This document shows positions 1 through 64,000 of a stretch of DNA of 64,000 nt, in pieces. The notes under the pieces are model-generated. The model was not told the origin of the DNA, made no database searches, and saw nothing but the letters and a program-made list of their open reading frames with translations. The translations under genes and the position numbers were made by a program. Numbering within the stretch: the first letter of the stretch is position 1; every line of letters starts with the position of its first letter. The DNA is from Paramacrobiotus metropolitanus (taxonomy: Eukaryota; Tardigrada; Eutardigrada; Parachela; Macrobiotidae): NCBI RefSeq assembly GCF_019649055.1, contig NW_026570226.1, forward strand, positions 124,001 through 188,000, written 5' to 3'.

Positions 1-318
1 GTGCGAAACTGTTGCCTAATAATAAAAAGCTGGTTCCCAGGGCTTCCCACACAAACATGGAAGCGAGAGCAAATATTACAAAATGTGAAAATTAATAAAC
101 ATTGTTTCTGATTACAGTACTGCAGTCTTAAATTATTAATATTGTAGACCAGCTAGGCAGAGAAGAGAAAAATCTGAATATGCACTAACTGTAATATTTT
201 AACCGGTAGCGGTAGGTGTTAATTGGAATTCTACAGCGGCAAGATATCGATTCAGTAGTTTGTAAAAAGTTAGGTACTGATTGTGAGCTAATGTCAGGTA
301 GTACACTTGAATGAACTT
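1..318. other. Intergenic sequence downstream of the AGXT2-like gene
   Basis: AT-rich sequence after the AGXT2 stop codon. I see no conserved coding segment or RNA gene here. Confidence 0.5.
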
Positions 319-3300
319 CTATCGTTTCCCAGAATAGCGGTCCAGAGCTGTTTTGAATACGTCCAGCGTAAAATCGACATCTTCTTTGGTGATACACATT
401 GGAGGCTTTATCCGGAACACCTATGATAAATTAAAACTCTACTCGTAGCTGATATATTCCACAATCATTGGCGCATTAAGGAGAATTTATACTATGGTAG
501 CAAGACTGAAAATGAGATTTTCGAAATTCTACAGTGTAATAATAATAGTTACATCTATTACTGGGCGAAAGTAGAGTAGATTAAGGTAGCAACGAAAAAA
601 CTTATTCAAGTTTTTTCGTTGCCGACCAGGAGCGATTTGGCGGGCTAGCGTATCTTTCTACAGTACTGCCACCTGTGATTAAATTTAGTGAAAGAAAGAT
701 TGCACCGAGATGTGCTTTCTTTCAATCTGGAATATGTCAATATGCCTTGTGGCTGTTATACATATTCCAGCCAGACTGCAAGTGTAATAGGACCAGACAA
801 GGCTCATGTACACAGTGAGGACGAATACAGCATAACAAAGGCGCTAAACAATGGAAGCACGTGGCGCTATCCAGTTAGTGCACATGAAAGAGTGGCCAAA
901 GTCCACTCTTTGCTGTGCACACATTCAGTGTGGCGGCACTGCAAGCGCAGAATCGGTAAGACCAAAGGAAAGCGCAGAACAAAAGAAAGTTCTTCGCCAC
1001 TTTCTGAAAAATTTTCCAAAATTGACTTCTAAACTCAATAACAATTTTCAAAGATGTCAGAAAATTCTGACATTTGATCAGATTCAAGAAAATTCATTTT
1101 CAAGAAGAATGGTGGAGCGTTTTTGTGAAAAATGTTTGCGTATTCTATAAAAAATAAAGAAAGTAACTTTGAGTGTAAACAAGTTTGTTTTTTTCAAGAA
1201 TGGTTGAGTTTATTGGAAAAAACGCTCCACAGAACTTTAGTCATTTTAGCGGAACACGTCGCTACGCTTGAAAGAAAGATATCAAAAATCTGCTTGAATT
1301 GCTATTGCTTCCGGAAAATAACGGCTTTTGATCAGTAACTTTTACATTTTAAAATTGTCTAACCAATTTCAGATTTTCTACGTATGTAGCGAAAATATCA
1401 TAGTGTTAGGTCAGATGAGTAGTTATGATGCAGCACAAGCGCACGCATTGCGCCAGCGAGAATAGTAAAAAGAGGTCGAAATCGGTATAATCTCTTCTTA
1501 AATAGATAAGAAACTGATGATCGCTTTGAAAGATCTGGTGATGGTTTATTAATAGTTAAATTATTAATATTAACGTACGTTTCCGTAATATCCGCCTTTC
1601 CCAATGAGTACGCCCAAATCTTTGGTAGTCTCCCAGATTTCGGCCATATCAGCAGCCGGCAGTGGCGTCTTCGACTTTCTGTCTTTCACCATTTCTACAC
1701 CAACCATGAGACCTTTTCCGCGCACATCACCGATTATTTCATAGTTCTCCTGTAATTTGGCCAATCCTTCCAAAAAATGCGTTCCCACTTTAGCGCAGTT
1801 TTGTTGTAAGCCTTCTTCATCGATAACCTGCGATGCATAACATGAAAAGTTTGTACTTTAAAATCCCGTCCCCTCAAATATGGCATTTCACTATCTGTAC
1901 TGACGTCTAGAACAGCTGATCCAATAGCACAAGCTAGTGGGCCCCCTCCGAAAGTGTTGAAATGGCTGGCTGCTGCTAGACTTTTGGCGATTTCCGGTGT
2001 CGTTACCACTGCGGCCATAGGGTATCTGTCAAAATTCAGTTTTTTCCAGCATATATCACTACACATGAGGTGCTTATTAGCGCCTTCGACGAAAATTCTT
2101 ACCCATTTCCAATGCCTTTGGCCATGGTCACTAAAAACGCACAGACAACCGTTTTTAAAGGAATTTGCTCATGGTCGATCAGTCGATCTTATAATTATAA
2201 GTGTTATTGTAGTCCGGCGATTTTCGACTATGGCATCCCTTTAGCAATGGCTTTCTCAGATCACGCTTTGGTCGGTTGCCCTTTCCTTAACACATTTTTC
2301 TTACCGATATCCGGTACGACACCGTGCGCTTCGAAACCCCAGTAATGTTCTCCAGTGCGTCCAAAGCCGGTCTGCACTTCGTCCGAAATGCACACACCGC
2401 CGTGATCCCGAATAATTTTGAATGCGCGTTGCAGGAATGTCTTGGGAAATTGTATTGTTCCTCCGACTCCCTGGAAATAAGAAACAATGCATTAGTCACC
2501 CGCATTCTACGACAGAAGTTCGTTGCTGAGTTATGACCCCGCGTTATAAATAAGGTGCCACCACATCAAATTTTACCTGAATGGATTCTGCGAACATTCC
2601 ACCGATTCTTCCTTTAGGACAACAGAAGCGTAGTACATCTTCCAGTTGAGCGATATACTGGTTGCCGGCTTCGCAAGCTTTGTCCGACTGACAATCGCAG
2701 TTTCTTGTGGTCTGCAGAGCAATAAGCAGTCATACGTACTACAAACTGCAAATGTAATCGGGGGTCAGGATTATTTAAAAACAGCCCTTGAAATTAATAA
2801 AAACTGCATAACGCAGTACGTATCTATTAAAACGATGTGGATGTACGAAATTATGGCTATGTAATCTGCATAAGCGGAAATTCTCTCCACCTTGTTTCAA
2901 CTTACCTGAACCGGAGAATCTCGACAGTATTTGCCACCCCAAATGCCCCGATACGGGTCAGGATTCATGGTATGATGAATGCCGAATCCGACAGGAAGGT
3001 TATAATGCCAAGTGGACAGAGCTGTCAAGCCCAACAAGTTGGGACTGGTTCCATGATAAGCGCTCCTGTATGTACGTGAGATATTTAAAACTTGTCACAT
3101 ACTAGACAATATATTTATAGATGATACTTCGTGCCGAGACATTACGAAAGCTTTCGTAATGTCTCGTTCGTACATATGCGAATACATACTTCTATACATA
3201 AGGTGGCATTTTATTTATGTAAAAACCAATCAGTCAACGATAATTAAACGAAAATAATTATTTTCACATCACATATAGCATGAAATTATAGGTATGTGAT

Positions 3301-4375
3301 TGTCATGAGATGGTATTTCTAAAAAGCATTGATTGCTGTGTAGAGAATAAGGTTTATGGTTAGGCAATAACAGTTTTACCGACCGAAGTCCAATGATGTC
3401 GTAACAACCGGAATGCAATCTGGCCAGTAGCATTGCCAGATCGTTAGCTTCTGATCCACTGTTAACGAGGTAGACATTCTATGCAACCAGTTAATAGCAA
3501 TTATTTCGAATGTATAAAAAGTTTATAACGTTCCGGAGTTAATCTACTGTTTAAAAAGCAAACGGGACAAAAAGCCCACCTTCAGATTTCCCGGCATTTT
3601 ACTGGTCAGTTTCTCCACATATTCTTGCAGACCGGGATACATGTAAATTGAGGTAGTGTGCCACAGTTTCTTCAGCTGCCCTTCCGCCGCTGCCAACACC
3701 TTCCTGAACGATGACACATGCAACGTCAAAGCGTTTGGTATTTGTTTGTACAATCGAGAGAAAACCGCAAATGAATATAACACAACTAATACTGGATAAC
3801 AAATACTGATAACGCAAAAGCAGTGCAAAGTTTCAATTAAAGAATAAACTTTGTGATAACGAAGCAGCTATATATACTTCTATGTCTTTTTATGCATGTA
3901 CCATTCAACACATAAAATTATGTGATAAAGCAAAATACAAAACTTACGGATGGCAGTGTCCTACACTCACGGTGACAATTCCTGCAAACATGTCCAGATA
4001 TCGCTTTCCAGCATGATCCCATAACCACTGCATATGGCCTTGATGGATCATGAGCGGCTTCTTGTAGTAAGCGTAACTTTGCGTGCTGGGAAAAAGATGG
4101 CTTTTCCGCAGCTTAACCGTTTCTTCCATATTTAAACCCTGTCAAAACAAGGAAACTGTAATAAAAATATTATTACCAGAAAATAATTAAGAAGTGCAAC
4201 TCAAAATTAGGATGCATGATGGTGTTGTTGTTCTGTTGATTCTTTCTTTACTTATAATAATTACTTTATATGCAACCGGCTTAAAATCGCATCCTGGCAT
4301 TTCCGGTGCTCCTTTTACAGATGCCGCTAATCTCGTTGTCGAGGACAAGTAGCGTCGCGATATCATTGCTGCCAT
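319..4375 (-). CDS. AGXT2: Alanine-glyoxylate aminotransferase 2-like, mitochondrial (PLP class III), 11 exons
   Basis: Exons, in transcript order: 4265-4375, 3948-4138, 3580-3703, 3384-3478, 2906-3065, 2577-2687, 2305-2470, 2103-2130, 1905-2025, 1579-1827, 319-420. They sum to 1458 nt in one frame (485 aa). The first residues ([19 protein letters not shown]) are basic and Ser/Thr-rich with no acid, as in a mitochondrial targeting peptide. Class III motifs appear in order: [22 protein letters not shown] (cofactor phosphate loop), [23 protein letters not shown] (the Asp that pairs with the pyridine nitrogen), MAKGIGNG (the PLP-binding Lys), [21 protein letters not shown] and the C-terminal [15 protein letters not shown]. 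The family transfers amino groups from alanine or beta-aminoisobutyrate to glyoxylate or pyruvate in mitochondria. The PLP-Lys lies in a 28-nt microexon. An acceptor just 5' of the start suggests a 5'UTR intron. All motifs are intact, so an active enzyme is expected; substrate preference within class III cannot be read. Confidence 0.93.
589..622. repeat. Perfect hairpin in the last AGXT2 intron
   Basis: A 14-bp perfect inverted repeat (589-602 with 609-622) around a 6-nt loop, with an A7/T6 run inside the arms. It lies in the 1158-nt intron 421-1578, the longest of the gene. Function unknown. Confidence 0.7.
3135..3166. repeat. Perfect 32-bp palindrome in an AGXT2 intron
   Basis: Two 16-nt arms meet with no spacer at 3150/3151 in intron 3066-3383. 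Pairing breaks at 3134/3167. It contains the core GAAAGCTTTC. It could be a small foldback remnant. Confidence 0.85.
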
Positions 4376-5556
4376 TCCTGCGAGTACTGCAAAATGCAAA
4401 TCAGAAGTGAAGCAATGCAATTTGCAGTTTGTTATTCAAAGACCCATCAAATAATGACTACGTTGCACTTACCTCCAAATTAGTACAAGGAATGTCCAAA
4501 AAAATAAGTCACAAACTGGGAAGCCGGAAAACGAACAAAATTACAGGCAAACCACGCAGTGCACAGGGTCTGAGGAAAAAAAATTCAAACCCAAAGTTGC
4601 AGCTGTAAAATTGTTACTAACAGCCGTGTATTGTACAAGTAACTCCAAACTTGCCACGTCCGTGCGTTAGGCAAATCTGATTCTAGTCTACAGTTATACA
4701 GCCCTTGGATGTCGAGCAGAAGGAACCTGGAGATGCTATCGAAAAGATAACGGAAAAGATTAGATCACTGCAGGCACCTGAATGTGTGTACACAATGCAA
4801 ACTTAATACAAATAATACAAATATTGTGGTACTGCCGTGTTGACAAGAAATTTTTACCTGCCATGCAACTGTATCTGTACGGTGTATACCTCTGTGAATT
4901 TGTTCAGTTTTGTTGCGAACATTGAGGTTCAAAGGTACCGCAGCTGCTGACTGCAGCGAAAAAGAAGAAAGCAGAACATATCCTCCGCTCATGCAGAAGA
5001 ATTCATATGTTCATTAGGAAATTGTTGTGTTTTGGTAAATTGATCAGCAGATTCGCACACACGCAGATTACTCTCTTGTACTGCGATCGCTGTCACAAAC
5101 CGTAATTTTACCGCGCGTACGTTACAAATCGGTCCATGTATTTATTTTAAAACTGATGAAATATTTTTCCGGTTTTTGCATCAGAATCTTCTTGAAGTTA
5201 TTCAATAATGCGTCGCACATTCTGACTTGCAATTGACAGGAAACACCACAAGCATTGTTTACAAGTAATCGACCGTACCGACATCAAATAAGAAGATTCT
5301 AACAAACCGGCAAAGATCTATTTCAGTTTTTAAAACTACGGTGTGTTGGACATCCATCAACCCCAACACAGAAATAAAATTCTCACTTTTGCAGTGCCTT
5401 TAGTCTCTTATATAAAATTGCCGCAAGCCAAACTGTGCATCGTTTCAATCAAAAGTAAAGTGCAACTCATACTCAATCGATCCATTTACGAAATTACTTA
5501 CGATTATTACAAACCAGCGGCTCATCATACAGTAATACAAGCTATGCAGGATCTGT
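4376..5556. other. Intergenic: AGXT2 upstream region and 3' flank of RNase H1 paralog A
   Basis: Both neighbouring genes are on the minus strand. At about 4880-4992 (minus) a short open stretch beginning MSGGYVLLSS ends near a possible GTATAC donor and could be a 5' noncoding or upstream exon, but no homology is recognisable. Nothing else can be supported. Confidence 0.4.
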
Positions 5557-7126
5557 TCAGGATTTCTTCCGTGCACCTTCGTTAGCTAACTTGTCGGCGT
5601 GTTTCTGTTCGTCAGCATCCGCACCAGCGAGATTCTGCATAATATAAATCAGAATTATCATTTTCCAGCCATTATACTCTATGCAAAACATAAAATTAGT
5701 GGTACTAGGGCAATGGTTACCCATGATATTTGCAGTCCTTCCGCGGCTTTCGCTAACTCTTGATAATCTTCCTTATTTGCCACGTCTGTTCCAGCATTTG
5801 TTTTCCATCCGTTCGATTTCCATTTGCTTACCCAAGAAGACATACCTGAGAAGAAAATGCAATGGTACAAAACTACAAAGTACGATCGTCGTCAGCTAAT
5901 AACCAACGAAGAAATGAAGTACGTATTTAGTTTACTTTTTTGCTTCGGACAACAATATAATTAATAATACGTACGATTACGAAAATAATAATAATACGTA
6001 CGATTACGAAAAACAATCGTCAATACTTGCTTTGATCCAGCGCTTACTTTGTATCAAGTTGGAGTTGTCGTTGTTAATAGTGACATCGCTTTTCCCAAGC
6101 TTTTTTATCTGATTCACAACACGAATAGCTGCATGAATTAGCGCACGATTCAAAGTAATTTTTCCGGAAATAGCAAGAGGTTCCGATAAATTGTTGGGTG
6201 AATCCTTGCCCCAGTAGATGCCCACCCCGGCGACCGGCTGTTTACCCAAATTGAAGGAACATCCGTCAACGTATACCTGCTCTCCACCTGCCGGCACAGA
6301 ACTTCAGCAATCGATTTTCAACGAGCGATTTCATATGTGCCACTACAAAACGCACAAACGCAGCTCTGCATTACCTGCACCCTTGGATGTGGCTTGGTTA
6401 CTGGTCTTTGCTTTTTTTGACGGGACCGATTCATCCTCAGAATCATCCGACTCCTGATCGGATTCAGATTCCTCCGATTCACTGGCGCTGTCCTCACGTT
6501 TTGATTTGGAAGCTGCTCCTCTTTTTCCGGTTGCTGCCTTCGTCGAAGCAGTTTTTCCCGGATTAGTTCCGGACACAAAACTTTCAGCTTCCTCCCGGGT
6601 GTCAAATTTTTTGAACTGTGCACCGTGGAATCCAATAGTCTGTTGCTGACAATCGTTCCTGCGAAACACGGCTATATGAAAAACCCATAAACTGCATAAA
6701 GCATGCTGGGAACACGACAGATAGGTATGTAGGAGAAGATCAAGAGAATGCAGAATGCTCGCATGATGATTTACTCTACTTCTGTGTTCATATTCTCACA
6801 ATCAAAGGAAGATTCAATAGATTTATGAGCCTAAAAAACAACTCTATGCAGGCTATGACTAATGAACATATGCCTCAATACTGCTTTTACAGTACGCAAT
6901 ACTACACATACCGACACAAAATAAACGATTCACAAAAAAATCTCCATATTTTTCACATAATATTATTATAATATCACTTCCGAACTCCACACTGCAGTAC
7001 AATATCGGCAGCGCGTTCAACTCTACGTTTCACAACCTAATGCCAAGCCTAAGTCAGCTTAAAAAGCACTCACCACTTCTCATAAACTCCTGGTTTCTTC
7101 CCTTTCTTCACAGCGTAAAAAGGCAT
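5557..7126 (-). CDS. RNase H1 paralog A: intact hybrid-binding domain, degenerate catalytic domain
   Basis: Exons 7074-7126, 6375-6658, 6048-6287, 5721-5845 and 5557-5634 sum to 780 nt (259 aa). The N-terminus (MPFYAVKKGKKPGVYEKW, then GFHGAQFKKFDTREEAESFV) is a typical RNase H1 RNA:DNA hybrid-binding domain. An acidic, Ser-rich disordered linker follows (about residues 65-105), then an RNase H fold beginning QVYVDGCSFNLG. Of the four catalytic acids, the first Asp (YVDG), the third (NNDNSN) and the fourth (HADKLANEGA) remain. The Glu of the usual NRAE motif is Leu (NRALIHAA), and the catalytic-loop H-x-x-GHxGxxGNE motif is replaced by NLAGADADEQ. All four intron positions and phases match paralog B at 38.4-40.2 kb. 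Open frame and clean splice sites argue against a dead pseudogene. I infer a hybrid-binding pseudoenzyme or an RNase H with little activity. An acceptor directly before the ATG indicates a 5'UTR intron. Confidence 0.85.
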
Positions 7127-8244
7127 CTGCAAAACACTTACATAAATAAACTATGGTAGAAGTACAAACAGGTAAATAAGCTTGCAGGAACTGTGTACTT
7201 GTACAGAAATTATATGCAGGATGAGTCCCGATTTCCTTGTTACTGCCGGGTGGCTTATCCAGTATTTCGTAATCTCTTTTAGCTGTTACTAGTAACTTAT
7301 AACTTACAATAGCAAAAGACTGTCCAAAATTCCCAATAAGTCTGCCTAATATCCAGACATACCTTGTTAAGATTTATTCACAGTCCTGCAACTCCAGATG
7401 AACGACGCTCCAGCTCCAAGAGGATGCTTCAATATCTCAGTACGGGCAACCGCTAGTTACAGCTGACGACTAGGCTTTGAGTGCGTTTAAATTAGCACAA
7501 ATAAAGGAAAATGTGACAGGCCACAAGATCACAGGAGCAGAAAACTAGTATGCATACTCATTCAAGATTACAGTTTTGAAAAAGTAACAGTGTACTGTAC
7601 ATCCATCTTTAGCGAGCTCAAGCAGAAGCCACAAGCAGGAAATGAGGCATTCCTCGTGCACCAAACATGCCAAAGGCATACAAATGCCGGCTGTCACAAA
7701 ACCGCTTCATGAGCCGCCGAAACAGTTGCGGCTGGTATAACGGTTGCCACAAATTCACAATCCATATTTATAACACGTACGAGTATAGGGTGCAACACAA
7801 GGAAAACTAAAAAACTGAAAGCACGTCGAAATTAAATGAGACAGTTTTTAAATTCTTTATGCCTTTAAACTTTTTTGTTTAAAGTACCACACTGGAGGCG
7901 GCGGTTACGCTACACATTTAAAGGAGTGGTTTCATTGTTCGTTATGCTTACCATGGTTAGTGGCAGTGCTTACACTTTACACACTTTTACAGAGCGTACG
8001 CGTAGCGGCGATGTATGTATGGGAGACCTCAGACCAAATTTGCCAAATTAAAAACTGAAAACATTTCTAAAAAGGTGGTTTTTATGGTTTTAAGTTGAGA
8101 GTCTTGAGACTGTTATTAATTTGTCAAATTTGATATCCTAGGATATACGGGAAAATTCTCCATTGGCGCGCCTGGCTAAATCTGGCTAACAGCCGCACAA
8201 AGGCCTTCAGGAAAGAACTTCAAAGAAGATCACGAAAGTCGGAC
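7127..8244. other. Divergent intergenic/promoter region between RNase H1 A and the HAUS4-like gene
   Basis: 1.1 kb separating two genes transcribed outward. It probably contains both promoters and the 5'UTR exon of RNase H1 A. No convincing TATA box or conserved coding segment was identified. Confidence 0.4.
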
Positions 8245-9373
8245 ATGTCGAATGATTTCGGAAATGTGTCCCAAGGAACATCGTGTATTCCCGAATTGTT
8301 TGTCGAAGAACTGCTGCGAACAGGTAATAGTAAATAGTAACTTCAGTTTTTCTCCTTTCTTTTGTGGCTCTTACGCGATTTAAACGTTTTGTTAACATAG
8401 AGTGTGTAGGTGTAAAAATAAGGAGGTAACGTAAGTATTCGTATCGTTTCGGTTTGCGTTTAATTACTGTTTATATAATTGTATGCAATATTCTTGCTTT
8501 AAATCGCTACAATGATAACATCCGAAATTTTTACAGCATCACGAAATACTGAAGCAAAATTGTCAGTGGCATCTGTTCAGAAAGCCAGCGTGAGGATCCT
8601 CGACCTATTCGTCCAGCTGGCTGCAGAGCCTCATTCTAAGGATAAGCTTTCTGAATTACTTGAAAACACGTCTGGAAGAGGTGATGTAGTGCTCTCTGCG
8701 GTGGCTAAAGATGCTGCGGAACGACTGCGCTATCTGCAGAAAACTTGTCAGGAAATCTTTCGAGAGCCAAATCTGTCCACTGAAAATATCTGCAGTTTTT
8801 TGGAAGAAAAGAAGGAGACCATAACGAAAAAAGAAGTGTGTTACGAAAATTTTCTTCCTTTTGCAAGCGTGCTCAACTGAACTGAGCAGCTGATATTGAC
8901 CTATCCTTCGTAAATAAATTTTGCTGTATTCTTAGGCCCATCTCGCTGAAGTTATTACGAAGCATGATCAAATGGTGCAGGGAAATATTTATTTAGTGCA
9001 GTCCACAGCAAAGTCACTGGCTGAAACCGCAGGGAAAAATCAGCTGGACCAGGCCAGAGATTCCGGTGATGAAGCATTTTCTGCAACACTTGAAATGTGC
9101 CAAAAGTTGGAAACGTCGCAGCTCCAACGTGCCAAATGGACTTTGATGGAGAAATTCTATACCCCCGAGAAAATCACAGAGTTACGCTTGGTTTACGAGG
9201 AATTGATGAGAATGAAAACGGATCTGGAGGGCGATATTGATGCCACCTTAGCGAAAAAAGAGGAATATGAATCTCTTGGAGCGGAGTTTCGGCAGTTGGC
9301 TGTTCGCTATGGTAAAATTTTGCGGGACATCGAAGTGAAAGAAAGAATGCTTTCTCAAACTCTTTCACCCTAA
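8245..9373 (+). CDS. HAUS augmin-like complex subunit 4-like coiled-coil protein
   Basis: Exons 8245-8323, 8537-8835 and 8936-9373 sum to 816 nt (271 aa). The start MSNDFGNVSQGTSCIPELF lies in a first exon with a GTAATA donor and joins exon 2 in frame. The protein is almost wholly helical: heptad-like leucine spacing, many Glu/Lys/Gln, no membrane segment or signal. The C-terminal block YESLGAEFRQLAVRYGKILR resembles the C-terminal signature of animal HAUS4 (Tyr-x-x-Leu-Gly-x-Glu-Phe-x-x-Leu-x-x-x-Tyr). HAUS4 is one of eight augmin subunits, which recruit gamma-tubulin to existing spindle microtubules for branching nucleation. The protein is shorter than human HAUS4 (about 363 aa), missing part of the N-terminal half. 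The assignment rests on about 35 residues plus coiled-coil character; another coiled-coil family is possible. Confidence 0.55.
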
Positions 9374-9752
9374 CTGAGCGGTACGAGTACGAGCAGCACA
9401 AAGTGCAAGGAAATACGTTGCCTACACCGAATTCTCCTTTTAGAATTTCTACTATTTCAGAATTTCGTGACAATTTTTGCTTACTATTTTCTGTTTTCGG
9501 CTATGGTAAAAAGTTAAACGGAGTTCTGTAGCTTGCAGTTGTATACTTCATGTGAATTTTTTGAAGTAATAAAATTTGGAGCCTTATTAATTTTGACAGT
9601 AAATGCACGAAAGAATAGGTTTAATTTCCTCGAAGTCTCAAATCTGCCGAATGCGTACCTAATCTGTCATCATCCGTTCAGCAGTCTCACAGATCCACAA
9701 CAGTACCCTATCCAAAAAACGTGGAAAACACACAAAAATAACCCCACACGAT

Positions 9753-9823
9753 TGTGTGATAAGTAGGAGTGTGATAAGTCAGCTGAAGTCAGCTGATGAT
9801 AAGTAGTGTGATAAGTCAGCTGA
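9753..9823. repeat. Imperfect short tandem repeat (GTGATAAGT / CAGCTGA units)
   Basis: TGTGATAAGT and GTCAGCTGA units recur three to four times with variable spacing. It directly precedes the open fragment at 9826-9990. Confidence 0.6.
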
Positions 9824-9825
9824 AC

Positions 9826-9990
9826 AGCGAAGGAATTTCTACCAGATTCGTAAGTGTTTTTGTTCCCCCACGTGGAGACAAGCGCACTGCGACGTTTGCG
9901 CGGATTGGAATATTCAAAGACGATGCTGATAAAATCCTACGACCTGAACTTTGGCCCTCCAACGTTTTCGTGCGAGAATGGGTGTACTGA
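9826..9990 (+). pseudogene. Open fragment of unknown origin, possibly a transposon protein remnant
   Basis: An open stretch ending with a stop reads, in part, FARIGIFKDDADKILRPELW and then PSNVFVREWVY. Its amino-acid mix is protein-like (charged/aromatic alternation, few rare residues), but no methionine, partner exon or promoter is evident. The ending, an acidic helix followed by a Trp-Pro/Val-Arg-Trp tail, vaguely recalls the C-terminal parts of nucleic-acid-binding proteins of non-LTR elements. That is inference only; I cannot name a family. Confidence 0.25.
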
Positions 9991-10185
9991 TTGATCTTGT
10001 TGACTATTGTGATATCCTTCGTTTTATGTTACATACTGAAATAACTTTGTTTACTGTGCATTGTGATTACGATAGCTGGAAGAATTTTTGAAAGGGGCTG
10101 TCATTTTTTGTGGCAGCTGATCTTGAACGTTTGTCTGCAACCTCGTGCAGGCGTTTACCTGATTGTTGTAGACGTTAAGCTGATT

Positions 10186-10208
10186 AAACAAACAAACAAA
10201 CAAACAAA
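10186..10208. repeat. (AAAC)n microsatellite
   Basis: About five and a half tandem copies of AAAC, upstream of NCBP1. Confidence 0.85.
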
Positions 10209-10611
10209 GGACTAATAAAAGGTCTCAGAGAAGTACTGGTATTTCGTATTGAAGGAATTACAATACACTAATACAGTAACATAATAATTATTATTACATT
10301 TAAAATTAAAACATGTCTGACACTGACCACCACATGGTGGGTGTTACGTTAGGCTTCTGTTTTGAACTTTTACCTATGTACTTATTCGAAGACTGGAAAG
10401 TTGAATTGTTAATTGTGATCATGATGTGTTATAAAGCAGTTTAAATTTACGATTAATAATCGATTTTAGTACTTGCTTTTCAAAATCGTACCTTTGAAAT
10501 TCTGCTGAAGAGCGGGATTCCTTTTAGGGTCTGCTGACTTATGGTGTAGAAAGCTTTCGTGGGCATCACACTAGGTTTTCCAGCCGCTGTGTCACTCCCT
10601 TGAAGTCCACG

Positions 10612-13600
10612 ATGAACAGATTCGGCAGCCGCGGTCGTGGACGAGGCGATTTTCGCCGCTTTGACAATGCAGGACCAGGTCGTGGAGGGCAACGTTTTAG
10701 TAAGTGATGACTTGATATTTGTCACGGAATTCGAATAAAAGGATTATTTGGTAATAGATCAATACGGGAACCGTCGCATGAGCGGTGGGGGCTCCGATCA
10801 CGAGCAGGAAGAAGCGGAGCGCGAAACGGGAACCAATGATATCGAAAAAAGGCTAGAATCTCTTATTACTCGCCTCGGGGAGAAGGTTTGTTCTCCATGC
10901 TTGATATAATCCTTAAGAATACAATCTATGGAATGCAATCTATGTTAAATCTCTGGCGTTTTAGAGTAGTGCTTCGCTGGAGAACAACATCAGAAACCTG
11001 GCCAAGGTTCTCAGCTCGGATATCGCCAATTACAAAGACACCATTCTGAATATTCTCCTGAAATGGTAATTCTTCCTGTTTTATATTCTTATCACGCATC
11101 AGTTCAAGTAGTTTGATGGTTGCAGCGCGACGTCTATGCCGGAGAAGATTACGATCTACACGTGCTTAGCGGGAGTTCTGAATGTGGACAATTATTCATT
11201 TGGCGGAGAGTTTGTTGAGGGTTTGGCTCGACGTTTCCAGGCCGCGCTTCAAGAACCAGATTTCAGCCAGGCCGAGCTAATAGTGAGGGATTCTATAGTA
11301 AAGCTATGATCCAAATTAAAATATTTTGTCTGTGTCCGCAGCTCCGGGGAATTGCGGACTGCGCCAACTGCAATTTGATCAGCCTGTCAAGTCTGGTGAA
11401 TTCTCTGGAATCATTGCTGGAAGTCACATTTGAAAAAAATATCCCACAGGTGAGTGTGCTGTTAAGTTACAGCACTTTTCAGTGTTCCACTGAGATAGTT
11501 GTACAGTATATTCACTATATTGCTAGTTGTATAGTTCGGATTTTGCAGTTAGCCATTTTGAACAGAAAGTCTCTGGTACTGTAGTGCTTTAATGATATGA
11601 AGTAGTTATGAAAATATGGATCCGATTTTGTTATTTACTGGTATAATTGAGTGAATTTTGACAGTTCATGAATTTAGAAAGAAAGTAATCGCTTAGAATA
11701 ACTCAATTGTAAAAGCGAAAGTTTAAGTATCATATTTATTTGTGTGTAATCCAGGCACGTTCCGACTGGTATACTTATGCCGTCCTTTCCTGTCTGCCAT
11801 GGATCGGTGAAAAACTGAATTTCAGCCGGCCTGATGATCTCAAGAAGCTGCTGGATGATGTTGTGGCTTATACATCCCGCAGAAAACTTTTGCATGTTAA
11901 TGCCCTCCGCATCATCCGATCTGATGATCCCTTGCCACAAGAAGATGTACATTCTTTGCACTGTTGTTTATCCTGATGCTTTGCAGTGTATTATAGAACA
12001 GTGTTATTTGCATTTCAGTATATCGATTCCCTCTGGAATCAGGTCGACGATTTGAAGAATCGGCAGTGGCGCGAGAAACACATCAACCGGCCTTACGCCA
12101 CCTTGCAAGCTATTGTTACCCGTGGCCAGGCACATAATCTGCCCAAGTTGAGTCCGGCGGCTCATGAAGAAGACAGTGTATATCCATTGCCGCAAGTGGT
12201 ATTTCGGTTGTTCGATTACACCGACTGCCCAGAGGGAAGTGCGCTGCCACCTATGAACTCCATTGAGCGGTTCTTGATCGAAGACGACTTGAAAAGGATT
12301 ATTGTCCAACATTACGAAGATCGGCGGCAGTGCGCGACACTGTTACTGAACTACCCGACGACGCAAGTGAATGTACCGGTCGATTATGTGGTAACGGAAG
12401 TAATGTTGGGGCAACTGATGCAGCTGCCCAAATCTCCCCATAAGGATATCATGTATGGAGCTACGATTTTGGAACTGTGTAAAGTGCGACAGGATGTCAT
12501 GCTGCAGACCCTAGCTTTGGCCGTCTCGTTGCTGTATGAGAGGATCGAAAATCTGAACATTAGCTGCCTGCACCGGTACAACGTGAAAAAATTGAAATGT
12601 GTTTTGAAAATTGTTTGGCTTATTATTGATTATGATTGTTTTGTTTGTGGGACAGTTTGGCGTCATGGTTTGCGTACCATTTGAGTAACTATGATTACCG
12701 CTGGACATGGGATGACTGGAGCGATTGTTTGAGTGTTGACAAGGATCATCCCAAGGCGAAGTTTGTCTCCGAAGTATTCCAGAATTGCATTCGGTAATTT
12801 GCGAAGGTTTGAACTTTTATGATTTGTTTTATCTTGGTATGGCGTTGTAGATTGTCGTATTACGAAAGAATTGCGGAGACAGCACCTCAGCGCTTCAGAA
12901 TTTTCCTACCGGAAACACCATATCTGGAAAGAAAGTTTGATGTGGAAAATCCAGGTACTTGAAAAATTGCGTTTAGTGAATTTGTAAGTGTAGGTGCACG
13001 ACATGCCTTACACTTCCTTGTCAAACCTTCCAGAACTTTTCCTCCTGCTCGTAAAGCGATGAATGTGCTGATATGCATTGAGTTGCAGCTATTTAATACT
13101 ACGAGTATGTTGGTCTTTACGTGCAGCAGAAGAAAGCTTCCAATTCTCAAAACAGAATCTCAGCATAACCGATATCGGTTTGACTGTTTTTTGAAGAGAG
13201 TGTTGCCGGGTGCCAACAGGCTATCGAGGTTCACCAGGAAATGGTTGGCAAAAAAGACCCCATACGAATTTCTGAAATTATACGGAGCGTACCAAAGCCC
13301 GAGGATGCCGATGGTACGTACTGTAAACTGCCGCTGATCAACGTGAAATGTGATCAGATTTATTTGACTTGGATAATTTAATACCTAATATTTATAATTC
13401 GCGTTACTTCAGATTCCGAATTTAATCCTTTACAAATCGATGTGTTCGTGCACGTGGTACTGGGCCTTTCAGCAAAAACCTTTACTCATCTCTTCGCTGC
13501 ACTGACCAAGTGAGTTTGGTTTACAAATATTATAATAAATCGGAATACCGTTTCAGGACTGTAGGTTCAATTTACTTCACGATTTTGGCATTAAGAAACC

Positions 13601-14646
13601 TAATTTATAGAACTTAATACGTTGCCCTGGTGTTGCTAATGGGCTGCTGGAATCATTCTTTAAATTACTTACCCGATAAGTTCATAATTAGCGACGGTCA
13701 GTTTGCATCCAGATTTCTTATTGTAGGTTTGCTCCTATCATTCGCGATCTTCTCAGCAGCGAACAGGAGCAGCTTTACTTCCTTCAGAACATTTTCGAAC
13801 TCTTTCAAAACCGAGAATACACTCTGATTACGTTGGTCGATCGTCTGCTTCGAATGCAATTAATCGAACCGGCTGGTGTGGTTAACTGGATCTTTTCTCC
13901 ACGCATGAAAGCGCATTTCAGCCGGTACATGTGGTTCGGCGCCTATTCTATTTCCGACTGCTTTGTGGAAACTGCAGAATTACCTCGTACATTTTGAGTA
14001 CGATGATATCTGTTTATGTTTGGTAGTTACTTTCTCTGGGAAATCCTTCAACAGACCATTCATCGGGTGTCCGCGCTGGTTGATCGCTGCCGTACGGAGC
14101 TGGCAGAAGCGAAAAATCGTGCAGAGGAGCCAGTAGAGGGCGAAGGAGAAAATAAAAATGAAGAAATGTTGGAGACGCTGGAAGAAGCCTATGACCGGAG
14201 CCTTAGTCAACAAAAAAGCATGTTTTTGGTCATTTTTCAGGTAAGCACGCTCTAAAAATTATAATATCGGAAATAGTTTGTCCATTTTGAGCGATTGACA
14301 TTGGGTTCCGCCCTTCGGATGTTGTTACTGATGGCTGCATATTTAATATTCAGAGATTCGTCATGGCGTTTACGGATTTTCTGGAGCAGCAGGGAAACAA
14401 GGCTAAAATTACTGAATCGCTGTGGTGGAAAACAGCTATCGGGAACATGCAGTTTATTCTGATGACGGTAAATAATGGATTTTATTTTTTTGTAAAATTG
14501 AGTTTTTGTCTTGAATGTAGGTTTTATTTCAGAATTATCAGCTGATTCGACCGTACAACACTACACTGGAAAAGTTGGTTTTCACGAAAGAAATTGATAA
14601 GGCAATCCTGCATGCGTATAACGAATACGCTGCCATGCTGAATTGA
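10612..14646 (+). CDS. NCBP1: Nuclear cap-binding protein subunit 1 (CBP80), 15 exons
   Basis: Exons: 10612-10699, 10758-10885, 10965-11065, 11126-11282, 11342-11449, 11755-11946, 12019-12575, 12656-12793, 12851-12954, 13197-13313, 13413-13509, 13727-13924, 14027-14240, 14354-14467, 14533-14646. Total 2427 nt, 808 aa (human 790). The Arg/Gly-rich N-terminus (MNRFGSRGRGRGDFRRF) resembles the basic tail that carries the nuclear signal. The body follows the three MIF4G-like helical repeats of CBP80: NIRNLAKVLSSDIANYKDTI, then WYTYAVLSCLPWIGEKL, RPYATLQAIVTRGQAHNLPK, YDYRWTWDDWSDCL, EPAGVVNWIFS, and a charged coiled-coil insert ending SMFLVIFQRFVMAFTDFL. With NCBP2 it binds the m7G cap of nuclear transcripts and acts in splicing, export, nonsense-mediated decay and 3'-end processing. 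No residue loss was noted; exon 10 has a weak acceptor (TTTTTTGAAG). Confidence 0.95.
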
Positions 14647-15072
14647 GAATATTGCCTGCTGTGATTGTTTTGTTATACGGACGGTACTTTTTTGTTTTTA
14701 TTTCTACCTGTGTACTAAATAGTAAATATGCAAGATTCTGGGGGAATACTTATTGTTTGCCACTTGGCTGTTGCGCAGAGTTCATTTCTGTACGGAAGAT
14801 TTTGGTTAAAAACGACAACTGTTTGCTTTATGCGATGGAAAGTCTATTAGAGCTGCTTCTGTTTCGTTGTTACAGTACGGAGCAGGGACCCGTATTCATT
14901 AAAAGTATGATCACAGACGGAGTAATTTTCGCACACATTAAACGCTTTTGAATTTTCAGTAATAATTTAGTACGGTAAGACTGCTGTTGCACACTTATTA
15001 CAATTCGCCTCACCAAGCGACGCTAGACCTCTCTGTGGGGATTACGAGCAAAATTGTTCTTCTGGCGAAGAA
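14647..15072. other. Convergent intergenic region (NCBP1 and SDHAF4 3' ends)
   Basis: 426 nt shared by two converging 3' ends. ATTAAA hexamers at about 14898 and 14938 could serve as NCBP1 poly(A) signals. Nothing coding was identified. Confidence 0.4.
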
Positions 15073-15592
15073 CTAGAAATCCGAAACGCGGCCTTTACGC
15101 TCCCAGTCACCGTAGCGTGTAGGTTCGGGGCCTTTTGGTCCGCCACGTTCGCCAGTGTGCGGATTAACACCGTCTGGCCATGCCTGCAGAGGCTCTTTCT
15201 CGGCGTCAGGATGCACATACTGATCAAATTCATCCAGTTTTCCCGCAGGTGTAGTCCCGGGTTTTCTAGCTTGCGCAGGACTGGATAGCCTCACCGTAGC
15301 TTCCTGATTTTTGCATGCCAGCATTCCAGCCGAACTGTGTAAGGCATGGTGGGAAGAAGAGAGGAATGATGCGTGCGTGCAGTCGCGAAAAACAGAACCA
15401 TGCAAACCCTAAAAATCATCAGTCTGTCAGATTAATGACAGGGAATGCTTAATGGCCACTAACCGAGAAATTTCAAACGTCCAACAGAGAAAACAGGAGA
15501 ACTTCAGGTTTAGTGCTGTGACTTACCGTGTCACGAATCGCTCCAGAAACATGAACAAAGAAAGGCAGGCTCCTCATGATTCGGATAACCAT
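15073..15592 (-). CDS. SDHAF4: Succinate dehydrogenase assembly factor 4, mitochondrial
   Basis: Two exons, 15527-15592 and 15073-15408, give 402 nt (133 aa). The C-terminus carries the hallmark of the family: [20 protein letters not shown] followed by [12 protein letters not shown]. This segment binds the flavinated SDHA subunit before it joins SDHB, shielding it from solvent and limiting radical formation. The N-terminus ([20 protein letters not shown]) is basic and amphipathic, as expected for mitochondrial import; it is encoded by a separate 66-nt exon with a consensus GTAAGT donor. The roughly 50-residue Ser/His-rich middle is not conserved. Converges with NCBP1. Confidence 0.93.
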
Positions 15593-17307
15593 GCTAACGG
15601 ATAGGGACGACGCACGTCCTGCTGAAATGCTATTTGGATTCAAATAATTATGAAATACCTTCCAAGATCTAGAGTAGGATGCGTAATGTTCTTTCTGTTG
15701 TCTGCTATAGAAATCTGTAGATGTACTCAGAAATAATAGCATTTCCTCAATAAAATAACAAGAACCACTTCTGATAATTTTTTGTGATCAGGTTATTTTT
15801 GTGGCTCGTTTAGAGTACTGTAATAATAAAATTCAAGTTTAAATTTTAATGGAGTTCCAGTTATGGAGTTAATTCAAGTTCAAGTTTCCGTTTATTTGAA
15901 GTGTAAAAAAATGGGACAAGTGCCGCACCTGCCACCTCTCTGGGGTGGGGATACGATTTCGCGGCAAGTTTTTCTCACGCTTCACTCTCCACTTCCAGTC
16001 CCCAGTGGCTACCAGCCCTAGAGTAGCTGCCCTACTGCAACCTGTAAGACTTGGTCACTACCGATGGGTACCTCTCAAATTTCATCAGTAATACTAATTT
16101 CTGGAAATGCACCAATGAAGGTGGTATGCAATATGCATATTTTCGGCTAACTTTTCCATTTCAAAATGTAAAGCATTTTCAGGTACGTGTCCGTGACGGC
16201 GTCCAAACGCCCATAACTGTCTGCAACAATGACTACGGCGTCACTACGCTCATATGCATAGAAATAGGGAATATACAGTGTAATATGCCCTATTTCAATT
16301 TTCAAGTATGAAATTAATTTACGCCATTTCAAAGCAATCCCCATAAGCAGAAACGAAAATAATCGAAATTTCAATTTCTACACAATCTGAAGAATATTTA
16401 CGAGCAACAAATTCAGAATTGTCATCAATTAATAAAACTTAAGACACGTTAATATACTTAACAATCCCTAAGACGATTTTGTTACTGATTAGGTAATGTC
16501 GGTTTAGTGTAGATGGTGCAGGAGTGTGGTGCATGCCACATTGATCCTTGCTGTGTTGAAGCCATCACCAGCGTTCACTGCAAGCACCACAACACCAAAC
16601 AGTCGCAAGGCGTAGGTCGCGTTGGAAACTAACCATAAGAGGACAAAGTCCCTTTGCAAATGCCGCACGTCATCATGTTTATACAAATCATTTTATGCTG
16701 TCGACATCAGTTCGAGTTGCTTCGATTAAACTAAGACGAAGCAAGAGGAGTAATCGCATCATAAGCAATCACAACCATGCTACACTCAGATCATTGTCGA
16801 TTATAATTGCTTAAAACCACCGGCCAAAGCCGACATTTAATCAACTGCATTAACTTTTAATGAGTCAATTTTTCTTAGATTAGAGTAATGTGTATCATCT
16901 GTATGCACAAGATGTCCAATAGCGTTGTCACACGTTATCTAAATTTGACAATGTGTGTACCAAATGCAATAAGCATTGTTATCGGGGTTACATTTGGAAG
17001 GAAGATCGGACTCCGAATCGCATTCGATCGAACGGCCGCAATATTCGTCAATTCATTCCTACCCGCGAGATTAGGCGAGTACTATGGCCTGGTTTAACAG
17101 CCAGTGCCTGCTGCATAGTACTTCTGTGATTTCCGCCCCCCTCATCGGTATGCACACGTTCCCGGCTGCGTTTCCCTGTTTTTCCTTTATAATAGACATA
17201 CTCATTAAATAATTCGGTGTGAGTGTGTTGTGATTTTTTTCTTATCGATTTGGAAATATCTTTTTCGGGTGAGTGTGTATCGTGTTTCGTCCATTTTGCT
17301 TTCCACT
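15593..17307. other. Divergent intergenic region between SDHAF4 and the A1CF/RBM47-like gene
   Basis: 1.7 kb without recognisable coding potential. It contains repeated CAAGTT/TTAATTCAAG motifs around 15830-15890. It presumably holds the promoters and 5'UTRs of both flanking genes. Confidence 0.4.
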
Positions 17308-20300
17308 ATGCATGACATAATGGTGGACAGTACAGCGACCACAAATCCAGCCCCCATGGCGGGTGCTGCGCACTCACGTAATTCCCAGCACATGCCGACA
17401 CGTGCACCGCATAATACTCGCTACAACAACCCGCCGCTGACGCGTTACAACAACAGCAACAACCCAACCCCGGCGATTCACCGAAGCCAAGAGGATGTCG
17501 ATGGTGTGCTGTCTAAATTGAAGAATGACACCGGATGCACCGTTGAGTATGAACCGAATTTGCGTCGTGTACTTTTTCCCATGGAAGCGGCCACAGGCGA
17601 TTCTTTGCGCAAAATGTCACAGCGCGGCTGTGAAGTCTTTCTCGGGCGCCTGCCACAAGATCTCCTGGAAGACGAGATCTTTGCCTTCTGCAAAGAGTCC
17701 GGCCGGATCCGGGAGGTACGGCTGATGTTATTACCGAATGGCATTGGTAACCACATGGACGGCGCGCTGAACCGGGGATTTGCGTTTGTGGTGTTCACTC
17801 GGCCGGAGGAGGCTAAGCGAGCCATCCAGACGTTAGATCGCAAGGAAATCCGACCCGGTCATAAGATTGGTGTTCGGCGAAGCGTTGACAATTGTCGACT
17901 GTTTATGGGTGGACTGCCACGGGATAAAACGAAGGAGGAGTTTGAGGCAGAGATTCGAACTATACCGACAATATGTACCAGTACCTTGCAAAGGGTGATT
18001 ATGTATCCGTCCGTGCAGGACAAGACCAAAAATCGCGGATTCGCCTTTGTGGAGTTCGCTTCTCATCGTGATGCAGGTCCGTAGTATACAAAAAATCTTT
18101 GTCTAGTTAATTTTGTTTGTAACCCTATTCAGCGAAAATTTATTAAATAACGAAACCACAATGCGTTGCGTACGTATACACTGCTATACACGCGATTATA
18201 AGCGCGCTAAGTACGGTGCATTAACGGCCTGATATTGAGTAAAAGAACATGTAACAGTTAACTACATGTACAGTATCTTCTTCTTTTATACGGAAAACTG
18301 AAGACTAACGACGACGATATTTGTAGTAACGCTTGTACATGCGCAACTGCAGTAATGTTAGTTTACAAAACAATTTATGCAGTGACCCTTGTTGTTTGGT
18401 ATTACCGAACAATTGAGCCGAAAAAAATTCATTTTGTTATTAAACTCGATCACTGCAGCTATTGTCCGGAGGCAGCTAATGCGGGATAGGGTGGCATTGT
18501 GGGGCAAGGATATTTGCGTCGATTGGGCTCAGCCGGAGGCGGAAGTGGACCAAGATGTGATGGATAAGGTGCGTAAGCAAAATTAGTCAGAGATTCGATA
18601 GTAACCGCAAGCTCGCGAGCTGAGTTTGTACACTCTGAGTTTTGATGTAGACGTTGTGTAGTCTAGGTTGAATTATGTATTGTATATAAACACTAATTTG
18701 CAATTTACCTATAATAATATTTCAGTACGTTTGCAACGAGCAAGTTGTGCTTGGGTTGTGTGAAAGCTCGTTGTATGAGCAAGTTGCGCACCTAACGCAA
18801 GTATGACACAACGTTATACACAAAACCTAATAAGCTTGATTTTTGCAAACAGGTGAACAGTGGGTACATATGTTTTTGGTTCATATATTTTGGTAATTAA
18901 AATTAGGTGAAATTTATTTAATCTGGTTTCTAGATATTGACGCTATCGTGCAAATAGTTTGGCTATCGGTTGTAAGTCGTGCAACACGGGTTCACTTCGA
19001 TAATGGTCTGATAGCTTGCAACACAATAAGAGCAGACATTTACAAAATGTACGAGAAGGCTGCAAGCAAAATTTCTTTATATTATTATGTACCTATTGTC
19101 GACCTAAGTAGCCGATAATCTGTTCCTGACAGATTATCGGCTCCGAAGAAATTATCTGTCAAAATGTCAGTTTACCTTTCTTTTGCAACGTAATCTTTGA
19201 ACTCGACTATTGCAAATTATTTTGAGGCCGTATTGCACCACAAATCAGAAGAAATTACATAGAAAGGGGATATTTACCGCATCTGGGATTACTATATTAT
19301 GGATGTCTGGCCCCTGATACAGCCTCGGAACATTTTGTTATCTAAAAATGTTTACGAGCACATATAAAAAAATTTTTGACAGACCGAGACGTCTCCTGTA
19401 TGTATTGGCACCATAATAAGGTTTTGTACTGCAGCATGCATTACTATTTACGTGGATTTGAATGTTGTTACTCACGTGTTCTCATTGTTACACAGGTTCG
19501 CATAGTTTATGTGCGAAACCTTCAAGTGAATACCTCAGAAGAAACTCTGTATGAGATTTTTTCTGGTGTCGCTCGGAATGGCAACATTGAAAAAGTCAAA
19601 AAGCTCAAAGATTTTGCCTTCGTGCACTACCAGGATCGCAAAGATGCAGAAGCCGCAGTTTCGGAACTGAACGGTAACCTACGTACACTTTCGTACAGCG
19701 CTGGGGATCTATTGCTACACAATTATTATGCATATACAGTACATTTATTTTTTAACGTTTTCCTGATTCAAAATTGCCAATCAAAATAAAAATGCTCCTG
19801 TTGCTTTTGGTCGTATGTCTGGTTTTGGAGCTGCTGTTGGTAAGTGACTTTGTCATGTTTGCGAATCACAACTCTGCTCCGTTTTCAAATTGCGTTTTCA
19901 AATAATATAAATATGATTGTAATGATTGCAGCTATTTAATGTTTGCAATTTGTATCATATCAAGTGGTGTTATCAGCGCTGCTTATATCTGTTCATAAAA
20001 CATTGGTCTCTTCTCCATGAAAGGTCTTGATGTCGACGGTTCGCCCATAGAGGTGACCTTAGCTAAACCACCGTCCACCAAACTCAAGTCACAGCAACCA
20101 GACCAGACAGCACATCCCGATCTGCGTCGCCGTGTAATGTGGGATATTCCACCGAATCAACAATGGAATCATAACCCAATATACCGTCCTGTCGGATACA
20201 ACAGTGGAGGATATTTTCCGGTGGATTTGGCCCAGATGCATTATTTCAATATGGCAAATAACCAGCAGTACGTTCGTACTTCTCTGTTGAGGTTTTGTAT

Positions 20301-23300
20301 GGTTTCTTACGCGTTTAATAAAATTATAAACAAATCATTCAACTAGCACTCGTAGCTACGATAATGCATTTTTTTAAAAGTGTGTGTTTGCGAGCAAATG
20401 GATGAGTTTCCACAAACAGGCATAGATTTGAGGCCATGTGCTGGAATTAGTCCCCTTAAAAAAGGTCAAATAATACTGAGAATTTCCGGTCGGTAATCAG
20501 CTCTTTCAGTTTGTCAGAGAAAACATGTTTTTTGTCTTGGTCGTTGCTGTTCTAGTTTTCTTTAAGTAATCAGAATACTGAATACCTTTTTGTAGTTCAT
20601 TCAGTTAGGCACGTTACTACATTTGTGACATTCTGCTTATATAAAAGTCTGGAATGGTGATGCATGTTGATGAGGCAGAAGAAACTTCACGTTGATTGAC
20701 CATCTACAACTTCATTTTCCTTCGAATAGAACAATGCCGGTTTTTGGACGTGGTCCCCTACCACAGCAGCGCCATTACCGCAATGCAGCTGGAACTCGTA
20801 AACGATTTGCTGTTCCCAATGGAATGCATACCCCTGTAAGCACTTTCAATAAATCTTCAACATTCTGTTAACAATCGTATGGGACACTATACACTGCGTG
20901 GACAATCTCTCGATTGTGTAGCGGCAGGTACGGGATAAGACACAGGAATACTGGGATTTAAAATAATTTCGGATTTGTGTATATAAAAGGAATAATAATA
21001 GTAGGGGAAAGAATTTTGTGAGTGTATGAAGGACATGAGAGGTTGTGGGTGTTTCTTTACTACAGTTGAGACCTTGAAAATTGCGCGTTTAGTCTGTAAC
21101 TTTCCATAGATTTACACAGTCATTTTGGTGGTGGTAATTTGTGTAGTAGTAATTTGTGTAGTTAAGAAAGTTGATTGCTTAATGGAGCGAACTATTATGT
21201 TTTGCACTGATAGTCTTGGATGTGTAGTAACAGGTGGCTTGTATATGGTATGTAGGCTGGGACGTACTTTAAAAGGTTGTTCGAGAGAATGTTTGGTATA
21301 ATTGGTTTGTTGACTGGATTTTTTGAGTTCGGTGGGTATATTAGAAGTTGAGGAACGTTGTGTTTGAGTTATTATGGACTTGACGAAGTATATGCAGTGA
21401 GGAGAATGTTTTTCTTGTTGGTTATTTTCTGGTGGCCGGTTTAGATTTTCGGAAGCGTACTGATTCAGGTTGTTGTGTTTTGTTTGGCTTTGGTCTTTTT
21501 AGGTTGAGTATAGTTTAGTAAGTTTGCTTTCATAGATAGTTTCTTTTAAGTATTGTTTTTTTTAATAAAATAATGGAAACTGGTTGTGGTCGCAAGAAAT
21601 ACATGCGAGAGCATGTGCGTGATCATAGAGAAAAAACCGCAAAACGGAAACTGATGGTAATTGTAGCAAGGAAGATAATGAAGTGGTGATGATGTTAGAC
21701 ACTGAAAATGTGAAGTTAAAAAACAAAAATGTAAACTTAACAGGGTCAGCAAAACACAACAATTCAGGACAAAATCGTAAAGTAATGCTTAAGAAAAGAC
21801 CCGGACAACCATTACGTATTACGATACTCCGCAAATGTCGCTTAGCACGTTCCCTTTACAAAAATTGTCCAATAATTGTCCAAAAATTCTCCAATAATTT
21901 TTTCCAAACATACCAGAAAACGCACCACCTTTAGTATTCCGATTACATTTTTGTTTTTCAACTTTTACATTCTCATATCTAACATCATCACCACTTCCCA
22001 CATTATCCTCCCTGCTACAATTACCATCAGTTTCGATTTTGCATTTCTTTCTATAATCACGCATATACTGACGCATGTATTTCTTACAATCACAACCACC
22101 ATCCATTATTTTATTAAAAAAAGAATTCTTAAACGAAAATAATGTATGAAAGAAAACTTGCTAAACCATACTCAACCTAAAAAGACTTACCAAAGCCAAA
22201 CAAAAGACAGCAACCTGAACCAGTAAGTATCTACAAATCCACACCCGCCACCAAAAAATAACCAACAAGAAAAACATTTTGCTCACTCCATATACTTCGT
22301 TCACTCCATAATAACTCAAACACAAGATTCCTCAACTTCTTATATATCCACCGAACTCAAAAAGTCCAGTCAACAAACCAATCAAACTATACATTTTCTC
22401 GAACAACCTTTAATGTACCTACTAACCTACTTCCCATATACAAACCACATGTTCCTACACATCAAAGACCATCAGAGCAAAACATAATAGTCTGCTCCAT
22501 TAAGCAATCGACTTTCTCGAAATTTCTTGAATTTTCCACAATAATCCATCACTATCTACAACCCGCAACACACTCCACTTCCTGTAACACTTTATTAAAC
22601 ACTCAAATACGGACAACCAGAAAGTCGAATATATTTATACCATACTACAGTAAAAATCCCTTTATCTTCACCCAAATTCAATGTAGACCCTTTCTTCGCT
22701 ACACTGGATTAGTACACCCTTTCTTCATTATCACATTTCGTCAAACATATCACCTTTAATATAATTTACTATATTATTAAATTCTCTGTTCAGCACTTTA
22801 TATTCCTACCCCTTATAATCTCCACATACAATATGCTCTTGCAATGTACTGCTACATTATGTAGGAGTACATTGCAATATGCTCCTACATATGTAGGTGC
22901 ACATTGCAGTGTGCTCCTACATATGTAGGAGCACATTCCAGGAGCATATTGGATTACGTTTGTTTGGGTACTACAATTCCGTTTTTCTCCTCCAAGAACC
23001 GATGAAACCGATGCAATGTGCTCCTGCATAATGTACAGCACATTGCAAGGTGCTCCTACATACTTAATGTAGGAGCACATAATGTAACCTAAAAAAGATG
23101 CCGAGCCAACAACGCCATCTACAAGTTTCACGCATCGTTACTCGACTCATGTCACATGACTGTTAGGCCCCACCGCTTCCTTCAACCGGCCGGACCCTTC
23201 CGTACTCTACGGGCGCCAAAAATTACTTTTGTTTACACACGGATATCGAAGACCAAAAACCGAAACTACAGTTTCATATATGCTACGACTGATTCTAGTC

Positions 23301-24713
23301 GTATACCGCATATAAGAACCTGTCACGGTTCAATGAACCTACCGCAAAAACTTAATAGCTGATTGCCAACCCCGCAGTTACAAACTTTCACAAGCTTTAC
23401 TTCGGTCGTAATTCATTTAGTATCATCGGGTACTGTATTCAAATAAAGATTATCTTAAATTAGCGGCATACAGTTCATATGAGATCTGATCAAATTTTGG
23501 ACATTTTTGCAGTTTTAAACGAGTTTTTTTTTGCCATCTGTGTCTGTACTCTAGCTCTTTTGATAATAAAATTAGTGCGTGAAGTAGAAACGCCAAAACT
23601 AGTATGAGTACAAAACACGAGTACTAGTACTAATACGAGTACGGTTTAAATTGCAAAAATTATTTACCATGCGCCATCAGAGAGCGAAAGAAACATGCGT
23701 ATTTATTCAGTTTCACATGTACTGTCTGCGTATAAACAGTTTACTTTAAAGTTTTAAAAGTTGATTAATGCTGGCTGGTGAGCACATTATCTCTCCAGCA
23801 ATCCTAACTCATACGGACTTATTTTTACCTTCGCTAAACGTGCTTATGTAAGTACACAAAATAACTGCATAAAGATTGGGATGTAGTTTTCTTCCTGGAA
23901 AACCACGAAAGAATATAAATTCGTTGTTTCGTGTACAGGAGTATCGAGAGAGTGGAGAAGTGAGTCCTTTAGGAATGAATTACACGAATGGAATGGGAGA
24001 AGCCTATGCACAATTTCCATTGCCGGTATGCATTCATTTGCAGCGCTCTAATAAGCTTTTTATTCTGTTAAAAAACCACGCATACATCATAGTTTCCACA
24101 TCGAGGAGAGAAAGTGCATAAGTAGTTTTCATAATTTAATATTAGTTGTATTAGTCGGGAGAAACATACAGCAGAAGCAGCAGCAGCAATACAGCAATAC
24201 AGCAGCAGATTACAGAATCTCCTCAGTTATGAACTAGCTGCAGATAATCTACAGGGTTTGTTGGAAAGGTCACCATTCAATGGTGGACTGTGAACTAACT
24301 TTGGATTAAGCAGTTTTACAACAAACATAAACAAAAAATCTAGCAATAAATAAAAATTAAAGGAAAGAAAAGTACGTTCAATGCAGGGATTCAGAGGAAA
24401 TGATTCATGCATGACGAACGAGGTTGAAAAGGATTTAAATTTTTTTACGTAGGATGCGGTACCCGGTTATCCACACTACTACCCTCAGCACGTTCTGTTT
24501 GCCCCGCAAATTAATCCTGCGCATCCTCAGCCATCTGGAATGTTCCACTCTCCGCACAGTCCTCAACACCCCAACATCAATGAGATGGTCTCGCAGTTGT
24601 GCGTGCAGATGCCCTGTATGACAATTACCAACGGAATGCCTCACTCTGGTCCAACCGGTGACGTCCAAGCGCAAGGGGGACCTACCGAATTCAACAATTT
24701 CCACCAGGCATAG
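17308..24713 (+). CDS. A1CF/RBM46/RBM47-family RNA-binding protein with three RRMs
   Basis: Exons 17308-18076, 18459-18568, 19496-19673, 20024-20267, 20730-20835, 23939-24025 and 24453-24713 sum to 1755 nt (584 aa). The order matches the family: an N-terminal conserved region; RRM1 (RNP2 VFLGRL, RNP1 NRGFAFVVF); RRM2 after the signature SVDNCRLFMGGLPR, with RNP1 NRGFAFVEF; the linker WGKDICVDWAQPE; and RRM3 (RNP2 IVYVRNL, RNP1 KDFAFVHY) ending GSPIEVTLAKP. The rest is Pro/Gln/Asn/Tyr-rich. In animals these proteins bind AU-rich sites in mRNA; A1CF and RBM47 partner APOBEC1 in C-to-U editing and RBM46 acts in germ cells. I see no C-terminal double-stranded-RNA-binding domain, which some members have. 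Start chosen as the first in-frame ATG after the splice-like 5' region; ATG 17320 is possible. Intron 5 (20836-23938) carries two repeat blocks. Confidence 0.88.
19110..19142. repeat. Perfect 14-bp hairpin in an intron of the A1CF/RBM47-like gene
   Basis: Arms 19110-19123 and 19129-19142 are exact reverse complements around TCCTG. They lie in intron 18569-19495, about 350 nt before the RRM3 exon. Confidence 0.75.
21572..21688 (+). pseudogene. Left-arm copy of the inverted-repeat ORF (decayed)
   Basis: Begins METGCGRKKYMREHVRDHRE, parallel to MDGGCDCKKYMRQYMRDYRK in the right arm. Frame similarity is lost after about 22 residues through a small indel, although DNA similarity continues. Probably a decayed copy. 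Confidence 0.5.
21819..22106 (-). CDS. Small ORF in the right arm of the inverted repeat; uncharacterised, possibly transposon-derived
   Basis: 95 codons from ATG 22106: the Cys-containing start MDGGCDCKKYMRQYMRDYRK is followed by an acidic/basic hydrophilic stretch with several further Cys residues. The tandem Tyr-Met-Arg spacing (KKYMRxYMRxYR) resembles short basic motifs near the N-termini of some eukaryotic transposon proteins; this is recollection, not a match I could test. The last third (GKNYWRIFGQLLDNF) comes from the spacer and is absent in the left arm. A TA-rich stretch with AATAAA-like sequence precedes the ATG. Whether it is expressed is unknown. Confidence 0.35.
   Translation of the reverse strand: MDGGCDCKKYMRQYMRDYRKKCKIETDGNCSREDNVGSGDDVRYENVKVEKQKCNRNTKGGAFSGMFGKNYWRIFGQLLDNFCKGNVLSDICGVS
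22832..23089. repeat. Cluster of palindromic repeats (GCTCCTACAT / ATGTAGGAGC units)
   Basis: At least four units pair GCTCCTACAT with ATGTAGGAGC, separated by CACATTGCA-type sequence: about 22843-22878, 22879-22913, 22911-22950, and 23016-23089 after an unrelated insert. The central CATATG or short TAATG makes each unit a small palindrome, and units also pair with one another. In intron 5 of the A1CF/RBM47-like gene, 320 nt after the large inverted repeat. Confidence 0.75.
24166..24209. repeat. CAG/CAATA-rich short repeat
   Basis: Interrupted run of AGCAGCAGCAG and CAATACAG units in intron 6 of the A1CF/RBM47-like gene. Noncoding in the inferred model. Confidence 0.6.
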
Positions 24714-25584
24714 TGTGTGGCAGTAGGAGAGCAAAGTGCCGATGACCAATACAACTGTGATGCTTTTTTAAAAAGTTCCATCAGAATACTGTACTCACCG
24801 CGAAGCCATGCGCAGCTAGGTTTTCTTGGTTTCAAATCAACTGCTAATACTGACGCGCATTCGCTTGGTGCGAGTCACGTGTTATAAGTCATGCTAATTT
24901 ATGTGGTCAATGGCGGATGTTGTTCTAAATATTTTTTATTTATTTATGCAAAATTTACGAAATGCGAAATGTTATCCATGTGCACTACGAAGTCATCCTT
25001 ATAAATATGGTTCAAAATAAAGCAGTTAGCAAATAACTTTTTTACGTTTTTAATACGTTTGACATTATCTCGTGTAAATTATTTCCTGTAACGCAGTAAG
25101 TTTACAGTTTTCGCGTTTACAGTAACTGATCATGATTGGATGTTCATATACCTAACGTAGGCCGCAACATATAATAATACTGTACTAGTACATGCAACAG
25201 GCACCGTCGACGAATATTATATTTGCAGTAAGTATCCGATTTGTATGAAGATACTTAAAGGACAATTAATGGGAGTGTTTTGTGTTATTTGCCCAAAGAT
25301 TTTATCAAGTACGTAGTCGTTACAAGGGACAACAGCTAAAAAATGGCAGTAATTACCCTCCGGGAAAGAGTTCGATATAATAAAAATGAAAGTGCGGTTT
25401 ATTCGCCCAGAAGCGTCAATCGAAGAAGACGCACACTCAAAAATCAGAATTTAGCAGTCCACAGTGCACACTGCATTGCATTAATTGCTATGGCGTATTT
25501 GCGCACAGTTGTGAAAGGCTTGTGCTGATTGTCAGTAGCGAAATTTACGGGTCTTCCTGATTTGTTTGTCCGTAATCCGCGAAA
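24714..25584. other. 3'UTR of the A1CF/RBM47-like gene and upstream region of calbindin-like gene 1
   Basis: 870 nt. The first 300 nt look like 3'UTR, ending at an AATAAA at 25016. The rest is the likely promoter and 5'UTR of the next gene. No other coding potential is supported. Confidence 0.5.
25016..25021 (+). terminator. Poly(A) signal, A1CF/RBM47-like gene
   Basis: Canonical AATAAA 303 nt after the stop codon, in the expected orientation. Confidence 0.5.
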
Positions 25585-27812
25585 ATGTATCAACAAGGTG
25601 CACAGACTCGGAATTTCATTAACACCAAACTCCTAAAGCATTATGGAAAACTGCAACCTCTTTCGGCCACGCAGTTTATAGAAATTTGGAATCACTATGA
25701 CAAAGATGGCAAGTGGTTAAAATCGAAATCGTTAATATCGGCGCTACACTATTTCTTCACTTTTTTGTGCTGTGCTGCTGGTACCTTATAGCAGCAGGGC
25801 TATTTTTCATCTTTGAAACACTTGTGAGTTTTTTTTCAGGCAACAATTATTTGGAAAACCAGGAGATTGACTCTTTCTTGTACGACTTCCTAAACTCAGC
25901 GCTGAGCAAAACAAAAGTAAATATGTGATACTGCCGGTATCGGTTTTGCAGCATATAATAATTTCCAGCTTGATCTGAACTAATGATGGTGTATTGCATC
26001 TTTTGGGTAATCTTCCTCCTGATAACAGGCCAAGTTGACACAAATGGAAGCAAAAGAGCTCAAAGCGGAATTTCTCAAGGAGTTCGATCAAAACAAAGAT
26101 GGGAAGATCTCTGTTACGGAAGTGAGCCACTTGTACTGAGAAGTATTTTTGGTTGTACTGAGAAATATTTTTTGGTTATACGATGTCCCAAATTTTAGCA
26201 GACGTCAAGAGTGTTGTGACCTTTGACAATTTTTTCAAATTTCAAACTGTTGCAAGCAATGCAGCTCCCTAAAAACTAAAATTCACTGCATAACTATAAC
26301 CTTTTAATTGCTACTTGTATAAATATAAAAACTGACGATAAGGATTAAGCGACAGTTTTTAAGATAAAAATTCACTTCTGTGTATTTTCAGCTATCGTAT
26401 ATACTTCCAGCTAGACAGCGGTTCTACCTTCTATACAGGCTCGGCAATCAGCATGAAAACAATTCACATGGTGCAAAAGATTACATGGAGGTACATTACA
26501 AATTTACAACAGTATTTCTCAAACCATACTGGCTTCGAAAACAGTGGAACGCGGAGTGGCAAATTATGTATTTTTATATTACAGACGTGGAAAAAGTATG
26601 ACAAAGATTTAAGTGGATTCATCGAGAAGGATGAGCTCAAGGTACTTACATAAACGTACTGTGATTGTGGAATGGCCAATTACTTTGTAATATAACAGAG
26701 CTTTCACGGTACTCATTAGACAATAACTATACACCTTATCACTTTTAGTCCTTTCTTGGTGATTTGCTGGCAAAAGTCAATCCGGATGGAGCTGCAAATG
26801 AAAAAAAGCTGGAGCGATACACACGAGAAATTGCATGTCCACTTTTTTATCACCGCAAAACAAAGATGCAAAATGTATTCCTTTTGTAGATGGAAATCTT
26901 TGACATTAATAAGGATGGCAAACTTGAATTATCGGAATTAGTCCAGTAAGTTTATTGTAGCAAACAAGCATAATTAGAAATGTTACTTCTAAACATCATA
27001 AAATTTTAATTAATTATTTTGCAGTCTGCTGCCAAAAGAAGAAAACTTCGTGCAAATTGTCCTCGATAAGGTATGAACATTTTGGAGGTCTGTGTGTGAC
27101 TGGCCTGTTCACAGTAAAGGCTATTTTAATTTTTAATAAATAATATTAAAAGGGTTTGGCCTGAAGACACTTGCGCCATATTCAGCGATAAACCGTTGAC
27201 CGTTAAATAAATAAATTATTATACTGTTAAAGTTAATTATACTATAATACCAGAACAGTTAATTATTACTCATAGTCTCGTACTCGGTTTAGTCTATCCC
27301 ACACAATAAAATAATACAATTATATCTCATTACCGATTACGTACATGTACAGATATACTTACATTATTTGCTGCGGTTATATTAGTGTGCTCTTTCCTTT
27401 AGGCACTAACCCTGGATAGACTGTATGGAAACGATGTGAAATTGCTAATAGAACATTATGACAAGGTTTGTATAGAATCATCTCTTAATTTCGGCGGTAT
27501 TTAAGGGACTCTAGATCTTCTGATGAGTTTTCGTCGTCAAGTCTTACATATACATGGACCATTGCACAGGATAACAGCGGTACACTGGAAGCCGAAGAGC
27601 TGGATAACTTGTTACGTGATGTCTTAGTGGCATCACAAACGCCGGGTAAAACCATTTCGGCTGGTGATGTCCAAGAGCTGAAGGCTTCCTTGATGAAGGC
27701 GTGCGATTTGGACGCCAATGGACGACTCAATGCCAAAGAGCTGTCCGTTTTGCTCTTGGCCATTGCTAATTCACAGCGAAGCGGTGAAGGATACGTTAAA
27801 TCCGATCTTTAG
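25585..27812 (+). CDS. Calbindin/calretinin/secretagogin-type protein 1 with six EF-hands
   Basis: Exons 25585-25708, 25840-25916, 26029-26121, 26392-26490, 26585-26641, 26749-26832, 26890-26945, 27025-27070, 27403-27465 and 27570-27812 sum to 942 nt (313 aa). The six loops in order: YDKDGNNYLENQE, FDQNKDGKISVTE, YDKDLSGFIEKDE, FDINKDGKLELSE, YDKDNSGTLEAEE and CDLDANGRLNAKE. All carry acidic residues at 1 and 12, so all could bind calcium. The spacing matches hexa-EF-hand cytosolic buffers and sensors such as calbindin-D28k and insect Cbp53E. There is no signal or membrane segment. Introns 1 and 6 begin with GC (GCAAGT, GCATGT) instead of GT; the frame requires these junctions. Compared with gene 2, one C-terminal intron and the last exon are missing. 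The tandem neighbour at 29212 is a clear paralog. Confidence 0.92.
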
Positions 27813-29211
27813 TAAGGTACGTGATGGAATATTTTTCCAATTTTTTCAGGTTATGATTTTGATCGAGATTTTCGCGAATCTAACAATGAGGGATCACGTA
27901 ATAACGATTCCGCTGGTCTAAACTACGTAGAACGACAGAATGAACCCATTACCCAAAATACCGGAAACGGCAGTTCGGCAAACACATCAGCGGACGAATT
28001 TACTACCCGCGTGCGTCTGGTACGAAAAGATATGTTTATATTATCGGGCCCGACTGGAAAATGCAAAGAAGATGACGAAAAAAATTAAATCTTTGTCCTG
28101 CTGTCAGAGTGTCAGTAATTTTTGTCTTCCTTGAAGTTGGTTTAGGTATTTCCGTTATTCGTGTTTAGTGACATCTTTGTCTACACCTCATTGTTAAAAC
28201 ACCGTTCCATAAGACATTTAAGTCATCATCGCCTCTGATTGTTCAACTACCGATGTTCAAGAAAAAAATCTCGCTTGAAACACTGAACAGTAAATATATG
28301 CTGTAATTATGTTCTTCCTACTGTGTGTAGTCTTGCCATTTGACGGAATACTTATGTACGATACGCAACTAACTCTGTCCCGGCCGTGTTTTGGTTGTAA
28401 AAGTGTGTACCTAGTACCAACTTAATCTCTACTCCATAAAGCATAGATGGTGCACCGTGAATAAACAATTTGCGCTTACTTTGTGATTGATTAATATGGT
28501 CAATCTGTATTGTTCAATTTGAGGGCACGCATCTACATTTAATACTACCCAGTACTCAATACGCTTGTTTATTCACTTCTACAGGCTGTTTGATCGTGCA
28601 TGCATGTATATATGTCGATTATTCTTTATCACCTCGTTGAAGCAACAATCATGAAAAATTGCATTAAAAATTAACTTTAGTAGAGAATATTTTGTTTTTT
28701 ATATTTTGCGAGTGATACATTTTTTCGACAAAGGTTACTGTATCAAAGTTGCGTATTTAATGTTCGCAGTGACATGCAGCGGCCGTTACTTTAACTGTAC
28801 GATCCCTGCGGCATTAAAGCACTCCCATAACGACTTTCAAGATTTCAGCAGTCGGGCAGCAGATTTTCGCATACCTGTACTCGTAGTAGAGTAGTATTTG
28901 TAGTAGTATGTAATGTAGATGCTCTTACCTGCGCCGGTACAACAGTACCTTCAGTTTCCTGGAAGTTCATACATTGTGAATACTGTTTAGATATTTTATA
29001 GTAATCACCCAAGTACAGTACATACAGTACACAACGTCGTAATAACTGTTGTAAGACATTTAGAAGCCTTAAGCTGGATTCCACGGACAACCAGCCCTAA
29101 CTTATGATGCATTCGGTTTAATAGACACATTTTGCAAGTTTTAAAAGAATCTCTGCCAAGCAGACCAACTAATAAGTATCGGACGTGCAGTTCCCAATAT
29201 AACAAATTAAA
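27813..29211. other. Intergenic region between the tandem calbindin-like genes
   Basis: 1.4 kb. The segment just after the stop (27830-28060) shows no EF-hand similarity in any frame I checked. It likely contains the 3'UTR of gene 1 and the promoter of gene 2. No gene seen. Confidence 0.5.
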
Positions 29212-32200
29212 ATGCCTAGCACATTCCGTGGTGCGGAAGAGCTTTTGCGAAAAGACAGTAAGCGAAAAGGTATTAAAACTAGGAATTTCATCGACTCCAA
29301 ACTGCAAAAACATCACGGAGAGGTAAAGCCTTTAACTGCCGACAAATTTTTGGATATTTGGAAGCATTATGATGCGGACGGTAAGCAGACGCGTGCATGG
29401 TTATACGTATTAAGTTTTGTAAAATTAATTGCTTAAGAGACTGAGAAATTATTTTTGCAGCCAGCCGCTTCCTCGAAAAGGAAGAAATCCGGCGCTTCTT
29501 AAAAGATTTCATGAATTCTGCGCTGCTGAGTTCGGCGTCTCCGGTTGGTTTCAAATTTGTTTAACAAAGAAGTACAATACACTGTACAATTAATTTTTAC
29601 TTTACTGCAACCATCGACGCATATCGGCATCAAAACCACCGAAATGTTTTTGTGTCGGCTACACTCCGGCTATACTCCGGTTGTTCATACTCTATCTTTA
29701 TAAGAACTTCATCTACACAATCTACAATATCTACGAGTAATTTATGCAAATTTGCAATTGCTATTTCCTTCTGTTTTCGACAAATCACTAAGAATTTTGA
29801 GTAGTAAGCCATACGTGCACTCTACAACTGCAAAAAAAAGCAATGGTATACGTATTTCTGATGGAGCATACTTTTGTTCTGATTTCGATATGGTAAACAT
29901 AGAGAAAAGATTTAATGAATGCATGCTCAATAGCAAATTGTCCATTATTAATATTTACATGATGTATATCAATTACAGCAAAATGTTACGGAAACCGAAG
30001 CAGATCAGCTGTACGAATTGTTCATGGAGGAGTTCGATGAAAACAAAGATGGCGTAATATCCATTCGTGAGGTGAGTATTATCTTATCATTAAAGTCCGT
30101 ACAATTCACCACTTATGTATGTAAACCATTGTCATATAAACATATCGATTCCCTACATTGTGTTAAAAACACACTAACCATAAGTGACTTACGAGACAAG
30201 AATTACATTCTGCGCGCTTTGCATATTGTCTAAACTCTAAAGAATCATTCATAATCGATTACGGAAATTACGTTTCCGTAATATATTTATATTGAGCTCA
30301 CGCAGACTTTCCTCTGTGCGGTTATTCTGCCATATTAGGTTCATTCACAGATAATGCACCGCGGCATGTGTCTCACCGTAAAGTTTTAATGCTTCTTGTA
30401 TTTTATAAAACTACGGTTGAAGTGTTAACGTTTTTACATAAACAGCTAACAGCCGTTTTACCGGTGGAAGAATCATTTTTTGCCCTGTTCCGAACCGTCA
30501 ACCCACCTGAAAGTGGAATAGATTATATGAAGGTACGGATGATGACTGAATATATATATCGTGGTAACATTTGTTATTTTATTATACCTGTACAGATTTG
30601 GAAAAAGTACGATGTTGACGGGAGCGGATACATTGAATCAGATGAATTAAGAGTGAGTATCTCGAATCGTTTACCGGTATTACCAGTTATTAATATTGAA
30701 CTTACCTCAGCAAAAAATTGATTTTTTATTTAAAGAACTTTTTGAGAGATCTGCTTGCAAGAGCAAAACCACCGGTAAAAGTGGACGAAAAAACACTGGA
30801 AGAATATTCGAAGGAACTGGTAAAAAGCCGCTCTTCGATTAGTCCTAAGCCTTCGCATTTTATAATATAATGATTTTTTGTTTACTTTAGATGACACTGT
30901 TTGATGTTAACAATGATGGTAAACTGGGACTGCAGGAACTGATTAGGTACGAAATCAGCAATTCTTTTACGTTAAGGGATTTGGCCCGGTACATAGCACC
31001 AAGTTCGTGCACATCCAGATGAACTTTCGCTGTTGCGCGCTCCCAAACACTTTTTTGCATTGCTTTATGGTATTTTGTAGCCAGAAGAATTGTATACCTA
31101 GGTGAGAAAACCGTCTGCGCGCGCAACATCCGGTTGCGAAGTTATGAGGGTATCAAAATTGTAAATGCATTCAGGTGTAGCAAAAGTCTCATTATGGACC
31201 GATCCCTTTCAAATTTTGCGCGTAAATGCACATAACCATAAAGATCGTTTTGACACGGATCCAGACTTCTACGATTTTTTTCAAATTTTAAAATGAATTT
31301 TAAATTTTTTGAAATTCATTTTAAAATTTGAAAAACATGCTAGAACAGTGGATCCGTGTCAAAACGATCTTCATGGTTAACGTTATGTGCATTTACGTGC
31401 AAAGTTTGAAAGGGATCGGTCCATAATGAGACTTTTGGTACACCTGAATGCATTTAAACTTTTTGGAATTTTGTTACCCTCATAACTCCGCAAGCGGATG
31501 TTGCGCGCGAAAACGGATTTTACTCATATGTACACCAATCATTTGGCTACACAATGTCAAAAAGCAACCCAAAAAAGGGTTTGAAAGTGCGCGAAAGCGA
31601 ATATTCCCGTCAATGTACACGATTTTAGTGCTATGTACCGGGCCAAATCCCTTAACCGCGGGTTTACCACGTACGTGCCGAAAGGTGCAGTAACTCTAAC
31701 GGCACAGGTCAACATTAGTCACCAATAATTGTTTTGTTTGTAGACTGCTTCCAGCGCAGCAGAATTTTGTAAAACTTACACTTGATCACGTAAGAAAAAC
31801 CTTCACAAACACAACAATTGGGGAAAAATTCTGAAATGCCGTCCAATTTTAGGCTCATTCTCTTAAACGCCTAAATCAGTCCGATATAAACAAGTTGCTG
31901 GACCGGTACGACAAGGTATATCACTTGCCACGAAATGCTGGTGAACTATGGGTTAATCTTCTTCGTTACTTTCATTGTAAAAGTTGTGATACACTGCTGG
32001 ATGTCATAATATATATTGGCAGGACGGAAACGGAACGCTAGAGGGTACTGAGCTGTCCAACTTGGTACGCGATATTTTGGAAGATCAAGTTGCATTTACC
32101 GGGGCGAAATATGACGCACGGGATGTGTACGAAATTGAACAAGCATTGCTAAAAGGTACGACTGCTTAACCGCTTAAAGTCTTTGCCAGCAATGTACAGA

Positions 32201-33142
32201 TGCTTACCCTTTTGCAAAATCTTTTATTTAATTTAATTTTATTTACTTATTTCAAGGATGCGACGTTGACGGTAATGGAAGGATTGATCGTAAAGAGTTG
32301 GCTGTAATATTGTTGGCAATCACCCGAAGTGGATTAGGCGGTAAGAATGCATCTACGAACGCCCGTAAACTAATCGCCTTACAGTTGCCACTAAACCACA
32401 CGCATATTAAAATTTATATAATAACGCATCCTACCAAAATTTGATGACAAAAATAAGAAACATTTGGTAAGAGTCTGCCGCGGTATTTATTCGTATTGAT
32501 ACCAATATAAGATTATAAGTCTACTCTCTCCGGCGTTTCCGGATTGCCATTTTTAAACTGATCGTAAACCCAGCTAGCTTTATGGCGGTCGCCATTAACC
32601 TGACCGTGAGCACCGTATAAAATTTATATGAATAGCAGTCGGCAGAATAAACGCGGAAAATGTTTTCATGATATCCATTCAAAACATTTTTTGGGGCTGT
32701 TAGTCGGCAAACTAGCTGCAAACTGCGTTCCAAATTTATATAACTATCAAATAGCAACCAAGCTACGATGATTTTTTTCTAACGCAGAGTATTTTCTCAT
32801 GGCTTCTGCCACACTGCAGTGACATATTTACACATCTCCTGCGGCAAGCTTTTTCAGAACAGTAAAATAAAATTACAGTTGATCGTTTGAACCTTTCAGC
32901 CTTTGCACCACAACTGCGCGCCTTGAAGGCACAATTTTTCACTTTCTGGCAGTAGTTTTAGGTAGTTAAAATAAAGCCGGAGGCTGCGTAACTGTTTTTC
33001 TCAAAATAACTTTCCTTCGATCGTTTTTCAGCTCATCTATTTATTTTGGTTTTGAAAAGGTTACTTATCATGGTTCTTTCCAGGTCTTTACGCAGAAGCT
33101 GGGAAAGTTGCTCAAGAAATTGGAACCCATTCCAAAAAATGA
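29212..33142 (+). CDS. Calbindin/calretinin/secretagogin-type protein 2 with six EF-hands
   Basis: Exons 29212-29380, 29461-29543, 29979-30071, 30446-30532, 30596-30652, 30736-30819, 30891-30946, 31744-31789, 31853-31915, 32023-32155, 32257-32340 and 33084-33142 sum to 1014 nt (337 aa). Loops: YDADASRFLEKEE (Arg in place of the usual Gly 6), FDENKDGVISIRE, YDVDGSGYIESDE, FDVNNDGKLGLQE, YDKDGNGTLEGTE and CDVDGNGRIDRKE. Loop 1 probably binds calcium poorly. Intron positions match gene 1 up to the fifth EF-hand, with GT donors where gene 1 has GC, so the pair arose by tandem DNA duplication. Gene 2 adds an N-terminal basic stretch (LLRKDSKRKGIKTR) and an extra 3' exon (LYAEAGKVAQEIGTHSKK). Intron 7 (30947-31743) is enlarged by a 684-bp palindromic insertion. 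Expected to be a cytosolic calcium buffer or sensor. Confidence 0.92.
30972..31655. mobile_element. 684-bp near-palindromic insertion bounded by TTAA (MITE-like)
   Basis: The two halves are reverse complements almost end to end, meeting near 31313 in an AT-rich centre. The termini read TTAAGGGATTTGGCCCGG and CCGGGCCAAATCCCTTAA. Internal matches include GGACCGATCCCTTTCAAA with its complement, and GATCCGTGTCAAAACGATC. TTAA at both edges is the target duplication of piggyBac-type elements, so a nonautonomous piggyBac-like MITE is a fair guess; the TTAA may instead be part of the arms. It has no coding capacity. It sits in intron 7 of calbindin-like gene 2; without it the intron would be about 113 nt, close to its 79-nt counterpart in gene 1. 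Confidence 0.85.
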
Positions 33143-33820
33143 GCAACTAGTAGAGATTTCCAATCCACGTGTCTCGTAGCCGAATTATTCCCGTAAAGTA
33201 TTGCTGTCTGCTGTTCGCTTCGGCTTCACTCGATAAGAAAAAGTTAAATAACGCATACGTACATACTTATTGCATCAGGAATTTTAATATTTGTCCATAG
33301 TTATACAGTTTTGTGGCAACGATTATTGATTGTAGTGCTATTTGTTCTTATTTGTTATGATGTCTTTGAATTAGTTACGGTCGAGTGAATATCGACCAGA
33401 TGTGCTATATGGTAACAGGATATCTCATTCGCAAAATTAATATTATTTAACTTAGTACTGCACAGCAAAAATAAATTAAATACAGTATGATAGTTCCGGA
33501 TCTCGTAATATCAAAATATTTTTTGAAGCTTTTTCCAAAAATGGTGACGGCGGTTCAAAACTGTACCCAAACCATACCATAAATTCAGTCCCAAGAAACC
33601 GTTATTGTATGTGCAAAAGTAATCCGGCATTTCTCATCTGTTAAAAATTGTTAATACAGGCTACAAAAGGTTACAAAAACAACAACTAATCGTATCCAAG
33701 GTCAAGTTATTAGCACGTCCACTGTCCGTATACGGTAAGGTAGCCGTAAGCACTGGAGATACTTATACTGCATGGCCAACCGCACCTCGTGGTCAATAAT
33801 TACGTATTTAAAAAAGTGCT
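33143..33820. other. Convergent intergenic region (calbindin-like gene 2 and APN1 3' ends)
   Basis: 678 nt between converging genes. An AATAAA at 33470-33475 is a candidate poly(A) signal for calbindin-like gene 2. No gene is seen. Confidence 0.45.
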
Positions 33821-35747
33821 TCAATTTGCACACAAGGAATACAACAATTCGATTTCTTCTTTCCACATGGAGTCTTCTGTTTCCAGTATCATCGGTAAAT
33901 TGTTTGTTCTAGGGTCGTTCATCAACCAGCGAAACCCATCCAGACCTATCAAACCTACGTAACAAAAAGGGTTACCGTAAAGACTTAAAAACAACCATAC
34001 ACGAATAGATAAGCCACAGCAGTAATACAATATAAAAAAGCTATAAACACTGTAAAAGTAACACTAGCTATAATTTAAAAGCTTTAAACCGTAAATTCAG
34101 CGTTTCCAAGTAAACTCTTCAGCTAGTAAGCGGTACAAAAGTAAACCAGGCAAAAATGAACAAATTAAAGAGCCTACACCACTTAAGATAGGCTTGTGAT
34201 GATAAAATAGATCACTTTTCCAACGAAAGTTATGTCTTTAAACTAAAAGTCATTCATGAGTGAATTTATCAATTACACCCAATTGGAGAAATTGCGAATT
34301 GCTGAGCACCTTTTCCAATATGCGCATGACGATCCCTGTGCGCTCCGCATGCGAACATGCTATCATTTAGATGGAACGCCTTCACTCGTTTCAAACCAAC
34401 AGTGCGGTCTACATCGCTCATGAGAGTGTTCCATCCTTCTTCCGTCCTGATATCATTCCCCGCGGCAAATGCATGGCACGTATCAATACAGACGCCCACC
34501 CTGTGCTGGTAAGCCTGATCAATCTTCCCGATTATGGCGGCCAGTTCCTCAAATTTACCACCGATAGTGGAACCCTGACCGCACATGTTCTCCAGTAAAA
34601 GCGTGACGCTGAAGGTTTGAGCAAGAACATCGTTTGCCGATGCTGCGATCCGTGTTATGCATTCGTCAACAGTTATCTTGCCACAGGTGGAACCAGGATG
34701 GATATTGTAGTACGGTATTCCCAACATCTCGCAACGCTGCATTTCATCCAGCATGCCAGCCCGCGCCTTTTCCAACACGCTGTCGTCCGGAGATCCTGAA
34801 AAATTGAACGAGACTACATCCGGAATTCCTTGTGCCATCCAAAACAGCGGCTTAAAGGCGGTAAAATATACGTCTATTACGCGTTCGTTAACTGTTCTCA
34901 AAAAAATGTTCAAAAATGTACAAAACAAAAGCTGGAGGAAATATTTTACCATCATATATAAAAAACTGCAACGAATTAGCAACCCTAAAAAACTACTTAA
35001 TAGGTTCAGCAATTTCAGCGGTGGCATTTTTATTGGAAAATTTGAAGCGATTTCTCCGTACCAGGATTAATCAGATAACTCCCATGGCACACAATCTTGG
35101 AAGCGTCAATTCCCGATTCCGTAAGAACCTGCTTGAATTTCTCTACATTTTCCGGCTTCAGCGGAGGACACTTCCAAGTGCGCGCGCTGCGGACAAAAAG
35201 CGCAAAGGCTTTGGCGCCAATTTCGACAGCCTGCAGCACCGCAGTCTGCGGCCCACCCGAAATCGAAGTGTGTGCGCCAACAAATTTTAAAGATTTTCCA
35301 CTCGCCGTGTGATCTGTACGGACTGTGTTAGACGAAGACACACCGCCATCCGAAGTACGAGAAGTTGCAATGGCCTCGTTCGAGCCACTTGCAGTGTTTT
35401 CGTTGCATGCTGCTGCATCGCCAGAAATCTTTGGGTGTTTAGTGTTCTCCACTCGCTGCTCTGGAGTTTCCTACAGGAAGGACGAAAGTTCTTGTTTAAC
35501 TGCCTAATCAATGCTTTGTTGCGACCCAAAGAACAACAATAAATTTGTACCATATAAGAAGTAACGGTAACTTTATCACTTGGAAATAAGAGTACCAGTT
35601 ATTTAAATTCTGCGCTTTTCTATTTACATTTTTATATAATTCATTCTGTACTAATTATTACTACATTAGAACAGTTTCTGACATAAGACATGTTGAGGGC
35701 TGACTTACTTGCCTCTGACGTTTCCGAGTGTAATTCCGTTTAGGCAT
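33821..35747 (-). CDS. APN1: Endonuclease IV family AP endonuclease (Apn1/Nfo)
   Basis: Exons 35709-35747, 35062-35470, 34310-34795 and 33821-33954 sum to 1068 nt (355 aa). A 13-codon first exon ([13 protein letters not shown]) is strongly basic and could be a nuclear signal. The TIM-barrel begins [12 protein letters not shown]. All nine metal ligands are present: His in GAHTS and in HGSYLINPG, Glu in [10 protein letters not shown], Asp and His in [10 protein letters not shown], His in KAFHLND, Asp and His in DRHAHIGKG, and Glu in MILETED. The family cleaves DNA 5' to abasic sites with three zinc ions in base-excision repair. It is found in bacteria, fungi and invertebrates such as C. elegans, not in mammals. 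An alternative unspliced reading of exon 2 ends [14 protein letters not shown] and is inferior. The 5' half of the gene is repeated upstream (35904-36892). Confidence 0.93.
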
Positions 35748-36892
35748 TATTTCGGATGTCCTGGTCGCATTCGCGTGGAGAAAACGCTTCCCAAAATTTC
35801 GAAGGTAAACTGACAATAGTTAGGCTCAAAATTCAGTTATGAAGATATCAGCGAAGGAAATCTGTGACACACGCTTGAAAAAATCGAACTTCGAACCTTA
35901 ACAAACTGTTCTCAAAAAATGTTCAAAATGTACAAAACAAAAGCTGGAGGAAATATTTTACCATCATATATAAAAACTGCAACGAATTAGCAACCCTAAA
36001 AACTACTTAATAGGTTCAGCAATTTCAGCGGTGGCATGATTTCTCCGTACCAGGATTAATCAGATAACTCCCATGGCACACAATCTTGGAAGCGTCAATT
36101 CCCGATTCCGTAAGAACCTGCTTGAATTTCTCTACATTTTCCGGCTTCAGCGGAGGACACTTCCAAGTGCGCGCTGCGGACAAAAGCGCAAAGGCTTTGG
36201 CGCCAATTTCGACAGCCTGCAGCACCGCAGTCTGCGGCCCACCCGAAATCGAAGTGTGTGCGCCAACAAATTTTAAAGATTTTCCACTCGCCGTGTGATC
36301 TGTACGGACTGTGTTAGACGAAGACACACCGCCATCCGAAGTACGAGAAGTTGCAATGGCCTCGTTCGAGCCACTTGCAGTGTTTTCGTTGCATGCTGCT
36401 GCATCGCCAGAAATCTTTGGGTGTTTAGTGTTCTCCACTCGCTGCTCTGGAGTTTCCTACAGGAAGGACGAAAGTTCTTGTTTAACTGCCTAATCAATGC
36501 TTTGTTGCGACCCAAAGAACAACAATAAATTTGTACCATATAAGAAGTAACGGTAACTTTATCACTTGGAAATAAGAGTACCAGTTATTTAAATTCTGCG
36601 CTTTTCTATTTACATTTTTATATAATTCATTCTGTACTAATTATTACTACATTAGAACAGTTTCTGACATAAGACATGTTGAGGGCTGACTTACTTGCCT
36701 CTGACGTTTCCGAGTGTAATTCCGTTTAGGCATTATTTCGGATGTCCTGGTCGCATTCGCGTGGAGAAAACGCTTCCCAAAATTTCGAAGGTAAACTGAC
36801 AATAGTTAGGCTCAAAATTCAGTTATGAAGATATCAGCGAAGGAAATCTGTGACACACGCTTGAAAAAATCGAACTTCGAACCTTAACAAAC
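34890..36892. repeat. Direct tandem duplication covering the 5' part of APN1 (copies 34890-35903 and 35904-36892)
   Basis: Copy 1 is 1014 nt and copy 2 is 986 nt up to the matching point. I found no substitution between them. The 28-nt difference is wholly explained by one 21-nt gap (present at 35028-35048, absent in copy 2), a loss of GC in a GC repeat, and single-A losses in five A runs. All differences fall in the first 320 nt; the remaining roughly 690 nt, including an intron and upstream DNA, look identical. Copy 1 matches the family ([11 protein letters not shown]) while copy 2 reads FALLSAARTW, so copy 2 is the deviant one. An assembly or read-error artefact is likely; a very recent tandem duplication is the alternative. 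Confidence 0.92.
36051..36733 (-). pseudogene. Second copy of APN1 exons 1 and 2 (partial gene or assembly duplicate)
   Basis: Exon 1 copy at 36695-36733 and exon 2 copy at 36051-36456 (406 nt versus 409). The protein is identical to the upstream half of APN1 except for a net one-residue loss next to the conserved Phe-Val-Arg-Ser. Exons 3 and 4 are absent, so this copy alone cannot make an enzyme. If the duplication is real, transcripts could start in this copy and splice past copy 1. Confidence 0.8.
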
Positions 36893-37968
36893 ATCAAATA
36901 ACTGCACGGCAATGATGCATCACATATCTGCATCGAGCGGGCAATTTTGGGAGCGCAGAACCGTGCGACATTTTGCTTTATGGGGTGCTTTCATTCCAGT
37001 CTGTTACTTTACTTTGCAGTTTGCACTTTACTGTTGCCTATATATGTGTTGCCAAATGTTACCGAATTCAATGCTTCAAATTAATTAAAAAATTAAAAAA
37101 GTTCCTATAATTAACGATTAATTCAAAACAGTTAATTAACGCTACAGTTGCAAGTTAATAAACGCCAGCCGGTCAGCGAATTAATCAATACTCTACAAAG
37201 TATACACCATTTACCCGCAAAATTTTAAATTCTAATAAACCCGTTATTAATTAATTAATTTTAATTAGACATTTTAACACGTCGTGGTAACTTATAAGTT
37301 ATGTTAGAGACTTATGCGCCCTACGCGCACTTTCTGGTTTACGCTACCAGAATGTGTTTGGATGAGCAATTAACACTTATTATAATGTTATTAATTAGTT
37401 ATTAAGAGTGTTCACGTAGCAATGTCGATGATACCCGATAGGCGTTAGAGTACTTATTAATGCATAATAATTGAGGTGTACGATTACGGCATAGCAGTGA
37501 AATGTAAGCATTAAAATGTGTGCACACGAATCTGCATGAGAAATATCCAAATTGGCTACTTTGACGCTCGAATATTCTACTCTCGAGTAGCTTTTTCTAG
37601 AGCAACATTTACGAATATTTGGGGCGTGGATACAAACGTGCAAAAGACACCTCATCGCAATATGGACCAGTTATGAGCGCTTATCTTATCTCGTGCGTTA
37701 CTCAGCTTTTGCAGAATTCTCACAATTGCCAGGATTTACTAAATTTTCGGTCTATTTTGACCCGGACTAATAACATAAACAAACCCGAATCACGCAATGA
37801 TGAATTACCTAAAAAGAATGGCTTAAACTAGATGAAAGAGCAGCAGTTCGAGTAAACTAATGTCAATTATGTCATCTGCCAAAAATACGAATAATAATTA
37901 ACAAAAGTCAAGACCTCAAGAGAAAGCTGAAAAATATGTATGTAAAATAAAAAGGTAAGTTTTAAGAC
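36893..37968. other. Intergenic region upstream of APN1 and its duplicate
   Basis: Very AT-rich DNA with clusters of TTAATTAA-type sequence around 37080-37270. I searched the minus strand for a second exon of the DAPIT-like gene and found none that fits. Nothing else is recognised. Confidence 0.45.
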
Positions 37969-38064
37969 CTTTCCAGTCTTACTGTAAGACTGGAATAAAA
38001 TCCTTATGCCGGTGTACTGGGCAGCCGCTGCGGGTGTGGCTTTCAAGTCGATGCCGCACACCAT
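37969..38064 (-). CDS. Probable first coding exon of a DAPIT/ATP5MK-like ATP synthase subunit (partial)
   Basis: A 96-nt, locally GC-rich segment begins at ATG 38064 just inside an acceptor-like TTTGTAG and ends before a GTCTTA donor. The read-out (MVCGIDLKATPAAAA, then QYTGIRILFQSYSKTGK) resembles the start of DAPIT (USMG5), whose N-terminal helix has the pattern F/Y-TGI-x-x-YFNSY-x-x-TGR. DAPIT is a small membrane subunit at the dimer interface of mitochondrial ATP synthase. The second half, a single transmembrane segment, could not be located downstream, so the gene is either split by a long intron, degenerate, or misassigned. A GTAAGA inside the exon offers another donor. The evidence is one 17-residue match. 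Confidence 0.4.
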
Positions 38065-38435
38065 ATCCTACAAACAGTCGCACAAATTTAAGAAATTGTG
38101 AAAACTGAATCTAAGAGTCTTAAATTAAGACAGAAAACTTTCAAAGCTCGTTACTTGTAAGTTTATAACAGAATAAGATTTGACGAATTATTTGAGCTAC
38201 TTCTACTGTAATTACTATTTTGTATTTGTACTTCTGAGGAACCTTTACCTTTCGGAGTTCTGACAAATCTTTTTTTGGCTGATTCTGCTGGAACGAACGT
38301 CATCTGTTGGCTGCTTCCTGCTGGCTTGGGATTTTGTCTGTATGTTATTAACTTACTATGTATCAGTATTAATTTTTTATGAATGTCATCATGCTGTGAT
38401 GACAGTGATGTTATGATCCTTGTGTCGATGTGCCG

Positions 38436-40220
38436 ATGTTAAATTCTTTCGCCAGACTGTGTGATCTTTCTTCGTGCTTTACCACTTCCACCGTCAAACT
38501 GTCGCTGTTAAGCAAATCCTCCTGTCTTGTGACGGGAATCGCGCAGTTATCCTGGCGCAGTGTACGGACGATATTTCTCGCAAACCCTGTGATGGCTCCC
38601 GCTGCTTACTACGGTGTTCGAGCGGGAAAGGTTCCGGGCGTGTATACCACTTGGTCGGTTGTTTGACTTGCTCTCACTTCCAACCATTTGCTTTGCTATG
38701 GCACTGGTCATGATGCATTGCAGTATGTATTAATGGGATTGCTTTTTTCCAGGGCAGAGTGCAACGCTCAGGTCCAAGGTTTTCCAAAATGCAAATTTAA
38801 GAAGTTCAAAACCCGCGAAGAAGCTCAACAGTTTGTTAATGGACCGGATTTTCAGCCGTCAGGTAGCGCAGCGAATGAAGGATTCGACGCTTCCTCAGGC
38901 GGATCGTCCGATTACGATGCGGATCTGAATGAGCCTGCCTCGAGTACACAAAGAAAACGGCCAGCTGATTTTGATCGGCAGCACTTTTTGAAAGGCACCG
39001 GTGGCTTCATTAATTCGGCGCTCTCAGCACCAGTCGGATTTGTCAGACATTTTTCGACCAGTTCATCCAGCTGCACAACGAATGCCGGTAAAGAAAACCT
39101 TGTAGTTGTATAGTTAGTACGGGAAAATTTGATAAAACTGTATTCGATACAAGTAAACCGACACAGCAAACGTTTGAAATCGTTTTCATTTAGGATTGTT
39201 AAATTAATTGTATGATTTGTATCATCCTAGATCTTTACTTTAATGGGTTTACCCTTTTGCTGTTAACTATCTGACCAAAAGAAATACCTGTGTGTGCTGA
39301 GTAGTGTTCGTCCCGCCTGAATTAAATATTTTGCGGTGCTGATTTTTCATTTTAATGCGGTGATAACTGGTCAGTTAGTAACGATACAAAGTTATTAATG
39401 AAACTTCACCATAATTCTAATATTTGACTCAAAGAATAAGTAATTCATCGTCATATAATTGTTGAAATAATGAATATCTATATAGATTGTGGGGTAAAAC
39501 TTCGCTTAAAAAATTTTGTCGTGTGTATTTTGTCGCAATAATATTTGATGCGTTCATGTAAATTCATGGTTGTTCTAGCTTCGCCATCCCCGCAGCATGA
39601 TCCTTCTCGAGTTGGTTCCGTATGGGTAGATGGCTGCTGTCGGAATAACGGGAACAGTGCCGCATTGGCTGGTATCGGCGTATTCTGGGAAAAGGACTCA
39701 CCGTACAATGTTGCCGAACCACTTGCTGGACGGCCCTCGAACCAGCGTGCAGAAATCTGCGCGGCAGTGAGAGCTGTTCGACAAGCGAAGGAACAAGGAA
39801 TGACCAAACTCATTGTCCACACAGACAGCAACTACCTTGTTCAGGGTATGCCAAGCTACGTGGGACGCCAAACCAGTTGATTTGTATATCGTTGATGTGA
39901 TTGCAGCGATGACGGAATGGCTGCCCAATTGGCTTTCAAATGGATGGCGTTCTGCGCGTGGTCCTGTGGTAAATCAGGAAGATTTTAAATCCTTGCTGGA
40001 CACAATCAAGAGCAGCGAAGTGGAAATCGAATGGGTACCGTCTTAACCGATAATTCTCCTTAATTGTCTCAAATGTAACCTTTTGCAGAAACATATTAGA
40101 GGGCATATGGGAATCACTGGAAACGAAGCCGCCGACAAATTGGCTAACGAAGGGGCTTTAAAAGGCGAAAAGTTTTGCGAAAGTGTACTGGGTAAAGATG
40201 CTGCGAGCACTCTGTTGTGA
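38436..40220 (+). CDS. RNASEH1: RNase H1 paralog B, catalytically intact, with possible mitochondrial and nuclear starts
   Basis: Exons 38436-38653, 38753-39087, 39579-39845, 39907-40034 and 40089-40220 give 1080 nt (359 aa); from the inner ATG 38592 the protein is 307 aa. The hybrid-binding domain reads YYGVRAGKVPGVYTTW, then AECNAQVQGFPKCKFKKF. After a Ser-rich linker the RNase H domain has all catalytic acids: Asp in VWVDG, Glu in QRAEICAA, Asp in HTDSNYL and Asp in EAADKLA, plus the loop His in HIRGHMGITGNE. It degrades RNA in RNA:DNA hybrids (R-loops, primers, mtDNA replication). The 52 residues between the two ATGs contain R/K/S/L and a single acidic residue, like a mitochondrial presequence; vertebrate RNASEH1 also uses two AUGs. 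Intron positions and phases equal those of paralog A (5.6-7.1 kb, opposite strand). Confidence 0.92.
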
Positions 40221-41048
40221 AATTTTTCTATAACTTTTTCCAGGGTTCATTATATAATGACTTATATATCACTTGCCGATTTTTCAATAAAACCTTGTGC
40301 GAAAGTTTGTCACCGCTTGCCGCATAATGGTTTCTGTGATGCTGTGATGGTTAAAGGTTGTAACTTCTCTTTCCGCTCTACGAGTAGTTAGTTTTTAAGT
40401 GAAGCATGTGGCGATAAACCGAAGTTTTCGTAACCGTTAAAAAATGAGTCGGTGTTGCATATCAGTGAACGTGCACCCAAAACAGATGAACAAAAGGCCC
40501 GATGATACAATGCAAAGTCCATAAAATTAGCAAAACCTTGCGCAAACGCCGGATTTTTTCTTTGCAACTTAAGGGTAGCTCGTATGATTGTCAAGAGTTC
40601 TCAATTTAGGACAATCAGAAAAAGCTAGACTCAGCACATACTGAACATTTATCTACGAATTATAATAAAACCATTGCTGAAATTCTTACGAAACAGAGCG
40701 ACTGGAACAGAAATGCACCCATTAGTCCATTACATATCAAATAAAAACAAGTAATAACAACGCTAAAACCATGAATTCCATCCAATCAATTCAGAACTCA
40801 TATCAGTCATATGTAATCCCAAGTTGCACATGAAAGTTGAACCTAAATCAATCGTTCGCAATTTATAAATGACTCAAAAGGAATGAAACACCTATACGAG
40901 AAAAGCAAGAATTTAAATTCCATAATCCAATCACTCATTCGACGAGAATTGTAGCACCTTTTCCCCAATAATACCTAGCAATCAACTGCCTACTACATAA
41001 TCTTCATACTGAAAATCTTTCCAAACGCAGATCAGTCATCCGACTTGT
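40221..41048. other. Convergent intergenic region (RNase H1 B and UMP-CMP kinase 3' ends)
   Basis: 828 nt. It starts with an AATAAA at 40286-40291. I see no coding potential beyond short random frames. Confidence 0.5.
40286..40291 (+). terminator. Poly(A) signal, RNase H1 paralog B
   Basis: AATAAA 66 nt after the stop codon. Confidence 0.55.
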
Positions 41049-41855
41049 TCACACCGCGCCGGCACTAGCACGATCGCCTTCCGCTTTCTCCGCCGCTTTG
41101 AAAATACCCGTGAGTTCGCGGTGAACTTCTTCCGGCGGCGGAACGGTACTGACCTTCCGGACCAATCCACGTTCCGCGTAGAAATTGATAATCGGCATCG
41201 TGTCGTTCATGTACGTGTCAAACCGTTTGCCCAGGCTGTCCAGGTTATCATCTGGTCGTCCGCTCTGGGCTCCTCGTTTCAGACACCGCTGTACGCACAA
41301 TTCCTTAGGAGCATCCAGATGCAGCACAAACAGCAGATTGGTTTTATGTCCCATCTGACGATTCCAGCCCTCCAGATTGTTTTGATTGCGCGGGAAACCA
41401 TCTATCAAGAAGTGCGACCTGCCACTTTTTCGCATCGCATTCTCCAACAGGGAACATGTGATCTCCACAGGAACAATTTTGCCTTCTTTCATGTAGTTCA
41501 AGATCAGTTCGCCGTACGGGGAGTCCTTGGATTCTCGCTCCTCGCGCAGCAGATCCCCCGCTGACAGATGAACATAGCCGAAATCCCGCACGATGAGCGG
41601 ACACTGGGTGCCCTTGCCACAGCCAGGCGCGCCGAGCACAAACACAACACTGGGTTTCAGGCCATCCCCAATCACACTGCTGTCCCCCATCGCCACCGCC
41701 GCAGCTGACGACAGCGACATTGCTACGGTTTTAAAAGGAAATACTCTGCAGAATCGCGAGAAAGCCAACCGGGTGTGTTCGGAACGTTTAGGCACAAGCG
41801 ACACTGCCAGCTGTGCAGAACGAACTAACCACGGAACAACGTGGCAAAGTGGCAT
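41049..41855 (-). CDS. CMPK1: UMP-CMP kinase, single exon, with an N-terminal extension
   Basis: An uninterrupted 268-codon frame. The NMP-kinase core begins VVFVLGAPGCGKGTQCPLIV (P-loop GxPGxGKGT), continues with HLSAGDLLREE (NMP-binding region) and FLIDGFPRNQNNLEGWN, and has the UMP/CMP-type lid RGAQSGRPDDN. It phosphorylates UMP, CMP and dCMP with ATP to give diphosphates. The core is the length of animal CMPK1 (about 196 aa). About 65 extra N-terminal residues (MPLCHVVPWLVRSAQLAVSL, continuing without acids until a Glu) could be a mitochondrial presequence. In-frame ATGs at 41720 (MSLSSAAA) and 41690 (MGDSS) would give cytosolic forms. It is the only complete multi-hundred-residue gene here without introns, which suggests a retrocopy or intron loss. 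It is locally GC-richer than its surroundings. Confidence 0.94.
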   Translation of the reverse strand: MPLCHVVPWLVRSAQLAVSLVPKRSEHTRLAFSRFCRVFPFKTVAMSLSSAAAVAMGDSSVIGDGLKPSVVFVLGAPGCGKGTQCPLIVRDFGYVHLSAGDLLREERESKDSPYGELILNYMKEGKIVPVEITCSLLENAMRKSGRSHFLIDGFPRNQNNLEGWNRQMGHKTNLLFVLHLDAPKELCVQRCLKRGAQSGRPDDNLDSLGKRFDTYMNDTMPIINFYAERGLVRKVSTVPPPEEVHRELTGIFKAAEKAEGDRASAGAV

Positions 41856-43025
41856 ATATGAACGATGAGTTATTGATAGCGTGATTAAAATTCAAATGTT
41901 CGCAAAAGCTTTATCAGCAAGAATCACGATTTTCGATAAAAGCAAAACGGAGAGAAACTCAAAGCAGCTCCTCACAATAATGCGATCAGCAATGTAGCTA
42001 TCTGCAATGCTAACAACTAACGGAACAGGAAACAAGTAAACTGAGGAACTTAGGAACTGTGCCGACTGAACTTATGGTAGTACCAGTATTATTTTTACTT
42101 ATTTTATCACATTTTTATGCATTTTCTTTTCAGTACAGCAATGATTCAACATTTGAGACAGAATATGCTACGAAGTACAATTATTTTGCAATAAAAAAAA
42201 AAAACTCAAAAGAAAAATGCTGAAGAAAAACTAGTTTAGTAAGTACAGTATGTAGCGACTAGAGAGTCCAGTGGTCATTCGCTGCTGGCGAATAACAATT
42301 TTGCCGGATCTGGAAGCAATGCCATCGTTAACGGCTATTCTGTATTCATGGAAAATGCTTTGAGCATTAAATGGGAATATTTAACTCATTAAAAATTGTG
42401 CACTGCTCATGCAAGTCAAGGGGCAGTTACTACTAGCAGTACTAGTATTTTTCACCTTAACTGAAGTTTCTTTTGAATGTCCAGAAATTACGCACGAGCG
42501 GTAGACTCGCATTAATGAGATGGAAAGGCAACGTCATAATGGCATTATGTTGACCCTAGTGGTAATATGCTGCTTGTCGCTTATTTGTTCGAATTTACCT
42601 CAAAATTTCCTGCAAATTTTACCATTATTTTTGCGTAAAAACATACTTCAACATAGTGCGACTCTTGTGATTTCAAGCTTGTTTCACAATCCCGGCGAAC
42701 ACGTACGATTTACGCGCATCAGTTTATGTGCCGCCCCTAAAGCACGTCAGCCGCGGGTTACCCTACCACTTGTGCCTCGCTGTATCGCTGGTTGATTCAG
42801 GAGTTTTGAAAGCAGAAAACGATAAGATGACTACGAGTACGCTTGTTGGTCGTAATAAACGTGGCCACGGCACAGTATTCTTCTACAAACAATTACTCCA
42901 CGCATTGTAATACGAATATTTGCCGATAAAACCAATTGAAATCGTTATCACCAACCTGTGCACGCAAAGCATTGGACTTACATGCAGATATCGCGCTGTA
43001 TATAAACGACTCGTTAAAGCAAACA
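41856..43025. other. Divergent intergenic region between UMP-CMP kinase and peflin
   Basis: 1.2 kb with an A12 run near 42191. No gene is supported. It probably contains both promoters. Confidence 0.45.
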
Positions 43026-45285
43026 ATGCCAACTATCTCGGGTGCAACAAATCCGTCGCTTTCTGCCACCAACCCAGGCTCTCCCACCATGAATCCCTAT
43101 AATCCCAGTCCGTACAATCCCGCTGCAGTAAGTTCGCAAAATTGTGCTTTTTTTAACAACGACCTATGCAGGAGTTACAGAAATGTGATGGGTATTAATC
43201 CGCTTTCGGCGTTCAGGTCGGAGGATTAGCGCCGTCGTATCCACCAGGACAAGGCAGTGCTTATGCTGCAGCAGGTAAGCACTGACAGCCGACACATTCG
43301 CATATTAATGTTAATTCTATATTATAATTTACGTGCGCATTATGTACGATTGTAGCGGTCAAATACTTCTTGTTGAAAAGTTTTTTTTTGATAAAAAACT
43401 GTATACTTAGCACTGCGGTTGATTGCTTGAGATAATTCTTGCATAACTCAACATCGAAATTACGAATGCGCGCGACATAAGCTTTTCATACTTTCTCTTT
43501 ATAGAATTATAAATATAAATATTGTTGACAGAAGATTGTGTATTTAAATCGTGATGGTTGAGTATTTAAAACATATCAGATGTACGTGATCGTAGGTACA
43601 GGTTTCTTTGAAAGATGTAGATGCAATTCCGAAGTTATAAGTACAATCACATACCACCCAAGCGTATTGCGACTTTTGAGCCGTGGTTGCTAAATCAGAG
43701 ATCTCATTTGGTTATCCGAAACCTATCTGCGGTTTTGGATCTTTAGGGCGATCGATAAACTGCTAGCGCGTTATATAGGAGTGTCCGTTATAACTTTATG
43801 TTTTGTATATAGAAGTGCGAATATTTATATATGAAGGAAAAGTATCCAACATGTGTGGTCATATAATAGCACTGTGTTAAAAGTCTTACAGTAACCGGTA
43901 CTTCTAGCCAAAGCGATTTGCGGTTTATTTATTTATATATCAAACTTTGCTGAACATTTACTGAAACTTCGCAAGTTCCGTTCTGGTGATAGGATAAGAA
44001 GAAATATTTGTGATTATTAATCACTGTAACGGATCAGTCAATGTTGAATCTGTCATTTGGTGATATTAGAAGTGGTATCAGCCAGGTTTAAATTCCCGTG
44101 CTACCGGTAGATTTCGATCGTAGCCTTTAATGGCTTACCTGTCAGTCTGTACAATAAACAATAATATAATAAACAAGAAGAGAATGTGTTAGCAACACAA
44201 ATACCGGTAATTATAATAAGCATAACTTTTATGTGAAGGTGTTCACGGTCACGGGTACGGTACTGCGCCGCCGCCAGCTGGTTACGGAGCTGGCTATCCT
44301 CCGCAAGCTGGATTCGGCGCACCCCCTCAGAATCCCAGTCAACCACCTCCAGGCATTCCCCATGATCTTTGGCAATGGTTCCAGGCGGTCGACACTGACA
44401 GGTAAAAGCGCCAGCTTCTGGGATTGTTACTTATATTTTAGTTTGATTTCGTGTGCGTTTCTTAGGAGTGGCAGAATTAACGCGACAGAACTGAAGGCCG
44501 CACTGCTGAACGGCAACTACAGCACCTTCAACGATGGCACATGCCGGTTAATGTATGCAATAAGTTTAGAATGCACAAAATCATAAACTAAAGGTAATCT
44601 TTTAAAAAGTTTGATGACGTTTTTGATTCCAGGATTAAACTATTTGACCGCGATAACAGTGGCACAATCGATATTCATGGTAGGTTTTTTTCGCGAGATT
44701 GTAAGCTATTTGTTGCACTTTTGCAATTTGCAACTACGAAGTATTCGCAGAAGCTCGTAACGGTTGTAACATTGATTTGAGTATAATCATATGTAGCATC
44801 ATGATCACATTTTCATTGGTTTGAAATCTGCAGAATTTGCTGCTTTATGGAAATATATTGGCGACTGGAGAGCATGTTTCGATCGGTTTGACCAAGATCG
44901 TTCGGGAAACATTAACACGTCTGGTAAAACAACAGTTTCAGTCAACAGAGGATAAACATCCAATAATTTAAAGCATACTGGCGTCCAGCGTGTCCAGAAC
45001 TTATTTCCAATAATTTTTGTATCTGTAGAACTTAATCAAGCCCTCACCAGTTTTGGTTACCGTTTGTCGCCGCAATTCTGCCACACACTGGTTAGAGTTT
45101 ATGCCAGCCGGCGTCCCGGAACCACACAGGGTGACAACATCAATTTCGATGACTTTATCGAAGCATGTGTGACAATTAAAAACCTTACGGACACATTCCG
45201 CCGCTATGACCAACATCAGCAAGGAATGATTACCGTCGGTTTTGAGCAGTTCCTTGACATGGTGGTGAGAGGCGCTGTATTTTGA
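43026..45285 (+). CDS. PEF1: Peflin-like penta-EF-hand protein
   Basis: Exons 43026-43127, 43217-43274, 44239-44401, 44466-44552, 44633-44679, 44834-44923 and 45029-45285 sum to 804 nt (267 aa). The first about 105 residues are rich in Pro, Gly, Tyr, Ala and Asn with GYGAGYPPQAGFGAP-type repeats, as in peflin. The penta-EF core follows: DLWQWFQAVDTDRSGRINAT (EF1), LFDRDNSGTIDIHEF (EF2), FDRFDQDRSGNINTSEL (EF3), a degenerate EF4 (GDNINFDDFIEACV) and EF5 (FRRYDQHQQGMITVGFEQFL) at the dimer interface. EF1 to EF3 keep binding residues; EF5 lacks most. Peflin pairs with ALG-2 and acts at ER exit sites and as an adaptor for CUL3-KLHL12 ubiquitylation of SEC31. The long Gly/Pro-rich N-terminus favours peflin over sorcin or ALG-2. 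Further upstream in-frame codons without a clear start were not used. Confidence 0.93.
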
Positions 45286-46966
45286 AGTAATGCATGACTC
45301 TCTCTTTTTGTCTTTGTTCGTTTTTCGCTTGTAAAACTTTGTTGCTTTTCATTAAACATCTTACATCATACGATTTTTGGTATACCAAGTTTTCCGTTGC
45401 CTATTGCAATATCTTACACTGACTGATATTAATATTGATATATTCACTGCGAAAAGTGTGTTTCACTATACTGTTTGCACAAAGTATTAATAATTGTTGT
45501 TATTGCATTACTGGATTCGCTTTATTATAAGCCATAAATTCAAATAAAATTCTGAATCCAAGATGATCGCGCGATTACATGTTTACAGTGACCTATTCTT
45601 GCAGGTTCAAAATTTGGCTTAGCCATGGGTTTTCGGCTATTTGCTATCCCTTTTCCATAAATGATGTGACGCGATGACGTGGCGGTGTCGGTGAACAATG
45701 TCAACCACATTGCGAACGAAGAGGAAAAGAGAAATTTCGCTTTTTATGTTGCACGTCGTTTTGTTGTTTACAGACTGCAACTGTCTTTGATAGTTATAAT
45801 TAGTTGGAGACGAGGACTTCCAGTTCCATGATTTTTATTCAATTTTCACATAACAATGGCATATTTGGTATAAAATCAGAAAAGTAAAGCTTTGCTTCGG
45901 CAAACGAATGAGGACTTCCTGGACATCCGAGTTAATTTTCCATTATAACCCTTACTGTATCAGTAGCCTGCAGAGCGCTCCGAAAATACTTATGACAAAA
46001 TATCCAAAAGGTGAAAAAACAATACAGATCATTTTCACCATTAGGAATCTTTCAATTGGATGGCGCTAGTCAGAAGCACTTTCTTTGGTAATGTTTCAAA
46101 ATTTGACAACAGAGTAAGCTTTTTCGACTGCGCACTTGCCGTGACACCCTTCCTGCAATGAAAAAGTGGCATGTTAAAAACATAACTACCACTAAGACCC
46201 AAACTATTGCATCAAAATTAAATGGCGTACTAAATAGACCGCCCAGAATTAAATATTCAATTATTCAATCTTTTCCTGGAGCACGTGCAACATGGAAAAT
46301 CCAGAACGCTCCCTTTTGACTTCAGTAGTACAATCTTAACGGTACCATTACGTTTCTTAAACGATACAGGAGATGTGGACTATCATTTATAATACAAGAG
46401 AAATTTGCGTCAAACTAATTGCATAACCAGTCATTCGCGGTATCATCGCGTAATCAGTTAAATACAAATCGAGGGTAACGCTATCGATTGCCTCAGGATT
46501 ACGTAATCCTGCTGCCTTTACTATGCGCGGGTGCGACACTGAAGCGGATCGTAAGGAGCCCAAAACCAGCAACAAAATTCTAATAAACCAAACCAATTTC
46601 AAATTATATTTTTAAATACCCAGGGGCAAGGGCAATGGTAAATTCGTCTATTGTATTTAATGGACCTCCAATCAGAAGCTATGCTTCTCTGATTTCGCTG
46701 TAAATTATTTCAACAATTTGTATAATAAATAAAAGGCGCTGCCATGGTATAACATTGCTGATTAAAGTTAGAGGCAAAGATAACCTAATACTACAACTTA
46801 TTACGGCATTTACTGTGATTTGACTTTCTTAACCTGGCGACAAATAAAAATTTTTTTAGATGCGTAATGCGCAAACGCTCAAGCACCATCTCCAAAAGCA
46901 GACAGACCATTAAACACCTACGAGTGCGGTAATAAGACCTGTTACTGTGTCTTATTCAAATCCCAC
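45286..46966. other. Convergent intergenic region (peflin and CLP1 3' ends)
   Basis: 1.7 kb. It may contain a last CLP1 exon on the minus strand near 46800-46910, where a frame reading MVLERLRITHLKKFLFVARL can be joined through the GTAAGT donor at 46970; similarity to the CLP1 C-terminus is weak. Otherwise nothing is recognised. Confidence 0.4.
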
Positions 46967-49552
46967 TTACACTAACAAATAACCAATCACGCTTCCTTCA
47001 GACGCCACCTTTTCCGCCGTATCAACATTTGTAATGTACAGAATATGATCTACAAGGTAGTTGACTGCAAATAAAAAACCGAAATGGTAAGAACCAATAT
47101 TACGTGCTGCAAATATGTTGAAAGTGATAACATGAATATCTGTTACAAGCAATTTCTATATTCGTTACCGTATTGCATGTAATCGGTAGCCCAATGCGAG
47201 AACAGCAAGGGGTTCTTCGTATAATATATCGTGTTTGTTTAATCAAGTGTCAAAAAAGCCGGTACAGCCGTACCTTCCTTCAACTGTAACGGATAGGCAG
47301 CTGTTTTCACCCTGACGAGATCCACGTTTTCCGGCAATAATGCCTTATTTATGGCTGGATCTGCAAATATTACATAATATATAATAAAAGGGGTCGGGTC
47401 GGGATATTATGCAACAGACTGGCAAAACAATTACATAACACTGACGTACGTCACTCACTTCCCAGTTTACACAGAAGAATATCGCTAAATTCCACCTCAT
47501 GTTTGAAAGGCCGATGCTTGGGTGACCTAAGGGGATGGCCGTATATGTTGTGGCGAATGCGCGCTTCACGGTGCAGTCGGCGTTCCTCCTGGGTACTCTC
47601 CACAATATCTTGTGCTTTGGGCATGGAAATAACCTGTAGATCCGGTTCCAAATCTTGTCGGCTGGGATGATTTTGCAGTTCATCCACCATCCACTTATTG
47701 CCCAACACCACAATAAAATTAACTGCAAATTCAATCACTATTCACGATTCAAATTAAAGGTTTGCTGCAGTCAGTGTCTCGTTATTGCATAATCCATTCC
47801 AAAAGCAGAGGAGGTGCTTTTTCATTATCAAACCGGTATATAATCAAAACGAAAAACACTAATGAAGCGGTATGGTAATGAAACTTTCAATATAAAAAAC
47901 GGCTATAATAAAAACAAATAACTGCCCCATAACAATTTGTCATAACTCAAGGCTTACCTCGAAATGCTTTCGCAATAACAAAAATGTGGCTATAGCTGTA
48001 CTCCTTGACCACAGAAAAACAATTTATAATGGCTCCGCTGTGTCTGGCACGGCGATCATTGTCGAACTTTTTCTCGATGACGGCTCCCAATTTACGAATT
48101 TGGGAATGGAGCAGTTCGAGATTCGATTCCGAATTCGGATTAGTTTCGGGATCAGTATTAAGGTAGCCATAAGGAAGCACAAATTTCCGGTAGTAATAAT
48201 AATCAAACATAGGATCAGTTGGACGATCAAACTGACAACAGGCTGCAAAGAAAAGCGTAGATTCAGATTAACCACCAGTCAAGAGTATCTACAGAGTCAT
48301 AGACTAATTATGACCAAATGAAGATTCGCCTTACTTGTTAAATCAAAAATTTCGATCTTCATTACGTGACGTTCCAATAAATTACAAACAAAAAACTGTA
48401 CAAAATAAGCATAAAATTACAGTTAAACAAAACTAAGTCACTAAGATTTTTCCTAACGAAATGTCAGACGAAAATGAAGAAGTTTTGACGTTACTACCTA
48501 TCTTACCAGTTAACTGCAATCTCCAAACACTTCAAAAATTGCCTAAATAACCAATAAAAGTAAGCCATGTTCTCACCGATTGTGCCGGGAACTGCCAAAT
48601 CTGGCTGAATAAAATCCAGATCAACAAAAATGGGATTTCTTCTGTCGTCCCCTCTCATTCTAGCAGCATAATTTAACAATAACCGGCAAAATACGCTTCG
48701 TCCGGAGTTGGCATTGCCCAGAACCAGTATTCGAGGACCAACCACATCATTTTTTACAGCGACTTCTCGATGTTGTTCCAGGCAGTTGTGGAAATTGAAA
48801 TGAATGGTCGTAACTCGGCTGTCTTTTGTTTTCAAAATTTTCGGCTTGCCCTCAATCATAATAGTACATCCAGTCCACGACCATATGCTAATTTTGCTGC
48901 CTTTTAAGAAAGTATAAATCCTGTCTGTTGATAGCTCGGCGCCAAAAACTTCCGCCTGCCCTTGAGCCATCTGAAGATTGATAACGAGAATTAGCAACCG
49001 CCCAACACTGTGATGTCAAAACCAACATGTTTTAAAAAATATTACAGTATATCCAGTTATTCTTTCTAACATTTTACCCGTGACCCTAATAATCAATCGT
49101 AATTCTTCAATTAACGCAGCGTTCGCAACCAACCAAATACAGTACAGAATGGTAAAGGACGAGGATGTTTCAGAGAGAAATTCTAACGAACAGCACATGA
49201 CAGATAAAATTCATACCCAAAGATGAATTATTGGCACTTTATCAACATTTATCCTCATTTCTTCCAATGGGCTGATTTTATGCTCGTCAGGATTTTTCAG
49301 TTCCCGCTGAAAGTAGAGAGGTCCATTCATAAATAACACGCATTACAGCCGACAACTCACAACTGCTGCCATGCACCACCGAGACTATTACATAATCAGG
49401 CATGTTATTCAACTCATGAGTCATGACGTTGAAACATCCTTGAACTTGAAATCCAAGGTTACGATAGCACTTACAGCTAGCACTGGCAACTTCCCATACG
49501 GGCCCGTTGTCAGGTCGGTTTGGGATGAAACGCGCGGGATCGCTTCCGCCAT
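46967..49552 (-). CDS. CLP1: CLP1-like pre-mRNA cleavage complex II protein with altered P-loop
   Basis: Exons 49475-49552, 49217-49306, 48577-48970, 47958-48242, 47459-47737, 47274-47360 and 46967-47064 sum in frame to 380 aa. The Clp1 N-terminal domain is recognisable by MAQGQAEVFGAELSTDRIYT and IWSWTGCTIMIEGKP, the central domain by GPRILVLGNAN and CRLLLNYAARM, then NPIFVDLDF and VPGTI. The C-terminal part has NKWMVDEL, RHNIYGHPL and PFKHEVEFSDI. CLP1 belongs to the mRNA 3'-end cleavage machinery (with PCF11) and the tRNA-splicing endonuclease complex; animal CLP1 is also a 5'-OH RNA kinase. Here the P-loop reads GNANSGRSV: the invariant Lys is Arg and the following Thr is Val. The later DxGQ motif is DFIQ. 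RNA kinase activity is therefore doubtful; a structural role may remain. The end LLV-stop overlaps a GTAAGT donor, so a further exon is possible; human CLP1 is 425 aa. Confidence 0.85.
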
Positions 49553-51889
49553 TTTTCTTCTCTACACCTTTCACACAACGCTACACCCTAAAATAAAAAA
49601 AGAGCGGATTAGTGATTACCCAATCCAACGATTTCCTGTACTGCTAATATTTACTCGAGTTATAGTACTCCAACACCAGAATTATTTTACAAACATATTA
49701 TTAACCCAAACGCCAAAAATTTCACCTGTTATAAAAAGAAAAAGTTTAATCAAATTTAACAAAAACCGATAACTTTGATCGCTACATTTTTAAACGACTG
49801 CACTTCATATTTACCCCAAAAGTTTTCCGCTGAACGTAACTAATAAAAGTTGTCTTAAACCGTCACTCTGAAAATGTCTTAATAAAAGCCTTTAAACTGG
49901 GGGACTACAGCATGGTGTTGTTCGAGCATTTCTGAACCAGAAATCCCTGAGATAAAAAATGATTCGCACTTTTCAAATGCTCAAAATTACTTAGCGAGTA
50001 CAACCCCAAGCAAAAAACATTAGAAAAATATAACAAAGTTAAATCGATGAAATCAGTAAAGATCAACTTGTTCCTTCCGCCCTTGGAAGAGAATTTATTT
50101 TATTATTAATAAAATGCAAAGGCGAATTAAATCTGCTAGGCTGTAAGTTAAGCGGCATTTCGGTAAATGAAAAAGCATGCTGTAAAAGTAAGGAATAACT
50201 ACAGTTTCAAGGCAATAAAATAAAAGGAATGACTAAGAGAAAGACCAAAGCATCGTTCGAAAAAACAAAAAATAAGCAGGTTAACTCAAAACTCCAAGGT
50301 AAAGTTGTACACGGTAGACGGGCAGAGTAAATTCCTTCAATAAAAACCTCAAGCCAAATTTACTGAGTGCATTTCTCGTATCCCATTCTAACAAAAAAAG
50401 CAGTGTATTTTTTCAGAAAACTGCAGAACCATAGAACATCTGATTTCAGAACAGCGAAAACAAATTACAATCACCCAAAGATCTCCCACTCTAGCTAGCT
50501 ACGGCGATTTTTTTACGATTTCTTTGCTACGACAATTTCTTCTGATCTCCAAACACAGTGTCGATTGTTATTGTTGATTTATTAGTGTTAATTACAATGT
50601 AACCATCTGGAGATGCGAACGTCTCACTAAACTTGACTAAACTATTAAACTACTATGTAAAAAAACTTGATTTCCACAAACTTATCCACAGTGGAAAGAT
50701 AAAAATCAAAACTATTTACTGCCTTTTCGAAACCACAAGAACTGAAATTACTGAAATCTTAATTTTGCGGAATCTTAAATCTTAAATTCTTAATTAACAA
50801 TGACACACGATTAGTATCACAACGTTAAAACGTAGTAACAAGTTGGACTAACAACCCTGAATATTTCTTACGGGTCTTACCGGTGCAGAATCAGAATCTA
50901 GATTATGGAATGCCGGAGGAAGTTAATCCGCAACAGGCATGGACTACGGAAGCAGATGATTGTTATAATTGAGCATTGTGCTGGAGTTAGCTGTCGCGCT
51001 CTCCCTATACCGACCAGATACATTTGTCCATCGTAATTATCCAGAAGTCACCTTGAGGAAACTCGCATACTCGCCAGCCTGCTTAGGTTTTACTCTTGAC
51101 AATACTCTTCCATAAAAGCGGCGTTTCGTTGCGTAACGTTTGCTCTTGAACTTTAGCAATACGGCGATACTTGTTTACGTAATAACCACAAGTAACCGCC
51201 AAAACAAATCATCGATCCACACAAGGAACCAGCGAATTGAATGGCATCCACGTTTTCCAGACGAGATGGATGACAATGGTGCATGCATGGCGAATGTATG
51301 GCAAACGTATTGGTGCAAACTTCAAACGGATTACGTACAACGGTACAAGCTGTACGACTGTAAGAGCACTTTAACTCGTAGTGCAGACTGCAGATGGGAG
51401 GAGGCTGGTGACGTTAAGCGGGTGAGCCACTGAGCTGCACTGCTGCAGCCTGTCGAGCTCTACTCATACGCCACGCCGGCCGCGGTAGCAGTGGCGTAGC
51501 ACTACCGCAAAAAACCATAGTCTAACAGATGCTATTTATTTAACTACGCTATGTATTTAGTTAAACATACATGACATAATTATTAAAGCGTTATCAGATT
51601 ACCAAATTTAATGGCAAATTTAAAAAAATATGACTTATGATCTAAATCCGTCATGGAATTGTAGGTTGCAAACTTTTTAGTTGCTACCTTAGAGGTGTTT
51701 TGCTATCCGTGCACCATTGCCATTACGGCAACTTATTGCAGCCCCCACTTGCTGCAAAAAACTTACTTACGGTACTTTAGAATTTAATGGTTATTTATAA
51801 TAACTTGCACATTTTTGACATACTCTGCCAATTTTTTTCCAGATACTTTACCGTGGTTTTCGTCTGACTTTTATGGCAAAAAGATAGAA
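49553..51889. other. Divergent intergenic region between CLP1 and CSTF2
   Basis: 2.3 kb of AT-rich DNA separating two 3'-end-processing genes that are transcribed outward. I found no coding potential, RNA gene or repeat I can support. It presumably contains both promoters and 5'UTRs. Confidence 0.45.
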
Positions 51890-54420
51890 ATGGCAGATCA
51901 ACTCCAGCGTTCCCGCTCTGTGTACAGTAAGTGCCGTGAAATGTTGTTTGCACGAAACGGTGACGATCCTTTGCTGTTATAAGTTTTACTAGTTTTCATG
52001 TACGTTAGTTATTTATTAGTATCTCTCGTAGCCGTCACCATGTGCGTATGTTTTTTAAGATTTTAAGACATTTCATCGGTGGTTTTACTATGGCTTCTAT
52101 GCTTGGGTGTTTGCAGTTGGTAATTTGCCCTGGGATATTAAGGAGGATGATCTGAAAGAAGTGTTTGCTCGAGTTGGCACCATCGTGAGTCTGCGCATGC
52201 CCAACGATCCGGAAAGTGGCAAATCCAGAGGTTTTGCATTCTGTGAATACCGCGATCAGGAATCTGTTAATGTGGCTATTAAACACTTCAATGGATACGA
52301 ACTTTTGGGACGAAAGATTCGCGTGGACAGCGCCGCTAACAATCAAGATAAGGATGCCAAGATTGTAGGACCCCCACCAGTGGACGTGAGTCTGTTGACG
52401 TTTCGCGCGTTCGTGTGTTCTCCTAAGAGTGCTAGCTCAGAAATTTGCTAAGAATACGTACCCCGAATTCATGAAATTTATTTTAAGTAAATACCGTATT
52501 TTACTAGAAAAATGCACGTTGCCGTGCATTGGCAGACCGGAGCAAGACTTGAAAGAAATGGCCGCTGCGGTGGCGGTAATAGGTCCAGTTTTCGAAGGGG
52601 GGGTGGGGGCAATTCCTAAAAAGCGTTTTGGGGGGTGAGGAGTAGGACTATTTTTTTCGTGGAGGTGGCATTACTAATTAATAAAATGCGGGAAAGATTT
52701 GATCTCTTCTGTATCGCAGTCAACAGTGTGTACGAAATTTTTAAATTATTGCTGTGCGCGCACCGTCGGATCAGTTGTCTTTGAACACCAATAAACGAGA
52801 TTTTCCCGTTTCGAATACTTTTTCTACAAAATCTGTTTCATTTTCTATCTAGAATCAATTTGGGGAAGCCTGTGATCCCGTAGAGGCTCCGGAAAGAATT
52901 GCCAGCATTGTGGGAAAGATGTCTCCTCAGCAGATTCAGGCTTTGGTCAGCGACACGAGACGCTCTCTGCAAACGGATCCTGAAGAAGCTCGTGTCGCTT
53001 TAGTCAATAATCCACAACTGGTGTATGCCATTCTGTTAGCCCTTGTTCGAGGTCGATATGTCACGAAGGAACGCGGAACCGTAAGTCTCGAAGTTGTGAA
53101 TAGGTAATAAGGCTTTTATAGCGTTGCTTTACTCATTTTCATTTCGAAGATGTCTATATGAATTACCGTATCTGTTGATTCTTTATTGGATTGTGACATA
53201 CATGCTGTACCGTTCTACATTTTTGTAAACTTATAAGACAACAGCTTTTGTATCGCATTAAGGAACAACATTGAATTCGACAACAGAAATTTATTTATTT
53301 TAAACAACGGTAGCAGAATGGGTTATTATCTGTGTAAAAATTTCAGTAGGATATGTACAATTCCAGGAAGCATTGACAAAACAAGAACCTCCTTTATTGC
53401 CTTTGTTCCCGGAAGCTCGACCGGCAGCTGTTCCGTCGCTAGTCAGTCCCATTCCTAGTTTGACTTCCGGACCCAGTCTCCTGGGTCCATCTCCCGGTGT
53501 TCCCATGCCCGGTACAATCCCTCCAATGATGGGTTCCGGAAGCATGGCTCCTGCATTTGGCAACCCGCCGCTGGGACCACCGCAGCCATTCCATCCGGGT
53601 TTGGCCGTGCCGCCTCCTCAGAACTATGGTCATCCACCGATGAATATGAATATGCCGCCTCCGCACATGCAGCCTGATCATTTGCATCATGGTCAACGTG
53701 AACCGGGATTCGAACGAGAGCGGCCGTCTGGACTGAGAGGCACTATGCGGGATCGCCCCAATCGAGCCAGCCGGCCAGATGGCGAACGGGATGCTTTTCG
53801 GGACGGCGGTTCTGGTCGGCATGGAAATCGGGAAGGTGCAAACCGGGGGAGGGGAGCTCAGGGGCCTTATCAGGATAATCGTGATCGGCAACGCTTTCCA
53901 CCCACGACTGGCAACGGCAGTGCGAAACAGTCTGTAAGTTGACTGTTTTCGGGTGTCTGACGGGAAGCCCCTGTGGCATGGCCCTGGATTTCGACAAATT
54001 TAAATTTACCTGTGTAGAATTATAGTTAAGGTGTTGCAAATTACTGTTAGAATTAAACCAATTAATGTGCGAAAAACGTTGAACAACACGAATTTTTAAA
54101 TTTCCGTGAACCTGACTATCGTGCAGTACCACCATTACAGTAAATACTACGATTATGACTCGACTTAATGTCGACGCTGAGAACTTGTTTTCTATGAATG
54201 ACCATGGTTAAGCGGTTTTGTAATCTCTTCTTTCTTTCAGCCTCGAACTCCAAATTCTCCAGCGCAGCAGTCACCTTCGACATCCAAGGAAGAGCAGGAA
54301 AAGGCCGAATTGATTATGCAAGTATTGCGCCTGCGGGAAGATGATATTGCCAAAATGGCGCCAGAACAACAGAAAACCGTCCGCATGTTGCGAGATCAGT
54401 TCAAAAATATTTCTAAATGA
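51890..54420 (+). CDS. CSTF2: Cleavage stimulation factor subunit 2 (CstF-64)
   Basis: Exons 51890-51926, 52117-52385, 52853-53080, 53367-53933 and 54241-54420 sum to 1281 nt (426 aa). An N-terminal RRM (RNP2 YIGNLP; RNP1 KSRGFAFCEY; ending LLGRKIRVDSAAN) binds the GU-rich element downstream of poly(A) sites. The hinge (MSPQQIQALVSDTRRSLQTD, then ALVNNPQLVYAILLALV) binds CstF-77 or symplekin. A 190-residue Pro/Gly/Met-rich region, then Arg/Asp/Gly-rich, follows. The C-terminal three-helix domain (KAELIMQVLRLREDDIAKM, then APEQQKTVRMLRDQF) contacts PCF11. It is shorter than human CSTF2 (577 aa), and I see no MEARA/G-type pentapeptide repeat array. In the nucleus it promotes 3'-end cleavage. 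The exon 1 start ATG is supported by the downstream phase. Confidence 0.95.
52594..52636 (+). other. G-run segment in CSTF2 intron 2
   Basis: G runs of 7, 5 and 6 residues lie within about 43 nt on the transcribed-sense strand (intron 52386-52852). It could form a G-quadruplex, or be a low-complexity site. Confidence 0.4.
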
Positions 54421-54568
54421 TTTACAGAAACAGTGCTTTTTCTTAGAAATTTAGTTTTTAGGCTTCACTTAGTATACGTACGCGTTAAAGAAACCTTTAT
54501 ATTTTGTGTAATGGAACGAATACGGATAACGAATGCTGGTTGCTCATGTGAACTTGAGATTTGAAAAC

Positions 54569-54574
54569 AATAAA
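54569..54574 (+). terminator. Poly(A) signal, CSTF2
   Basis: AATAAA 149 nt after the CSTF2 stop codon. Confidence 0.55.
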
Positions 54575-54931
54575 AGAATATTCTGCTGATTAGCCAAAAG
54601 AAGCGAAGTTTTGCTTCGAGAATTTTCGCAGAATTCGTACTGTTTACTTAAGAAACGATCATTTTTATTCAACAGTACTTTAAAGATGGTGCGAGATCAA
54701 AATTTTAAGAGATGTGAAACGATAGTACTTTTCTTGTACGGTCCCTGCATTATCTTCATTTTGGCACTCACATCTTGCCCTAACCCCAAAGTGCCAGCAT
54801 ATACAGTAATGTAATGTATAAAAGTATAATTATTAAATAATAATAATGGCCTTTGTCCCCGGCGTCAATGCGCTAGGTAACCACATCCTTCCGAGGCACT
54901 TGCTAGTTGCTACTTGCTAGCACATACAGGT

Positions 54932-54961
54932 CTGCGGAGATATAACCTGCTATCTCCGCAG
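54932..54961. repeat. Perfect 11-bp hairpin downstream of CSTF2
   Basis: CTGCGGAGATA pairs exactly with TATCTCCGCAG around an 8-nt loop. GC-rich compared with the surroundings. Function unknown. Confidence 0.7.
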
Positions 54962-56252
54962 TTTCCAAAAGGCCGCACAAAAAAAATCGGTTGCCGAGTT
55001 TTTGAGAATGGCAACAAAACTGGCCGGCTCACCCGCACCACCTCCGTCCATATCCCTTTGATAACGGCTTGCAGCTGACTCATCAACAATTGCAATTGAC
55101 TCAACTTATTGATATTGCTGGATCGGTGGTAAAAATTTACGCTAAAGAAGTACGTGCAAAAAGAAGGTTGTAAAAATTGGCGAACTTCCTGGTGGTTTTT
55201 CCACCTAATTATATACAACAGACGTTGCCGGGTTAATAACTCACCAGCAGCATGTAATGTTAAGCAAATAATTTTGGCTGTTATGTCATATGCGGTACTC
55301 TGTTTTTTTTTGCTACAGGATGACCGCAATGGTGAAAAACACTTGTACTGCAGGCTGGTGAGCTATGCTGTAGTTAAAAATTGAAAAACGGATTGAAGTG
55401 TTACATTTATATTCAAAAACACTTTTCCTACGAGTGCGTTAAAAAGATCCAAAACGAAATTTGCGTTTCGCGCTGATAATCTCTATGTAGGTCTGTTCTA
55501 GAATCGTGTACAAAGCCCTGCAGTGTACACTGCTCTACACACAATACAATACAACGCACTGTGATAAACGAAATTGGGCATGTTAATTGTTTGTTTTCCT
55601 AACGATTCCACTGCAGCGCTCTCATGGTTGCCGCCATTATCAACACATGCGGTACGCAAATGCTGCAAACCTGACACAGCTACAACATGTGCAGTAATAT
55701 CCAAGCAGAGTTTTGGTTGGGCATTTGCATACTTGCTGATAATGTCTTTGGTAGAAGTATGCATAAAGCGTGCGTGGATGGATAGACTGTTCGTTGTTTA
55801 GGTACGGATATCAAATTTGACCACAAGGACATTCCATACTTTATTCCAGTTAAACATAAGTAATCATTAACAGCTCTGTCTGTCACGCGGCATAATCGAG
55901 AAGTGTTGCAGCAAATAACAGCTTACACATTTTTTTGCAGTTAATCACAACTGCGCCATTATAGATGTCTTGCAGCTTTTACAAGTCAAACAGCAATACA
56001 CTTCCAGACTTCTTTATGCTCAGACTGGTTGGGATATTACAGCAGAGATTCCTCAAGTTCAAAGCATAAAAATAGCACAGCGCCAGAGAACGCGATTGCA
56101 GGATAGCCGCACTATTTTCTTCCACTCTTTACAGTCCATATCCCGCTCTGGTACGTAATAACCCGAAAGCCGGCTGTACGTGTGCTCAAGACGTTGTGTT
56201 CTTATTTACAGTTAGTGTTTTTTTTGCAAGCTTGCTTACCGACGGGATAAAG

Positions 56253-57774
56253 ATGCAGTTTTCCGGACTGACGCTGCAGTATCCGCATCATTGCGTGATC
56301 AGCGTTTTCCTGACATTGGTTATCTTTCTGAGTTTCCAGACTGGTAAGATCAATCAAGTGGGCTATGATGATAACTAACTTGCATTCTGCTCATCTTGCA
56401 TGATTTGCAATCTACCAAATAAGAAACTCTCTTTGTCGCGTTTGCAGCTGCAAATGCCCAGATTAACTGCTACGTATGCCATTCCATAAACGGTTCAGAT
56501 CCGCAGTGTGAAAATCCCAGTAGAATCGGATCCAACACTTCCGTTCTAATCCAGAACAACTGCCGGACAGCGTTGGGGGCAACTGGTCCGAACTCACCCA
56601 GGCCCGCGCTTGCTTGTGTAACAGCTTTGGGCGAATTCAGTAAGTCGAAATACAAATGCATACAAAAGTTGTAGAGGAAAATGTACAATTGTATAGTATT
56701 GTGTTTTTCGAAAAAAATGCAGACAAAAATGCTACTAAATTTAGTAGTATTTAATTCGTCCTATGCGCAATCGGCAGCAAATTAGCACCTAGCGTTTTGT
56801 CTTTCCTTTGGGCTTTTGCAGTGCCATTAATGATACAACTAATTGAAGATTAAAAGAAGCAATATGTAAACAGGTCAGACATGGGCAAAATTATTTTTGT
56901 TTCAGTGCCAGTAGAAGGACGCATTAATTTTAATTTCATAAGTTCGGGATATCCGACGATATACAGATATTAACTAGTCATATTTGTATTAATTAGCCGG
57001 TATCAATCATATACGATTTAACTGCCATGTATGTATTAACTGTAGTTCGTTTCCGTAGAAGTAAATTTGTAGTATGTTGAATACATTGCATCCCGCTAGC
57101 TAGTCGTCGCCAATTTGGGAGCACGACATCTTTGTGTGCGCATAACTATGAGCACCTACTATAAGCACATAACCTGCGTACTGTATTTGCTATTTACGTA
57201 TTATAATATGTAGTGTGATAACAGGTATTATTGTCCTGTGTTCTAACACGAATTCACCATTCTATAAATGTCTCCCGCTCTTTTAAATGTTTCGATTTTT
57301 CACTTTCTATTAGAGGACAAAACATCGAAGAAGATTGTGATAGCAGTATCCAGATACTGTACAGCTATGTTACCACCTGTGTTGATGGGCAAACCTTTGC
57401 CGGACGTCCATTATCAATGCGCAGAAACCGATTCCGATGATATCTTACCTGGACCACGGCGCACCTTAAATGGATGCATAGACATCTGCTTTCATAACAC
57501 CTGCAACTCGGCGTCCATTTACCGCTTAGCGCCAGTAATGCGCAAGAAGTACGAGGACTACATTGCGCAAGCTACAGCATCCGATCCCAGCAAGAAAAGC
57601 AAGCTCAAATTCCCCGATGTCTTCGCTGTTGTCGAAGCGCAGCGGCTAAACGAAGAAGAACGTTCAGGTCCGGGAACGGGCAATAAATCCGCTGGCATTC
57701 GACATTCGGGTACGGCTGGATGTGTTGTAGCTGCCTGGAGTGTCTTGCGAATGTTATCCTTGTACCTGAAATAA
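56253..57774 (+). CDS. Secreted, GPI-anchored Ly6/uPAR (quiver-type) protein
   Basis: Exons 56253-56343, 56448-56639 and 57314-57774 sum to 744 nt (247 aa). A signal peptide (CVISVFLTLVIFLSFQTAANA) precedes INCYVCHSINGSDPQCENP, the opening Cys pattern of insect quiver/sleepless-type Ly6 proteins. Further cysteines follow (NNCRTAL, ALACVTA, SRYCTA, HYQCAE, NGCIDICFHNTCNSAS), ending with the Ly6 hallmark CxxxxCN. After a hydrophilic stalk the C-terminus ends in a hydrophobic tail (GCVVAAWSVLRMLSLYL) behind small residues, a GPI-attachment signal. One N-glycosylation site lies near NGS. Ly6 proteins of this type modulate ion channels or receptors at the cell surface; the target cannot be inferred. 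The loop between the second and third cysteine blocks is longer than usual. Confidence 0.8.
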
Positions 57775-60700
57775 ACCAAAATTTAATAGCATCGTACCTG
57801 TATGTTGTGCTATCAGCTGCAACACAACGCATAAATTGCTGATAATAATAAATATCATTATGAACGATGTCGATTATTCTTGGATAGTCTTGTTCCTGTA
57901 TATGTCTGAATAATTTCAATCTCAGTTTTGGTTCTTCTGAAAGTTTTTAAACATTTGTAGAAGAAGCATGCTGTGGTCACCTTTGACGAGTTGTTTATAT
58001 AAGAACAATAAATATGAATGTGCGATACTTACGTAATGGCTTAAGGAAAGCTTAAGCATACATCACACATAATGCTAGAGTTATGATTTGCCTAAAATAT
58101 TTTGTTTTATTGATTTTTTTTTGCACTTATATATATAATAATCAGGTGATTACCGTGTGCAATAAGTTTTATCTGCTACGAAATAGATTAACAGCATTTA
58201 GCAGATGGCTGTGTCCTTGTGCGTGCTGCATTTTTATTGGTAGATCAGAGTCATCAGACATCCTTGCTTTTTTGTTTTATTACCGAAAGTAAAATTTCAT
58301 TATGATATGGTTGTAATTTGTATGCAGGACAAGCGTTTCAGAACTGTGACAACCTTGAGTACGTAAGCCGTGTGAGGCAGAGTAACTTATGGTCAGTTAT
58401 AGACACTGGAAAGAATTAAAAAAACACGAAATTAATATTAAAAGGCAGCAGGGATTGCAAGAAAAACAAGAAAAAAACTTGTAGAATTGAGATTTGGCTT
58501 TGTATTGCATATCTACTCCTATATCTTCTTGCATAACGTATCAATGTAATATGACAATATAAATGTATTGCATATTTACTCGAGTTGTAAGTACGAAACA
58601 AAGGTAAAGCGCAAAATAATTTCTGTACTGTAGAGCGTCATCGCGTTATTGTAAATCTACCGACAAGCACAAATCTATTCTTTCCAGGGTGGACAGAATG
58701 ATGCTATTCAATGCTACTCTTTTTGATATCGCTTATAAGTTTAAATTACCGCTATTCTGAAATTCTGAAATGTTATAGAAAACCAAAACAGTGAAAACCG
58801 CTTTCTGTGTTCTGTGCAGTTACTGTACGTATAATTTTTTTGATTTTTTGTTACATGGCTACACGCTGGATGGAATCAGAAAGTACGAGTACCTCATAAC
58901 TGCCGTACTATCATCATCTACTTTCAATACTTACTACTGCCGACATTAAATTTTCTCATAAGCATTGTCGATGGTTTTAAAAAATAGTTACGTAATGCTG
59001 GATTGCGCCTTTTGGATGTCCAGATAACTGCTGGCGACTGCATTAATTAGCCTAGACCGGGTCATAAGTACGAGTAATACGCGCTGTGGTTTGCGGAGTT
59101 GTTAAAAACAGGCATGACTACTGCTATCGTGCATTTAGGTTCGAAAGCTGTCACAATTAATCTTGTCAGATGCCCTAATCTGTCCTGTATTAGTTACCCG
59201 TTCACGTACGAAAATGTAAAGTCCCTGGAGCAACATACCGACAAGAATTTCTTTAATTGCGTCATAATCGTTTCCTGATCGTTTATATTATACAGGAAGC
59301 GGGCAAATGGGTAAAACGTTTTGATATCGTCTGCACGGTCTCGTGCGGTATACATGCCAGCTCAATAACGACATTATGGTAACCTTTACCATCTTGGCGA
59401 GGCAAAGATAGCCAGCGTGTTATATTAAATATTGTGTGAATATATGCTTAACGAGCTAATTGTTGGTTTCAATTTAATATTGGTACTGTTCTCTAAAAAG
59501 TTCTAATGCATACGAATACATCAAATCTGGCCATGGCACTGTTTTTTGAGCGCACTGTAAGTGCATATTTGACGCCAGAGCGATACATGCGCGAGAAGAA
59601 AACTTTTAATCTTCAGTTAACTTGCCGTAAATCCACGGGAAGCCGGCGTAAAGGATTTGTTTGTATAATAATTATACCCTTTCCGCTTTGCTCGTTTCCT
59701 TTTCCTCTCGGTCTACAACTGTAAGCACAGTTGCCACGCTGCTGTTTCTTCGTTTTTGATCCTAATCAAAACCGCACAAGCGCATATATACGTCACGGTA
59801 ATCTTTTATACCGTGTTCTGGTGGTACTCCGTACACTGCACACAGTACAATACATGCCGCTCTTTCCGCTCGCATATTCACAATTTACAGAATCTGGTGA
59901 AGACAAATTAAAACGGTAAGCAGATATTTAGGTAATACACCTCCAGTATATTAAAAGAAAAATACTGTTCAACGCACTCCGTAGTCCGTACAACGCAAGA
60001 ATTACATATGTGCTTAAGACAACCGCGCCTAACATAAGTGTATCCGTACTTGAAGTACAGGCTTTCGACAAATACAATCGATACAGTACTAATTAGCTGT
60101 TTAATTTAATTGTGACATCAATTTCGAAAACCATTTTTTAAGCACAGCAATAATTGCAAGCTTAATCACGCGGCATTCCTGGTCGACAGTTATGTAGACC
60201 GCAGAAATAACATGCGATGTGGCGGAAAATGGATATGTTTTATGCGCATTCGAATGAAATTATGGCGGTAACGTGACTGTAAATTGGTTACTGAAATTAA
60301 TAAGTTTGTGATACTCGACTATCTCCATTTCCGCATGCGTTGGAAACATTTTCAATTATTGGACATCGGCCCTTATTTATGCCTGCCGAATGACTGTAGC
60401 TGGGCTGACATCCCGCCACGCAACGATATTGGGTGGTAAAATTTTAATAAGACACTGCCGTAGCATAAGTGTCGTAGCACTATTAATATAATTGTGTATG
60501 CAAATCTGCATACTATCTCCAGCTGTTTCGGTTAAAGATTTTTATAAAAGGCTATATCAAACTAAACTCAATAACAGCAATTTAACGTCAGATTGTCAAT
60601 GCTGTCACTCGGCGGTATTCTTTGCGGAAACGATTAACGATGGTTATGTGTACGTCTTCACCGCAAACAAGACTGCATCTGCAGCTGTCAAGTGAACCAC

Positions 60701-62949
60701 GAAGAAAAAGTGGTTATTCTAATTTATTAAGTGGTTTTCTCTGTAATATGTTTGCAATCCAAAAAGATAGAATTGTGTACAAACGTTGGAAACCGCAGGA
60801 AACCAGACAATCTTTTGTGTTTCAAGATTTACAGATACAGCGGGAATTTCGAAGGGAATTCATATTGTGCTAAATTTCAGTGACCGTATGTATTTCGCAT
60901 TATAACGATTAATTATAACTAGTTGCAAGTGGCAAAAATTACTTTTCTGCTCGCGTAAATTAAAAAACGTCAAATTTTTTCGTGCTATCGTCAGAGAAAG
61001 CCAGCATATACATAGCTGCGTACAAAAGTGTTTCGTAAAACTAGATTTGCTTCGCTCTAGCGTTCGACATCTGTGTGGTTCAATAATCATAGAGTAATAT
61101 GCTTATGCATATTGTGTACCATAAGAAGCAAAAAGTATGCTAGTGCAGAAAACTGTTCTTAAAATTGCGCGTCCCTTTTTGTCGTTCCTGCATAGGCATA
61201 CAGACTACTCTACACTTTCCTTTGGAGTAACCTTTGTAAACATCGATAGTCGACAGTACATTTTATAGGCAAACCGCTCTTTCAAATTGTTTTGGCTATC
61301 AAACGGTATAATAGACCGAACAACATTAGATTTAAAAATTCACTGCACATAACAAATCATATGTAATTATCGTGGTAAAGTATGCTGCATTAGCCATGAA
61401 AGTATTCCCATCCATAAACCTATTCAAACATGCTGTTATTCATCCACCATAAACTGTCATGTGGCATGTTGTTGTGAGTGATATCAATTAAGTATCCCAA
61501 AAAAGTCCGTTTATGAGTCGGCTGTCGTAATCCGGAATCAGATGATATATGGCTGTGTTGGTTGCCTTTTTTCTGGATTAGGGAGCAGGTAGAGCAGGGC
61601 AGTCGGGACGGCGGGAAGAGGCAAATATAGCTATTCCACATGACAAGTTAGTCAAGCAGACTAAACAGATAGTCAATTTTTGGGAAATACGATTACTTTC
61701 TGGAGAGAAAGCTATTATGTACAATGTTGTGTGTAGTCAGTTCGTCTCTTAACAGCGGCATCCGGGGGATCGGCGATCGCGGAGCTAGTTTGTTGGATCA
61801 GTGATAAGATGCCGGCACTTCCATTGCCGCGCAGAATTACAGCACTGCTCCATCTGATAACACTAACTCTTTGTGGCGCATGCTGTTAACGGTTACGTCT
61901 AACCAACGTTATTCCTGAGATTTTACACGTCGTAAAAAAAGACGTTCTTTTCCAGTTGTACAATACGGACCGTAGTAAAAATTGCATCTTCCCTATGGTT
62001 TCCGCGCACAACCAAGCCAATTATATTCCAGAACCACGCTCACACGCTGGCTGGGGTTATACAAGCTGTGCCCGCCTGTTCCCGTTTGATTCATGACCGT
62101 TGGTTCGTGTATTTGTGTTTTTACATGGGCGTATGATCATCCCGGTTTTATATGGTAACCCTGTCATGTTGGCATGTCCTTAACGGCATCCATAGAAAAA
62201 CTTATATACCTTGTAAATTGCCAGTTGAATTGTGACGTTATGTATATGCCCCGCAATGTATATTGCTGTGCTATGTACATATTCGTCGTCGCCTCTTTTT
62301 ACTTGAAGCACTCTTCATGACTGTAGCGAGCGTGTGTCTGTGTGTGTTTTTCGTGCGGAGCAGTGTTGCGGGTGTGTGGGATCCTGAATGGTATGTTTAA
62401 TTCTTCGACTGTGAACGCCCTTTTCCTGTACTGCCCGAAACATGCCGACCCTGGCCAACACACTTAAGAAATTGGATAGATGAAATCAATTATTAACATT
62501 TGGCCAAGCGAGTGTCGCCTGTTTTGTGTGTACACACAACTTTGCCCCAATACACTGAATGGGATATACGTATTCGGCTTTTTTCTTTTCTTATTACCCC
62601 TGCTCATTTCAATTGCATTATACAAGTCACGATATGTTGCCGACTTTTGCCAGCTCTCGGGTGTAGCAACAATGCCCGCATACATCGCTGCAGCGGCATA
62701 TAACCCGGCTTAAGGAACGCACGGGAGTCGCCATCATGCACATTGGGAATGTAATTTGCAACAAATCGGATAACACGGGAATGTTATATATGCAAATGCA
62801 CCGCCGCGGTTGGGGCTACTACGACGACAAAAACACGCTCTTGTGTACTGTACCGTAAAACGTCGCCGACATTTTGGTGTGCCGCCGAGTATATATATTG
62901 CATACGCAGTGCTGTGTGTGCCGCCGAAAAATTGGCCCGTTTCGGTAAC
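57775..62949. other. Long intergenic region upstream of the GPCR gene
   Basis: 5.2 kb of AT-rich DNA, the largest gap in the window. AATAAA at 57847-57852 suits the Ly6-like gene. Many short frames exist (for example 59506-59919 and 62464-62713), but none has splice support or recognisable motifs. From about 62300 onward it probably holds 5'UTR or promoter of the receptor gene. Confidence 0.5.
57847..57852 (+). terminator. Poly(A) signal, Ly6-like gene
   Basis: AATAAA 73 nt after the stop codon. Confidence 0.5.
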
Positions 62950-63474
62950 ATGATCCATTCGGATTCGACGTCAACGGGACAGTTATGGAATTATAGTGTG
63001 TTTAATGTAACGTTTCCGGATGTAACGGCACATTATTTCAATAGATCACCAGCCGGAAATATTGTGCCCAATAATGCCCCAACGGAAGCGATCTCTTGCC
63101 AGCAAATCCCGGGGGAAAATATCCCCTTCCCCTCATGCTACACTTGGCCGCAGATTATCCTTTTTGCCTTTTTTATGGCCGTGGTTATGTTTATCATTGT
63201 CTTCGGCAATTTGCTTGTGATAATGCAAGTTCAACATTTTTCATTGTGCTTTGACTGTATTTGTGTGCACCTCGCCATTTACGATTAAGTAATCGGTTTG
63301 TGATTCTGATTGCAGATCGATTATGACCAACACGTCTTTGAAAACCGTTCAAAACTACCTTCTGGTCAGCTTGGCCATAGCTGACTGTATGGTGGGTGCC
63401 ATAATTATGCCTTTCTCCCTTGCCAATGATCTAATGGGATATTGGGCGTTTGGGGATATACTGTGTGATTTTTG
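62950..63474 (+). CDS. Rhodopsin-class GPCR, aminergic-like, 5' part only (runs off the window)
   Basis: Exons 62950-63224 and 63316-63474, joined by an intron with a GC donor (GCAAGT). The N-terminus has several N-glycosylation sites (NYS, NVT, NRS). TM1 ends FIIVFGNLLVI (Asn 1.50). TM2 is YLLVSLAIADCMVGAIIMP, with the sodium-site Asp 2.50 in LAIAD. The first extracellular loop YWAFGDILCDFW has the conserved Trp and the Cys 3.25 for the disulphide. The pattern VQNYLLVSLAIAD with IIMPFSL is typical of amine receptors (octopamine/tyramine, alpha-adrenergic, dopamine, serotonin). The amine-binding Asp 3.32 lies in the next exon, outside the window, so the ligand cannot be named. The second exon ends TG before GTGGGT; 63475-64000 appears to be intron. 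Confidence 0.85.
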
Positions 63475-64000
63475 GTGGGTTCACTAATCATCGTAAACAA
63501 TAAACTGCAAACATTTTATTGTGAACGTTATAGTGGACATAGGCTGCAGTTCAAACATGGCGGATTCTGATTCCTTAATGACGCTTTATTGGCTCATAGC
63601 TGCCTAGTTTATAATAATAAGTGTACACACATGCTATCAGGTGGTTGTTTTTAAACTGAAACCCCCCTACTTATGTTAATGCACAGTTCGGCTGAGTTAA
63701 GTGCACTAGAAATAAGATCGATAACCGATATATGAGAATTTCGAAAGCGGTGCTGATGCGCTAAGTATCAATTAATTCTTTTGTAGAAATGTGACATTTA
63801 ATTAAGACCACTCTACATTACAGTATTGTACACCGTACCTGGCCTTTACACAGGTGCAATTGAGACAACAGTTTTCGCTCTGGCTGTAAAATCTTGCAGA
63901 CTACTTAAATTTACGTTTCCAATGGTGTTTTATAATACTATAGCAATATTGAACGATAGAAAGATTTAAGTAATATTTGGTATGCTGAGTTTTATAGGTA
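63475..64000. other. Intron of the GPCR gene (to window end)
   Basis: Starts with a GTGGGT donor. No TM3 exon with a DRY motif was found before the end of the window. Confidence 0.5.

Follow-up and report, generated by a model that had tools for sequence, protein, structure and literature searches.

The window analyzed here, a 64-kb stretch of intron-rich eukaryotic DNA, contains two genes whose predicted products combine a hybrid-binding domain (HBD) with an RNase H domain. Gene A occupies positions 5557-7126 on the minus strand, limits that had been given in an earlier note on this DNA and that coincide exactly with the ends of its coding region. It consists of five exons, separated by introns of 415, 87, 202 and 86 nt that all have GT-AG boundaries, and provides 780 nt in frame for a protein of 259 amino acids, with neither stops, frameshifts nor broken splice sites. 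Exon 1 (7074..7126) carries the start codon, at 7126, and the N-terminal part of the HBD up to W18, the equivalent of human W43, and is followed by a GTGAGT donor. The remainder of the HBD, including an FKKF motif (human F58-K59-K60), is encoded by exon 2 (6375..6658), together with a linker of ~65 residues, 13 of them acidic and 11 basic. Exon 3 (6048..6287) covers the first half of the RNase H domain, in which the Asp residues of the VDGC and NND motifs are kept and the catalytic Glu is replaced by Leu in the sequence NRAL. Exon 4 (5721..5845) contributes the protrusion region WVSKWKSNGWKTNAG and the sequence NKED and retains the equivalents of W221, W225, G229, W230 and N240, while exon 5 (5557..5634) encodes a degenerate active-site loop (NLAGADADEQKHAD), the last Asp, which is kept, and the stop codon. 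The HBD matches Pfam family PF01693 (Cauli_VI, the RNase H1 N-terminal domain) over residues 2-45 with 74.6 bits (cut-off 21), and the RNase H domain matches PF00075 (RNase_H) over residues 116-255 with 63.2 bits (cut-off 25.8). All NCBIfam matches of A and of its relative B, described below, stayed under their cut-offs.

Several features flank this coding region on the same strand. An acceptor-like site (TTTTGCAG) lies immediately upstream of the ATG and may terminate an intron (7127..7362) that joins a putative untranslated first exon, with 7363 as its last base (exon end AAG, intron start GTATGT), to the start codon. An AATAAA hexamer at 5141..5146, ~410 nt beyond the stop codon, resembles a polyadenylation signal, although the evidence is weak because such a hexamer may occur by chance. 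Within intron 3, a stretch of ~20 bases (plus-strand reading taatacgtacgattacgaaaa) was seen by eye to occur twice, nearly in tandem, at 5965-6012.

Gene B lies on the plus strand at 38436-40220, ~31 kb from gene A. It likewise has five exons with GT-AG introns, in this case of 99, 491, 61 and 54 nt, and encodes a protein of 359 amino acids that matches both Cauli_VI (71.2 bits) and RNase_H (109.1 bits). Its first exon (38436..38653) specifies 57 residues ahead of the Pfam HBD match, which by eye resemble a mitochondrial presequence, and the start of the HBD; the rest of the HBD and the linker follow in exon 2 (38753..39087). Exon 3 (39579..39845) contains VDGC, QRAE with the catalytic Glu (GAA at 39752-39754) and HTDS, exon 4 spans 39907..40034, and exon 5 (40089..40220) provides the HIRGHMGITGNEAAD loop and the last catalytic Asp.

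The two genes had been described in the earlier note as paralogs with identical intron positions and phases. Their paralogy is borne out by the shared domains (Cauli_VI and RNase_H), by intron phases that are 2,1,1,0 in both and by three of the four intron positions, with introns 1, 3 and 4 falling into the same alignment column. The claim does not extend to intron 2, which interrupts a poorly conserved, unalignable part of the linker at different columns (198 in A and 186 in B in the pairwise alignment, 203 and 190 in an alignment of 32 sequences) and agrees in phase and rough place only. The matching phases and the three introns at the same aligned residue indicate that A and B are duplicates of one gene and that A is not a processed copy. 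By descent and architecture, the predicted protein A is an RNase H1, with the HBD, the RNase H domain and the shared gene structure all in place. Additional copies in the window were considered and rejected, as a tblastn search of the 64 kb with A returned genes A and B only at E values up to 0.01.

Of 20 open frames from the window that were scanned against Pfam, 13 had a match at E values up to 0.001, and the families represented include HAUS4, MIF4G_like (nuclear cap-binding type), RRM, CLP1, an adenylate kinase-type family and AP endonuclease. The intron-rich genes and the HAUS4 and CLP1 matches give the impression that the DNA is probably of animal origin. A frame suspected to encode a receptor-like protein had no Pfam match, and Rfam and tRNA searches of the window returned nothing. 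Elsewhere in the window, at 34902-36481, direct copies ~1 kb apart share blocks of 300 and 137 nt at 100% and of 63 nt at 92% identity, with slightly different spacings. The copy at 35030-35470 (minus strand) has a weak AP_endonuc_2 match below the cut-off and adjoins a strong match at 34269-35066, and the copy at 36025-36456 has no Pfam match; the region was either duplicated in tandem very recently or duplicated falsely in the assembly.

Loss of conserved active-site residues in gene A

To provide a yardstick of conservation, A, B and the chain of human RNase H1 were aligned by script with 29 bacterial loci that match the RNase H domain (from 29 of 137 stretches). Position 210 of the human chain was set to Asp, the solved chain being that of a D210N construct. 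The bacterial set is biased in that its members were found with short patterns taken from A, and each open frame was aligned over its C-terminal 200 residues. Fifteen sites of the RNase H domain are identical in the human protein, B and all 29 bacterial loci. A keeps nine of them (D145, G146, D210, W221, W225, G229, W230, N240 and D274, in human numbering) and changes the other six, with Leu for N182, Leu for E186, Asn for S211 and, in a shorter loop whose residue pairings are approximate and whose gap position varies between pairwise alignments, Ala for G263, Asp for H264 and Gln for N270. All three catalytic Asp residues (D145, D210 and D274) are hence among the retained sites, and the Asp-Glu-Asp-Asp set is nevertheless incomplete.

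The residue that replaces the catalytic Glu (human E186, E. coli E48) is encoded by CTA at 6139..6141, whereas B has GAA. A single base error at this site was considered and rejected, given that the two codons lie two bases apart; the loop, moreover, differs at several codons. No GHxG or GNE motif was found in the three minus-strand frames of 4501-7500, and we therefore also rejected the idea that a canonical loop exon had been overlooked. A lone GH in this region (GGHLL, ~6223) is in a frame other than that of gene A and does not form a GHxG motif. The column of H264 contains His in the human protein, B and 29/29 loci and Asp in A. The sole His of A's last exon, in the sequence QKHAD, lies two residues ahead of the last Asp, at the position of human E272, and does not represent the loop His. 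The predicted protein A is consequently without two of the defining features of an active RNase H1 for which we tested, the Asp-Glu-Asp-Asp set and the His in the GHxGxxGN loop. These results uphold what the earlier note had read from the sequence: a full catalytic set in B, and in A the exchange of the catalytic Glu for Leu (NRAL), the absence of an H-x-x-GHxGxxGNE loop, an intact HBD and an undamaged frame with proper splice sites.

Similar sequences were also sought in viral DNA. A pattern search of viral contigs picked out 17 stretches, none of which codes for a relative of A, and a scan of 181 stretches with an alignment of A and B yielded three weak loci. Matches were obtained in 93 phage records, all below 60% identity; among the eight of these 93 that were listed, identity was 31% over 60% of the query and the proteins, where annotated, were RNases H by name.

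Divergence pattern and probable coding constraint

The residues corresponding to W43, K59 and K60 of the human HBD are identical in A, and the HBDs of A and B are equally similar to that of the human protein, with 24/46 identities each. In the RNase H domain, A shares 54/145 and B 63/144 residues with the human enzyme. At sites where B equals human, A retains 18/24 residues in the HBD and 36/49 in the RNase H domain outside the active-site segments (human 182-186, 209-211 and 259-271), compared with 3/15 inside them. The difference between the inside and the outside gave a Fisher p of 0.0005, a value to be read with the caveat that the segments were picked after inspection of the data; retention in the HBD and in the whole RNase H domain (18/24 versus 39/64) does not differ significantly (p 0.32). 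As judged from these comparisons, the losses in protein A are clustered at the active site.

Over 180 aligned codons, A and B differ with a dN of 0.58, and the NG86 method gave no dS, which we read as saturation; at fourfold sites with identical residues, 20/32 differ. When random substitutions without indels were simulated (1000 copies each), stops were absent from 14% of the copies after 0.05 substitutions per site and from 2.5% after 0.1. A divergence between A and B that is too great for dS to be estimated, together with the open frame of A, argues against long neutral decay. Coding constraint has probably acted on A during most of its existence, a conclusion that is compatible with a recent relaxation.

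Different N-termini of the two proteins

The 57 residues that precede the HBD of B include 10 Ser, 9 Leu, 5 Thr, 5 Arg or Lys and one Asp, with no Glu, and an internal Met is found at residue 53, between the presequence-like N-terminus and the HBD. The same arrangement is known from mammalian and Drosophila RNase H1, in which two start codons give rise to mitochondrial and nuclear forms (PMC6433063), and B, by this likeness, probably also serves both mitochondria and nucleus from two start codons. A, on the other hand, begins directly at the HBD. An N-terminal extension was sought upstream of the ATG, and in-frame stops were met whether the sequence was read without splicing or by way of one candidate noncoding first exon. 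We infer from this predicted N-terminus that A resides in the nucleus or cytosol. The difference between the N-termini, which the earlier note had not mentioned in suggesting that A possibly competes with B, would confine such competition to the nucleus or cytosol.

Discussion

Our results point to gene A as an old, protein-coding duplicate of an RNase H1 gene that has turned into a pseudoenzyme, a binder of RNA:DNA hybrids that does not cleave them. This is the best explanation of its sequence, and we consider it probable, if by no means assured. The HBD of A is predicted to still bind hybrids, and its RNase H domain would probably still fold and contact the DNA strand. Without the catalytic Glu, a metal-site residue, and without N182 and the His264 loop, the protein would not be expected to cleave at a normal rate. 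Located in the nucleus or cytosol, it could occupy hybrids and thereby shield them from B or bring in other factors, with the paralog B retaining the cutting function. A might in this way compete with B or protect R-loops, the two roles that the earlier note had put forward as possible for a non-cutting binder; the note's reading of A as a protein that retains hybrid binding and does not cut is partly supported and stays a prediction.

Work on the human and bacterial enzymes gives this proposal a basis. A D210N variant of human RNase H1 has been described to bind hybrids without cleaving them, and additional exchanges in the HBD (W43A, K59A and K60A, giving WKKD) turn it into a non-binding control (PMC6868509). 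The exchanges W43A or KK59/60AA also abolish focal labeling by a triple-HBD sensor (PMC10639055), and a tagged HBD was reported to prefer RNA:DNA hybrids to other nucleic acids in vitro (PMC7888926). According to the same source, competition with endogenous enzymes is possible for a dead RNase H1 (PMC7888926). Glu48 of E. coli RNase HI lies close to the B-site metal, and an H124A exchange in this enzyme lowers activity substantially (PMC8900815), suggesting that the Leu and the missing His loop of A should cripple cleavage and may spare binding. Some observations call for caution. The loop His is not universal in active RNases H, its role being taken by a Glu in the B. halodurans enzyme (PMC8900815). 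In living cells, moreover, human D210N and a single HBD were reported to stain diffusely, without foci (PMC10639055), suggesting that an HBD on its own may have only a loose hold on hybrids and slightly lowering our confidence in A as a hybrid binder.

The most obvious alternatives concern the activity of A and the state of its gene. We think it unlikely that A still cuts, whether slowly or with Mn2+ and perhaps with an altered choice of substrate, although D145, D210, D274, N240, W221 and W225 are all kept and although Glu48 mutants of E. coli RNase HI are Mn2+-activated, according to the title of a study (Tsunaka et al. 2005, cited in PMC9719913); the three retained Asp residues and these mutants count against certainty about the loss of cleavage. 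Variation in substrate specificity and bivalent cation needs among the RNases H1 of C. elegans, as announced by a title cited in PMC1950709, is in line with such an activity as well. Set against it is the joint loss of the Glu, the loop His, N182 and S211, each of them invariant in the human protein, B and 29/29 bacterial loci, when the H124A exchange alone already has a substantial effect in E. coli (PMC8900815). We see a similarly small chance that gene A was silenced recently or is decaying into a pseudogene, with no present function. At least three pseudogenes of RNASEH1 exist in human (PMC1950709), and the RNase H domain of A is both more diverged from the human one than that of B (54/145 versus 63/144 identities) and lower in its Pfam score (63.2 versus 109.1 bits). 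However, the five exons and four GT-AG introns are intact, with no stop or frameshift, in a gene whose dS to B is beyond estimation, when as little as 0.1 substitutions per site left 2.5% of simulated copies stop-free; its HBD has kept as many identities to human as that of B (24/46 each), and its losses are clustered in the active site, in segments picked after inspection. The evidence of the open frame weighs against a long neutral decay but not against a recent relaxation.

It is less probable still that A acts mainly through protein contacts, as a regulator of B or a scaffold, instead of as a hybrid binder. There is precedent for such roles, since the human HBD also binds the protein P32 (PMC3750045), retroviruses and some Ty3-gypsy elements use inactive RNase H copies as linkers or tethers, and Prp8 contains an inactive RNase H domain (PMC5603734). 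Yet, the HBD residues that are important for hybrid binding are conserved in A, and a contact between A and B is hypothetical.

If A is indeed a non-cleaving hybrid binder, a duplicate that kept its binding module and lost its cutting site alone would suggest that holding R-loops can be useful to a cell apart from their removal. A would then be an evolved hybrid binder comparable to the R-loop sensors that have been engineered from human RNase H1, and it would allow selection for R-loop protection to be tested directly. It is tempting to speculate, as a tentative extension that we rate as possible but rather doubtful, that this lineage maintains an RNase H1 pseudoenzyme devoted to binding R-loops in the nucleus and to guarding them against the active paralog, a naturally evolved equivalent of the laboratory mutant D210N, with cutting and hybrid-holding split between two genes and partly between two compartments.

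Relation to known RNase H proteins

In general, neither pseudoenzyme paralogs nor inactive RNase H domains are new. Most eukaryotic genomes were stated, with the data not shown, to contain one HBD-bearing RNase H1 gene (PMC1950709). Among the titles and abstract openings listed in a literature search that mostly lacked subscription papers, none describes an HBD-bearing RNase H1 paralog devoid of the catalytic Glu. Among the closest points of reference is human RNASEH1 (6vrd, 2qk9), which has the same order of HBD, linker and RNase H domain and aligns with residues 3-257 of A at an E value of 2e-41. A shares its W43, K59, K60, D145, D274 and N240, as well as an Asp at 210, and differs from it by Leu for E186, Leu for N182, Asn for S211 and the lack of the H264 loop. 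The predicted behavior of A, binding without cutting, is that of human D210N, a dead laboratory mutant used in R-ChIP (PMC6868509). However, D210N owes this property to an engineered exchange of Asp for Asn, whereas A retains that very Asp and is devoid of the Glu and the His loop.

Among animals, C. elegans also has more than one RNase H1 gene, one with an HBD and three without (PMC1950709), while A combines an HBD with an incomplete catalytic set. RNase HI of the B. subtilis type (Group A of PMC1950709), described there as inactive and without the basic protrusion, would resemble A in having an RNase H1 fold devoid of nuclease activity, but the protrusion region is still present in A, as is an HBD. 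The tether RNase H domains of retroviruses and some Ty3-gypsy elements and the Prp8 domain similarly represent duplicated or captured RNases H that have lost catalysis and adopted a structural role (PMC5603734). They are, however, parts of other proteins, whereas A constitutes a gene of its own with the architecture of an RNase H1. From its predicted product, A differs from these relatives in combining the full architecture of an RNase H1 with a damaged active site.
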